Shown piece after piece: positions 1 to 39,119 of a stretch of 39,119 bases of DNA; positions within the stretch are counted from its first letter, which is position 1; each line of letters starts with the position of its first letter. The position numbers and the translations under genes were made by a program. The stretch is from Candidatus Saccharimonadota bacterium (lineage in GTDB: Bacteria; Patescibacteriota; Saccharimonadia; Saccharimonadales; JAGQNK01), in the NCBI GenBank assembly GCA_020428105.1, contig JAGQNK010000004.1:1-39119 (forward strand), read 5' to 3'. Under the pieces are notes generated by a model that saw only the letters and a program-made list of their open reading frames with translations, was not told where the DNA came from and did not search any database.

Positions 1-3000
1 GGGGGGGTTCCGGGGGGGGGGGGGGCTAACCGGAGGATCTGAAATAACAGGCGGATCAACATCGTCACACTCTTGACCGACAAAATTTGGATAATCATCA
101 CACACCAGTCTCCATGAAGCTACAAAGTTCCAGGTGTCTAGTGGAGGATTAATCTTATTATTCTTGAAATAATTTGGCTGCAAGCCATCTGTGTTTACCG
201 CTTTACATTTAGATTCATCGGCATTTGGGTACATACCGTCCCCCAAAACTGCTGTCCAGAAACACACATCTCGTCCAACTACACCTTTGTCATAATAAAC
301 ATTAGAAGCCGACACGGGTCCGTAGCCAGGTCCAGCGTCCATCAAAAAACCGAGCGGCAGACTTGTCTCTAATTCAGCCGGCATACCTGGACCAAGAGGA
401 ATATCATTGCTAACAATTGTTGCGGTAAATGAATTCATGATAGTTGTTGGTATAGTGGCTCCCGGACCAGGCAATGCTTGACCCACCAGCCCACTTACAC
501 TGGAACCGTCCAGGTGACTGGCGGATAGTGATCCTGACGTATATGCATGATTGACTGTACCCTGCATTAAGAATGCTGTTATACCACCTATGCCAGCACG
601 AGTATCGGCCAACGATCCAGCAGACTTCGTTGCCGAAATATCTCCCACGGAGTAAACATTGTCCAAAGAGGCAGAGGCCGTTTCATCTATATTTGTATAT
701 TCTGCTAAAATTTCGGGTGGCACATCTGAAGACGTAATTATTCCATCTACAGGTGACGTCACACTCACAAGACCACCAATAAATATTTGTGCATCTGATG
801 TAGTTGCCATATATGTACGACTGACTGATATATCGACATCTGAATAAACTTTATTGAGTGTTGTCTCTAGCTCAGCATAACCGATAACTCCACCTATCGT
901 TTCAATAGTATCGGACGTACCAGGGCTAGCATAAACACCCGTTATATCGCCCGTTACGCTCACATTGCTAAACTCAGTTCTGATAGAATATCCAACCATT
1001 CCACCCACCATTCCAGTAGGAATGCCGGTCTGTTCGTAATCAATATCATTCAGTGTAACATTTTGAATTGTTGCGTCAGTTGTTCTCGAAAAGAGTCCTA
1101 TGTACATAATCGGGATTTCGCTATTAGCGATCCTGATGTTTCTAATGCTGTGGCCATTACCATTCAAAGTACCGCGAAAACCATACCGGCTCCATGTACC
1201 TATGGGTATAATTCCATCAAATGTATATTCCTCGCCGCCACCTGTCTGAATGGTTATGTTATATCCACTACAATCAATATCTTGAGCCAAGGTGTATGTA
1301 CCAATAAGATCATAATTAATCGTCTGGAGATCTGCACAAGATGATAACGTATGGCTCGCTCCTCCGTCCACAGTACTAACCGTCATGTAGGTGTATGGCC
1401 CCGTTCCTATACTATTTGTAGCAGCAACCCTGAAATCATAAGAAGTATTTTCATCCAGAGGACCTATCATTTCCGACAGTATTGGCGTTGAACCACTTAT
1501 CCATGTACTGTCACTGCTTTTCTTATACTCATAAATATAATCGCCTAATGCACGTCCTCCGAAATCGCTCGGCTCTTGCCAATTTATTGCGATCGTATCG
1601 TACGCAATAAAACTAGTAGTGAGTCCGCTCGGTGCGCCAGGAACGGTTGCGTTCGTACAACTTCCCGTAAGGAACGTCTGGTCACTACCGTAGCCAGTAC
1701 CATCACTATTTACAGCAAACGCACGGTAATGGTAAGTTGTCTCACACAATAGCTTGGATGTTGTCAAAAAAAAGTTACTACTGATTGGCTGAGGGTATTT
1801 GTGGATCAGGGATTTATACTCGTCAGCAACGTATACATTACCCTGCCCATCTACGGCAATACCACGTACCGTCTGATGCTGTTCCGCGCCCCATCCCCAA
1901 GATCCAATATTGGTCAAAAATGTTCCGCTGGGGCTATATTTCTTTATGCCATCTGAATTCGTAACGTATACATTGTCTTGCTCGTCAACCGTAACATAAC
2001 ATCCGTTACATGATTCTCCTCCGTCAAAAGCCCATTGCGACTGATAAGCTCCTGTCGTACTAAAAGTCTGTACCCTTCCTCCAAGATTTCCATCAGCCAC
2101 CAATAGCTGATTGGATGGGTTGAACTCTAGTCCGTACAGGCCGGCAAACTGTCCATTACCAGTGCCTTGGATACCGGCCTGGCAGCCAGACGAACAAGTT
2201 TGAAATACATTACTACCATCGTCAACGCCCCAGCCCCACATCTCTATAAAGCTACCGCTACTACTAAACTTTTGAATACGGTTATTACCACTATCTGCAA
2301 CATAAACGTTGTTACTATTATCTATCGCAATTCCGGCTGGCGTACTAAACTGATTATCCCCTGACCCATAAGCTCCCCAAGTCGCAAGTAGTGTCCCTGT
2401 GCTAGAAAATTTCTGGATACGATCGTTTTTATCGGATACATAAACATTGCCACCAGAGTCTACGGCTATTCCATGAATACTGCCACCAAATTGGCCTGGA
2501 CCAGAACCAAGCCCTCCACCCCAACTACCCAGCGCCTCACCAGTAGCACTGAAGTGATGCACATTGAAGGTTAACTGGCTGATTGCAAACAGACTACCGT
2601 CTGGAGCAAAGGCAATATCAGAAGGAGACGCCAATTCACCTGGCCCAGGTTCACCCCACGAATCCAGATGGCTGCCCGACGTAGTAAACTTTTGTATACG
2701 GTTCATACCACCAAACATACCTAGTTCGGCCGTGTATAGGTTATTACTATCTGCCGTTATACTGAAGGGCATCTGAAACTGACCATCGTTGGTCCCCTGA
2801 GTTCCCCACACTGCAATTGGAGATCCCGTAGTCGTAAAGCTCTGCACACGATTATTGAATGCCTCGATGACATATAGTGTCGTACCAACCTTTGTAATAT
2901 CGGTCGGCATATTGAATTGACCCGGACCTGAACCAGCTGAACCCCAAGCATTTGCATAACCCCCTGACGTATCAAAAACCTGAATTCGACTATTAGACGA

Positions 3001-4215
3001 ATCAGCAACATAAAGACTAGAGCCATCTAGATAAATACCCATCGCCGTACTGCCTAATTGCCCAACTCCACTACCAGAAATTCCAGCCTGGCAACCAGAA
3101 GTACATACCTGCAAAGCTGCACTGCCATCATCGACACCCCATCCCCAGGTAGCAATAAAATTACCGCTAACATCAAACTTCTGTATACGGCTACAGCCAG
3201 TGTCAAGTGCGTAGATATAACTACCGTCTGAAACGATAGCACCCATACCTTTGCTAAACTGCCCTTCAGCGCAACCCCTCTCCCCCCATCTTGCCAAAAC
3301 CGTCCCGTCAACGGCAAATTTTGTTATCGCCCTAAATCCAGGCTCCATATTATCGCTACCATCAAGAACAAACATATTGTCGCTGGCATCAAATGTTATT
3401 CCATTGGCCGCCAGAAACTGCCCAGAGCCTTCACCCTGGCTGCCAATGCTAGATACATAGCTTCCCTCTGGGGTAAATTTCTGCACCTTACCAGGTCCAC
3501 CCACATAAACATAATTTTCATGATAGACAACTCTAGAATTTAGTAATGTTGTTCCGTCCTTGGTCTCACCCCACGTATCATATGATCCTGAATCGGGCAG
3601 GTCCTCGCTAAGAGTCTTGCCGTAACTCGTATCAGTACCGTACTCAAAGCCACGACTCGAAAGTGATGCTCCACCATCATCACTGATAGTACCATTCAAT
3701 CTGGCTGCGCCGTGCGTAATATTACTAGCGCTATTTGTAACAACCGTAGGGGTTGCCGCAAAAACGGCCGGTGCAACAATATTAAGCATATAAGCTAATA
3801 CAATTAAAGTACTCGTGCCCGCAGTTACCCAGTAACTCAGCTCTTTCCACCTGTGTCGCACAAGTGGAATAATCACGACCTTTACGTGATGATAAGGTGA
3901 ATATCGCACGCCCGGCTGCTCAAAATCAAGCGGCTTCTTGTGATGCCTGTAATCAAAATATACATAGAGAGATGTCGATAATAGTAATAACCCAAGATAG
4001 AGCCAAGAAAGCTCGAAGATACCACCACCCCCGCCAGCCAGCATCTCTCCCCTAAAGAACTGGCTAACTCGAGGGATCTGGAAGGCGCACCAAGCAACAA
4101 GAAACGATATAAAAGGTATGGAAATAAACATCAACACACGCCAGTGTCTACTAACAAAACCCGAAAAGGTACTCCTCCGTAGTAAATCAATGTGTATTTT
4201 TGGTAGCTTTTTCAC
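1..4215 (-). CDS. Giant membrane-anchored NHL-repeat / Fn3 / GLUG-like surface protein (3' end truncated)
   Basis: An open frame runs without a stop from about 4215 off the left edge, giving about 1405 codons of an incomplete protein. The N-terminus is basic (KKLPKIHIDLLRRS) and is followed by three hydrophobic segments at about residues 28-45, 60-78 and 122-145. The last ends in a signal-peptidase-like VFAA, so the bulk of the protein is probably outside the cell. Then come about a dozen NHL-type beta-propeller repeats (pattern G.GQF..P..I..D....YV.D..NNRIQKF...G), about residues 170-800. A fibronectin III domain (PGAPSGLTTS...) follows at about 855-945, then GLUG-like repeats at about 960-1290 and a Pro-rich tail at the window edge. 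Two copies of a WGWGVDDGS...C..GCQAG insert show internal duplication. The GTG at 4213-4215 is chosen because a -10-like TATATA lies just upstream; ATG 4252-4254 or ATG 4129-4131 are alternatives. Function is unknown, though adhesion or host contact is plausible. It is divergent from prfA. Confidence 0.8.
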   Translation of the reverse strand, partial: MKKLPKIHIDLLRRSTFSGFVSRHWRVLMFISIPFISFLVAWCAFQIPRVSQFFRGEMLAGGGGGIFELSWLYLGLLLLSTSLYVYFDYRHHKKPLDFEQPGVRYSPYHHVKVVIIPLVRHRWKELSYWVTAGTSTLIVLAYMLNIVAPAVFAATPTVVTNSASNITHGAARLNGTISDDGGASLSSRGFEYGTDTSYGKTLSEDLPDSGSYDTWGETKDGTTLLNSRVVYHENYVYVGGPGKVQKFTPEGSYVSSIGSQGEGSGQFLAANGITFDASDNMFVLDGSDNMEPGFRAITKFAVDGTVLARWGERGCAEGQFSKGMGAIVSDGSYIYALDTGCSRIQKFDVSGNFIATWGWGVDDGSAALQVCTSGCQAGISGSGVGQLGSTAMGIYLDGSSLYVADSSNSRIQVFDTSGGYANAWGSAGSGPGQFNMPTDITKVGTTLYVIEAFNNRVQSFTTTGSPIAVWGTQGTNDGQFQMPFSITADSNNLYTAELGMFGGMNRIQKFTTSGSHLDSWGEPGPGELASPSDIAFAPDGSLFAISQLTFNVHHFSATGEALGSWGGGLGSGPGQFGGSIHGIAVDSGGNVYVSDKNDRIQKFSSTGTLLATWGAYGSGDNQFSTPAGIAIDNSNNVYVADSGNNRIQKFSSSGSFIEMWGWGVDDGSNVFQTCSSGCQAGIQGTGNGQFAGLYGLEFNPSNQLLVADGNLGGRVQTFSTTGAYQSQWAFDGGESCNGCYVTVDEQDNVYVTNSDGIKKYSPSGTFLTNIGSWGWGAEQHQTVRGIAVDGQGNVYVADEYKSLIHKYPQPISSNFFLTTSKLLCETTYHYRAFAVNSDGTGYGSDQTFLTGSCTNATVPGAPSGLTTSFIAYDTIAINWQEPSDFGGRALGDYIYEYKKSSDSTWISGSTPILSEMIGPLDENTSYDFRVAATNSIGTGPYTYMTVSTVDGGASHTLSSCADLQTINYDLIGTYTLAQDIDCSGYNITIQTGGGEEYTFDGIIPIGTWSRYGFRGTLNGNGHSIRNIRIANSEIPIMYIGLFSRTTDATIQNVTLNDIDYEQTGIPTGMVGGMVGYSIRTEFSNVSVTGDITGVYASPGTSDTIETIGGVIGYAELETTLNKVYSDVDISVSRTYMATTSDAQIFIGGLVSVTSPVDGIITSSDVPPEILAEYTNIDETASASLDNVYSVGDISATKSAGSLADTRAGIGGITAFLMQGTVNHAYTSGSLSASHLDGSSVSGLVGQALPGPGATIPTTIMNSFTATIVSNDIPLGPGMPAELETSLPLGFLMDAGPGYGPVSASNVYYDKGVVGRDVCFWTAVLGDGMYPNADESKCKAVNTDGLQPNYFKNNKINPPLDTWNFVASWRLVCDDYPNFVGQECDDVDPPVISDPPVSPPPPRNPP

Positions 4216-4233
4216 GCACAAATCCCGTCGATT

Positions 4234-4263
4234 TATATATAGAATACTCCACATTACATACAA
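4234..4263 (-). promoter_or_regulatory. Possible promoter of the giant surface-protein gene
   Basis: On the minus strand TTGTAT (4258-4263) is followed after 18 nt by TATATA (4234-4239). A start near 4227 would give a short leader before GTG 4215. The match is weak, and the main use is to argue against the ATG at 4254, which would lie upstream of the transcript start. Confidence 0.3.
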
Positions 4264-4332
4264 CACACAATGCTTATGCTAAATGCGACCAAGAAGCAGA
4301 GGGTTATCGTAGCTTTTACTAATGTTTTCTTT

Positions 4333-4338
4333 TATAAT
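4333..4338 (+). promoter_or_regulatory. -10 element of prfA
   Basis: A perfect TATAAT lies 13 nt before the prfA ATG. No convincing -35 and no Shine-Dalgarno site is seen, so the leader would be only about 6-7 nt. Confidence 0.5.
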
Positions 4339-4351
4339 ATTTAGCTGAGAT

Positions 4352-5404
4352 ATGAGAGAAAAAGAACAACCCCTTCGTAAAGAATTGCAATCACTGCGCA
4401 CCAAACTCCAAGATCCTACAATTTATTCTTCCAAGGAATACCCGAAGCTCGCGAAACGAGTTTCCGAACTAGAGCATATTGTAGAGTTGTTTGATGAACG
4501 AGCAAAACTAGAAAAACTACGATGCCAAGCCGTTGACCTCATCAACTCCGGTGATGAACTCGCAGAACTTGCGCAAGAGGAATTGCAATCCACGAAAGAA
4601 GCCCTTTTGGCTAATGAAGCCAAAATCGCCGAAGCTCTTACTCCTAAAGACCCGAACGACGACAAGGATGTCATCATCGAAATAAGGGCCGCAGCTGGCG
4701 GTGATGAATCTGGAATCTTTGCTGGCGAGCTATACCGCATGTACGTCCGATGGGCGGAGGTTCACAAATACAGCATAGAACTACACAGCGACAACCCATC
4801 AGATGCCGGTGGGTTCAAGGAAGTAATCTTTGCCGTGCATGGTCCGGAAGCATACAAAAATCTCAAATTCGAAGGTGGCGTTCACCGCGTACAGCGAGTT
4901 CCCGCCACAGAATCCCAAGGTCGCATCCACACCAGTACGGCAACGGTTGCCGTTATGCCCGAAGCTGAGGAAACCGACGTCCAAATAAGCGCCAATGACT
5001 TACGGGTAGATGTATTTAGGTCTGGCGGTCACGGCGGTCAGTCTGTAAATACTACTGACTCTGCGGTCCGTATTACTCATTTGCCTACAGGCATTGTGGT
5101 GACAAACCAAGACGAAAAATCCCAGATCAAGAATAAAGAAAAAGCCATGAGTGTGCTTCGCTCACGATTACTGCAGATGAAGATAGATGAAGAAAATGCC
5201 AAAGCCTCGGCTCAGCGCAAAAACTTAATTGGCAGTGGCGACCGGAGTGAAAAGATACGCACCTACAACTTCCCACAAGACAGAATAACCGACCATAGGA
5301 TCGGCTATTCCAGGAGTAATATTCCGGGTGCTCTTGATGGCAATATCGATGACATTATCGAACAGCTCCAAAAGGCTGAACACGAACTCCTAGCTCAAGA
5401 ATAG
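4352..5404 (+). CDS. prfA: Peptide chain release factor 1
   Basis: Class I release factor that reads UAA and UAG in the ribosomal A site and triggers hydrolysis of peptidyl-tRNA. The 350 residues are the usual length. The anticodon-like tripeptide PAT is visible in [12 protein letters not shown] (about residues 182-187), which marks it as RF1 rather than RF2. The catalytic GGQ sits in [12 protein letters not shown] (about 224-235). The N-terminal helical domain and the C-terminal QDRITDHR motif are intact. The gene is divergent from the giant surface-protein gene and converges with the GNAT gene, 28 nt away, with no clear terminator between them. PrmC, which methylates the GGQ glutamine, is encoded about 1 kb downstream on the same strand. 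Confidence 0.97.
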
Positions 5405-5432
5405 ACTGTATTGTTCACCGGCAGCTTTATTT

Positions 5433-5987
5433 CTATAGGATTTTTTCCCACACAGGGGCATCTAGGCCAGGGCCGTATTTGTCTTTTAGGATTGTGATCC
5501 TTCCACCGAACTTCTTATCATAAAAATCCCAGGCACTTTCTTTGTACCGTGGTCCACTATTAACAATAACCTCTGTGGCTCCTAGGCCTTTTGCAATAGC
5601 AAAAACACTATCGAGCAGCTGGCTACCTACCCCCATGCCTCTTGAGTCACCATCTACAAAAGCGTTTACGATCTCTATAGGTCGCTCGGTACTTGTGAAG
5701 GTCAGCATATCGTCACTTGGATATGCCATGCCCATGACTCCAATAGGCTCTCCGCTAGCGTCTTCGGCTACTAAATACTGACGGTCTATGTTACCACCCA
5801 GTAAACTATCTACCATTAATTGCTTGATTGACCCAATTTCTTCATCTATAACCTCGCCAGTTTCAGGGTTACGCACCCACTGCTCCATGATTGACGATAG
5901 ACTATCTATATCGTCCGCTATCAAATGGCGAACCGCAACATAAGGTTCTTGGTCAATGTTTATTCGTGGATTATTTTCGATCGTCAT
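5433..5987 (-). CDS. GNAT-family N-acetyltransferase
   Basis: A 184-residue single-domain protein. The acetyl-CoA-binding motif A is seen as VDGDSRGMGVGSQLLDSVF (about residues 110-128), after a beta strand in IEIVNAFV. The following VIVNSGPRYKESAWDFYDKKFG is the usual beta5/alpha4 and Phe-Tyr motif of the fold. The substrate cannot be told from sequence. The start ATG lies inside the end of the upstream gene (17-nt overlap), so the two are probably translated from one mRNA starting at the strong promoter at 6290-6318. Confidence 0.85.
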   Translation of the reverse strand: MTIENNPRINIDQEPYVAVRHLIADDIDSLSSIMEQWVRNPETGEVIDEEIGSIKQLMVDSLLGGNIDRQYLVAEDASGEPIGVMGMAYPSDDMLTFTSTERPIEIVNAFVDGDSRGMGVGSQLLDSVFAIAKGLGATEVIVNSGPRYKESAWDFYDKKFGGRITILKDKYGPGLDAPVWEKIL

Positions 5988-6285
5988 ACTGATTCAATTG
6001 AACAGCTCGCTTGACTTGCTCATCCATGGATTCTGCCAAGCTTGGATTCGGACTGTTGATAATAGCATCGATAACCCTGGACTGATCATGTGGCTCGAGA
6101 CCTTCCACTGACGACAGCAGCGGTACAGCGCCTTGATCAATGTGGCCAATTAGCTCACTAGAAATCCTCGCACTATCATCGGTTGCGCGACCAGCCTCTC
6201 TTAGCTCAGGTCCAACCTCTGGATTATAGCTTGGGTTATGAAAAATTTCTGGCATTGTTCTACTTTTTCTTTTATTTGATACCAT
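5971..6285 (-). CDS. Small hypothetical protein, first gene of a two-gene operon with the GNAT enzyme
   Basis: About 104 residues, not recognised. It begins with a short basic stretch (MVSNKRKSRT), followed by an acidic and polar helical region with no membrane segment, signal peptide or cysteine. The start is uncertain. ATG 6285 lies only 4 nt after a -10 element and would need a leaderless message starting inside or next to it, while ATG 6255 (MPEIFHNPS) lies about 30 nt downstream without a clear Shine-Dalgarno site. The 17-nt overlap with the GNAT gene suggests translational coupling and perhaps a shared task. Confidence 0.6.
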   Translation of the reverse strand: MVSNKRKSRTMPEIFHNPSYNPEVGPELREAGRATDDSARISSELIGHIDQGAVPLLSSVEGLEPHDQSRVIDAIINSPNPSLAESMDEQVKRAVQLNQYDDRK

Positions 6286-6289
6286 CTTA

Positions 6290-6318
6290 ATAGTAACAGA
6301 ATATAGTAATGTTGTCAA
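6290..6318 (-). promoter_or_regulatory. Promoter of the small gene-GNAT operon
   Basis: On the minus strand a perfect TTGACA (6313-6318) is separated by exactly 17 nt from TACTAT (6290-6295). This is one of the best sigma-70-type promoters in the window. Confidence 0.7.
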
Positions 6319-6385
6319 TTGTATTTTATTTACTAATCTCTGACTGTGCTACAATTGTTGGCGACAAGCAAAAAAGGAAAGTCCC

Positions 6386-7240
6386 ATGACGATTAGTGTA
6401 TGGCTTGCATATGCAAAAGATAAACTAGAAAGCGCAGGAATCGGTACAGCTAGACTTGATAGCCAGCTACTTCTAGCTGACATACTCCAGCAAGATCGCA
6501 GTTGGCTTATGGCACATCTGGACACCATTGTAACTGATGAAACCCGTGCACAATTAGAACCACAGCTTCTGGAACGTGCGAAGCATGTACCCTTGGCGTA
6601 CATTCGTGGCAAAACAGAGTTTTATGGCCGCGAATTTTTGGTCGACAAAAGAGTGCTAGAACCACGGCCAGAGTCCGAAACCATGATTGATATCTTAAAA
6701 AAGCTTCCAGGGTCAAACGAATCAAATCTAGAAATTATAGATGTTGGTACCGGCTCTGGCGCACTTGCAATTACCGCAAAACTCGAACTACCTCAGGCCA
6801 CCGTTGTCGCTACCGATATTGACCCCGGCTGTTTACAGGTTGCTGAAACCAATGCATCAAAACATCATGTAGACATTAACTTCACCCAGGGTGATTTGCT
6901 CGAACCAATCTCTAACGCCCCAGGTCTCTCGGTAGTAACTCTCGCTAACCTACCTTATGTTCCAGATGATTACCAAATAAACCAAGCAGCCATGCAAGAA
7001 CCTCGTCTTGCCATTTTTGGTGGTAGCGACGGTCTCGATCCGTATCGCAAACTATTCGCCCAGGCCGCATCTTTCTACGACAAACCGAGCTATATATTGA
7101 CCGAGTCATTGCCGCCACAGCAAAAACAACTAGCACTCATAGCCGCTCGTCATGGGTTCCGTCAAATTCAAACAGACGACTTCATTCAAGTCTTTCAGGG
7201 CGGACACCAACAAGGTGTCGCCTATAATACGGAAAGTTAA
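6386..7240 (+). CDS. prmC: Release factor glutamine methyltransferase
   Basis: S-adenosylmethionine-dependent enzyme that N5-methylates the GGQ glutamine of RF1/RF2. It has 284 residues, the usual length. The N-terminal helical domain ends near residue 80 (PLAYIRGKTEFYGREF, family-typical). The SAM site is IDVGTGSGALAI (about 117-128), with the acidic loop VATDID. The catalytic NPPY signature appears as NLPY (LANLPYVPDD, about 189-198), a common variant that keeps the Asn. AAAAAAGGAAAG before the ATG gives a Shine-Dalgarno site. The last bases overlap the stop codon of the convergent htrA gene, so there is no intergenic terminator. Confidence 0.92.
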   Translation: MTISVWLAYAKDKLESAGIGTARLDSQLLLADILQQDRSWLMAHLDTIVTDETRAQLEPQLLERAKHVPLAYIRGKTEFYGREFLVDKRVLEPRPESETMIDILKKLPGSNESNLEIIDVGTGSGALAITAKLELPQATVVATDIDPGCLQVAETNASKHHVDINFTQGDLLEPISNAPGLSVVTLANLPYVPDDYQINQAAMQEPRLAIFGGSDGLDPYRKLFAQAASFYDKPSYILTESLPPQQKQLALIAARHGFRQIQTDDFIQVFQGGHQQGVAYNTES

Positions 7241-8448
7241 TTATTCACACTATCAGGTATAGCTTCTAGGGTTACTTTGACCTGCTGTTCCTTGCCATCT
7301 CTGATTATAGTTAGAGTTACCTCATCACCAACATTATGCCTGCTAATCAATGATGTTAGGCTATTTTTTTCGTTGATTGACTGATCATTAATCCTTACGA
7401 TTATATCCTTGGGCTTCAAACCAGCTTTATCAGCGGGACTACCTTTGACTATCGACTGTTCACCCCCACTGCCCGGAACAATATATGCACCGCGCTTGGT
7501 ATCAATATTCAGCTCATATGCATAATCGTCTGTTAACGACACATATCTAACTCCTAGGTATGGACGCTCTAGTCGACCCGTCTTAATGACACCCTCAATA
7601 ATTCCCTTAGCATCATTGATTGGTATAGCGAAACCTATGTTCTCAGCACCATCACCTGCGACAGCAGTATTTATACCGACAACCTCACCGTTCATGTTAA
7701 TAAGTGGACCGCCCGAATTACCCTGATTGATGGCAGCATCTGTCTGAAAAAGATTCTGGAGTGTCTCCGAGTTTCTACCCGTACCATCAGAAGCTTCTAC
7801 ATTGCGACCATAGCCCGAAATAATCCCTGCGGTAACAGTGTTCTGAAACTGACCCAAGGCATTGCCGATTGCCAGAACCTTCTCACCAACAAGAACTTTC
7901 GAAGAATCACCCAGGCTAGTTGGGCGTAATTCCTTGCCCTTCGCGTCCTTTATCCTAAGGAATGCTATATCGAGAGGATCGCCACTGCTAGTCTGCCCAA
8001 CCTTCTCAACATTATCAAGCTCAGTACCATCAGAAAGCGTGACCGTCACCTTATCACTGCCCTGTACAACATGACGATTAGTAACAATCAATCCGTCCTT
8101 ACTAACAATGAACCCCGTACCAGCACTTTGAACCTGCGACGGACCCAGATCAAAGAATCCACCGCCTCCTCTGCTCGTAGAAGTTACATTAACCGACACA
8201 ACACTTGGCCCAACCTCTTTTGCCAAGCTACTATAAAGCTGGCTTTCATTAGATATTATTTGTCTATTCGTTGTTTCGTCTATAGATATCTTGCTATTTG
8301 AGCGAGAACCTGCCCAGCCACCCGCAAAACCCGAAGTAGCGCTGATTAGTATCAATAATGCTATACCAAGAGGCATCAAACGACGTGGTTTATGCGTACC
8401 TTGTTTTGGACTCGTTGCTTCGCTCTTGATATCTGTTGTTTGCTCCAT
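7237..8448 (-). CDS. htrA: HtrA/DegP-type membrane-anchored serine protease with PDZ domain
   Basis: A 403-residue quality-control protease acting outside the membrane. The N-terminus has a short cytoplasmic part and one hydrophobic segment (LMPLGIALLILISATSGFAG, about residues 24-43) that serves as anchor. The trypsin-like domain shows the triad: His in TNRHVV (about 126), Asp in DPLDIAFL (about 158) and Ser in GNSGGPL (about 244). A PDZ domain follows (about 300-395), with carboxylate loop YLGV. ATG 8448 is preferred over longer starts because AAGGAGG lies 6 nt before it. An extended -10 (TGTTATACT, 8474-8482) precedes the gene. It lies downstream of the LCP and membrane-protein genes on the same strand. 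Confidence 0.94.
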   Translation of the reverse strand: MEQTTDIKSEATSPKQGTHKPRRLMPLGIALLILISATSGFAGGWAGSRSNSKISIDETTNRQIISNESQLYSSLAKEVGPSVVSVNVTSTSRGGGGFFDLGPSQVQSAGTGFIVSKDGLIVTNRHVVQGSDKVTVTLSDGTELDNVEKVGQTSSGDPLDIAFLRIKDAKGKELRPTSLGDSSKVLVGEKVLAIGNALGQFQNTVTAGIISGYGRNVEASDGTGRNSETLQNLFQTDAAINQGNSGGPLINMNGEVVGINTAVAGDGAENIGFAIPINDAKGIIEGVIKTGRLERPYLGVRYVSLTDDYAYELNIDTKRGAYIVPGSGGEQSIVKGSPADKAGLKPKDIIVRINDQSINEKNSLTSLISRHNVGDEVTLTIIRDGKEQQVKVTLEAIPDSVNN

Positions 8449-8473
8449 GAACACCCTCCTTACCATTTACCAC

Positions 8474-8482
8474 AGTATAACA
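8474..8482 (-). promoter_or_regulatory. Extended -10 promoter of htrA
   Basis: TGTTATACT on the minus strand, about 25 nt before the ATG, leaving room for the AAGGAGG ribosome binding site. No -35 consensus is visible, as is usual with a TGn extension. Confidence 0.55.
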
Positions 8483-8493
8483 ATCACCACTAT

Positions 8494-9243
8494 CTACATA
8501 GTCTTGTCGCCCCAGTCAGAGAGCGTCAAAACAATAAATATGATAGCCACCATCATAAGAATAAATTGTTTCTGCCACCCAGCAGAAAGTCTATCGGTCT
8601 GATCAAGGTAATATATAGAGGCAAGTCCGTAGCCTATAACCGCCAGCAACAATGTTGGCTGCGCTAAAACATTGTAAAACAACAACCAATGCCCAAGTAC
8701 CCATACCAAGGCAGCGGCAAAATATGACCAAACATGAGAATATAGCTGTGTGTATGGCTCATCAAAGCCAGTAAAGAAATGTCTAGCACTCAAATAGCAG
8801 ATAGCCCAAGCAGCAACCACGAGTATTGCAAGCGGTAAGTCACCAGACAATAAAAATAGTGCCATTAACGCTGCAAGCTGACCAAAACCTGCTTGTAAGG
8901 CTATGTATACCGTGCCAGATCCTGGCTTCAACAACACAAGCCACAGCACATATAAAATTGCCCAGGTAAGCTGCCACACGCCAAGATTCGTGGACGACAT
9001 GAATACCACAACAGACGCCCCAACCATAATATCTATAGCATTTGCCCGAAAGTTTGCTAACCAATACCTAGGACGCACCGCAAACATTCGCCACTTGCTC
9101 AGTATGACTAGAGCAACCGCCAAAATAGCAAAATCTATTTTTACAAGAACATACAGCAAAAATGGCAGCAAAGCGTTTAGGCCAATATGGGCTAGGTTTG
9201 CAAAACCACTCTTGGGTTTAATTCGCAAGGCGAGTTTGTTCAT
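8494..9243 (-). CDS. Polytopic membrane protein of unknown function
   Basis: 249 residues, almost entirely hydrophobic, with seven or eight predicted membrane segments separated by short basic loops (KWRMFAVRPRYW, LKPGS, DQTDRLSAGWQKQ). No catalytic motif or known transporter signature was recognised. Its start overlaps the end of the LCP gene by 26 nt and it is followed by htrA, so it belongs to an envelope operon. Positive charges on the loop KWRMFAVRPR point to a cytoplasmic location of that loop. It could be a chaperone, flippase or assembly factor for the LCP product, but nothing in the sequence decides this. Confidence 0.8.
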   Translation of the reverse strand: MNKLALRIKPKSGFANLAHIGLNALLPFLLYVLVKIDFAILAVALVILSKWRMFAVRPRYWLANFRANAIDIMVGASVVVFMSSTNLGVWQLTWAILYVLWLVLLKPGSGTVYIALQAGFGQLAALMALFLLSGDLPLAILVVAAWAICYLSARHFFTGFDEPYTQLYSHVWSYFAAALVWVLGHWLLFYNVLAQPTLLLAVIGYGLASIYYLDQTDRLSAGWQKQFILMMVAIIFIVLTLSDWGDKTM

Positions 9244-10966
9244 TCTGACCTAGTATTATAACAAAATCTGCGTTGCCTGGCACGATTTTGGTGTCTGACG
9301 GCAACTGCCCTACCGCTAATGTGCCGAACCTATTTTCCAAATATTTTCTGGTATACTTCTTCTCTCCATTTCGCAAATCGACAACCACTGTCTTTTGAAT
9401 GCCTTTTGTGGGTGCGTCAGCAACTGTGCTGATATTATAGCCGTACGACTTAAGGTCATCGGATGTCCTACTAGCAAGACCAGCAATTTCTGTACCGTTG
9501 TAAACCGCAACAACAGCATTCTCGTGAGCTAGAAAACCGTCTTTCAAACGATTACGGACATAGTACTGAATCTCTTTATAGTTATCCAAACCGGCTCTTG
9601 GATATACGACAGATTGTCCATCAATCATACCCGTAGTGATATAGTTGTTTGGTGGCGTAGCAAGATCAACAGATGCAATCTTGTTACTGGGGATCTCACT
9701 ACCTATCTCATACAAGCGTTTCACTTCATTCAGACCAAGATTAGTTCGTATATGGTTGCCGAAATCACCCATCAACTGGTTTATCTTCAGAGGGTTTCCG
9801 TAGGTGCCTGCGCTAAATATCTTATCCTTGAGCGCAACCATTATTAATCTCTGCCGTTCTGAACGATCAAAATCCCCTCTGGCGCTAGTGTGACGCGAAC
9901 GAGAGAATGCCAATGCCCTTATTCCATTGAAGTGAGATTTACCTTGTGGGACGTTTAGCGTGTAATGCTGGCCCATGAGCCACATATTGCCTTCATATAC
10001 AGACAGACTTTCTGACACGTCAACGTCTACACCACCGACAGTATCGATGGCTTTTGCAAAACCAGCAAAATCAATTACTGCATGGTAGTGTATTGGTATA
10101 CCAATTTTTGACTGGATTATATCTTCTATTGCCTTAAACCCGGCGGCTTCCGCTTTTGCAACCCTCTCACTATCACTCGGACTAGAGTTTGCCAGTGCAT
10201 TGTTTTTGGCGTTAGCAAATACCGCGTTAATCTTTGAATGCCCACCATAGCTACCGGATTGAACATATAGATCGCGCGGTATACTAAGCAGGGCTGCTTC
10301 TTTTTGAATCGGATTGATGCTTGCAATAACTATAGTATCTGTCAGATCGGCACCGTCATGTCCCTCACCGCCCCGACCTAGCAATAACACATTTACCCGT
10401 CCATCACCCTCGCCCCTTAGCTGTGATGGATCGACATTGTCCTGCATCGCTACAGCACCACCACCACCCTGGAATATTTTATTAGCCAGCCACCAAGCTC
10501 TTCCGCCAAAAAATCCCCCAAACAACATAATCAGTATAAGTGCGTGAGCAAAAGCTCGTTGTTTTGTCCAATTCTTGCGTCTGAGCGGGTTAAATACAAA
10601 GAAATTACGAATACGATGCAATTTACCAGGCTTTGTCTTGTTGCTACGTAACCTTCGAAACCTACTGTTTTTAGTTTTCGTATCGTCGACGCCAGTATTT
10701 TGGCTTATTTTTATATCACCACTGAAATCTCTGACCGGCTGCCGAGCACGTGAAGAATTATTCAATTCACGTGACATTTCGCGTTCTATCGGATGAAAGC
10801 CGTCGGTAGACTTAAAGTTACCAACCCTTGATCGCTTTGACTCGTAAGCGTTACCATGCTTTAGTTCAGGAATTTGACCAACTTTTCTATTTGGCGTTGC
10901 TCGAACAAAGCCATCCATAGATGATTGTTTATTTGGATGTGATCTATATCTACGAAAATTATCCAT
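9218..10966 (-). CDS. LytR-CpsA-Psr (LCP) family cell-wall glycopolymer ligase with LytR C-terminal domain
   Basis: 582 residues. The LCP family transfers lipid-linked glycopolymers to peptidoglycan or other surface acceptors. Residues 1-130 form a long basic, low-complexity cytoplasmic region. One membrane segment follows (AHALILIMLFGGFFGGRAWW, about 142-161), then the LCP domain (about 195-420) with the family motifs NVLLLGRGG, DTIVIASI, LSIPRDLYV, INAVFANA and RSRHTSARGDFDRSERQR. Those arginines and aspartates bind the polyprenyl pyrophosphate. A LytR_C domain (AVYNGTEIAGLASRT) ends the protein at about 490-580. ATG 10966 is taken because a TATACT element lies 14 nt upstream. It is divergent from lepB. 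Confidence 0.93.
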   Translation of the reverse strand: MDNFRRYRSHPNKQSSMDGFVRATPNRKVGQIPELKHGNAYESKRSRVGNFKSTDGFHPIEREMSRELNNSSRARQPVRDFSGDIKISQNTGVDDTKTKNSRFRRLRSNKTKPGKLHRIRNFFVFNPLRRKNWTKQRAFAHALILIMLFGGFFGGRAWWLANKIFQGGGGAVAMQDNVDPSQLRGEGDGRVNVLLLGRGGEGHDGADLTDTIVIASINPIQKEAALLSIPRDLYVQSGSYGGHSKINAVFANAKNNALANSSPSDSERVAKAEAAGFKAIEDIIQSKIGIPIHYHAVIDFAGFAKAIDTVGGVDVDVSESLSVYEGNMWLMGQHYTLNVPQGKSHFNGIRALAFSRSRHTSARGDFDRSERQRLIMVALKDKIFSAGTYGNPLKINQLMGDFGNHIRTNLGLNEVKRLYEIGSEIPSNKIASVDLATPPNNYITTGMIDGQSVVYPRAGLDNYKEIQYYVRNRLKDGFLAHENAVVAVYNGTEIAGLASRTSDDLKSYGYNISTVADAPTKGIQKTVVVDLRNGEKKYTRKYLENRFGTLAVGQLPSDTKIVPGNADFVIILGQNEQTRLAN

Positions 10967-10980
10967 ACGAATGCCAATAC

Positions 10981-11010
10981 AGTATATCGTCTATGCTAAT
11001 AACAAGTAAA
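10981..11010 (-). promoter_or_regulatory. Promoter of the LCP operon
   Basis: TTTACT (11005-11010), 18 nt spacer, TATACT (10981-10986) on the minus strand, 14 nt before the ATG. The predicted leader is about 7-8 nt and lacks a Shine-Dalgarno site. Confidence 0.5.
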
Positions 11011-11230
11011 ATCGTTTTCGGCGATTCCTGTGGATGGAATATCATAGCATAATGCTATATAGTGATTATCTGGAACGTAGGCAAACGATTAAGTAACACT
11101 GTTATAAGCGAGGGTAGAAAATAGTATTAGTGATCAGAGTTCAAGACGTTACGAAAGTACTCAAATCTACCTACTAGCATATACGATTATCTACCTTCAA
11201 ATACAAATCACATAAACCAAGGATTCTAAG
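11011..11230. other. Divergent intergenic region between the LCP gene and lepB
   Basis: About 220 nt without a credible gene. A short inverted repeat (ATAGCAT/ATGCTAT, about 11044-11058) is present. The lepB start has AAGGA 8 nt upstream. No clear lepB promoter was found, and nothing else is recognised here. Confidence 0.5.
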
Positions 11231-11893
11231 ATGCAGCCAGAAACACCATTAACAACAGAGCCGCGGAGCAATACACCGCCCCCCACGGCTAGGCAGGATT
11301 TTGCCCGATCCCAACGACGAGAAAGCTGGAAAAGCGCATTTTCTACAATTCTTATCTTGATTATCGCACCACTTATTGCTCTATTCTTAACGGCTTTTGT
11401 ATTTCAATCCTATGAAGTAGATGGACCTAGCATGGAAAACACTCTACAGAACCGTGATCGATTAATTGTGTGGAAATTACCGCGCACTATGGAGCGGGTT
11501 ACAGGAAAGCTTTTTATCCCCAAACGTGGACAAATTGTTATTTTTGTAAAACATGGTATTGAAGCTTTTGACCCTGCCCAAGACAAACAGCTAATCAAAA
11601 GAGTTATAGGACTGCCAGGTGAACGAGTAGTAATTCATGGTAATGATGTAACCATATATAACAGCGATCATCCAAAAGGCTTCAACCCCGACAAGACTGG
11701 TGATTACAAAATTATCAACACTGACGCCCAAGCAAATGTCGATCTGGTTGTACCCGATGGCGAGATATTTGTTTCCGGAGATAATCGTCCAAACTCTCTA
11801 GACTCTAGAGCTTTTGGCACCGTACCAGCCAAAGATATTGTCGGTACACTCGCATACAGGATTTTTCCTATCAACAAAGCAAAATCATTCTAG
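11231..11893 (+). CDS. lepB: Signal peptidase I (S26 family)
   Basis: Membrane-bound protease that removes signal peptides from secreted proteins. 220 residues. One membrane segment lies at about residues 38-58 (STILILIIAPLIALFLTAFV). The catalytic Ser is in GPSMENTL (about residue 75) and the general-base Lys in KRVIGLPGERV (about 124). The conserved box GDNRPNSLDSRAFGTV (about 184-199) is complete. The Pro- and Thr-rich N-terminus is cytoplasmic. AAGGA precedes the ATG by 8 nt. The gene converges on parB, with 43 nt between the stop codons. Confidence 0.95.
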   Translation: MQPETPLTTEPRSNTPPPTARQDFARSQRRESWKSAFSTILILIIAPLIALFLTAFVFQSYEVDGPSMENTLQNRDRLIVWKLPRTMERVTGKLFIPKRGQIVIFVKHGIEAFDPAQDKQLIKRVIGLPGERVVIHGNDVTIYNSDHPKGFNPDKTGDYKIINTDAQANVDLVVPDGEIFVSGDNRPNSLDSRAFGTVPAKDIVGTLAYRIFPINKAKSF

Positions 11894-11936
11894 ACTATTT
11901 GTGCATACGTACCATGATCAACTAGTACTTATTCTT

Positions 11937-12791
11937 TTATATTTTTTCGAAACGACTGAGTAGAGCTTGCAGCTCGCTTTCATTGCCATAATAAATCTCT
12001 AGACGGCCACCTTTTGCAGTACGCTTCACTGTGACTTTTGTGTGCAATCTTTGGCTTAATGATTTTGTTTGAGGTGTTTCAACCACTGTCGATTTCTTTG
12101 CTACTTTTGCATCTGCACCTTTTTTGACACTCGTAACGAACTGCTCAGCCTGTCGGACTGTCCATTCATGCCGGATGATATATGCAAGTAATTCAGACTG
12201 TTTTGTATCATCACCTTTTAGGGCCAATATCGATCTAGCGTGGCCTTCGGTGATCAATTCTTCTTGCAGAGCCTTATACGCATCTTTCGGCAACTTCAAT
12301 AGACGTACCGTATTATGGACAGTAGACACGGCCTTACCTAAACGTTCGGCAATTGATTGATAACTAAGATTAAATTGTTGGTGAAGTCTTTCGATGGAAA
12401 GTGCCTGTTCCAGAGGTGATAAATCAACACGCTGGACATTTTCCAAGAGCGCAACCTCTAATTGCTCTAGCTCCTCGCGCTTGCGGATAATCGCTGGAAT
12501 CGAATTAAGACCAGCTATTCGTGCAGCGCGCCACCGCCTCTCGCCAGCAACCAAAATATATTTTTTACCTTTTGGTGAAACAATAATTGGCTGAACAATA
12601 CCAAAATGGGCAATAGAATTCGCTAAACCCTCTAGCGACTTAGTGTCAAAGGTTCTGCGTGGTTGATCCGGATTTGGCTCGATATCATCAATGAATACAT
12701 TTTTTATTCGATCGTTATCCTCTGTCAGAATTGTTTTGTCAAAATCTGTCGGCATTAATACATCAAGACCCTTGCCTAGTCCCTTACTCAC
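11937..12791 (-). CDS. parB: Chromosome partitioning protein ParB
   Basis: CTP-dependent clamp that loads at parS centromere sites near the replication origin. 284 residues. The N-terminal GKGLDVL is the usual ParA-contact peptide. The CTP-binding core has PNPDQPRRTF and GERRWRAAR (about residues 97-105). The helix-turn-helix is in SIAERLGKAVSTVHNTVRLL (about 146-165), and the C-terminal dimer domain follows a basic linker. It starts at GTG 12791, inside the end of parA (8-nt overlap), so the pair is translationally coupled. No convincing parS was found in the window. Confidence 0.95.
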   Translation of the reverse strand: MSKGLGKGLDVLMPTDFDKTILTEDNDRIKNVFIDDIEPNPDQPRRTFDTKSLEGLANSIAHFGIVQPIIVSPKGKKYILVAGERRWRAARIAGLNSIPAIIRKREELEQLEVALLENVQRVDLSPLEQALSIERLHQQFNLSYQSIAERLGKAVSTVHNTVRLLKLPKDAYKALQEELITEGHARSILALKGDDTKQSELLAYIIRHEWTVRQAEQFVTSVKKGADAKVAKKSTVVETPQTKSLSQRLHTKVTVKRTAKGGRLEIYYGNESELQALLSRFEKI

Positions 12792-13539
12792 GGCTTATCA
12801 CCTCCTTAGCTAGTTGCTTGTATGACCTAGCACCCTTAGACCATCTGTCATGTTCTGATATCGGCTTGCCATGACTCGGCGCTTCCGCCAACCTTACATT
12901 CCTAGGGATAATGGTCTTAAATAGCTTGCTCCCAAAATGCTTTTTTAGCTCATTGTATACTTGTTCAGACAGGCTAGTCCGACTATCGAACATAGTAACT
13001 ACGACACCCATAAGCTCTAGATCCGTGTTCAAGCCTCTTCTTATTCTCTGCATTACAGAAAGTAACTGGCTCAGACCCTCTAGTGCGTAATACTCTGCTT
13101 GTACTGGTATCAGCAGATATCTTGCAGCCGATAATGCGTTTACCGTTAGTAGACCTAAAGAAGGTGGGCAATCGATCAGTACATAATCATAATCCAGTCT
13201 TTGTATGACACGACCGAGCAACAGCTCTCGATTTGTTTTACTCACCAACTCAACTTCTGCCGCAGCAAGAGATGTATTTGTTGGAATAATATTCAGATTT
13301 GGTACTTCAGTTTCGATAATCGCCGTCGCAACTTCACTAGGCCTAAACAGTATGTCGTAGCTAGTTGTTTCGACGGATTCTTTCGCTATACCTAACCCAC
13401 TCGAAGCGTTACCCTGAGGATCAAAATCAATTATTAATACTTGCTTACCTGCCTTCGCCAGATAAGCACCCAAATTTATAGCCGTAGTGGTCTTACCAAC
13501 TCCACCCTTCTGATTTAGTATTGCAATAACTTTTGACAC
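12784..13539 (-). CDS. parA: Chromosome partitioning ATPase ParA (Soj)
   Basis: Deviant-Walker-A ATPase that positions ParB-bound origins on the nucleoid. 251 residues. The motif KGGVGKTT is at about residues 10-17, with the signature lysine at the first position. Switch I (DFDPQGNASSGLG) and Walker B (YVLIDCPPSLGLLTVNAL) are intact. There is no N-terminal DNA-binding extension, so it is chromosomal Soj-type rather than plasmid type Ia. The start is GTG 13539, with GAGGA 11 nt upstream. parB overlaps its 3' end. Confidence 0.95.
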   Translation of the reverse strand: MSKVIAILNQKGGVGKTTTAINLGAYLAKAGKQVLIIDFDPQGNASSGLGIAKESVETTSYDILFRPSEVATAIIETEVPNLNIIPTNTSLAAAEVELVSKTNRELLLGRVIQRLDYDYVLIDCPPSLGLLTVNALSAARYLLIPVQAEYYALEGLSQLLSVMQRIRRGLNTDLELMGVVVTMFDSRTSLSEQVYNELKKHFGSKLFKTIIPRNVRLAEAPSHGKPISEHDRWSKGARSYKQLAKEVISRE

Positions 13540-13673
13540 TATCTATTTTTCCTCGACTCAATACCTTAAGGTTATCATCTCACAAGACTATTAACAATAT
13601 TCGGCCGATATCTGCAGCCATGTCTATAGTCTCATGATCTTGTAATGACAAGGTTGGCGATTGCAAAATGAAA

Positions 13674-13705
13674 CTGGCACCCAATTACTAAGCATTGGGT
13701 GCCAG
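13674..13705 (-). terminator. Intrinsic terminator or stable hairpin
   Basis: A perfect 12-bp stem (CTGGCACCCAAT with its complement) and an 8-nt loop. On the minus strand it is followed by TTTCATTTT, so it most likely ends a leftward transcript coming from the 13746-13954 region. Confidence 0.65.
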
Positions 13706-13745
13706 CATGGACCATACTGACGTGTTGATCTACTAAATGTCAGTA

Positions 13746-13931
13746 CTAGTTTGGCATGTGTGTTTTTAATTTTGGAGTTTTGTATCTATCCAAGGCAAAG
13801 CCTTCGATGCCTGGGTCGTTAGGTATTTTACCTAACAGATACTTGACCCATAGACAGTATGCAACGCTACGAACACCCAAGCAAGTACTAAATGAATAAA
13901 TTTTACACTCTGATAAAATGTAAAATCTCAT
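13746..13931 (-). CDS. Doubtful small ORF (61 codons), possibly part of a structured RNA or a gene remnant
   Basis: A 61-codon frame with a -10-like TATAAT (13949-13954) 17 nt before its ATG and a strong hairpin terminator 40 nt after its stop. The second half (GKIPNDPGIEGFALDRYKTPKLK) looks protein-like but is not recognised. Against coding, the same bases contain nested inverted repeats: GTTAGGTA with TACCTAAC inside GGGTC...GACCC (about 13812-13850), and AAGGC with GCCTT (about 13792-13804). It could be a small protein, a decayed gene or a non-coding RNA, and the sequence alone does not decide. Confidence 0.3.
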   Translation of the reverse strand: MRFYILSECKIYSFSTCLGVRSVAYCLWVKYLLGKIPNDPGIEGFALDRYKTPKLKTHMPN

Positions 13932-14180
13932 AACATTTTTGTTGCAATATTATAGTTTTTCGTTGTGTTTTTAATAACTTTTGTACATTATAACCTGTTT
14001 ATATTACATATTAGGCACAGGAATGAGAAATTTAACGCGATGACTGTAGGCATTAGTACAACAACAACAATTTATATTACGAATTCTATCTAAAATTATC
14101 CACAGCCAGCTGTTGCCTATAGTAGCTATCCGAAGATGTCCGCCAGAGTTATCGCTCAGGATGCCAGAGCGACAATAAAA
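13932..14180. other. AT-rich non-coding stretch with a DnaA-box sequence
   Basis: No gene is seen. The sequence is markedly AT-rich and carries a perfect TTATCCACA (14096-14104). The decamer TTTATATTAC occurs twice (13998-14007 and 14071-14080), and a TCGCTC/GAGCGA hairpin lies at about 14152-14172. Several TATAAT-like hexamers occur on the minus strand. Closeness to parAB makes an origin-related function conceivable, but one DnaA box is weak evidence. Confidence 0.35.
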
Positions 14181-14208
14181 AGAGAGTTCATTTACGAATG
14201 AACTCTCT
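14177..14208 (-). terminator. rplU terminator
   Basis: The 10-bp stem GAGAGTTCAT/ATGAACTCTC has a 6-nt loop and is followed on the minus strand by TTTTTATT. It lies just after the rplU stop codon. Confidence 0.8.
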
Positions 14209-14227
14209 TCTCTCGCATATACCCAAG

Positions 14228-14536
14228 TTACGCGATCTTCGAGATTCGCAACACTGTATAACGTTGCCTATGTCCACGGACTTTGCGTACGCGCTTTTTT
14301 GGTTTGTAGCGGATGGCTGTTACTTTATCACCCTGAACGTTATCAGATACAACTTCAGCGGTCACCTTAGCGCCTTTGATCTCGGGGGTACCGACAGTTA
14401 TCTTATCTCCGTCTATGACAAGAAGGGGGACAAAAGTAGCAGTTTTACCTTCTTGCTTCAATAGCTCGACTTCAATGGTCTCACCTTCTGCAACTAGGTA
14501 CTGCTTGCCACCTGTTGCAATTACAGCTTTTTTCAT
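14228..14536 (-). CDS. rplU: 50S ribosomal protein bL21
   Basis: 102 residues, the standard length. It binds 23S rRNA in the large subunit. Family features are the N-terminal KAVIATGGKQYLVAEGETI, the central VLLVIDGDKITVGTPEIKGAKV and the basic C-terminal KPKKRVRKVRGHRQRYTVLRI. It has its own promoter inside the end of ileS and its own terminator, so it is a single-gene unit. In many bacteria rpmA (bL27) follows directly; here it does not. Confidence 0.97.
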   Translation of the reverse strand: MKKAVIATGGKQYLVAEGETIEVELLKQEGKTATFVPLLVIDGDKITVGTPEIKGAKVTAEVVSDNVQGDKVTAIRYKPKKRVRKVRGHRQRYTVLRISKIA

Positions 14537-14577
14537 TACTATTATTACTTTCTGCTTAGAAAATGAATTACCGATAG

Positions 14578-14606
14578 AGTTTAACAGAGATAGGATACTT
14601 TGTCAA
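14578..14606 (-). promoter_or_regulatory. rplU promoter
   Basis: On the minus strand a perfect TTGACA (14601-14606), a 17-nt spacer and TAAACT (14578-14583), with a TGT extension just before the -10. The predicted leader is about 35 nt. Confidence 0.7.
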
Positions 14607-14614
14607 AGCATGAT

Positions 14615-17551
14615 TCAGTGAAGCTTGGCTATGCAAATCACTAGGTCTTCAGTATCGACTTTTGCAGCCGTCTTAAACCCGTCCAGCTCATGAACAAACT
14701 CAATAGCCAAGGTTTCTGACTTAATCGTCTCCAAATGTTCATCTATCGCACTTCGCAAATTAGAACTATCAGTAGTAAGACTCAGCCTAATTCGATCATC
14801 GACCTCTAATCCAGCACTCTTCCGTGCACTCTGAATATTTCGAACCACTTCTCGCATGAGACCTTCTCTCTTGAGTTCTGGTGTGATATTCATATCCAGA
14901 GATATGTCATTACCAGTATCATTCACAGTCTTTACATTAAGTTCATCTAGAACAATCGGCAGAAGCTCTTCAAAATCTTCCCCAAGTTGGTCAACAAAAC
15001 CAGGCACACTGATGCTTGAGAGAGGTTGTCGCACCTTGATGCCAGCAGCAGCCCTTTGGCTGAGACCATCATTAATAACCTCCCTAATGTATGACATTCT
15101 CTTGATTACTATATCATCTACCTTACCCAGCTTCGGCCAATCTAGCAAATGCACTGACTCAGCCTCCCCGTCGAGTTTTTGGTACAATTCTTCGGCCAAG
15201 AATGGCGTAAAGGGAGCCAGAGTTATAGATAACCTCAGAAGAACGTAGTGTAACGTCTTGTATGCATCGGCCTTGTCACTGTCATCTTCGCTCTTCCAGA
15301 AGCGACGACGGCTACGGCGTACGTACCAGTTGCTTGCGTCTTCTATAAGCGGCAAGATGTCGCTCAGTGCTTCGGGGATGTTATAGTCATACATGTGACG
15401 CATGACGTGTTGATTGAGTTGGTGGACACGGCTGATAATCCACTTATCAAGCGGGTTTGTGACGACTTCTGGATTGAGGGTAGATTGCTCAGTGGCGTCA
15501 AATTCCCAGCCGTCGACCTCGGCATACATGGTAAAGAAATCGTACATGTTCCATATCATGGTCAGCTTACGTGCCACATCGCCGACATCTTTGTCGTGCA
15601 GTGCGAAATCTTCGCCTTTAAGCAACGGGCTGCTGAGCAACAAAAAACGCAGACTGTCGGCACTAAACTTATCCATCAGCTCATTAGGGTCAGTGTAGTT
15701 ACCAAGACTTTTGCTCATCTTGCGACCATCGTTGCCAGCCAACACACCAGTAGTGATGACGTTGTTAAAGGCGTGTTCACCAAACAAGGCCGTATTTACA
15801 GCATGAACATAGTAAAACCAAGCCCGAACTTGGCCAACATACTCAACAATAAAATCGGCTGGGTAATTTTGCTCAAATTTATCTTTGTTTTCAAACGGAT
15901 AGTGTAGTTGAGCAAATGGCATGCTGCCGCTTTCGAACCAACAGTCGAGGACTTTGTCGACACGCGTAAATTTCTCGCCGTCAACTTCAAAGGTGATATC
16001 GTCAACCCATGGACGATGATAATCGTCGAGCTCAACGCCACTGAGGTCTTTTAACTCCGCATAGCTACCGATGACTCTGACAGTGCCCCGGTCACCTTTC
16101 CAGACCGGCATAGCGGTCGCCCAAAAGCGATCGCGACTAAGGTTCCAGTCGGGGGCTTGCTCAATGTTTTTGGCGAAACGACCATGCTTAAGATGCTCAG
16201 GGAACCAGTTGATGTTTTCGTTTTGTTCGAGCATTAGTGGCTTAGAGCCCTGGATGTCAAAGAACCAGCTCGGAATCGCTCGATACATTATGCGCTGGCC
16301 GCTGCGTGGGTTGAACGGATATTCGTGACGAATGTATTCTATTTTCCAGGCAATACCTTTTTCGATCAGGTCTTTAGCAATGCGCTTGTTATTGTCCCAA
16401 ACTTCGAGACCTTTGTAATTGGTGTCGGTGTAGTAGCCGTTGTCATCGATAACGTGAAATGCATCGATACCATAAATTTTGGCGAGATTAAAGTCGTCTT
16501 CCCCGTAAGCTGGCGCAATATGAACAATTCCTGTACCAGATTTGTGTGACACGAAATCGGCGGCGTAAACCTTGTGAATTGCATCGCTATCTGGCCAGGT
16601 GCTACCGGTGTTGAGTGGCTCATAGCTCTTGCCGACCAGTTCACTGCCGGGTAACTCTCTGACGACTTTGTAGTCGATCAGCTTGTTTCTATCGTCTTTG
16701 AGAACACGATCGAGGGCTTCTTGAGCGATAATGAGCTTGTCGTCACCGACTTCGACTTCGCAGTAAGTCAACTCAGGACTGACGGCTAGCATGAGATTGG
16801 CCGGCAGTGTCCACGGAGTTGTCGTCCAGGCGAGAATATGCACGTCGCTACCGATCAGCTTAAACTTGGTATACAAACTCGGGTCTGTCACGGTCTGGTA
16901 AGCATCGTTGTCCATAGTGACCTCGTTTTTGCTGACCGGCGTGGCAAACTTGGTGTCAAACATCAGCACCTTTTCGCCTTCGTAGATTTTGCCTTTTTCA
17001 TATAGCTCTTTAAATGCCCACCAGACGCTTTCCATGAAATTTTTGTCCATGGTTTTGTAAGCGCCGCTGAAGTCTACCCAGCGACCAATCCTGTCAACGA
17101 CATCTTCCCAGGTAGCGGCATTGGCAACCATCGATTCACGGGCTTTGTTGATATATCTTTCAAGACCAATCGTCGGCAGTATATTCCCATCTTTGTCAAG
17201 CGGCGCAGTGGCATTATTGCCAGTAGCAATTTGCCTACGATCGGTGATGCCGAGTTGTTTTTCGACAAAGTTTTCGGCCGGCAAACCATGTGTATCCCAA
17301 CCCCACACCCGCTCGACACGCTTGCCTTTCATCGTCCAGTAGCGTGGTACAGTATCTTTGACGATCGAGCTGAGGAGTGTGCCGTGATGTGGCACGCCTG
17401 TGATAAACGGTGGCCCGTCATAAAACACATAAGCGTCACTAGCTGGTCGCTGGTCTACAGACTTCTCAAAAGTTTTGTTTTCCTTCCAGCGCTTCGCCCA
17501 ATCTTTTTCATATTCTAACGCTCGTCTTCTCGTACCGTGCTTAAATTTCAT
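14615..17551 (-). CDS. ileS: Isoleucyl-tRNA synthetase
   Basis: Charges tRNA-Ile with isoleucine in the cytoplasm. 978 residues. The HIGH motif appears as HHGT in PFITGVPHHGTLL (about residues 48-60). The CP1 editing domain follows, with THGLPAE and TTTPWTLPANL. The KMSKS motif is in GRKMSKSLGNY (about 608-618), and the anticodon-binding helical domain is at about 700-850. The start ATG overlaps the stop of the phosphatase gene (17548-17551), with AAGGAG 7 nt upstream. Expression is expected to depend on the T-box leader about 800 nt upstream, so uncharged tRNA-Ile should raise it. Confidence 0.97.
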   Translation of the reverse strand: MKFKHGTRRRALEYEKDWAKRWKENKTFEKSVDQRPASDAYVFYDGPPFITGVPHHGTLLSSIVKDTVPRYWTMKGKRVERVWGWDTHGLPAENFVEKQLGITDRRQIATGNNATAPLDKDGNILPTIGLERYINKARESMVANAATWEDVVDRIGRWVDFSGAYKTMDKNFMESVWWAFKELYEKGKIYEGEKVLMFDTKFATPVSKNEVTMDNDAYQTVTDPSLYTKFKLIGSDVHILAWTTTPWTLPANLMLAVSPELTYCEVEVGDDKLIIAQEALDRVLKDDRNKLIDYKVVRELPGSELVGKSYEPLNTGSTWPDSDAIHKVYAADFVSHKSGTGIVHIAPAYGEDDFNLAKIYGIDAFHVIDDNGYYTDTNYKGLEVWDNNKRIAKDLIEKGIAWKIEYIRHEYPFNPRSGQRIMYRAIPSWFFDIQGSKPLMLEQNENINWFPEHLKHGRFAKNIEQAPDWNLSRDRFWATAMPVWKGDRGTVRVIGSYAELKDLSGVELDDYHRPWVDDITFEVDGEKFTRVDKVLDCWFESGSMPFAQLHYPFENKDKFEQNYPADFIVEYVGQVRAWFYYVHAVNTALFGEHAFNNVITTGVLAGNDGRKMSKSLGNYTDPNELMDKFSADSLRFLLLSSPLLKGEDFALHDKDVGDVARKLTMIWNMYDFFTMYAEVDGWEFDATEQSTLNPEVVTNPLDKWIISRVHQLNQHVMRHMYDYNIPEALSDILPLIEDASNWYVRRSRRRFWKSEDDSDKADAYKTLHYVLLRLSITLAPFTPFLAEELYQKLDGEAESVHLLDWPKLGKVDDIVIKRMSYIREVINDGLSQRAAAGIKVRQPLSSISVPGFVDQLGEDFEELLPIVLDELNVKTVNDTGNDISLDMNITPELKREGLMREVVRNIQSARKSAGLEVDDRIRLSLTTDSSNLRSAIDEHLETIKSETLAIEFVHELDGFKTAAKVDTEDLVICIAKLH

Positions 17552-18336
17552 AATAAATCTCCTTTCAAATACTCAACTATTTCATCATGAACGGTGCCAT
17601 TGCTCACAATCGCACCCTTAATGTCTCTATCATATCGCTGTTCATCACCAAATAAATCCGTAACCTTACCACCGGCTTCTTCAACTATTACCTTTGCGGC
17701 TGCAATATCAACATTCTTGCCCTTTGTGCCCGAAAAAATACTTGCCACAAACTCACCTCTCGATACTAGGGCAGCCATATGGGTTGTGCTGCCAGGCGAC
17801 AGCAGGTAAACTCTTTTGTCTTTTGAAAGTTTTACAAGTGAAGTTATAACTTGGTACTCAGCTTCTGGCCACCAATCAAAATTTATTCTAGATTTTTCGT
17901 TTAAGATTTCTTGGCTCACACTAATTTTATCGTTATTACAAAATGCGCCTGAACCAACTTGCGCATGATAAAGCCTATCGCTTATAAAATCATAGATTAC
18001 GCCAAGTTTAGGCGCACCATCTATAACTAGAGCTATGGAGAAAACTGACACAGCGAGTCCCATTGCAAACGGGTTAGTGCCATCAATTGGGTCACAAACC
18101 CACAGCCTGTCAGATTCCTTGTTGTGCGACTGTTCTTCGCCATCTAAACCGTCTTCTGGATACTTTTTGATAATTCGATCAATCACCATTTGGTTAATCT
18201 CTTTGTCAGCAATTGTGACAATAGTATCGTCTTCTTTAAATTCAGGTTCAGGAGATTTACCAAAATACTTTCGCATAATCTCACCCGCTTCAAGTGCCAA
18301 CTTTTTAGCAAACTCTAACTCTTCATGAAGCATCAT
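17548..18336 (-). CDS. Inositol monophosphatase-family phosphatase (IMPase / CysQ-like)
   Basis: 262 residues. The metal-dependent phosphatase fold has the Mg-binding motif DPIDGTNPFAMG (about residues 85-96), preceded by DGLDGEEQ with its conserved Glu. The C-terminal WDxAA box appears as NVDIAAAK (about 202-209), keeping the Asp. Likely substrates are inositol phosphate, a related sugar phosphate or PAP, and sequence does not separate these. The start is ATG 18336 with AGAAAGG 5 nt upstream; an in-frame extension further upstream would run through the T-box terminator and is rejected. It is the first gene of the T-box operon and overlaps ileS by 4 nt. Confidence 0.9.
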   Translation of the reverse strand: MMLHEELEFAKKLALEAGEIMRKYFGKSPEPEFKEDDTIVTIADKEINQMVIDRIIKKYPEDGLDGEEQSHNKESDRLWVCDPIDGTNPFAMGLAVSVFSIALVIDGAPKLGVIYDFISDRLYHAQVGSGAFCNNDKISVSQEILNEKSRINFDWWPEAEYQVITSLVKLSKDKRVYLLSPGSTTHMAALVSRGEFVASIFSGTKGKNVDIAAAKVIVEEAGGKVTDLFGDEQRYDRDIKGAIVSNGTVHDEIVEYLKGDLL

Positions 18337-18354
18337 TATTGCCTTTCTTCTTGT

Positions 18355-18562
18355 AAAAATTAAAAGCACTTCTTTTAGACTATCGGAATCCTGCGTTTTG
18401 CAGGACGGTACCATCCGATTTCTAAAAGAAGTGCTTAACACTTTTTTAGCTCTTGTTTGACGGCTATAACGGGCTTACCCGGCAAGGTCTACTTATCTAA
18501 TGACTTTCTTCTCGCAGCTTCGTGGTTGATAGCCACTCATCTGATGACAGAATGCTTTTATA
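18355..18562 (-). promoter_or_regulatory. T-box riboswitch leader, predicted isoleucine-specific, upstream of the phosphatase-ileS operon
   Basis: The parts below are in transcript order on the minus strand. A short hairpin, GTGG-CTATCAA-CCAC (18522-18536), carries ATC (18528-18530), an Ile codon, in its loop, like the ultrashort Stem I of actinobacterial ileS T-boxes. A linker with CGGG-TAAG-CCCG (about 18469-18480) follows, in the position of Stem II. Next is a competing hairpin, CTAAAAAAGTG with CACTTCTTTTAG (18422-18449). The antiterminator has ATCGGA (18414-18419) paired to TCCGAT (18382-18387), the bulge TGGTACCG (18406-18413), and TCCTGC (18400-18405) paired to GCAGGA (18389-18394). 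TGGT can pair with the ACCA end of uncharged tRNA-Ile. The terminator stem AAGCACTTCTTTTAGA (18421-18436) pairs with 18364-18379 over 16 bp and is followed by TTTAATTTTT. Confidence 0.82.
18364..18436 (-). terminator. Regulated terminator of the T-box leader
   Basis: A 16-bp perfect stem between 18421-18436 and 18364-18379 encloses the antiterminator element. On the minus strand a U-rich tract (18355-18363) follows, about 18 nt before the phosphatase start codon. Confidence 0.75.
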
Positions 18563-18568
18563 TCCTAT

Positions 18569-18598
18569 ATTGTATCGCAAATGACGTATATTTGACAA
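18569..18598 (-). promoter_or_regulatory. Promoter of the T-box-controlled operon
   Basis: On the minus strand TTGTCA (18593-18598), an 18-nt spacer and TACAAT (18569-18574). Transcription would start near 18562, just upstream of the specifier hairpin. It begins right after the stop codon of the thioredoxin-like gene. Confidence 0.65.
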
Positions 18599-18862
18599 TC
18601 AGCTCCGTGCATAGGCTGCAACTTCGTCCATAAGCGGCAAACGTTCTCCCTGCCACTGTGCAGTCAACTGACCATCGTCTCGTATCACCAACAGTGCAGG
18701 ATATTGGGTAATGCCATACAGTCTAGCACTATCAGCTCCTTCCACTGTATCCAAACTTATCAGTTCTATAGTCTGGCCATTACGACGTTCATAATCTCGA
18801 ATGTAATCCTCTGCCATCCTAGCAAACTCTGACTTCGGTCGATATAACATAATCACTTTCAT
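18599..18862 (-). CDS. Thioredoxin-fold protein without the CxxC active site
   Basis: 87 residues. The first strand MKVIMLYRPKSEFARMAEDY would place a CxxC at YRPK, so the redox cysteines are absent. The second half, ARLYGITQYPALLVIRDDGQ, has the cis-Pro loop (YPALLV) typical of thioredoxin and glutaredoxin folds. There is no cysteine anywhere. It may be a binding or scaffold module rather than an oxidoreductase. It follows nrdJ, but a hairpin (18888-18909) and its own -10 (18869-18877) separate it from the nrdJ transcript. The message is probably leaderless because the -10 ends 6 nt before the ATG. Confidence 0.75.
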   Translation of the reverse strand: MKVIMLYRPKSEFARMAEDYIRDYERRNGQTIELISLDTVEGADSARLYGITQYPALLVIRDDGQLTAQWQGERLPLMDEVAAYARS

Positions 18863-18868
18863 GATTAA

Positions 18869-18877
18869 ATCTTAGCA
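18869..18877 (-). promoter_or_regulatory. Extended -10 directly before the thioredoxin-like gene
   Basis: TGCTAAGAT on the minus strand, then six bases, then ATG. This geometry puts the expected transcription start at the A of the start codon. Confidence 0.5.
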
Positions 18878-18887
18878 CATACAAACA

Positions 18888-18909
18888 GAGAGGCGAAGGC
18901 TCGCCTCTC
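18888..18909 (-). terminator. nrdJ terminator hairpin
   Basis: A perfect 9-bp stem GAGAGGCGA/TCGCCTCTC with a 4-nt loop, followed on the minus strand by TGTTTGT. The U tract is poor. A second, less perfect hairpin (CTAGGTAT with ATACCCTAG, about 18911-18935) overlaps the nrdJ stop codon. Confidence 0.55.
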
Positions 18910-18931
18910 CCTAGGTATATACGGCAATACC

Positions 18932-21685
18932 CTAGCTACAACCTGTAGTGCTACCGCAACTTGTGCAGACATAACAGCTACCTGAACGCTGTGTCTGGTT
19001 ACCGCAGTTATAACACAGAGGAGCAGTATCTTCTGTCTTACCATCAATCTTTGGCTCTTCTGGCTGTACTGAAATCTCGCTAACTGTACCAGAGACCTCT
19101 GTTGTGCTATCATTCTCGGTCTCTTCCAGTAAGCTAACCTGCTCATCTGGCATATCTTCAATAGAGGCTAGGCCTAGCTCTAGTCGATCATCAAACGACA
19201 GGTAATCCAATGCCAACCGACGAACAATATAATCTGTGATTGAACTAGCCGTACGAATCTCTGTGTCATCTGTAATGCCGGCAGGCGCAAAACTTGTGCC
19301 CCGAAGTGTCTTTACATAACTCTTTAGTGGCACGCCATATTGCAACCCGTGGCTTACAGATATAGCGAATGAGTCCATCAACCCTGACAATGTAGAGCCT
19401 TGCTTTGATATGCTGACAAATAACTCTCCTGGGGTTCCGTCATCATACTCACCTACCGTAAAGTAACCGTCTAAGTCTGCGATCTCGAAGTGGTAGGTAC
19501 GGCTATTGCGAACTCTTGGTAACTTCCTACGTACGGTAGATTTTACAATTATCTTATCTTGAGGTGCGGTATCGCCAACCAATTTAGTCTCAGCCTTATC
19601 CTCATCTTTCTTGGCCATCGATAACGGTTGAGCTACTTTACAGTTGTCTCGATATATAGCAACTGCCTTCAGGCCTAACTTCCATGACTCCATATGCAAC
19701 TGCTCAATCTCTTCTACTGTTGCATCTTCAGGCATATTCACGGTCTTGCTAATTGCACCGGACAAAAATGGCTGTACTGCAGACATCATCTTTACGTGAC
19801 CCATGTAGTGGATAGCGTTGTCACCCATAGAACATGCAAACACCGGCTCGTGCTCATTCTTTAATCCGGGCGCACCAATTATTGTCTTTTCTACATCGAT
19901 ATAATCAATAATTTTGTCTATTTGAGCTTTTGTGTAGCCCAAAACCTTCAGAGCTCGCGGAACCGTCTGGTTTACTATACTCATCGTACCGCCGCCGACT
20001 AGCTTCTTGAGCTTCACTAGTCCCAAATCTGGTTCAATACCAGTTGTGTCGCAGTCCATCATCAACCCGATAGTACCAGTCGGAGCAAGCACACTAGCCT
20101 GGGAATTGCGTACACCATAAACTTCACCCAACTCAGCTGCCTCATCCCAAGCCGCAGCCGCAGCACTCAATAGCTCCTCGGACACTAAACTAGCATCAAT
20201 CTTCGACACCTCTGCCCTGTGCATGCGCAAAACATTCAACATGCCTTCGCGGTCTTTGTGGAAACCTGCAAACGGTCCAACACGATTAGCAATCTTTGCG
20301 CTTGTTGCATAGGCTTGGCCGGTCATAAGCGCCGTTATTGCAGCAGCTTGTGCACGACCTTCGTCTGAATCATATGGTAATCCTTGAGCCATTAACAGCG
20401 CACCTAAATTTGCGTAGCCGAGACCTAATTCACGATATGCTTTAGCGTTTTTAGTAATGTTTTCTGTTGGATATTCACTATAACCGACAAGTATTTCTTG
20501 CGCTGTAAACACAAGTTCTACTGTGTGTATGAACGATTTGATATCAAATGTACCATCGTCATTAAGGTATTTCAGTAAGTTGATTGATGCTAGGTTACAA
20601 GCAGAATTATCTAGATGCATGTATTCGGAACAAGGGTTACTTCCGTTTATACGACCCGCATTAGGCGTAGTGTGCCATTTGTTAATAGTCGTATCAAACT
20701 GCATACCCGGATCAGCGCATTCCCAAGCAGACTCAGCAATCTGACGGAACAAATCACGAGCCTTTAATGTCCTGACAGTCTTACCGGTCGTCACAGCTTT
20801 GAGGTCCCAATTTTCGTCGTTGGCAACTGCTTGCATGAACTCGTCCGTTACACGTACCGAGTTATTTGCATTTTGATACTGCACAGAGAAGGCGTCCTTG
20901 CCATCCAGACTCATATCAAAACCAGCTTCCTGCAAAGCCCGTGCCTTACGCTCCTCGATAGCCTTTGCCCAGATGAACTCTTCTACGTCAGGGTGATCTG
21001 CATTCAAGATAACCATCTTTGCAGCTCGACGCGTCTTACCACCACTCTTGATTGCACCAGCCGATGCGTCGGCACCTCTCATGAAGCTCATTGGACCGGA
21101 TGCCGTACCAGCACTCTTGCCAAGTTTCTCGGCCGATGAGCGTATTGAGCTCAGATTAATTCCCGAACCAGAGCCACCCTTAAATATCATGCCCTCTTCT
21201 TTGTACCAGTTCAAAATTGCAGGCATGGTGTCTTCAACCGCCAAGATAAAGCAAGCACTTGCTTGCTGGGATCGTTCAGGTACACCAATGTTAAACCACA
21301 CTGGAGAATTAAATGCTGCCCTTTGAGTAGCAAGAATATATTTCAACTCCTCTCGGTAATCCTCGGCTTCGGCCTCTGACTCAAAATACCCTTCTTGGAG
21401 TCCTTGACGAGCTACGGTGTCTACCACTCGATCTATCAGATGCTTGAGCGAACTTTCACGCCCAGATGTCCCTGGAGTACCACTAAAATACTTCTGCGCA
21501 ACTATGTTTATGGCATTCAGTGACCAGCCTTCAGGGAATTCTACGCCCTTCTGTTCAAACACTGGCTTTCCGGTCATAGGATTCATGATCACTGAGTCTC
21601 GTTTAACCCAACTGATTTCCTCATATGCCTTGCTCTTAGGGGCTGTTAATAACCGCCTGTGCCCCAGGATTGTTGTTTGTCCCAT
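18932..21685 (-). CDS. nrdJ: Vitamin B12-dependent (class II) ribonucleoside-diphosphate reductase
   Basis: Reduces ribonucleotides to deoxyribonucleotides using adenosylcobalamin to make the thiyl radical. 917 residues. An active-site Cys lies in QQASACFIL (about residue 143). The NPCSE motif (about 349-353) carries the second conserved Cys. Substrate-loop motifs VLAPTGTIGLMMDCDTTG (about 535-552) are intact. A TSCPD-type domain follows at about 700-830 (GYFTVGEYDDGTPGEL...). The tail is a Cys-rich zinc-ribbon-like CYNC...CYVCTSCG...GCS, likely the reductant-accepting arm. The ATG is preceded by GTGAGGG at about 9 nt. nrdR lies upstream on the same strand, across 202 nt. Confidence 0.96.
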   Translation of the reverse strand: MGQTTILGHRRLLTAPKSKAYEEISWVKRDSVIMNPMTGKPVFEQKGVEFPEGWSLNAINIVAQKYFSGTPGTSGRESSLKHLIDRVVDTVARQGLQEGYFESEAEAEDYREELKYILATQRAAFNSPVWFNIGVPERSQQASACFILAVEDTMPAILNWYKEEGMIFKGGSGSGINLSSIRSSAEKLGKSAGTASGPMSFMRGADASAGAIKSGGKTRRAAKMVILNADHPDVEEFIWAKAIEERKARALQEAGFDMSLDGKDAFSVQYQNANNSVRVTDEFMQAVANDENWDLKAVTTGKTVRTLKARDLFRQIAESAWECADPGMQFDTTINKWHTTPNAGRINGSNPCSEYMHLDNSACNLASINLLKYLNDDGTFDIKSFIHTVELVFTAQEILVGYSEYPTENITKNAKAYRELGLGYANLGALLMAQGLPYDSDEGRAQAAAITALMTGQAYATSAKIANRVGPFAGFHKDREGMLNVLRMHRAEVSKIDASLVSEELLSAAAAAWDEAAELGEVYGVRNSQASVLAPTGTIGLMMDCDTTGIEPDLGLVKLKKLVGGGTMSIVNQTVPRALKVLGYTKAQIDKIIDYIDVEKTIIGAPGLKNEHEPVFACSMGDNAIHYMGHVKMMSAVQPFLSGAISKTVNMPEDATVEEIEQLHMESWKLGLKAVAIYRDNCKVAQPLSMAKKDEDKAETKLVGDTAPQDKIIVKSTVRRKLPRVRNSRTYHFEIADLDGYFTVGEYDDGTPGELFVSISKQGSTLSGLMDSFAISVSHGLQYGVPLKSYVKTLRGTSFAPAGITDDTEIRTASSITDYIVRRLALDYLSFDDRLELGLASIEDMPDEQVSLLEETENDSTTEVSGTVSEISVQPEEPKIDGKTEDTAPLCYNCGNQTQRSGSCYVCTSCGSTTGCS

Positions 21686-21887
21686 TGTAGTGTACCCTCA
21701 CTTTTACCGGTACCGAAGAAACCGTTTCTGCGGCAACCATTTGTTAGATTTTATAATTTTTTATTTAGAGTCCTTGGTGATGCCGCTCTCTAGCACCACC
21801 GATTGATACTCTCCTCAACACTCAAGACTTCACCGGCAATAAACGCTGCCCCGCGAGCTTTAGTATCAAGGAGAGATGTCAAGCCTT
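21686..21887 (-). other. 202-nt nrdR-nrdJ spacer with potential mutually exclusive pairings
   Basis: No recognised riboswitch. On the minus strand TTGATACT (21862-21869) can pair with AGTATCAA (21803-21810), while the adjacent CTCTCC (21870-21875) can pair with GGAGAG (21809-21814). The two pairings cannot form together. A GGTGGTGC/GCATCACC hairpin (about 21778-21802) and an AT-rich TATAAA (21750-21755) follow. GTACC/GGTAC could enclose the region just before the nrdJ ribosome binding site. A 30-codon frame from TTG 21882 also exists here. It could be a leader, a small gene or neither. Confidence 0.35.
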
Positions 21888-22361
21888 CTACGACTTGACG
21901 GGGTTAACCTTCCTCTCACGAATCTGAAGTAGTTCATGCTCAAAGCCAGCGATATCTTTAAATCTTCGATAAACGCTCGCAAAGCGAACATATGCAACTT
22001 CGTTGAGTGGCGCAAGACGCTCCATCACCATATCGCCAATTTTGGCCGTTGGTGTCTCTTGTTCGCCACATGCATGTATGTGCTGCTCTATATCAGTAAC
22101 CAATCGCTCAAGCTGCAAGCTTGTTACCTGAGTCTTTTCACAAGCTCGATACAAACCAGCCAGTAGTTTATCACGGTTAAACAGCTCCCTTGTGCTGTCG
22201 TTTTTGATGACAATTATCTGTGGCCGTTCGATACGCTCATAAGTAGTAAAACGATACCGGCAGTTAGTGCATGCACGACGACGACGAATTGCATCTCCTT
22301 CAGATACCTCGCGTGATTCAATGACCTTAGTATCAGCCTTCTGACACTGTCCACACTTCAT
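21888..22361 (-). CDS. nrdR: Transcriptional repressor NrdR
   Basis: ATP/dATP-sensing repressor of ribonucleotide reductase genes. 157 residues. The N-terminal zinc ribbon has CGQCQKAD...CTNCRYRF (Cys about residues 3, 6, 31, 34). The ATP-cone domain follows (about 46-136), with VIKNDSTRELFNRDKL. A short basic tail RERKVNPVKS ends the protein. AAGGAGG lies 9 nt before the ATG. It precedes nrdJ, its expected target, on the same strand. Weak NrdR-box-like palindromes lie upstream, between it and ftsZ. Confidence 0.96.
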   Translation of the reverse strand: MKCGQCQKADTKVIESREVSEGDAIRRRRACTNCRYRFTTYERIERPQIIVIKNDSTRELFNRDKLLAGLYRACEKTQVTSLQLERLVTDIEQHIHACGEQETPTAKIGDMVMERLAPLNEVAYVRFASVYRRFKDIAGFEHELLQIRERKVNPVKS

Positions 22362-22488
22362 CTATTGCACCCTCCTTGCTTTACACATTTATACTCTAGT
22401 TGCTGGCTTTGTCTCCAAAAGTTTGGAATAAAGAACCTAACAAATAGTATCTCAAATGCGTAAACTTTTTATTCATCTGAACGTACTA

Positions 22489-22518
22489 TCACTATATTCC
22501 TTGTTCTATATATAGTGT
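22489..22518. promoter_or_regulatory. Possible NrdR-box-like palindromes
   Basis: GTTCTATATATAGTGT (22503-22518) matches the published palindromic consensus ACACWATATATWGTGT at about 13 of 16 positions when read on the minus strand. TCACTATATTCCTTGT (22489-22504) matches at about 11. The two overlap by two bases, whereas known box pairs are spaced about 30 bp apart, so this is only a candidate. Confidence 0.3.
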
Positions 22519-22577
22519 CTATGTTTATTAGAATAACCCTAGCTATAGCGTTTTGCAAGCAGAATGTGGTGTATTAT

Positions 22578-23900
22578 TTACTCATTTTGCGTGTCATCTG
22601 ATTTGTCGTCAGACTTATCTGTCGCAGCTTGCCTACGGTTCTTCAAACGACGTAAAAATGATGGTTTTTGCAGTTCATCCTCTTCTGCACTGGAGCTAAC
22701 AAAGGTCTGTGAAGTCTGTATCTCAGAACTCGTCTGTGAGTCACTATTAGACCCTAAATCATTATCATCATTGCCATCCATGTGCCAAATATTTGGCATC
22801 GGCTTATCATCAAAAGCTTTTGCCGCATCATTTGGCTCATCAAGTGTAGTATCTATTCCGGACAGCTCGTTATCATTAGTCGTAATAACATGCTGTGCAT
22901 CAATCACTTGCGTGGCGTCATTAGCCAAATCTCGGTTTGCATAATATGCAGCATCAAAACCTGTCGCCACAACTGTTATAATTATCTCATCCTCTAGGTC
23001 TGGGCTGATTGTAGCCCCAAATATAATATTTGCGTCCGGATCGGCAGCTGCAGTTATTGTTTCCGCGGCTGTGTTGATCTCATGCATAGACATATTCATG
23101 CCACCAATAACATTAAACAAGATACCCCTAGCGCCATCGATAGAGACCTCTAGCAGAGGTGACTCGACAGCTTGTTGTGCAGCCTTTACGGCTCTGTCAT
23201 CACCACTAGCCCTACCGATTCCCATAAGTGCAGAGCCAGCATTTTGCATAACAGCCTTTACGTCAGCGAAGTCTAGATTTATTAACCCATGAACGGTAAT
23301 AAGATCAGAGATTCCTTGTACACCTTGTCTAAGTACGTCATCAGCTACCTTAAATGCTTCAAGAAGTGGAGTATGTCGATCGATTGTCTGCAATAAACGA
23401 TCATTTGGTATCACAATAAGTGTATCCACTGCATTACGGAGGTTACTAATTGCTGTCTCCGCGTTTCGCCGCCTCTTATCGCCCTCGAAAGCAAATGGCT
23501 TTGTCGCAAATCCTACTACGAGAGCGCCTGATTGACGAGCCACGTTAGCCACTATGTGACCGGCGCCACTACCAGTACCGCCACCAGCACCAATAGTGAT
23601 AAATACCATGTCAGCGCCTTCGACCACCTTCTTAATATCATCAATTGATTCTGAGGCCGCTTTCTCCCCAACAGATGGATCGGCACCAGCCCCTAGGCCA
23701 CGCGTGGTGTCACTTCCGATGTGAATTTTGTGTTGCGCCAAAGAGTGATGCAATGCCTGAGCGTCTGTGTTAACAGCGATAAATTCAACCCCGTCAACTC
23801 CAGCCTCTATCATACGGTTGATGGCTGCGCCACCCGCGCCGCCTACCCCAATTACTTTAATCCGCGCAAAAGTCTCTATAGCTGGTGCAACTTGTGGCAT
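22578..23900 (-). CDS. ftsZ: Cell division protein FtsZ
   Basis: Tubulin-like GTPase that forms the division ring. 440 residues. The GTP-binding signature GGGTGSGA is at about residues 106-113, with [15 protein letters not shown] at the start. The T7 loop [11 protein letters not shown] (about 207-217) carries the catalytic Asp. The C-terminal linker is acidic and Ser/Thr-rich and of low conservation. Near the end [11 protein letters not shown] corresponds to the conserved C-terminal peptide that binds FtsA or SepF, followed by an unusual acidic tail. An extended -10 (TGATATACT, 23941-23949) and a purine-rich GGAAGAGGAA precede the ATG. It lies 72 nt after ftsA. Confidence 0.97.
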
Positions 23901-23940
23901 CTTATACGATTCCTCTTCCTTGTCGTTCTTTATAGAAAAA

Positions 23941-23949
23941 AGTATATCA
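23941..23949 (-). promoter_or_regulatory. Extended -10 promoter of ftsZ
   Basis: TGATATACT on the minus strand about 40 nt before the ftsZ ATG and just past the ftsA stop. It would allow ftsZ to be made in excess of ftsA. Confidence 0.5.
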
Positions 23950-23972
23950 CATCAAAGCTTACAGTATTAGCT

Positions 23973-25202
23973 CTATCGTTTGAAGCGCTTCATAAATCCA
24001 TTAATCAGCCCAAACATACTGTCACTTGGCTGACCAACGGCTTGATCGTTCATTGGCACAAACAACATATCCAACATCATTAACCCAACCGCACCTGCGA
24101 AGGACGGATCTTGCACTACGTCAACTAACCCGGACAGTGGTTGCAGTGTACCAACTCTTGTGGCAAGCTCTAACTTTTCTTTTACAAAATCTGCCAACCC
24201 AGGTAGATTCGCCGTACCACCAACCAACACTACACCGCCAGGAAGTTTACGTGAGCGATGAATTTTCTTGAGCTCTTTGTCGATATACTCAATAATCTCC
24301 TCTACTCGAGCTTCGGTAATCATGCGTATATCTTCGACATCAAAAACGTGCGTTTTTTCATTGTGTACCACAGATACACTGCCTATTTTTGCTTCTCCCT
24401 CTAGGCTAGCGTGCTTGAGTTTAACTTCTTCGGCAATATCCAGATCGGTCTTTAAGCCAATAGCTAAATCATTCGTAATGTTGAGTCCACCCAGTGGTAA
24501 TACCGCAACATGCTGAACTTCACCATCTTCAATAACCGTAATATTAGTCGTACCGGCACCTATGTCAACCAATAGAGTACCAGACTCCTTCTGCTGACGA
24601 TTCAATACTGCCTCCGCAGCGGCTAGACTGGTAACCGTATAATGACTCGGGACGACATTTGATTTTTCCATGACCAAACTGAGACTCTTTAGGTTCGGTG
24701 AGGCGGCCGTAACAATATGAGTATCTACCTCTAGGCGCACACCTTGCATTCCAACAGGGTCTTTAATATTGTCTTGTCCATCAAGCCGATAATTCTTAGC
24801 AAAAACCTGAATTATTTCTCGGTTTGGGGGAAGCTTTACTATCGTGGCCGCCTCCTCTGCTCGTAGACGATCATCGGCAGAAATTTCACGATTTGCTGTA
24901 CTAATAGCAACGACACCTTTAGAGTTCATACCCGTAACATGCGAACCATTGATGTTCACAGTTGCGTTGTTTATCTGTACACCAGATAAACGCTCCGCCT
25001 CAGTTACGGCCTGTATCACGGACTCTACGACATCTTCGATATGCACCACAACCCCTCGCCGCATTCCTAAATTTGGAGCACTACCGTGGCCGATTATCGA
25101 AGGGTGTGTCGGATCATTGGCATCTACCATGCCGACCACACACCGAACCGTGCTAGTACCGATATCTAGTCCAAAAAAATGACTTTGCGAAGATTCGCGC
25201 AT
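23973..25202 (-). CDS. ftsA: Cell division protein FtsA
   Basis: Actin-like ATPase that tethers FtsZ to the membrane. 409 residues from ATG 25202. The phosphate-1 motif is GLDIGTSTVRCVVG (about residues 10-23), the 1C subdomain is at about 90-165, and phosphate-2 is LLVDIGAGTTNITVIEDG (about 205-222). The C-terminus ends with FGLINGFMKRFKR, a good amphipathic membrane-targeting helix. An upstream in-frame TTG (25226) is rejected: an extended -10, TGGTATACT, ends exactly 6 nt before ATG 25202, predicting a leaderless message. Confidence 0.96.
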   Translation of the reverse strand: MRESSQSHFFGLDIGTSTVRCVVGMVDANDPTHPSIIGHGSAPNLGMRRGVVVHIEDVVESVIQAVTEAERLSGVQINNATVNINGSHVTGMNSKGVVAISTANREISADDRLRAEEAATIVKLPPNREIIQVFAKNYRLDGQDNIKDPVGMQGVRLEVDTHIVTAASPNLKSLSLVMEKSNVVPSHYTVTSLAAAEAVLNRQQKESGTLLVDIGAGTTNITVIEDGEVQHVAVLPLGGLNITNDLAIGLKTDLDIAEEVKLKHASLEGEAKIGSVSVVHNEKTHVFDVEDIRMITEARVEEIIEYIDKELKKIHRSRKLPGGVVLVGGTANLPGLADFVKEKLELATRVGTLQPLSGLVDVVQDPSFAGAVGLMMLDMLFVPMNDQAVGQPSDSMFGLINGFMKRFKR

Positions 25203-25208
25203 GCTGGA

Positions 25209-25217
25209 AGTATACCA
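25209..25217 (-). promoter_or_regulatory. Extended -10 promoter of ftsA (leaderless)
   Basis: TGGTATACT on the minus strand, then TCCAGC, then ATG. It decides the ftsA start codon. No -35 consensus is present. Confidence 0.6.
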
Positions 25218-25254
25218 TAAGAGCAATCAACATATAGATATTTCTTGTAAAAAC

Positions 25255-26010
25255 CTACAACTGAGTAAGTACTTCTGCGCCAGTTTCTGTGATAAGCACC
25301 GTATGCTCAAAATGCGCAGCCAAAGACTTATCATTTGATCGCACGGTCCAGCCGTCGACATCAATATATACTCGAAAATCGCCTAGTGTGGCCATTGGTT
25401 CAATTGCTATTGTCATGCCGGCTGCAAGCTTTGGCCCTGTTCCTTTTTTGCCATAGTTCGGAATGTTTGGATCTTCATGCAATTCATGACCAACCCCGTG
25501 GCCAACCATATCGCGAACAATGCCATAATTACCCTCGTCCAGAACTTGTTGGATTGCATTTGCTATATCACCAACCCTCACACCGTTCTTTAATACGCGC
25601 ACACCTGCAAAAAGTGACGCCTCAGTATCAATCAACAGTTTATCAATCTTGCTGTTCTTTACCCCGCCTGCCACAACGGATGTAGCCGAATCAGTTATCA
25701 TGCCATCGTAAGTAACGCCAAAGTCCAGACTGACAATGTCCCCTGACCTGATTTCTCGCTTAGTGCTCGGTATGCCATGAACTATCTCATCGTTCAGTGA
25801 AATACATATAACATCAGGAAAGCCGTACTGGCCTAGAAAAGTCGGTATTCCACCAGTGCCGCGCAATTCTCGCTTGGCAATCTCAGCCAGGTCCTTAGTG
25901 GTCATGCCTGGCTCAAGCGCTTCTTTTAGGGTAGCCAAAACTGTAGCGAGCAACCTACCGCTCTGACGCATAGCTACAATTTCTGCTTCTGTTTTAATTC
26001 TTGTTTGCAT
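25255..26010 (-). CDS. map: Type I methionine aminopeptidase
   Basis: Removes the initiator methionine after PDF has removed the formyl group. 251 residues, the short type without N-terminal zinc fingers. Metal ligands are seen as Asp in SLDFGVTYDG and ITDSA (about residues 96 and 107), His in GHGVGHELHEDP (about 171), Glu in EPMA (about 204) and Glu in FEHTVLITETGAEVL (about 235). Only 3 nt separate it from adk upstream, so it belongs to the yqeY-adk-map operon. def, encoding the preceding enzyme in the pathway, is about 4 kb away. Confidence 0.97.
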   Translation of the reverse strand: MQTRIKTEAEIVAMRQSGRLLATVLATLKEALEPGMTTKDLAEIAKRELRGTGGIPTFLGQYGFPDVICISLNDEIVHGIPSTKREIRSGDIVSLDFGVTYDGMITDSATSVVAGGVKNSKIDKLLIDTEASLFAGVRVLKNGVRVGDIANAIQQVLDEGNYGIVRDMVGHGVGHELHEDPNIPNYGKKGTGPKLAAGMTIAIEPMATLGDFRVYIDVDGWTVRSNDKSLAAHFEHTVLITETGAEVLTQL

Positions 26011-26013
26011 GAA

Positions 26014-26556
26014 TTATTGGTTTTGTGAGCCGATGGCTTGTTTTATTTCTTGATGTACAGTTTCTACCGCTGAATCACCATTTATGTCAAAAACCGGTAC
26101 ATTTGCAGACTTGAAGTGGTCCAAGATTGGGCGCACAACTTCGTCAAATTCACGCAGTCTTTCCATAATCGCCTCTTGATTATCGTCCTGACGCCCTCGT
26201 TGTAACAACCTATCCAAAACTGTTTGCTTACTTATAGTTAAATGCACCACAGCCGTAACATCTAATTGATTATGCTTGTGTTGATTCAATAGCCAATCAG
26301 CTTGCGAAACCGTCCTTGGGAAGCCATCCAAAATGAATTCTTCATGCACATCAATCAAAGCAAAAATTTTCTGAACAAGCTTAATGATCTCACGATCTTC
26401 CAACAGTTTACCAGCTAACATTTCTTTGCGACGCTCACCTGATATTAACATACGCAAAAACTCACCAGTTGATAGCCAAGGCAATCCAAGTTCGTCAGCT
26501 AGCATTCTGCCCTGAACACTCTTACCGGAGCCTGCAACACCAATAAATACAATCAC
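26014..26556 (-). CDS. adk: Adenylate kinase (short form)
   Basis: Interconverts ATP plus AMP and 2 ADP. 180 residues, short because the LID zinc domain is replaced by a small loop (RGRQDD). The P-loop is GVAGSGKS (about residues 6-13), where most family members have GxPGxGK. The AMP-binding region has STGEFLR and the family signature FILDGFPRTVSQADWL (about 75-90). Its ATG overlaps the yqeY stop by 4 nt. Given the Ala in place of Pro in the P-loop, another NMP kinase specificity cannot be excluded. Confidence 0.88.
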   Translation of the reverse strand: MIVFIGVAGSGKSVQGRMLADELGLPWLSTGEFLRMLISGERRKEMLAGKLLEDREIIKLVQKIFALIDVHEEFILDGFPRTVSQADWLLNQHKHNQLDVTAVVHLTISKQTVLDRLLQRGRQDDNQEAIMERLREFDEVVRPILDHFKSANVPVFDINGDSAVETVHQEIKQAIGSQNQ

Positions 26557-27011
26557 GAGTTTGCCAGCCTTTCTTTAACGGCTAATGCAATTCTTCCGCC
26601 ATCCGCACCACCGTTAACATTTTCTTTTACCTTGGAAATTATCTTTCCCATAGCCTGTGGTGAGGTATCTTGTATTTCATCTATTGCTGCACTTATCAAA
26701 GCCTGCAGTTCTGCATCATCAATCTGAGCTGGCAAATAGTTATTGATGACCCTTATTTCGCTAAGCTCCGCATCGGATTTCTCTTGATTACCCCCCTGAG
26801 AGAAGAGATCCGCACTTTCTTGTCGTTTCTTTGCCTCCTTTTGCAATAAGCTCACAATATCTTCGTCACTCAAACCATGTTCCCGTGACCCAGCGGCAAC
26901 CTCAGCATACAAAATGACACTCTTTAGTGTGCGCAAAGTAGTTACCAAGGTTTTGTCGCCATTCAGCATTGCCGTCTTTAGATCTGCATCAATACGTTGT
27001 TTTATATTCAT
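26553..27011 (-). CDS. yqeY: GatB/YqeY domain protein
   Basis: 152 residues from ATG 27011. The family resembles the tRNA-binding tail domain of the amidotransferase subunit GatB and has an unclear role, probably tRNA-related. Typical features are the N-terminal IKQRIDADLKTAMLNGDKT, the central LLQKEAKKRQESADLF and the C-terminal GGADGGRIALAVKERL. The longer TTG start is rejected because AGGAG lies 4 nt before ATG 27011. It is the first gene of the yqeY-adk-map operon. Confidence 0.93.
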   Translation of the reverse strand: MNIKQRIDADLKTAMLNGDKTLVTTLRTLKSVILYAEVAAGSREHGLSDEDIVSLLQKEAKKRQESADLFSQGGNQEKSDAELSEIRVINNYLPAQIDDAELQALISAAIDEIQDTSPQAMGKIISKVKENVNGGADGGRIALAVKERLANS

Positions 27012-27042
27012 ATATCTCCTGTTCAAAGAAAATTTTATCAGA

Positions 27043-27076
27043 AAAATAAGGGTTTAGATAATTAAACCCTTATTTT
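27043..27076 (-). terminator. rpsU terminator (symmetric hairpin)
   Basis: A 14-bp perfect stem, AAAATAAGGGTTTA with its complement, and a 6-nt loop. The A and T ends make it work in either direction. It separates rpsU from yqeY. Confidence 0.85.
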
Positions 27077-27096
27077 CAAGTCACCAATAATCTTAC

Positions 27097-27312
27097 TTAG
27101 CGTTGGCCAAGCTTAATCTTTTTGAGTTTCTGAGACTTTCGGTCACGACGCTGGATAGCCTTTTCACGTCGATCCCTTTTGCTCAAAGGCTTCTCAAATC
27201 GCTGAGATTGTTTGGCGGTCGCCAAAACACCAGAACTTTGTACCTTACGCGTAAAACGACGAAGCAGGTTCTCTGTGGACTCTTTGGAATCTTTTCTACT
27301 AACTTGTATCAT
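27097..27312 (-). CDS. rpsU: 30S ribosomal protein bS21
   Basis: 71 residues, strongly basic, with the family pattern VSRKDSKESTENLLRRFTRKVQ followed by FEKPLSKRDRREKAIQRR. bS21 sits near the 16S rRNA 3' end and is linked to Shine-Dalgarno-dependent initiation. Notably the gene itself appears leaderless: TTGCGT (27342-27347), 17 nt, TATAAT (27319-27324), 6 nt, ATG. It has its own strong terminator. Confidence 0.95.
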   Translation of the reverse strand: MIQVSRKDSKESTENLLRRFTRKVQSSGVLATAKQSQRFEKPLSKRDRREKAIQRRDRKSQKLKKIKLGQR

Positions 27313-27318
27313 ATCAGC

Positions 27319-27347
27319 ATTATACGATAACAGGGATGGATACGCAA
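27319..27347 (-). promoter_or_regulatory. rpsU promoter (leaderless)
   Basis: On the minus strand TTGCGT, a 17-nt spacer and a perfect TATAAT, followed after six bases by the rpsU ATG. Confidence 0.7.
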
Positions 27348-27368
27348 GTAACTCCTGTGCTTTGACCT

Positions 27369-27662
27369 CTATGCGCCAGGAGATTGCTTTTTTTGATTCA
27401 TTCGTTGTGATTTCAACACTATACTCTGCAATTCTTTGAAGATCGCGAAATGCTTATTCGTATGATATATCTTGGTATTACCCTGACGTTCGGATATAAG
27501 AAAGCCGATCTTCTCCAGACGTTTCAGCTCTCTCTGAATATTACCGGCGTCTTCTTTAATCAACTTTGCCAAACCACGCACATGGGTCTTGAAGTCCGGA
27601 TACTTTGCGTATACGACTATTATCTTGCGCCTAACTCGTGAAGTTATAAATACATCTAACAT
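27369..27662 (-). CDS. ArsR-like winged-helix DNA-binding protein
   Basis: 97 residues. A winged helix-turn-helix is clear: helix-turn-helix FKTHVRGLAKLIKEDAGNIQRELKRLEKIGFL (about residues 24-55), then a beta-wing ISERQGNTKIYHTNKHFAI. There are no cysteine or histidine clusters for metal sensing and no other ligand domain. It is divergent from priA, with promoters facing each other over about 80 nt. A palindrome TTGTC-N5-GACAA covers its predicted transcription start, which suggests autoregulation. AAGAG precedes the ATG. Confidence 0.85.
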   Translation of the reverse strand: MLDVFITSRVRRKIIVVYAKYPDFKTHVRGLAKLIKEDAGNIQRELKRLEKIGFLISERQGNTKIYHTNKHFAIFKELQSIVLKSQRMNQKKQSPGA

Positions 27663-27671
27663 AAGCTCTTA

Positions 27672-27686
27672 TTGTCAATCAGACAA
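27672..27686. promoter_or_regulatory. Candidate operator of the winged-helix regulator
   Basis: The palindrome TTGTC-AATCA-GACAA lies at the predicted +1 of the regulator gene and about 10 nt before its ATG. Size and symmetry suit an ArsR-type dimer. Confidence 0.45.
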
Positions 27687-27691
27687 CGTCA

Positions 27692-27720
27692 AGTATAAAT
27701 CACCTGGCGCAGACTTTCAA
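27692..27720 (-). promoter_or_regulatory. Promoter of the winged-helix regulator gene
   Basis: On the minus strand TTGAAA (27715-27720), a 17-nt spacer and TATACT (27692-27697). The start would fall at about 27685, inside the palindrome. Confidence 0.6.
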
Positions 27721-27740
27721 CATATTTTTCCAAATATCCT

Positions 27741-27746
27741 TATAAT
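27741..27746 (+). promoter_or_regulatory. -10 element of priA
   Basis: A perfect TATAAT whose last base lies 7 nt before ATG 27754 and which overlaps the alternative ATG 27745. It favours 27754 as the leaderless start. Confidence 0.5.
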
Positions 27747-27753
27747 GTTTTAT

Positions 27754-29691
27754 ATGTTCTATTACGAGACTTGGGTAGGAAGCCAACGCTACCACAGTGA
27801 CAAGCCATTGACGTATAGTTTTTCTACCAAGTTGCCGATTGGGTCTATTGTTATAGTCCCCTTACAAAACAAGAACGTCGTTGGAATTGTGGTAAATACC
27901 GTCAATAAGCCATCATTCACAACGAAAGCCATTGTTCGTGCTATCAGTGATACGCCACTTCCTGCTCAGCTAATCGAACTAATTTCATGGATGAAGGATT
28001 ATTATCCCGCGCCATTTGGACAAATTGTCTCTACAGTAATACCCGTTGCACTGACATCAAAAAGCCGGCAACCAAACCCCAAAAATCCCGTCACCAACGC
28101 AAAAGCCACCTTGCCACCACTCAACGATGAGCAAGCTTCAGTACTCGGGCAGATTCGAGCCTCTGGCCAAAGTGTAATGCTGCACGGTGATACAGGCACC
28201 GGTAAGACTAGGGTTTACATGGAACTAATCCAAGAAAGCCTTTCGCAAAAACGTTCGGTCGTGCTTTTAACTCCCGAAATCGGCCTAACTCCCCAGCTAG
28301 CCAATGAATGCCAAGAGTTATTCCCTGGCCAGACAGTAGTTATTCATTCTGGCTTGAGCGTAACAGAACGTCGCAATATATGGATGAGCATACTGGAAGC
28401 GAAATTACCTCTGATAGTTATCGGTCCCCGCTCCGCCCTATTCACTCCCTTGAACGATGTTGGCCTGGTGATAATCGATGAGTGTCATGAAAGTACCTAC
28501 AAACAAGAACAGGCACCGCATTATCAAGCCACGCGGGTTGGCGCCCAACTTGCAAAACTACATAGTGCTCAGCTCATTCTCGGAAGTGCCACCCCCTCCG
28601 TTGACGACTACTACATTTTTTCCAAGAAAAACCTGCCTATTCTACGCATGACGAAACAAGCAGTAACAAATCCATTTGGAGCACCAAAAATTGATGTCAT
28701 CGACCTAAAGAATAAACAGCACTTTACCAAATCTGCTTGGTTGTCGAACACTCTACTGAAAGCCATTCAAACAGTCATCAATAACAAACAGCAGGCTCTG
28801 GTATTACTCAACCGGCGTGGCACCGCCCGCCTAATACTATGTCAACAGTGTGGATGGCAGGCCTTGTGCCCTCGATGCGACCTACCCCTCACCTATCATG
28901 GTGACACCCACAACATACAATGTCATACCTGTGGATACTTAGCCAAAACACCTACGAATTGCCCAGAATGTAGTGCAAACGACATCATATTTCGTAATAT
29001 CGGTACTAAGTCAATCGTGTCAGAGATAAAACGACTAATTCCTAACGCAACTATTGCCAGATTTGATAGTGATACTCTTAAGCCCGAAAGACTCGAACAG
29101 CAATATTCCAAGCTCAAGAATGGCTCTATAGATATACTTGTCGGCACCCAAATGCTCGGCAAAGGCCTAGATCTGCCCAACCTGGCCGTATTGGGTATCG
29201 TTACTGCAGAAACAAGCCTTTCTTTCCCCGACTTTACTGCAGAGGAACGTACCTTCCAACAGCTTGCCCAGGCCCTGGGTAGGATAAATCGAGGACACAC
29301 CCCAGGCACTGCCGTCATCCAAACGTATCAACCCCGCAGCCTACTACTCAAAGCAGTTATTGATAAAAACTATAACTTGTTCTACGAAAGCCAAATCAAG
29401 GAACGACAAATATACAAATTTCCTCCCTTTAGACACCTGCTGAAACTGACTTGCTCCCGCGCAAGTAATGCTAGCGCTCAACGTGCCAGCGAGCAACTCA
29501 GCATTAAAATTAAGTCTGCCGATTTTCCAATTGAGATAATAGGACCCAATCCGGCATTCATAAACAAAACACATAGACGTTATCACTGGCAAATTGTAAT
29601 TAAGTCAGTCGACAGGCATGCTTTGGTTGAAATCATACATAACCTTCCGACAGGCTGGTCATATGATATCGACCCCATGAACCTTCTCTGA
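27754..29691 (+). CDS. priA: Primosomal helicase PriA
   Basis: 3'-5' helicase that reloads the replisome at stalled forks. 645 residues from ATG 27754, beginning MFYYETWVGSQRYH, the family's typical start; ATG 27745 would add three residues. The N-terminal DNA-binding domain covers about residues 1-100. Walker A HGDTGTGKTRVYMEL is at about 144-158, and the Walker B box is IDECHES (about 242-248), DECH where many have DEEH. A zinc-binding insert with eight cysteines (CQQCGW...CPRC...CHTC...CPEC) lies at about 364-410. def follows 13 nt downstream and then fmt, a cluster seen in many bacteria. Confidence 0.96.
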   Translation: MFYYETWVGSQRYHSDKPLTYSFSTKLPIGSIVIVPLQNKNVVGIVVNTVNKPSFTTKAIVRAISDTPLPAQLIELISWMKDYYPAPFGQIVSTVIPVALTSKSRQPNPKNPVTNAKATLPPLNDEQASVLGQIRASGQSVMLHGDTGTGKTRVYMELIQESLSQKRSVVLLTPEIGLTPQLANECQELFPGQTVVIHSGLSVTERRNIWMSILEAKLPLIVIGPRSALFTPLNDVGLVIIDECHESTYKQEQAPHYQATRVGAQLAKLHSAQLILGSATPSVDDYYIFSKKNLPILRMTKQAVTNPFGAPKIDVIDLKNKQHFTKSAWLSNTLLKAIQTVINNKQQALVLLNRRGTARLILCQQCGWQALCPRCDLPLTYHGDTHNIQCHTCGYLAKTPTNCPECSANDIIFRNIGTKSIVSEIKRLIPNATIARFDSDTLKPERLEQQYSKLKNGSIDILVGTQMLGKGLDLPNLAVLGIVTAETSLSFPDFTAEERTFQQLAQALGRINRGHTPGTAVIQTYQPRSLLLKAVIDKNYNLFYESQIKERQIYKFPPFRHLLKLTCSRASNASAQRASEQLSIKIKSADFPIEIIGPNPAFINKTHRRYHWQIVIKSVDRHALVEIIHNLPTGWSYDIDPMNLL

Positions 29692-29704
29692 TAATATTAA
29701 ACCA

Positions 29705-30283
29705 ATGAACAAGACAAAAGACGATATTATTACATTGCCAAATCAGCATCTACGCGAACGGTCACAGAAAGTTGGCGTTATAACCGACGAAATCAGAAAC
29801 CTAGTTGCCGACATGGAAATGGCAACTTTAGACTGGGAGGACAGCCGTTCGCACGAAGTAGGCGTTGCCCTAGCGGCTATTCAGATAGACAAAAAATTAC
29901 GAGTAGTGGTGTTACGTAACAACTTTGACGACAAATCAGACAGGACGTTTCATGCCTTTATCAACCCCAAGATCACCAAGTACGAGGGCGAGCTTGTCGA
30001 AGACTACGAAGGCTGCCTAAGTGTCAAGGATATCTATGGTAAAGTCAAAAGACATTCCAAAGTACGTATCAGCGCCACTAATTTAGAAGGCAAGGAAGTG
30101 CGCCTTACGGCCGAGGATTTCTTGGCTCGAGTATTCCAGCACGAGATCGACCATACAAACGGTATAGTCTTCGTCGATCATATCAAAGACCAACCAGATG
30201 CATTCTTCAAACTTGATAAAGATGGGCATTTAGAAAAGCTAGATTATGACAAAGACATCAGATCCAACAAAAACCTCTGGTAA
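29705..30283 (+). CDS. def: Peptide deformylase
   Basis: Metal-dependent hydrolase that removes the formyl group from nascent proteins. 192 residues. Motif 2 is EGCLSV (about residues 101-106), giving the Cys ligand. Motif 3 is FQHEIDHTNG (about 138-147), giving two His ligands and the catalytic Glu. Motif 1 reads GVALAAIQ, where the family consensus is GxGxAAPQ; the essential Gln is kept but the Pro is Ile. It has no ribosome binding site and follows priA closely, so coupling is likely. Its end overlaps fmt by 38 nt. Confidence 0.94.
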   Translation: MNKTKDDIITLPNQHLRERSQKVGVITDEIRNLVADMEMATLDWEDSRSHEVGVALAAIQIDKKLRVVVLRNNFDDKSDRTFHAFINPKITKYEGELVEDYEGCLSVKDIYGKVKRHSKVRISATNLEGKEVRLTAEDFLARVFQHEIDHTNGIVFVDHIKDQPDAFFKLDKDGHLEKLDYDKDIRSNKNLW

Positions 30284-31178
30284 GCCACGTGTAGTATTCT
30301 TTGGCAGTGGCCCTGTAGCGGCAAGATCTCTTTCCCTGTTGCAGAACGACTTTGACATCGAAGCCATCATTACAAAACCTACTACCATACAAGAAATGCA
30401 GGACACTATCGGAACATCACCGGTTTTCGCCGTTGCCAACAAAACCGAGCTAGACATACTAATCAATTCACATACCTTCAGCAGCAACCTTGGCATACTG
30501 ATTGATTTTGGCATCATCGTTTCACAATCCGTCATAGACACCTTTCCTCTAGGAATAATCAACAGTCACTTCTCACTCCTACCAGAGTTACGCGGTGCCG
30601 ATCCCATAGCTTTTGCCATACTCTCTGGCCAAGCGACAACAGGGGTTAGTCTGATGCTTCTGGTGCAAGCTATGGACGAAGGGCCAATCCTCTCACAAAG
30701 AAGCTACGATATTACAACAGAGGAGACAACCCCCTCATTGACGAATAACCTGATCAATTTAAGTCACGAACTACTCACGCAAAGCGTACCTCTATACATT
30801 TCTGGAGCGATCACTCCCCAACCACAGTCACAAGACATCATTCCAACCTACACTCGCAAACTCAACAAACAAGATGGCATCCTAGACTTCAATAAATCAG
30901 CCGAACAACTAGAACGCGAGGTACGTGCATACTACGACTGGCCCAAAAGTCGCACTACAATTGCTGGCAAGGACGTAATTGTTACAAAGGCCTATGCCGT
31001 GCCGAGTTCTGGACCCAACGAAAAACCAGGTGATTTAGGCGTTGTACTAGAAGCAAAATCTATATACATAACAACAGCAAATGGCTCTCTTTGGATAGAA
31101 AGGCTAAAGCCCGCTGGCAAAAAAGAAATGACCGTCGAGGCATTCCTCGCCGGTCATAAGCACTTACCGCAAAAGTAA
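30246..31178 (+). CDS. fmt: Methionyl-tRNA formyltransferase
   Basis: Formylates Met-tRNA-fMet for initiation. 310 residues. The N-terminal Rossmann part begins VVFFGSGPVAARSL (about residues 16-29). The catalytic region has INSHFSLLPELRGADPI (Asn and His, about 108-124) and the Asp in AMDEGPIL (about 143-150). The C-terminal tRNA-binding OB domain is at about 205-305 (DGILDFNKSAEQLEREVRAYYDWPKS). The start lies 38 nt inside def because no closer start codon precedes the conserved core; overlap of this length is uncommon but keeps both proteins intact. Confidence 0.95.
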   Translation: MTKTSDPTKTSGKPRVVFFGSGPVAARSLSLLQNDFDIEAIITKPTTIQEMQDTIGTSPVFAVANKTELDILINSHTFSSNLGILIDFGIIVSQSVIDTFPLGIINSHFSLLPELRGADPIAFAILSGQATTGVSLMLLVQAMDEGPILSQRSYDITTEETTPSLTNNLINLSHELLTQSVPLYISGAITPQPQSQDIIPTYTRKLNKQDGILDFNKSAEQLEREVRAYYDWPKSRTTIAGKDVIVTKAYAVPSSGPNEKPGDLGVVLEAKSIYITTANGSLWIERLKPAGKKEMTVEAFLAGHKHLPQK

Positions 31179-31202
31179 GTCCTGTGTATTTAAACAAATA
31201 AT

Positions 31203-31538
31203 CTAATTTGCTGCTGGTTGCTGTGGGTCTTGACTTGCTGCAATAATCTGTGGCGCAGATTGCTTGATCTCTGTTTTTAACTTCTCAAGCTCTTCTGCCA
31301 CGACTTGCTTATATTTTGGAAAATTGGTCTCCAGCCACTGAAGGGCGCCGGCTTCGTCATTTTTATCAATGAATGCTTCGAACTCATCAAGCTGATTATT
31401 GGTCATTTGCTCAGCAAGCTTCATTCCTACACGCATCTCAAGAGTTTCATAGATATGCGCCAGCATCTTGTTCTTTTCCTCGGCAGGCAAACTACCCAAA
31501 CCAAGCTCTTTCAGCAAATTGTCGTCTAGCTTAAACAT
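31203..31538 (-). CDS. DUF5663-type small helical protein
   Basis: 111 residues, acidic and all-helical, with the pattern LKELGLGSLPAEEKNKMLAHIYETLEMRVG...LDEFEAFIDKNDEAGALQWLETNFPKYKQVV that I recognise as the DUF5663 family, frequent in candidate-phyla bacteria. Function is unknown. The tail is Gln/Pro/Ala-rich. AAGGA lies 6 nt before the ATG. It is 49 nt downstream of the 524-residue membrane protein on the same strand, so the two may be co-transcribed. It converges with fmt, with no clear terminator between. Confidence 0.8.
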   Translation of the reverse strand: MFKLDDNLLKELGLGSLPAEEKNKMLAHIYETLEMRVGMKLAEQMTNNQLDEFEAFIDKNDEAGALQWLETNFPKYKQVVAEELEKLKTEIKQSAPQIIAASQDPQQPAAN

Positions 31539-31587
31539 GATTATTCCTTTTCTACAGTTTTTATTTTATCAGAGAACACTTGTCTAT

Positions 31588-33162
31588 TTAAGACGCATTC
31601 TCATCATCAAGATCTTCGAAATAGTCGTTAAACTGTTTTTCTGCAATTAACCTCGCCTCATCATTGCTCAAACTTGGATCATTTTGCATCAATTCAGTCA
31701 CACGATTTTCGTACCATTTCACCATAGAGGCAAAACTTTCTGGATCTTCTACCATACGCTTGAACGATTCAAGATTATGAATAATATTCACACGTGTTGC
31801 CTCGTCGGTTACACCAGCCTCCTCAAGAGCTTTGTGTTGATCTAATTCTTCTTGGACTGATTTTGGAAGAGTATCTGTAGGAGCCGGAGCTTCGGTAGTA
31901 GTTGTTGAAGATGCCGGTACAGCATCGGTAGTGTTGTTTGAGTTGCCAATCAGAAATCCGGCCACGAGACCTGCACCCACAAGTGCGGCTCCGCCCATGA
32001 AGCGACGCATTCGAGATACGCCACGGCCCTGTCGCTCTTCATCCTCTCGGCCAAATCCTAGAACATTCTTAATTCTATCCCAGCGTGACTTTGGCTGTGG
32101 CACGCTATCACGATCTGAAGCGGAAACTAAAGGAGGGGCATCGTTACCATCAAATGTACCAGCCGGAATAGAGTCGTTATCAGCTTCATCATCGGACTTG
32201 GTGGCTATAAAGATGTCTTTGTCATCACCAGCGATAGCATTATCTAGGTTCTCCCGCATAGCTTGCGCTTCGTCACTGTCACCATCAATACCGTTTAAAC
32301 GTAAGTATTGTTCAAGAATTTGATGAGCATTTTTTTCTAATTTATCTGCTTCTTCAAAATTTCCGCCCTTTGCTGCTTCTGTAGCACCAGCAAGCAGTTC
32401 AGCAATCTGAGCTTTGTATACTTGATTACCTAAAGCCTGGGCCTCTTCAAGTAACTTTCCGGCGTCTTCTCTACCCTCAGCGTCAGCCTGACCAGCTTGC
32501 TTGAGTAAATCGATAAATTTCGCTTCCATCTCTTCGATACTTGGCTTTTCAGAAACCTCAACAGGGGTTACGGGGATCTCACCAGGCAAGTATCCATCAT
32601 GTTCTCGTGGAATTGCAGCAGAAGTTGTAGTCATGGTTTCAGGAACAGTAGTTGTTGTAGTTGTAGGCATAGTTGCAAGGAATTCGTTGCGCACCCGGTC
32701 ACTAATCTCATGACCATTGGTCTCTAGGTATCGTAGCTTCTTCTGGTCCTTTAGTCTCATAACCCTGTCAAACAGGTTCATCTGAGCATCGCCGTCCATG
32801 CCATCAGGATTACGTTCAGTAACCTGAGAGCTAGAGAACTCTTCCATCTTGTCTAGTAAAGCATCCGAAAGGTCGCCAATCTTAGTCTCGTCCTCTGTCA
32901 GCTCTGCGTAGGCAAGCTCATCAGCAAGCTCACTCATTGTCAGCTCTTCATAAGAGGTGCCTTGACTTTCTTCGTAGTAACTATCACGAGCTTGATCAAA
33001 ATATGCATCTACGGCCTTCTTCTTAATTCTTTCGCCGTCGGGCGCATAAATCTTACCGTCATCACCCTGATACGGGCGTGTTTCTAGGTACGCATCAAAG
33101 TCTGCCTGAGCTTGGCGTAGCTCAGGATTAAAGGCTTGATCGACATTAATTTGTTCTGACAT
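31588..33162 (-). CDS. Large acidic single-pass membrane protein of unknown function
   Basis: 524 residues, not recognised. Residues 1-370 are acidic and helical, with TPR-like or coiled-coil character (EEADKLEKNAHQILEQYL). A Thr-rich stretch lies at about 166-182. A basic patch (RWDRIKNVLGFGREDEERQGRG) precedes a single membrane segment at about 390-408 (GGAALVGAGLVAGFLIGNS). A Ser/Thr/Pro linker (STTTTEAPAPTDT) and an acidic C-terminal domain follow. Positive charges before the segment suggest a cytoplasmic N-terminal part and an external C-terminus. GGAAG lies 8 nt before the ATG, with a promoter at 33233-33261. A repeat-rich scaffold is possible; no enzymatic motif is seen. Confidence 0.8.
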   Translation of the reverse strand: MSEQINVDQAFNPELRQAQADFDAYLETRPYQGDDGKIYAPDGERIKKKAVDAYFDQARDSYYEESQGTSYEELTMSELADELAYAELTEDETKIGDLSDALLDKMEEFSSSQVTERNPDGMDGDAQMNLFDRVMRLKDQKKLRYLETNGHEISDRVRNEFLATMPTTTTTTVPETMTTTSAAIPREHDGYLPGEIPVTPVEVSEKPSIEEMEAKFIDLLKQAGQADAEGREDAGKLLEEAQALGNQVYKAQIAELLAGATEAAKGGNFEEADKLEKNAHQILEQYLRLNGIDGDSDEAQAMRENLDNAIAGDDKDIFIATKSDDEADNDSIPAGTFDGNDAPPLVSASDRDSVPQPKSRWDRIKNVLGFGREDEERQGRGVSRMRRFMGGAALVGAGLVAGFLIGNSNNTTDAVPASSTTTTEAPAPTDTLPKSVQEELDQHKALEEAGVTDEATRVNIIHNLESFKRMVEDPESFASMVKWYENRVTELMQNDPSLSNDEARLIAEKQFNDYFEDLDDENAS

Positions 33163-33232
33163 TTGTGAGGCTTCCTTTCAATTGATAATCAAATCTATAG
33201 TTTTTGTTTATTATTTATTTTCTTACAAAACC

Positions 33233-33261
33233 ATTAAAGCATAAAAGCTAAAATAAATCAA
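33233..33261 (-). promoter_or_regulatory. Promoter of the 524-residue membrane-protein gene
   Basis: On the minus strand TTGATT (33256-33261), a 17-nt spacer and TTTAAT (33233-33238) with a TGC extension. The leader of about 65 nt is AT-rich. Confidence 0.55.
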
Positions 33262-33292
33262 GTGTTTTGTAACGTATTTGTAAACTTGTCTA

Positions 33293-33778
33293 TTATTGGT
33301 TTAGAAGCGTTATCCATATCATTAAAAGCAGTGTGGATACACATAGCCCCGCGACAAAGCCAATGCGTACCGATTGCTTATATAGACTACATCTGCCTGA
33401 GACTTGCCTGTCATTAACCGCTATCTTTGGTGTAGATGCAGTGTTAGTATCTTGCTTATGGTTTTCTGTACTTTGCTGACTTTTGATCGCTGAGTTCAAT
33501 TGGTCCTTTTGCAGAGATGCTACAATACTTCCTACAGATTGGGCACCGGAAGCTGAGGCTTCATCTCGAACCTCATGTTTTCGTTCTAGCTTTCGTTCTG
33601 TTGTAGATGACTCTGCTAAACTATTCGGCTGGTTCATGATGCCATCCGCTGCTACATTCTTTTCGTCTACTGACACGGAAAGTATAGCCTGCGGTTCTAG
33701 CTCATGACCAATGGACGTCTCTCTTATGCGCGAGATGGAGGCCTCATTTTCGAACCATGTAGATTTACCAGATTCCAT
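33293..33778 (-). CDS. Small tail-anchored membrane protein of unknown function
   Basis: 161 residues, not recognised. Residues 1-130 are polar, Ser/Glu/Lys-rich and probably disordered. One hydrophobic segment lies at the extreme C-terminus (IGFVAGLCVSTLLLMIWITLL, about 138-158) with only two or three residues after it, a tail-anchor topology that is uncommon in bacteria. Basic residues (KQSVR) before it imply a cytoplasmic N-terminus. It starts 35 nt after infB and is probably read from the rpsA-infB transcript. A hairpin ACCAAAAG/CTTTTGGT spans the infB spacer up to its start codon. Confidence 0.7.
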   Translation of the reverse strand: MESGKSTWFENEASISRIRETSIGHELEPQAILSVSVDEKNVAADGIMNQPNSLAESSTTERKLERKHEVRDEASASGAQSVGSIVASLQKDQLNSAIKSQQSTENHKQDTNTASTPKIAVNDRQVSGRCSLYKQSVRIGFVAGLCVSTLLLMIWITLLNQ

Positions 33779-33813
33779 ACCAAAAGTTTATTATATAACT
33801 CTTTTGGTCTTAT

Positions 33814-35574
33814 TTACAGCGAGCGAGCAATCGTTTCCCTTACAAATACTTGTATTTTGTCACCTTCTTCTATATCTACTCTGCTGTTTGATTTGAAGCT
33901 CAGGCCGCACATTTCACCCTCGAACACCTCTTTTGCATCCTGCGGACCACGCTTGAGGTTAGTAATCTCCACCTCTGCAAGCTGCTCCTTACCGCGCTTG
34001 ACTCTAGCAAGAGCTGGACACGTCAGTTTACCTTTCGTGACCTCCCCCCCGCAAATCACTTCTGTTTTAGTCGTCTTAAAGATACCCCGAACCACCAATG
34101 TTCCCTGCTCTGTCTCAACTATTTCTGGGGCTAGTAATTTACTCATTTCTGCCTTGGTGTCATCAATCAGCTCGTAAATGACGCTGTACAGACGAACACT
34201 CACGCGATCTCGGCTGGCAATCTGCTTGATACTACTTGGCACAGAAATATTAAATCCATAAATAATCGCGTTGCTGGTATGCGCCAGATGCACATCATTG
34301 TCATTCACATTGCCCACACCAGAACCTACGACCCGTACGGCTACCTCTTCGGTGTCTAAAGCCTTAAGACTGTCAATAACCGATGTCAATGATCCCTGAA
34401 CATCTGCCTTAACAATGATATTCAAATCGGTAACATTGTTGCTACGATTTATAATACGGATTAGCTCACTACTATTGATGTCCAGGTGTCCACCGTTGTT
34501 TTTTCGCTCACTAGCTGCGCCTGCTGCCACTTGCCGGGCGGTTTTTTCGTCCTTCATTTGCTGAAACTCATCAGCAAATTCTGGCAACGCTTTGAATCCT
34601 GTTATCACCACTGGTGTTGATGGACCCGCCTCCTTCAGTGGCTTGCCGTCAGTTGTTTCCAAATTGCGAATACGCGCGTAGGCGGAGCCTGCAATAATAT
34701 AGTCACCCGGATGTAATTTACCAGCCTCTACCAAAGCAATAGCGACAGGTCCTCTGCCTTGCTCCATATGAGCTTCTATAATCAAGCCAGCAGCCGGTAC
34801 ATCAACATCGGCCTTAAGTTCCTCAACATCCGCAACCAGCAAAACCATATCCAACAACTCGGGTATGCCTTCTTTGGTCTTAGCCGAAACAGGAACTACT
34901 GGAGTATCCCCACCTTTCCAGCCGTCCCACATTAACCCATGCTCACTAAGCTGACTGTATAAGCGATTGATGTCAGCGCTCTCTTTATCAATTTTGTTTG
35001 CAGCAACAATAATCTTTACGCCCGCTTTATTAGCAAAACGAATTGCCTCAATCGTCTGAGGCTTGATACCATCATCTGCCGCAACTACCAAAATCACTAG
35101 ATCGGTTAGCTGAGCCCCATGCTCTCGAAGGGCCGCAAATGCCTCATGTCCAGGTGTGTCCAAAAAGGTTATTGCACGGCCTCCATGCTGAACTTGATAG
35201 GCAGAGATATGCTGGGTTATGCCACCGGCCTCTCCTTTTGCAACTTGATCTCCACGAATTGCATCTAGTAGACTTGTTTTTCCATGATCAACATGGCCCA
35301 TAACCGCAATAACTGGCGGTCTTGTTTCGGCCTTGTCGCTTATAGACCGCTTTTCGCGAACTGGAGTAGCCTGAACAACTTTCTTAACTAGCTCAATGTC
35401 TAGATTTAGTTCACCTACTATAATCTGCGCAGTATCAAAGTCTATGCGCTCATTTAACGTTGCCATGACACCGTTCTTCATTAGCTCGGTGATCAGCTTG
35501 GTGGCCGGTAGCATCAACTTTTCCGCTAGGCTGCCGACGGTAATCATATCTTCAATTTCAATCTTTGTGGCCAT
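33814..35574 (-). CDS. infB: Translation initiation factor IF-2
   Basis: GTPase that brings fMet-tRNA to the 30S subunit and promotes subunit joining. 586 residues from ATG 35574, a compact form without the long variable N-terminal region of E. coli IF-2. An IF2_N-like segment (TVGSLAEKLMLPATKLITELMKNG) opens the protein. G1 is GHVDHGKTSL (about residues 94-103), G3 DTPGHEAF, G4 NKID and G5 SAK. Domains II-IV follow. A TTG two codons upstream is rejected in favour of the ATG. It lies 37 nt after rpsA. Confidence 0.96.
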   Translation of the reverse strand: MATKIEIEDMITVGSLAEKLMLPATKLITELMKNGVMATLNERIDFDTAQIIVGELNLDIELVKKVVQATPVREKRSISDKAETRPPVIAVMGHVDHGKTSLLDAIRGDQVAKGEAGGITQHISAYQVQHGGRAITFLDTPGHEAFAALREHGAQLTDLVILVVAADDGIKPQTIEAIRFANKAGVKIIVAANKIDKESADINRLYSQLSEHGLMWDGWKGGDTPVVPVSAKTKEGIPELLDMVLLVADVEELKADVDVPAAGLIIEAHMEQGRGPVAIALVEAGKLHPGDYIIAGSAYARIRNLETTDGKPLKEAGPSTPVVITGFKALPEFADEFQQMKDEKTARQVAAGAASERKNNGGHLDINSSELIRIINRSNNVTDLNIIVKADVQGSLTSVIDSLKALDTEEVAVRVVGSGVGNVNDNDVHLAHTSNAIIYGFNISVPSSIKQIASRDRVSVRLYSVIYELIDDTKAEMSKLLAPEIVETEQGTLVVRGIFKTTKTEVICGGEVTKGKLTCPALARVKRGKEQLAEVEITNLKRGPQDAKEVFEGEMCGLSFKSNSRVDIEEGDKIQVFVRETIARSL

Positions 35575-35611
35575 ACCCAACTTCTTTCTAGCGTCTACCG
35601 ACCGATTTATA

Positions 35612-36676
35612 TTATTTTGCTTCTTTTAGGCTTAGTGCGATTTTACGACCCTCGGTATCGATATCCAACACTTTGAACTTCTTTTTTTCGTTGAGCTGGA
35701 ATATCTTCTCTGGATCAACACCTTCATCATTACTCATTTCGGAAACATGGACCAAGGCTTCAACCGATGGACTCAGCTGTACGAAGGCACCAAATGGTGT
35801 GATACGCGTAACCTTACCCTCTACAAGCTCGCCTTTTTTAAATGACTTAACCTCGTGTAGCCATGGGTCTTCTTGCATTTGCTTAAGGCTTAGGCTCAGT
35901 CGATCTTTGTCTATCGCAATAATCTTTGCCTCTACAATATCGCCAGTCTTTATGTAATCCCTAGGGTTCTCTACACGCTCCCAGGATATCTCAGATATAT
36001 GGATTAGGCCTTCTATGCCATCAACGTTCACAAAAGCGCCGAAATCGATAACTCCAGTAACCGTGCCTTTCACGTCGTCACCAACCTTTAGCTTACCGAA
36101 TCTCTCTTGCATTTCATCTTTGACAGCCTCTTTTTCAGAGAATATCAGTTTATTTTCTTTACGACTAATGTCCAAGATGCGTACCCTTAAGGTCTTGTTA
36201 ACCAACTGGTTCAGCTTCTGCAAAATCTCATCTTTGTCCGCTCCAGAAACACGCGGATAGTTACCGGCAGCAAGCTGCGAAACTGGCAAGAAGCCACGAA
36301 TACCCTCTAGCTCAACCAGTAGTCCACCTCTATTAGCGTCATATGGACTAATGTCTATAACTTCTCCATCCTCGAAGGCCTTTTGTAGCTGATCCCAGCC
36401 TCGGTCCTTGGCAGCACGACGCATACTTAGCAATGCGTGCCCTTCATCCATTTCTGGATCAATAACACTAACCACCACCTGTTGACCCTTTTCGAGCTGT
36501 TGGCCATGGCTAATTTCACGACGCATAACAACACCTACACCGTTAGCCCCAAGATCTATCCAAACCTCGTGCTTGTGTACTGAGGCAACAACGCCCTCAA
36601 TAACGTCGCCCACCTTTAATTGTTTGATATCTTCGGACGCTAGCAATTCGTCCATAGTAATGCTAGATTTTGACAT
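35612..36676 (-). CDS. rpsA: 30S ribosomal protein S1 (four S1 domains)
   Basis: RNA-binding protein that helps mRNA binding to the 30S subunit. 354 residues. Four S1 OB-fold repeats can be followed (about residues 19-90, 105-180, 194-262, 280-350), with clear GVIDFGAFVNVDGIEGLIHISEISW and ITPFGAFVQLSPSVEALVHVSEMS patterns in repeats 3 and 4. E. coli S1 has six, so this is a short form as in many Gram-positive bacteria. AAGGAGG lies 11 nt before the ATG. It is followed by infB, and both act in initiation. It is divergent from the ROK gene. Confidence 0.92.
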   Translation of the reverse strand: MSKSSITMDELLASEDIKQLKVGDVIEGVVASVHKHEVWIDLGANGVGVVMRREISHGQQLEKGQQVVVSVIDPEMDEGHALLSMRRAAKDRGWDQLQKAFEDGEVIDISPYDANRGGLLVELEGIRGFLPVSQLAAGNYPRVSGADKDEILQKLNQLVNKTLRVRILDISRKENKLIFSEKEAVKDEMQERFGKLKVGDDVKGTVTGVIDFGAFVNVDGIEGLIHISEISWERVENPRDYIKTGDIVEAKIIAIDKDRLSLSLKQMQEDPWLHEVKSFKKGELVEGKVTRITPFGAFVQLSPSVEALVHVSEMSNDEGVDPEKIFQLNEKKKFKVLDIDTEGRKIALSLKEAK

Positions 36677-36802
36677 GTTGATTCATGCCTCCTTATGTTC
36701 TGCGGTAGCCCGTAGACTATTACTCCGCCAGACTTACCGGTTATTATATCTGTTATTACGCCACACGTCAAAGGTGTCCAAAACTAGAACTAGCCAGAAC
36801 TA

Positions 36803-36811
36803 TGTTACACT
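36803..36811 (+). promoter_or_regulatory. Extended -10 promoter of the ROK gene
   Basis: TGTTACACT followed after seven bases by the ATG, predicting a leaderless or nearly leaderless transcript. Confidence 0.5.
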
Positions 36812-36818
36812 TAGTGCA

Positions 36819-37655
36819 ATGTATGGGGCTATAGACATAGGAGGGACTAAAACACTCGTTGCTGTCTTTGACAGAAAAGGCAAAGTAATCGAGCAAATAA
36901 AATTCCCTACACCGAAAATTTATAGTGATTTCAAATCTGAATTGGCTACAACTGTTGCGAAATTATCTACAAAAAACTTTGATAGCTTTTGCGTCGCTGC
37001 CCCGGGTCGAATTGATAGAGTAAATGGAATTGGTGTAAGATTCGGTAATTTGCCATGGCAAAGCGTCCCTATACTGTCTGATGCTATGCAATCCATGGGT
37101 GCACCCGGTGTACTGGAAAATGACGCCAAGGCCGCCGGCCTCTCCGAAGCAAGAGCCTTAGACGGAAACTACCGCAAAGTACTATACATCACCATAAGTA
37201 CGGGTATTGGCTGTGGATACATAATAGACAACAAGATTGACCCTGACTTTGAAGATATAGAAGTAGGACACATGCTGCTTGAGCACAACAACAAACTAGT
37301 CAGGTGGGAAGATTTTGCGTCCGGTAGCGCCATCTACAAAAGACTTGGCAAAAAAGTAAGCGAGATAGCCGAAGATGACTCAGAAGCTTGGTACTCCATT
37401 GCTCGAAATATTGCGATTGGCCTAATTGATGTAATCGCTAGCCTCAATCCTGACATCGTTGTGCTTGGAGGCGGAGTCAGTAGCAACTTGCCTAAATTCA
37501 AAGACAGACTCGACGAACAAATGAAAATTTACGAAAACCCCATGCTAACCATCCCACCGATAGTTCAAGCCAAGCGACCAGAGGAAGCAGTAATTTATGG
37601 ATGCTATGAAATAGCAAAATCACATGACTCAAGACCTACTACTCCAAAATCTTAG
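36819..37655 (+). CDS. ROK-family sugar kinase-like protein
   Basis: 278 residues from ATG 36819. An in-frame upstream extension lacks family similarity. The ATP-binding N-terminus is GAIDIGGTKTLVAVFD (residues 3-18). A second phosphate loop, ITISTGIGCGYIIDN, is at about 125-139. The catalytic Asp is in VLENDAKAAGLSEA (about 102-115). The CxCGxxGCxE zinc motif of many ROK kinases is absent, though the preceding GH is present (EVGHMLLEHN). The substrate is probably glucose or an N-acetyl hexosamine, but this is inference. The peptidase gene starts 32 nt before its stop. Confidence 0.88.
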   Translation: MYGAIDIGGTKTLVAVFDRKGKVIEQIKFPTPKIYSDFKSELATTVAKLSTKNFDSFCVAAPGRIDRVNGIGVRFGNLPWQSVPILSDAMQSMGAPGVLENDAKAAGLSEARALDGNYRKVLYITISTGIGCGYIIDNKIDPDFEDIEVGHMLLEHNNKLVRWEDFASGSAIYKRLGKKVSEIAEDDSEAWYSIARNIAIGLIDVIASLNPDIVVLGGGVSSNLPKFKDRLDEQMKIYENPMLTIPPIVQAKRPEEAVIYGCYEIAKSHDSRPTTPKS

Positions 37656-38142
37656 ACATCTACTTCCGCAAGTCTCCTTTGAAGCTGGCCAGCAATTCTC
37701 TTGGTCTCCCGCAACGTCTACTATCACATACCTATCTTCTAGAAACCGTAACAACCCCAATAGCAACAATTTGTGGGCATTGTTACATGAAGCCTCTCAT
37801 GCCCTTTTAGGCCATATGAACTATCAAAGGGATATTGAATTATTATTACTAGAGGTAGATGCCTGGGAAAAATCCAAAATCCTAGCAAAGCAATTTAATA
37901 TTTATATTGATGAGGATCATGTTCAAGACTGCCTGGACACATATAGAGACTGGCTGCATCAGCGCGCCACCTGTCCACGTTGCAGTACCGTAAGCCTACA
38001 AGCTTCGATTAGTAAATACCAATGTCACAATTGCCAAGCCACGTGGACAGTTACCAAAGCACGCTTCTGCCGATCCTATCGGTTAAGCAACCCATCAAAC
38101 AAAAAGTCGCCAGAGACAATTTCTCAAGCGACTTTCCGCTAA
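37624..38142 (+). CDS. HExxH zinc metallopeptidase-like protein with C-terminal zinc ribbon (ImmA/IrrE-like)
   Basis: 172 residues. The motif WALLHEASHALLGH (about residues 51-64) is an HExxH site in a context like ImmA/IrrE peptidases (HExxHxxLGH). The following helix has ELLLLEVDAWEKSK, where a third, acidic ligand could lie. A zinc ribbon, CPRC...CHNC (about residues 119-140), follows, an unusual partner for this domain. There is no signal peptide or membrane segment, so it is cytoplasmic. It overlaps the ROK gene by 32 nt, so the two are co-expressed. Its substrate is unknown; IrrE-like enzymes often cleave a repressor. Confidence 0.75.
   Translation: MTQDLLLQNLRHLLPQVSFEAGQQFSWSPATSTITYLSSRNRNNPNSNNLWALLHEASHALLGHMNYQRDIELLLLEVDAWEKSKILAKQFNIYIDEDHVQDCLDTYRDWLHQRATCPRCSTVSLQASISKYQCHNCQATWTVTKARFCRSYRLSNPSNKKSPETISQATFR
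38103..38135 (-). terminator. Terminator of the KGG gene, overlapping the peptidase gene 3' end
   Basis: GTCGC and GAGA pair with TCTC and GCGAC across a small internal loop. On the minus strand the hairpin is followed by TTTTTGTTTG. It lies inside the last codons of the convergent peptidase gene and may act in both directions. Confidence 0.6.
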
Positions 38143-38154
38143 AGCTAGCAACTA

Positions 38155-38352
38155 CTATGCCGACTTTTTAGTACGACGGCTAATGCGACCACCCTTTGCA
38201 CCAGCAATACGAGCTAACTCACGGTTTGCATAGAAACCGCCAGTTTTGCCCTTTTTACCACCCATAGCGCCTATACGTGCATAAAAATCAGCACCGTACT
38301 TGCTTTTGTTTGTTGAAGCGGCAGCCTTGCCGCCATCCTTGGTACCTGCCAT
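38155..38352 (-). CDS. KGG-repeat small basic protein
   Basis: 65 residues, rich in Gly, Lys, Arg and Ala. The Gly-Gly-Lys-rich pattern GAMGGKKGKTGGF...RIAGAKGGRISRR resembles the KGG stress-related motif found in small bacterial proteins and plant Em-like proteins. It is probably disordered and nucleic-acid-binding. ATG 38352 is chosen because GGAG lies 8 nt upstream; the TTG two codons earlier sits too close. A consensus promoter and a structured leader of about 95 nt precede it, suggesting high and regulated expression. Confidence 0.75.
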   Translation of the reverse strand: MAGTKDGGKAAASTNKSKYGADFYARIGAMGGKKGKTGGFYANRELARIAGAKGGRISRRTKKSA

Positions 38353-38403
38353 GTCCAAAACTCCTTTTGGTTGGTTAGTGAGGCTTCTCGAGGGATATAA
38401 AAA

Positions 38404-38429
38404 GGTTCTCTGCGTTTAGGCAGAAAACC
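38404..38429 (-). promoter_or_regulatory. Terminator-like hairpin in the KGG-gene leader
   Basis: The 10-bp stem GGTTTTCTGC/GCAGAGAACC (one G-U pair) has a 6-nt loop and is followed on the minus strand by TTTTTATAT. It lies between promoter and gene, where it could attenuate transcription. CGAGGG (38428-38433) can pair with CCCTCG (38389-38394) around it. Just after the start site, ATATTC-GAAA-GAATAT (38435-38450) forms a hairpin with a GNRA loop. Confidence 0.6.
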
Positions 38430-38454
38430 CTCGTATATTCTTTCGAATATGCTT

Positions 38455-38483
38455 ATGATAGCACAAGCTTAAGCATATGTCAA
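38455..38483 (-). promoter_or_regulatory. Promoter of the KGG gene
   Basis: On the minus strand a perfect TTGACA (38478-38483), a 17-nt spacer and TATCAT (38455-38460). It overlaps the 3' end of the VOC gene. Confidence 0.75.
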
Positions 38484-38854
38484 CTTTTGCCGACAGTATT
38501 CCAAAAACACAGCTTGTATCCATCAGGATCTTTAAGGATAAACTCCCTGTTTCCCCATGACCAGTTACGCGGCTCAGAAGCTGGCACTAAGCCTTTCTTC
38601 AGTTGATGCCGATACTCAACGTCTACGTCATCTACTTGTATGTATATATACATCCCCTTACCCTTTACCCCTGAAAGTGAATCACTATTGAACTCTTCCT
38701 CATCTCTCATGTTTACTAATACAATATATAAATAGCCAAGCTTAACCTCTGAGTATTCATCAGTCGAAACAATTACTTCAAAACCCAGTTTTTTATAGAA
38801 CTTCTCTGATAATTTGTTTTCCTGAACCCAGAGTAAAATATTCGTAAACTTCAT
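38480..38854 (-). CDS. VOC (glyoxalase/bleomycin-resistance) superfamily protein
   Basis: About 124 residues from ATG 38854 (a TTG at 38869 would add five). A single VOC fold in two half-repeats is visible: FTNILLWVQENKLSEKFYKKLGFEV, then GMYIYIQVDDVD...REFILKDPDGYKLCFW. The first metal ligand, usually His in the FTHILL position, is Asn, while the C-terminal Asp/Gly/Tyr box is intact. Metal-dependent catalysis is therefore doubtful, and binding or resistance-type roles are possible. No Shine-Dalgarno site is seen. Confidence 0.8.
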   Translation of the reverse strand: MKFTNILLWVQENKLSEKFYKKLGFEVIVSTDEYSEVKLGYLYIVLVNMRDEEEFNSDSLSGVKGKGMYIYIQVDDVDVEYRHQLKKGLVPASEPRNWSWGNREFILKDPDGYKLCFWNTVGKS

Positions 38855-38970
38855 GTTTGTATTGTGCAACTAAGTAAAGTACATTTCACAGTAGTTTATA
38901 CAACGTTTATAATTTTTCATTTCTTTTTCTTCTACTTTACTAAGGAAAATAGCACCACTCGCAATAGAAA

Positions 38971-38996
38971 AAAGACCCCCCTGTTAGGAGGTCTTT
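38971..38996 (-). terminator. Terminator copy 1
   Basis: AAAGACCTCC pairs with GGGGGTCTTT (one G-U) around a short loop and is followed by TTTTTTC on the minus strand. It ends leftward transcripts entering from the right edge. Confidence 0.7.
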
Positions 38997-39000
38997 CTTA

Positions 39001-39086
39001 TAATTCGGCACCGTGACACTACCCCACGGAACAGGTTCCGCGGGGACCCCGGTATTTTCCGCATCTGGGAAAATAGCACTATTTGC
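39001..39086 (-). ncRNA. Candidate GC-rich structured RNA between two copies of a terminator
   Basis: On the minus strand the segment forms ATTTTCC/GGAAAAT, then a very strong hairpin CCCCGCGGAA/TTCCGTGGGG (about 39021-39044), with ACCG/CGGT possibly closing around it. It is more GC-rich than the flanks and has no reading frame of note. No known RNA family was recognised. It lacks a clear promoter, so it may be a 3'-terminal structure of a transcript from beyond the window or part of a repeat. Confidence 0.35.
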
Positions 39087-39094
39087 AATAGAAA

Positions 39095-39119
39095 AAAGAC
39101 CCCCTGTTAGGAGGTCTTT
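39095..39119 (-). terminator. Terminator copy 2 at the window edge
   Basis: The same hairpin as at 38971-38996 with one C fewer, and the flanking GAAAATAGCAC...GCAATAGAAAAAAGACC is repeated too. Together they form a direct repeat of about 50 nt (38945-38996 and 39068-39119). Confidence 0.65.

Follow-up and report, generated by a model that had tools for sequence, protein, structure and literature searches.

A predicted isoleucine T-box with an ultrashort Stem I and a terminator that shares a strand with Stem III upstream of ileS in Saccharibacteria

We analyzed a 39,119-nt contig of a Candidatus Saccharimonadota bacterium (JAGQNK010000004.1; hereafter, the window), the minus strand of which carries a leader region (18355–18598) followed by a two-gene operon. 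The first gene (17548–18336, minus strand) belongs to the inositol-monophosphatase (IMPase) family (PF00459, E = 5.9 × 10−45) and is preceded by a Shine-Dalgarno (SD) sequence at about 18348–18342 of the minus strand. It overlaps by 4 nt with ileS, which encodes isoleucyl-tRNA synthetase (14615–17551, minus strand). An earlier note on this DNA had described a phosphatase-ileS operon 3′ of the leader in a genome resembling those of the candidate phyla radiation (CPR). Both descriptions are borne out: a PF00459 gene and then ileS follow the leader, and the best 80 IleS relatives in named genomes are from Candidatus Saccharibacteria, together with some records labeled only as 'bacterium' or 'Patescibacteria'. 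A parA/parB pair lies downstream of ileS (11937–13539), and genes for a class II ribonucleotide reductase and nrdR lie upstream of the leader (18932–22361). Among relatives, the gap between the T-box and ileS exceeds 150 nt in 25 of 55 cases and often holds one small, varied gene (GNAT, NUDIX, SDR, methyladenine glycosylase, or GDSL hydrolase); this place is taken by the IMPase-family phosphatase in the window.

Read from its 5′ end on the minus strand, the region opens with a putative sigma-70–like promoter (TTGTCA-18-TACAAT, 18569–18598), which scored 10/12 in a consensus scan that speaks for its placement only; the same kind of scan gave four promoter-like sites in the region versus 0.7 ± 0.7 in shuffles. 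Stem I (18516–18556) is ultrashort, comprising a base (AGC/GCT), an inserted small hairpin (TCTG-TCAT-CAGA, 18551–18540), a K-turn–like junction (TGA/GA), and a 4-bp stem (GTGG/CCAC) with a 7-nt loop. The specifier hairpin reads directly as GTGG-CTATCAA-CCAC (18536–18522) and presents the isoleucine codon ATC (18528–18530) in its apical loop, with no sequence left for an elbow-binding (IDTM) module. Stem II follows (18482–18515), with S-turn sequences AAGAA and AGTAGA and a covarying lower helix, and then a Stem IIA/B pseudoknot (18461–18481; CGGG..CCCG plus a crossing helix). A purine string, AAGAG (18454–18450), leads into Stem III (CTAAAAAAGTG-TTAAG-CACTTCTTTTAG), the two together spanning 18422–18454, and an AA linker with invariant columns (18420–18421) joins Stem III to the antiterminator (18382–18419). 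The latter consists of helices A1 (ATCGGA/TCCGAT) and A2 (GTCCTGC/GCAGGAT, with a G-U pair at its base) and contains the T-box bulge TGGTACC (UGGUACC; 18413–18407). A U-rich tract, TTTTAATTTTT (18355–18365), comes after a 16-bp stem. The promoter, ATC-loop hairpin, two-helix antiterminator, 16-bp stem, and U-rich tract thus all lie on the minus strand where the first reading had put them, and the Stem I that it called ultrashort is so, with a 4-bp stem, a 7-nt loop, and no room for an IDTM.

At gathering scores, an Rfam scan returned no match anywhere in the window. In a permissive scan, the T-box model RF00230, which had been proposed as a check, aligned over its full length (1–219 of 219) to 18557–18381 with E = 1.2 × 10−7, and this was its only match in the 910-kb genome; its score, at 39.9 bits, stayed under the gathering score of 93. 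Weak matches to SAM-II and mir-955 in the window were rejected as noise. The gathering score of RF00230 was reached in none of 393 genomes of the class, and matches at E ≤ 0.01 were found in 100 of them. We built a covariance model from Saccharibacteria ileS leaders (R1), which found matches in 263 of the 393 class genomes at a threshold of 10−5. It scored the window leader at 123.8 bits (E = 2.4 × 10−35), a value that is not independent because this leader was among the training sequences. In the genus-mate genome, RF00230 had implied that the leader was absent; this is false, as the own-class model finds it there at 97.5 bits.

The sub-threshold Rfam score would suit a fold arisen by chance or the degenerate remnant of a T-box. 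However, the minus strand folds with a minimum free energy (MFE) of −64.9 kcal/mol (z = −5.0; none of 200 shuffles as good). Together with the covariation described below, this z-score rules out a chance fold, and with the wide presence in the class and the R1 score it makes either version of this explanation extremely improbable. The leader is a T-box by every feature that we examined except the Rfam score.

For comparison among relatives, we searched fetched loci for a T-box core accompanied by a partner strand for A1 and by a specifier hairpin of the form nnATCnn, which yielded 78 distinct leaders; Stem II, IIB, III, and A2 played no part in this filter. All 78 precede ileS (55 loci found via IleS and 23 confirmed by tblastn). 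ATC is invariant among them, as the filter required, and so is TGG; no other codon occupied the specifier loop in any of the Saccharibacteria ileS leaders inspected. In an alignment of 51 leaders, the ATC columns are again invariant, and the 34 pairs counted across Stem I, II, IIA/B, III, A1, and A2 are paired in 94.5% of cells. Two-sided changes occur in 30 of these 34 pairs, with 413 double-change cells versus 129 ± 9 after shuffling, and sliding the partners by 1 to 3 columns as a control brought pairing down to 31 to 45%.

The individual elements show the same pattern. The 4-bp stem of Stem I is 100% paired among 51 relatives, with all four pairs covarying, and its variants keep their pairing (GTGG/CCAC, GCGG/CCGC, GCAG/CTGC, GAGG/CCTC, GTCG/CGAC, and CCGA/TCGG); note that the filter left the sequence of this stem free but partly imposed its constant pairing. 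The lower helix of Stem II is 98.8% paired (5/5 pairs covarying), with nearly invariant AGAA and TAGA columns. Stem IIA is an invariant CG/CG, and IIB covaries, with 67% pairing in an alignment block that is misaligned in part. Stem III, present as a hairpin in 77 of the 78 leaders, is 95.5% paired across the 51 (5/5 covarying), A1 is 99.7% paired (5/6 covarying), and A2 is 97.1% paired. The purines that flank Stem III in the window (AAGAG...AA) fall in columns conserved among relatives and fit the RRRxG-Stem III-AA motif known from solved T-boxes (PMC7583486). The earlier note had suggested such an alignment and had staked its reading of an isoleucine T-box on a conserved specifier and TGGN. 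Homologous leaders give strong covariance support to both the antiterminator and the specifier hairpin, ATC and TGG are invariant in those parsed, and the reading is upheld by an ATC specifier before ileS and a covarying antiterminator.

One feature adds to that description. In the MFE structure, 18436–18421 pairs with 18379–18364, and the resulting 16-bp terminator stem encloses the intact antiterminator. Judged by MFE folding and covariation, the 5′ strand of this stem (18421–18436) is made of the Stem III loop, the Stem III 3′ strand, and one linker A, and its 3′ strand (18364–18379) nearly duplicates the 5′ strand of Stem III: CTAAAAAAGTG recurs almost unchanged in the downstream strand CTAAAAGAAGTG. 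The predicted terminator therefore reuses the 3′ strand of Stem III and not that of the antiterminator. In the textbook arrangement, it is A1/A2 that contribute to the terminator, their 3′ strands becoming its 5′ strand (PMC7583486). We rejected a textbook terminator from the A1 3′ strand for the window, as GATTCCGAT has no downstream complement and such a stem never formed in MFE structures. A simple terminator scan missed the window terminator because it allows only 3- to 8-nt loops.

Among the 78 leaders, 59 are predicted to have a terminator of the enclosing type, 18 (from other Saccharibacteria) the textbook pairing, and one a separate hairpin. In 47 leaders, the enclosing helix is 92.8% paired, with two-sided changes in 10 of 12 pairs and 110 double-change cells versus 32.9 ± 9.1 after shuffling; slid controls were 47 to 63% paired. 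Terminator strands pair better with their own partners (−14.9 kcal/mol) than with swapped ones (−8.1 kcal/mol). The extra small hairpin of the window leader lies exactly 3 nt before the specifier stem, as does such a hairpin in 26 of the 59 enclosing-type leaders (44%, versus 10% in shuffles) but in only one of the 18 textbook-type leaders.

In the window, the ON fold (Stem III with A1/A2) has a predicted energy of −25.4 kcal/mol and the OFF fold −45.4 kcal/mol, MFE values that ignore tRNA and RNA polymerase, and the predicted MFE structure flips once the terminator 3′ strand is transcribed. Because the OFF fold is 20 kcal/mol more stable, readthrough must be kinetic. The same difference would suit an enclosing stem that is always formed as a stabilized antiterminator hairpin, which would make the leader a constitutive or partial terminator free of tRNA control. 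Against this, selection acts on the specifier as well as on the T-box bulge, the S-turn, the IIA/B pseudoknot, and Stem III, the last of which covaries although it would be useless to a constitutive terminator. We consider such constitutive termination very unlikely.

The placement of the U-tract bears on the level at which the leader would act. The first run of at least four T's begins 9 to 16 nt after A1 in 56 of 59 enclosing-type and 18 of 18 textbook-type leaders (74/77), versus 1 to 2% in shuffles, and the SD follows the start of the U-tract at a median distance of 15 nt in the enclosing type and 13 nt in the textbook type. This placement, as read from the sequences, favors transcription termination. 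Translational control, in which the switch would hide the SD and leave transcription unended, has the architecture of Stem I and Stem II on its side, which is the same as that described for actinobacterial ileS T-boxes (PMC7583486; PMC1262725). These T-boxes are translational (PMC1262725), and an ultrashort Stem I is described as a hallmark of translational T-boxes. Transcriptional ones, in turn, are held to depend in general on a Stem I that is long and carries the elbow-binding motif (PMC7583486), a rule that counts against the transcriptional reading on kinetic grounds, given the minimal Stem I found here. Nevertheless, a U-tract follows the 16-bp stem of the window and the SD is not part of that stem, which led us to reject translational control for this leader, and the positions of U-tract and SD across relatives speak the same way. 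By MFE, more than half of the SD is paired in 12 of the 57 enclosing-type leaders and in 8 of the 18 textbook-type ones, counts that lack a pairing control and weigh little either way. Overall, we regard translational control as quite unlikely.

The leader is very probably a T-box that senses tRNA-Ile and regulates the phosphatase-ileS operon by terminating transcription. The earlier note had likewise proposed termination in place of the translational mode, and the stem with its U-tract and the position of the SD outside that stem are consistent with this. The anatomy, specifier, and covariation are observed directly. From them we infer tRNA binding, termination, and an order of strand exchange, as follows. 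Stem I, braced by the Stem II S-turn, would offer AUC in its apical loop to the GAU anticodon, and the UGGU bulge would pair with the ACCA end of uncharged tRNA-Ile. This pairing would hold together the discriminator (AAGAG, Stem III, AA, and A1/A2). When tRNA-Ile is charged or absent, the downstream near copy would start from the AA linker and displace the 5′ strand of Stem III, and the resulting 16-bp stem and U's around an intact antiterminator would act as the terminator. The tRNA-Ile(GAU) of the genus-mate genome has A73 and an encoded CCA, giving a 3′ end of ACCA. Several searches of the assembly of the window's own genome found no tRNA-Ile(GAU). This is probably an assembly gap, likely a missing rRNA operon, because the genus-mate tRNA-Ile(GAU) adjoins tRNA-Ala(TGC).

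Related leaders extend beyond the class. At a threshold of 10−3, R1 found matches in 128 of 380 genomes of the phylum, about 95 of them outside the class. In CPR genomes outside Saccharimonadia, T-boxes with an ultrashort or short Stem I lie upstream of ileS, valS, thrS, lysS, tyrS, and asp/asnS-type genes, with up to three per genome. We fetched 60 CPR loci from beyond the class, and in general the codon in their Stem I agrees with the gene that follows (ATC with ileS, GTC with valS, ACC with thrS, and GAC or AAC with asp/asnS-type genes); these readings come from inspection of ranked candidate hairpins, and several loci are ambiguous. Roughly 17 of the 60 have an enclosing-type terminator by MFE prediction alone. 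We consider it somewhat more likely than not that T-boxes across the CPR form a lineage whose bistable element is Stem III instead of the antiterminator. One Stem III strand would be handed between upstream and downstream near copies, tRNA would control transcription by way of a Stem I that is minimal and elbow-blind, and the antiterminator would never be unfolded.

Other arrangements also occur among these CPR loci. Ten lack a Stem III hairpin and read AAG-[3–6 nt]-AA-A1 (L147, L149, L154, L159, L162, L163, L166, L176, L182, and L183); in several Stem III–less loci, a short stretch (TCCAC, CACC) pairs instead with the strand before the U-tract. Four loci, mostly with a GTC specifier (L161, L167, L173, and L200), have a short local hairpin and U-tract directly after A1 that overlap neither A1 nor Stem III and show no evident mutually exclusive pairing. 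By inspection, Stem I carries AAC (Asn) upstream of three aspartyl-tRNA synthetase genes (L168, L175, and L191), one of which is of the tRNA(Asn)-charging type (NF003483).

The leader shares features with both known classes of T-box. With the class II ileS T-boxes of Actinobacteria (Mycobacterium tuberculosis and Nocardia farcinica), it has in common the apical-loop AUC, minimal Stem I, Stem II S-turn, IIA/B pseudoknot, T-box bulge, and ileS target (PMC7583486; PMC1262725). However, those T-boxes are described as sequestering the SD, whereas the Saccharibacteria leader has a covarying stem and U-tract before the SD and a switching strand shared with Stem III. With the transcriptional class I T-boxes of Firmicutes (RF00230), it has in common A1/A2 with a UGGNACC bulge, an intrinsic-terminator readout, and an aminoacyl-tRNA synthetase target. 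In class I, Stem I is generally long and bears an elbow-binding motif, and the A1/A2 3′ strand serves as the terminator 5′ strand (PMC7583486); in contrast, the Saccharibacteria leader has a minimal Stem I, and its predicted terminator uses the 3′ strand of Stem III and surrounds an intact A1/A2. It thus departs from both classes, being without the translational output of the ultrashort class and without the terminator strand of the transcriptional class. The ileS T-boxes of Deinococcus and Chloroflexi (Wels et al. 2008, PMC2494555) share the target and likewise occur outside Firmicutes; these may be the nearest relatives of the Saccharibacteria leaders.

T-boxes have been reported mainly in Firmicutes and Actinobacteria, with a few in Chloroflexi, Deinococcus, and Proteobacteria (PMC2494555). 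The class II model of TBDB was run on Actinobacteria and on class I matches with a truncated Stem I (PMC7778990). Truncated Stem I's beyond Actinobacteria may therefore have been met in passing, and CPR leaders that score under the threshold would likely be missed. A 2024 review of Patescibacteria mentions riboswitches only as tools (PMC11665869). Our literature search found no report joining T-boxes with Saccharibacteria or the CPR, weak evidence given that most subscription papers lay outside the search; to that extent, it agrees with the earlier note, which knew of no characterized T-box in this group.

Our findings would contradict the prevailing rule that a T-box acting on transcription requires a long Stem I able to bind the tRNA elbow, and they offer a switching topology with Stem III as the readout of charging. 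This Stem III hand-over is the most testable claim of our analysis. Close relatives show both terminator topologies on aptamers of one kind, which makes the role of the antiterminator in T-box switching directly testable. Our analysis also extends tRNA-sensing riboswitches to the CPR, where little is known about gene control, and suggests that these bacteria, which depend on a host, would tie the expression of ileS to their supply of isoleucine.
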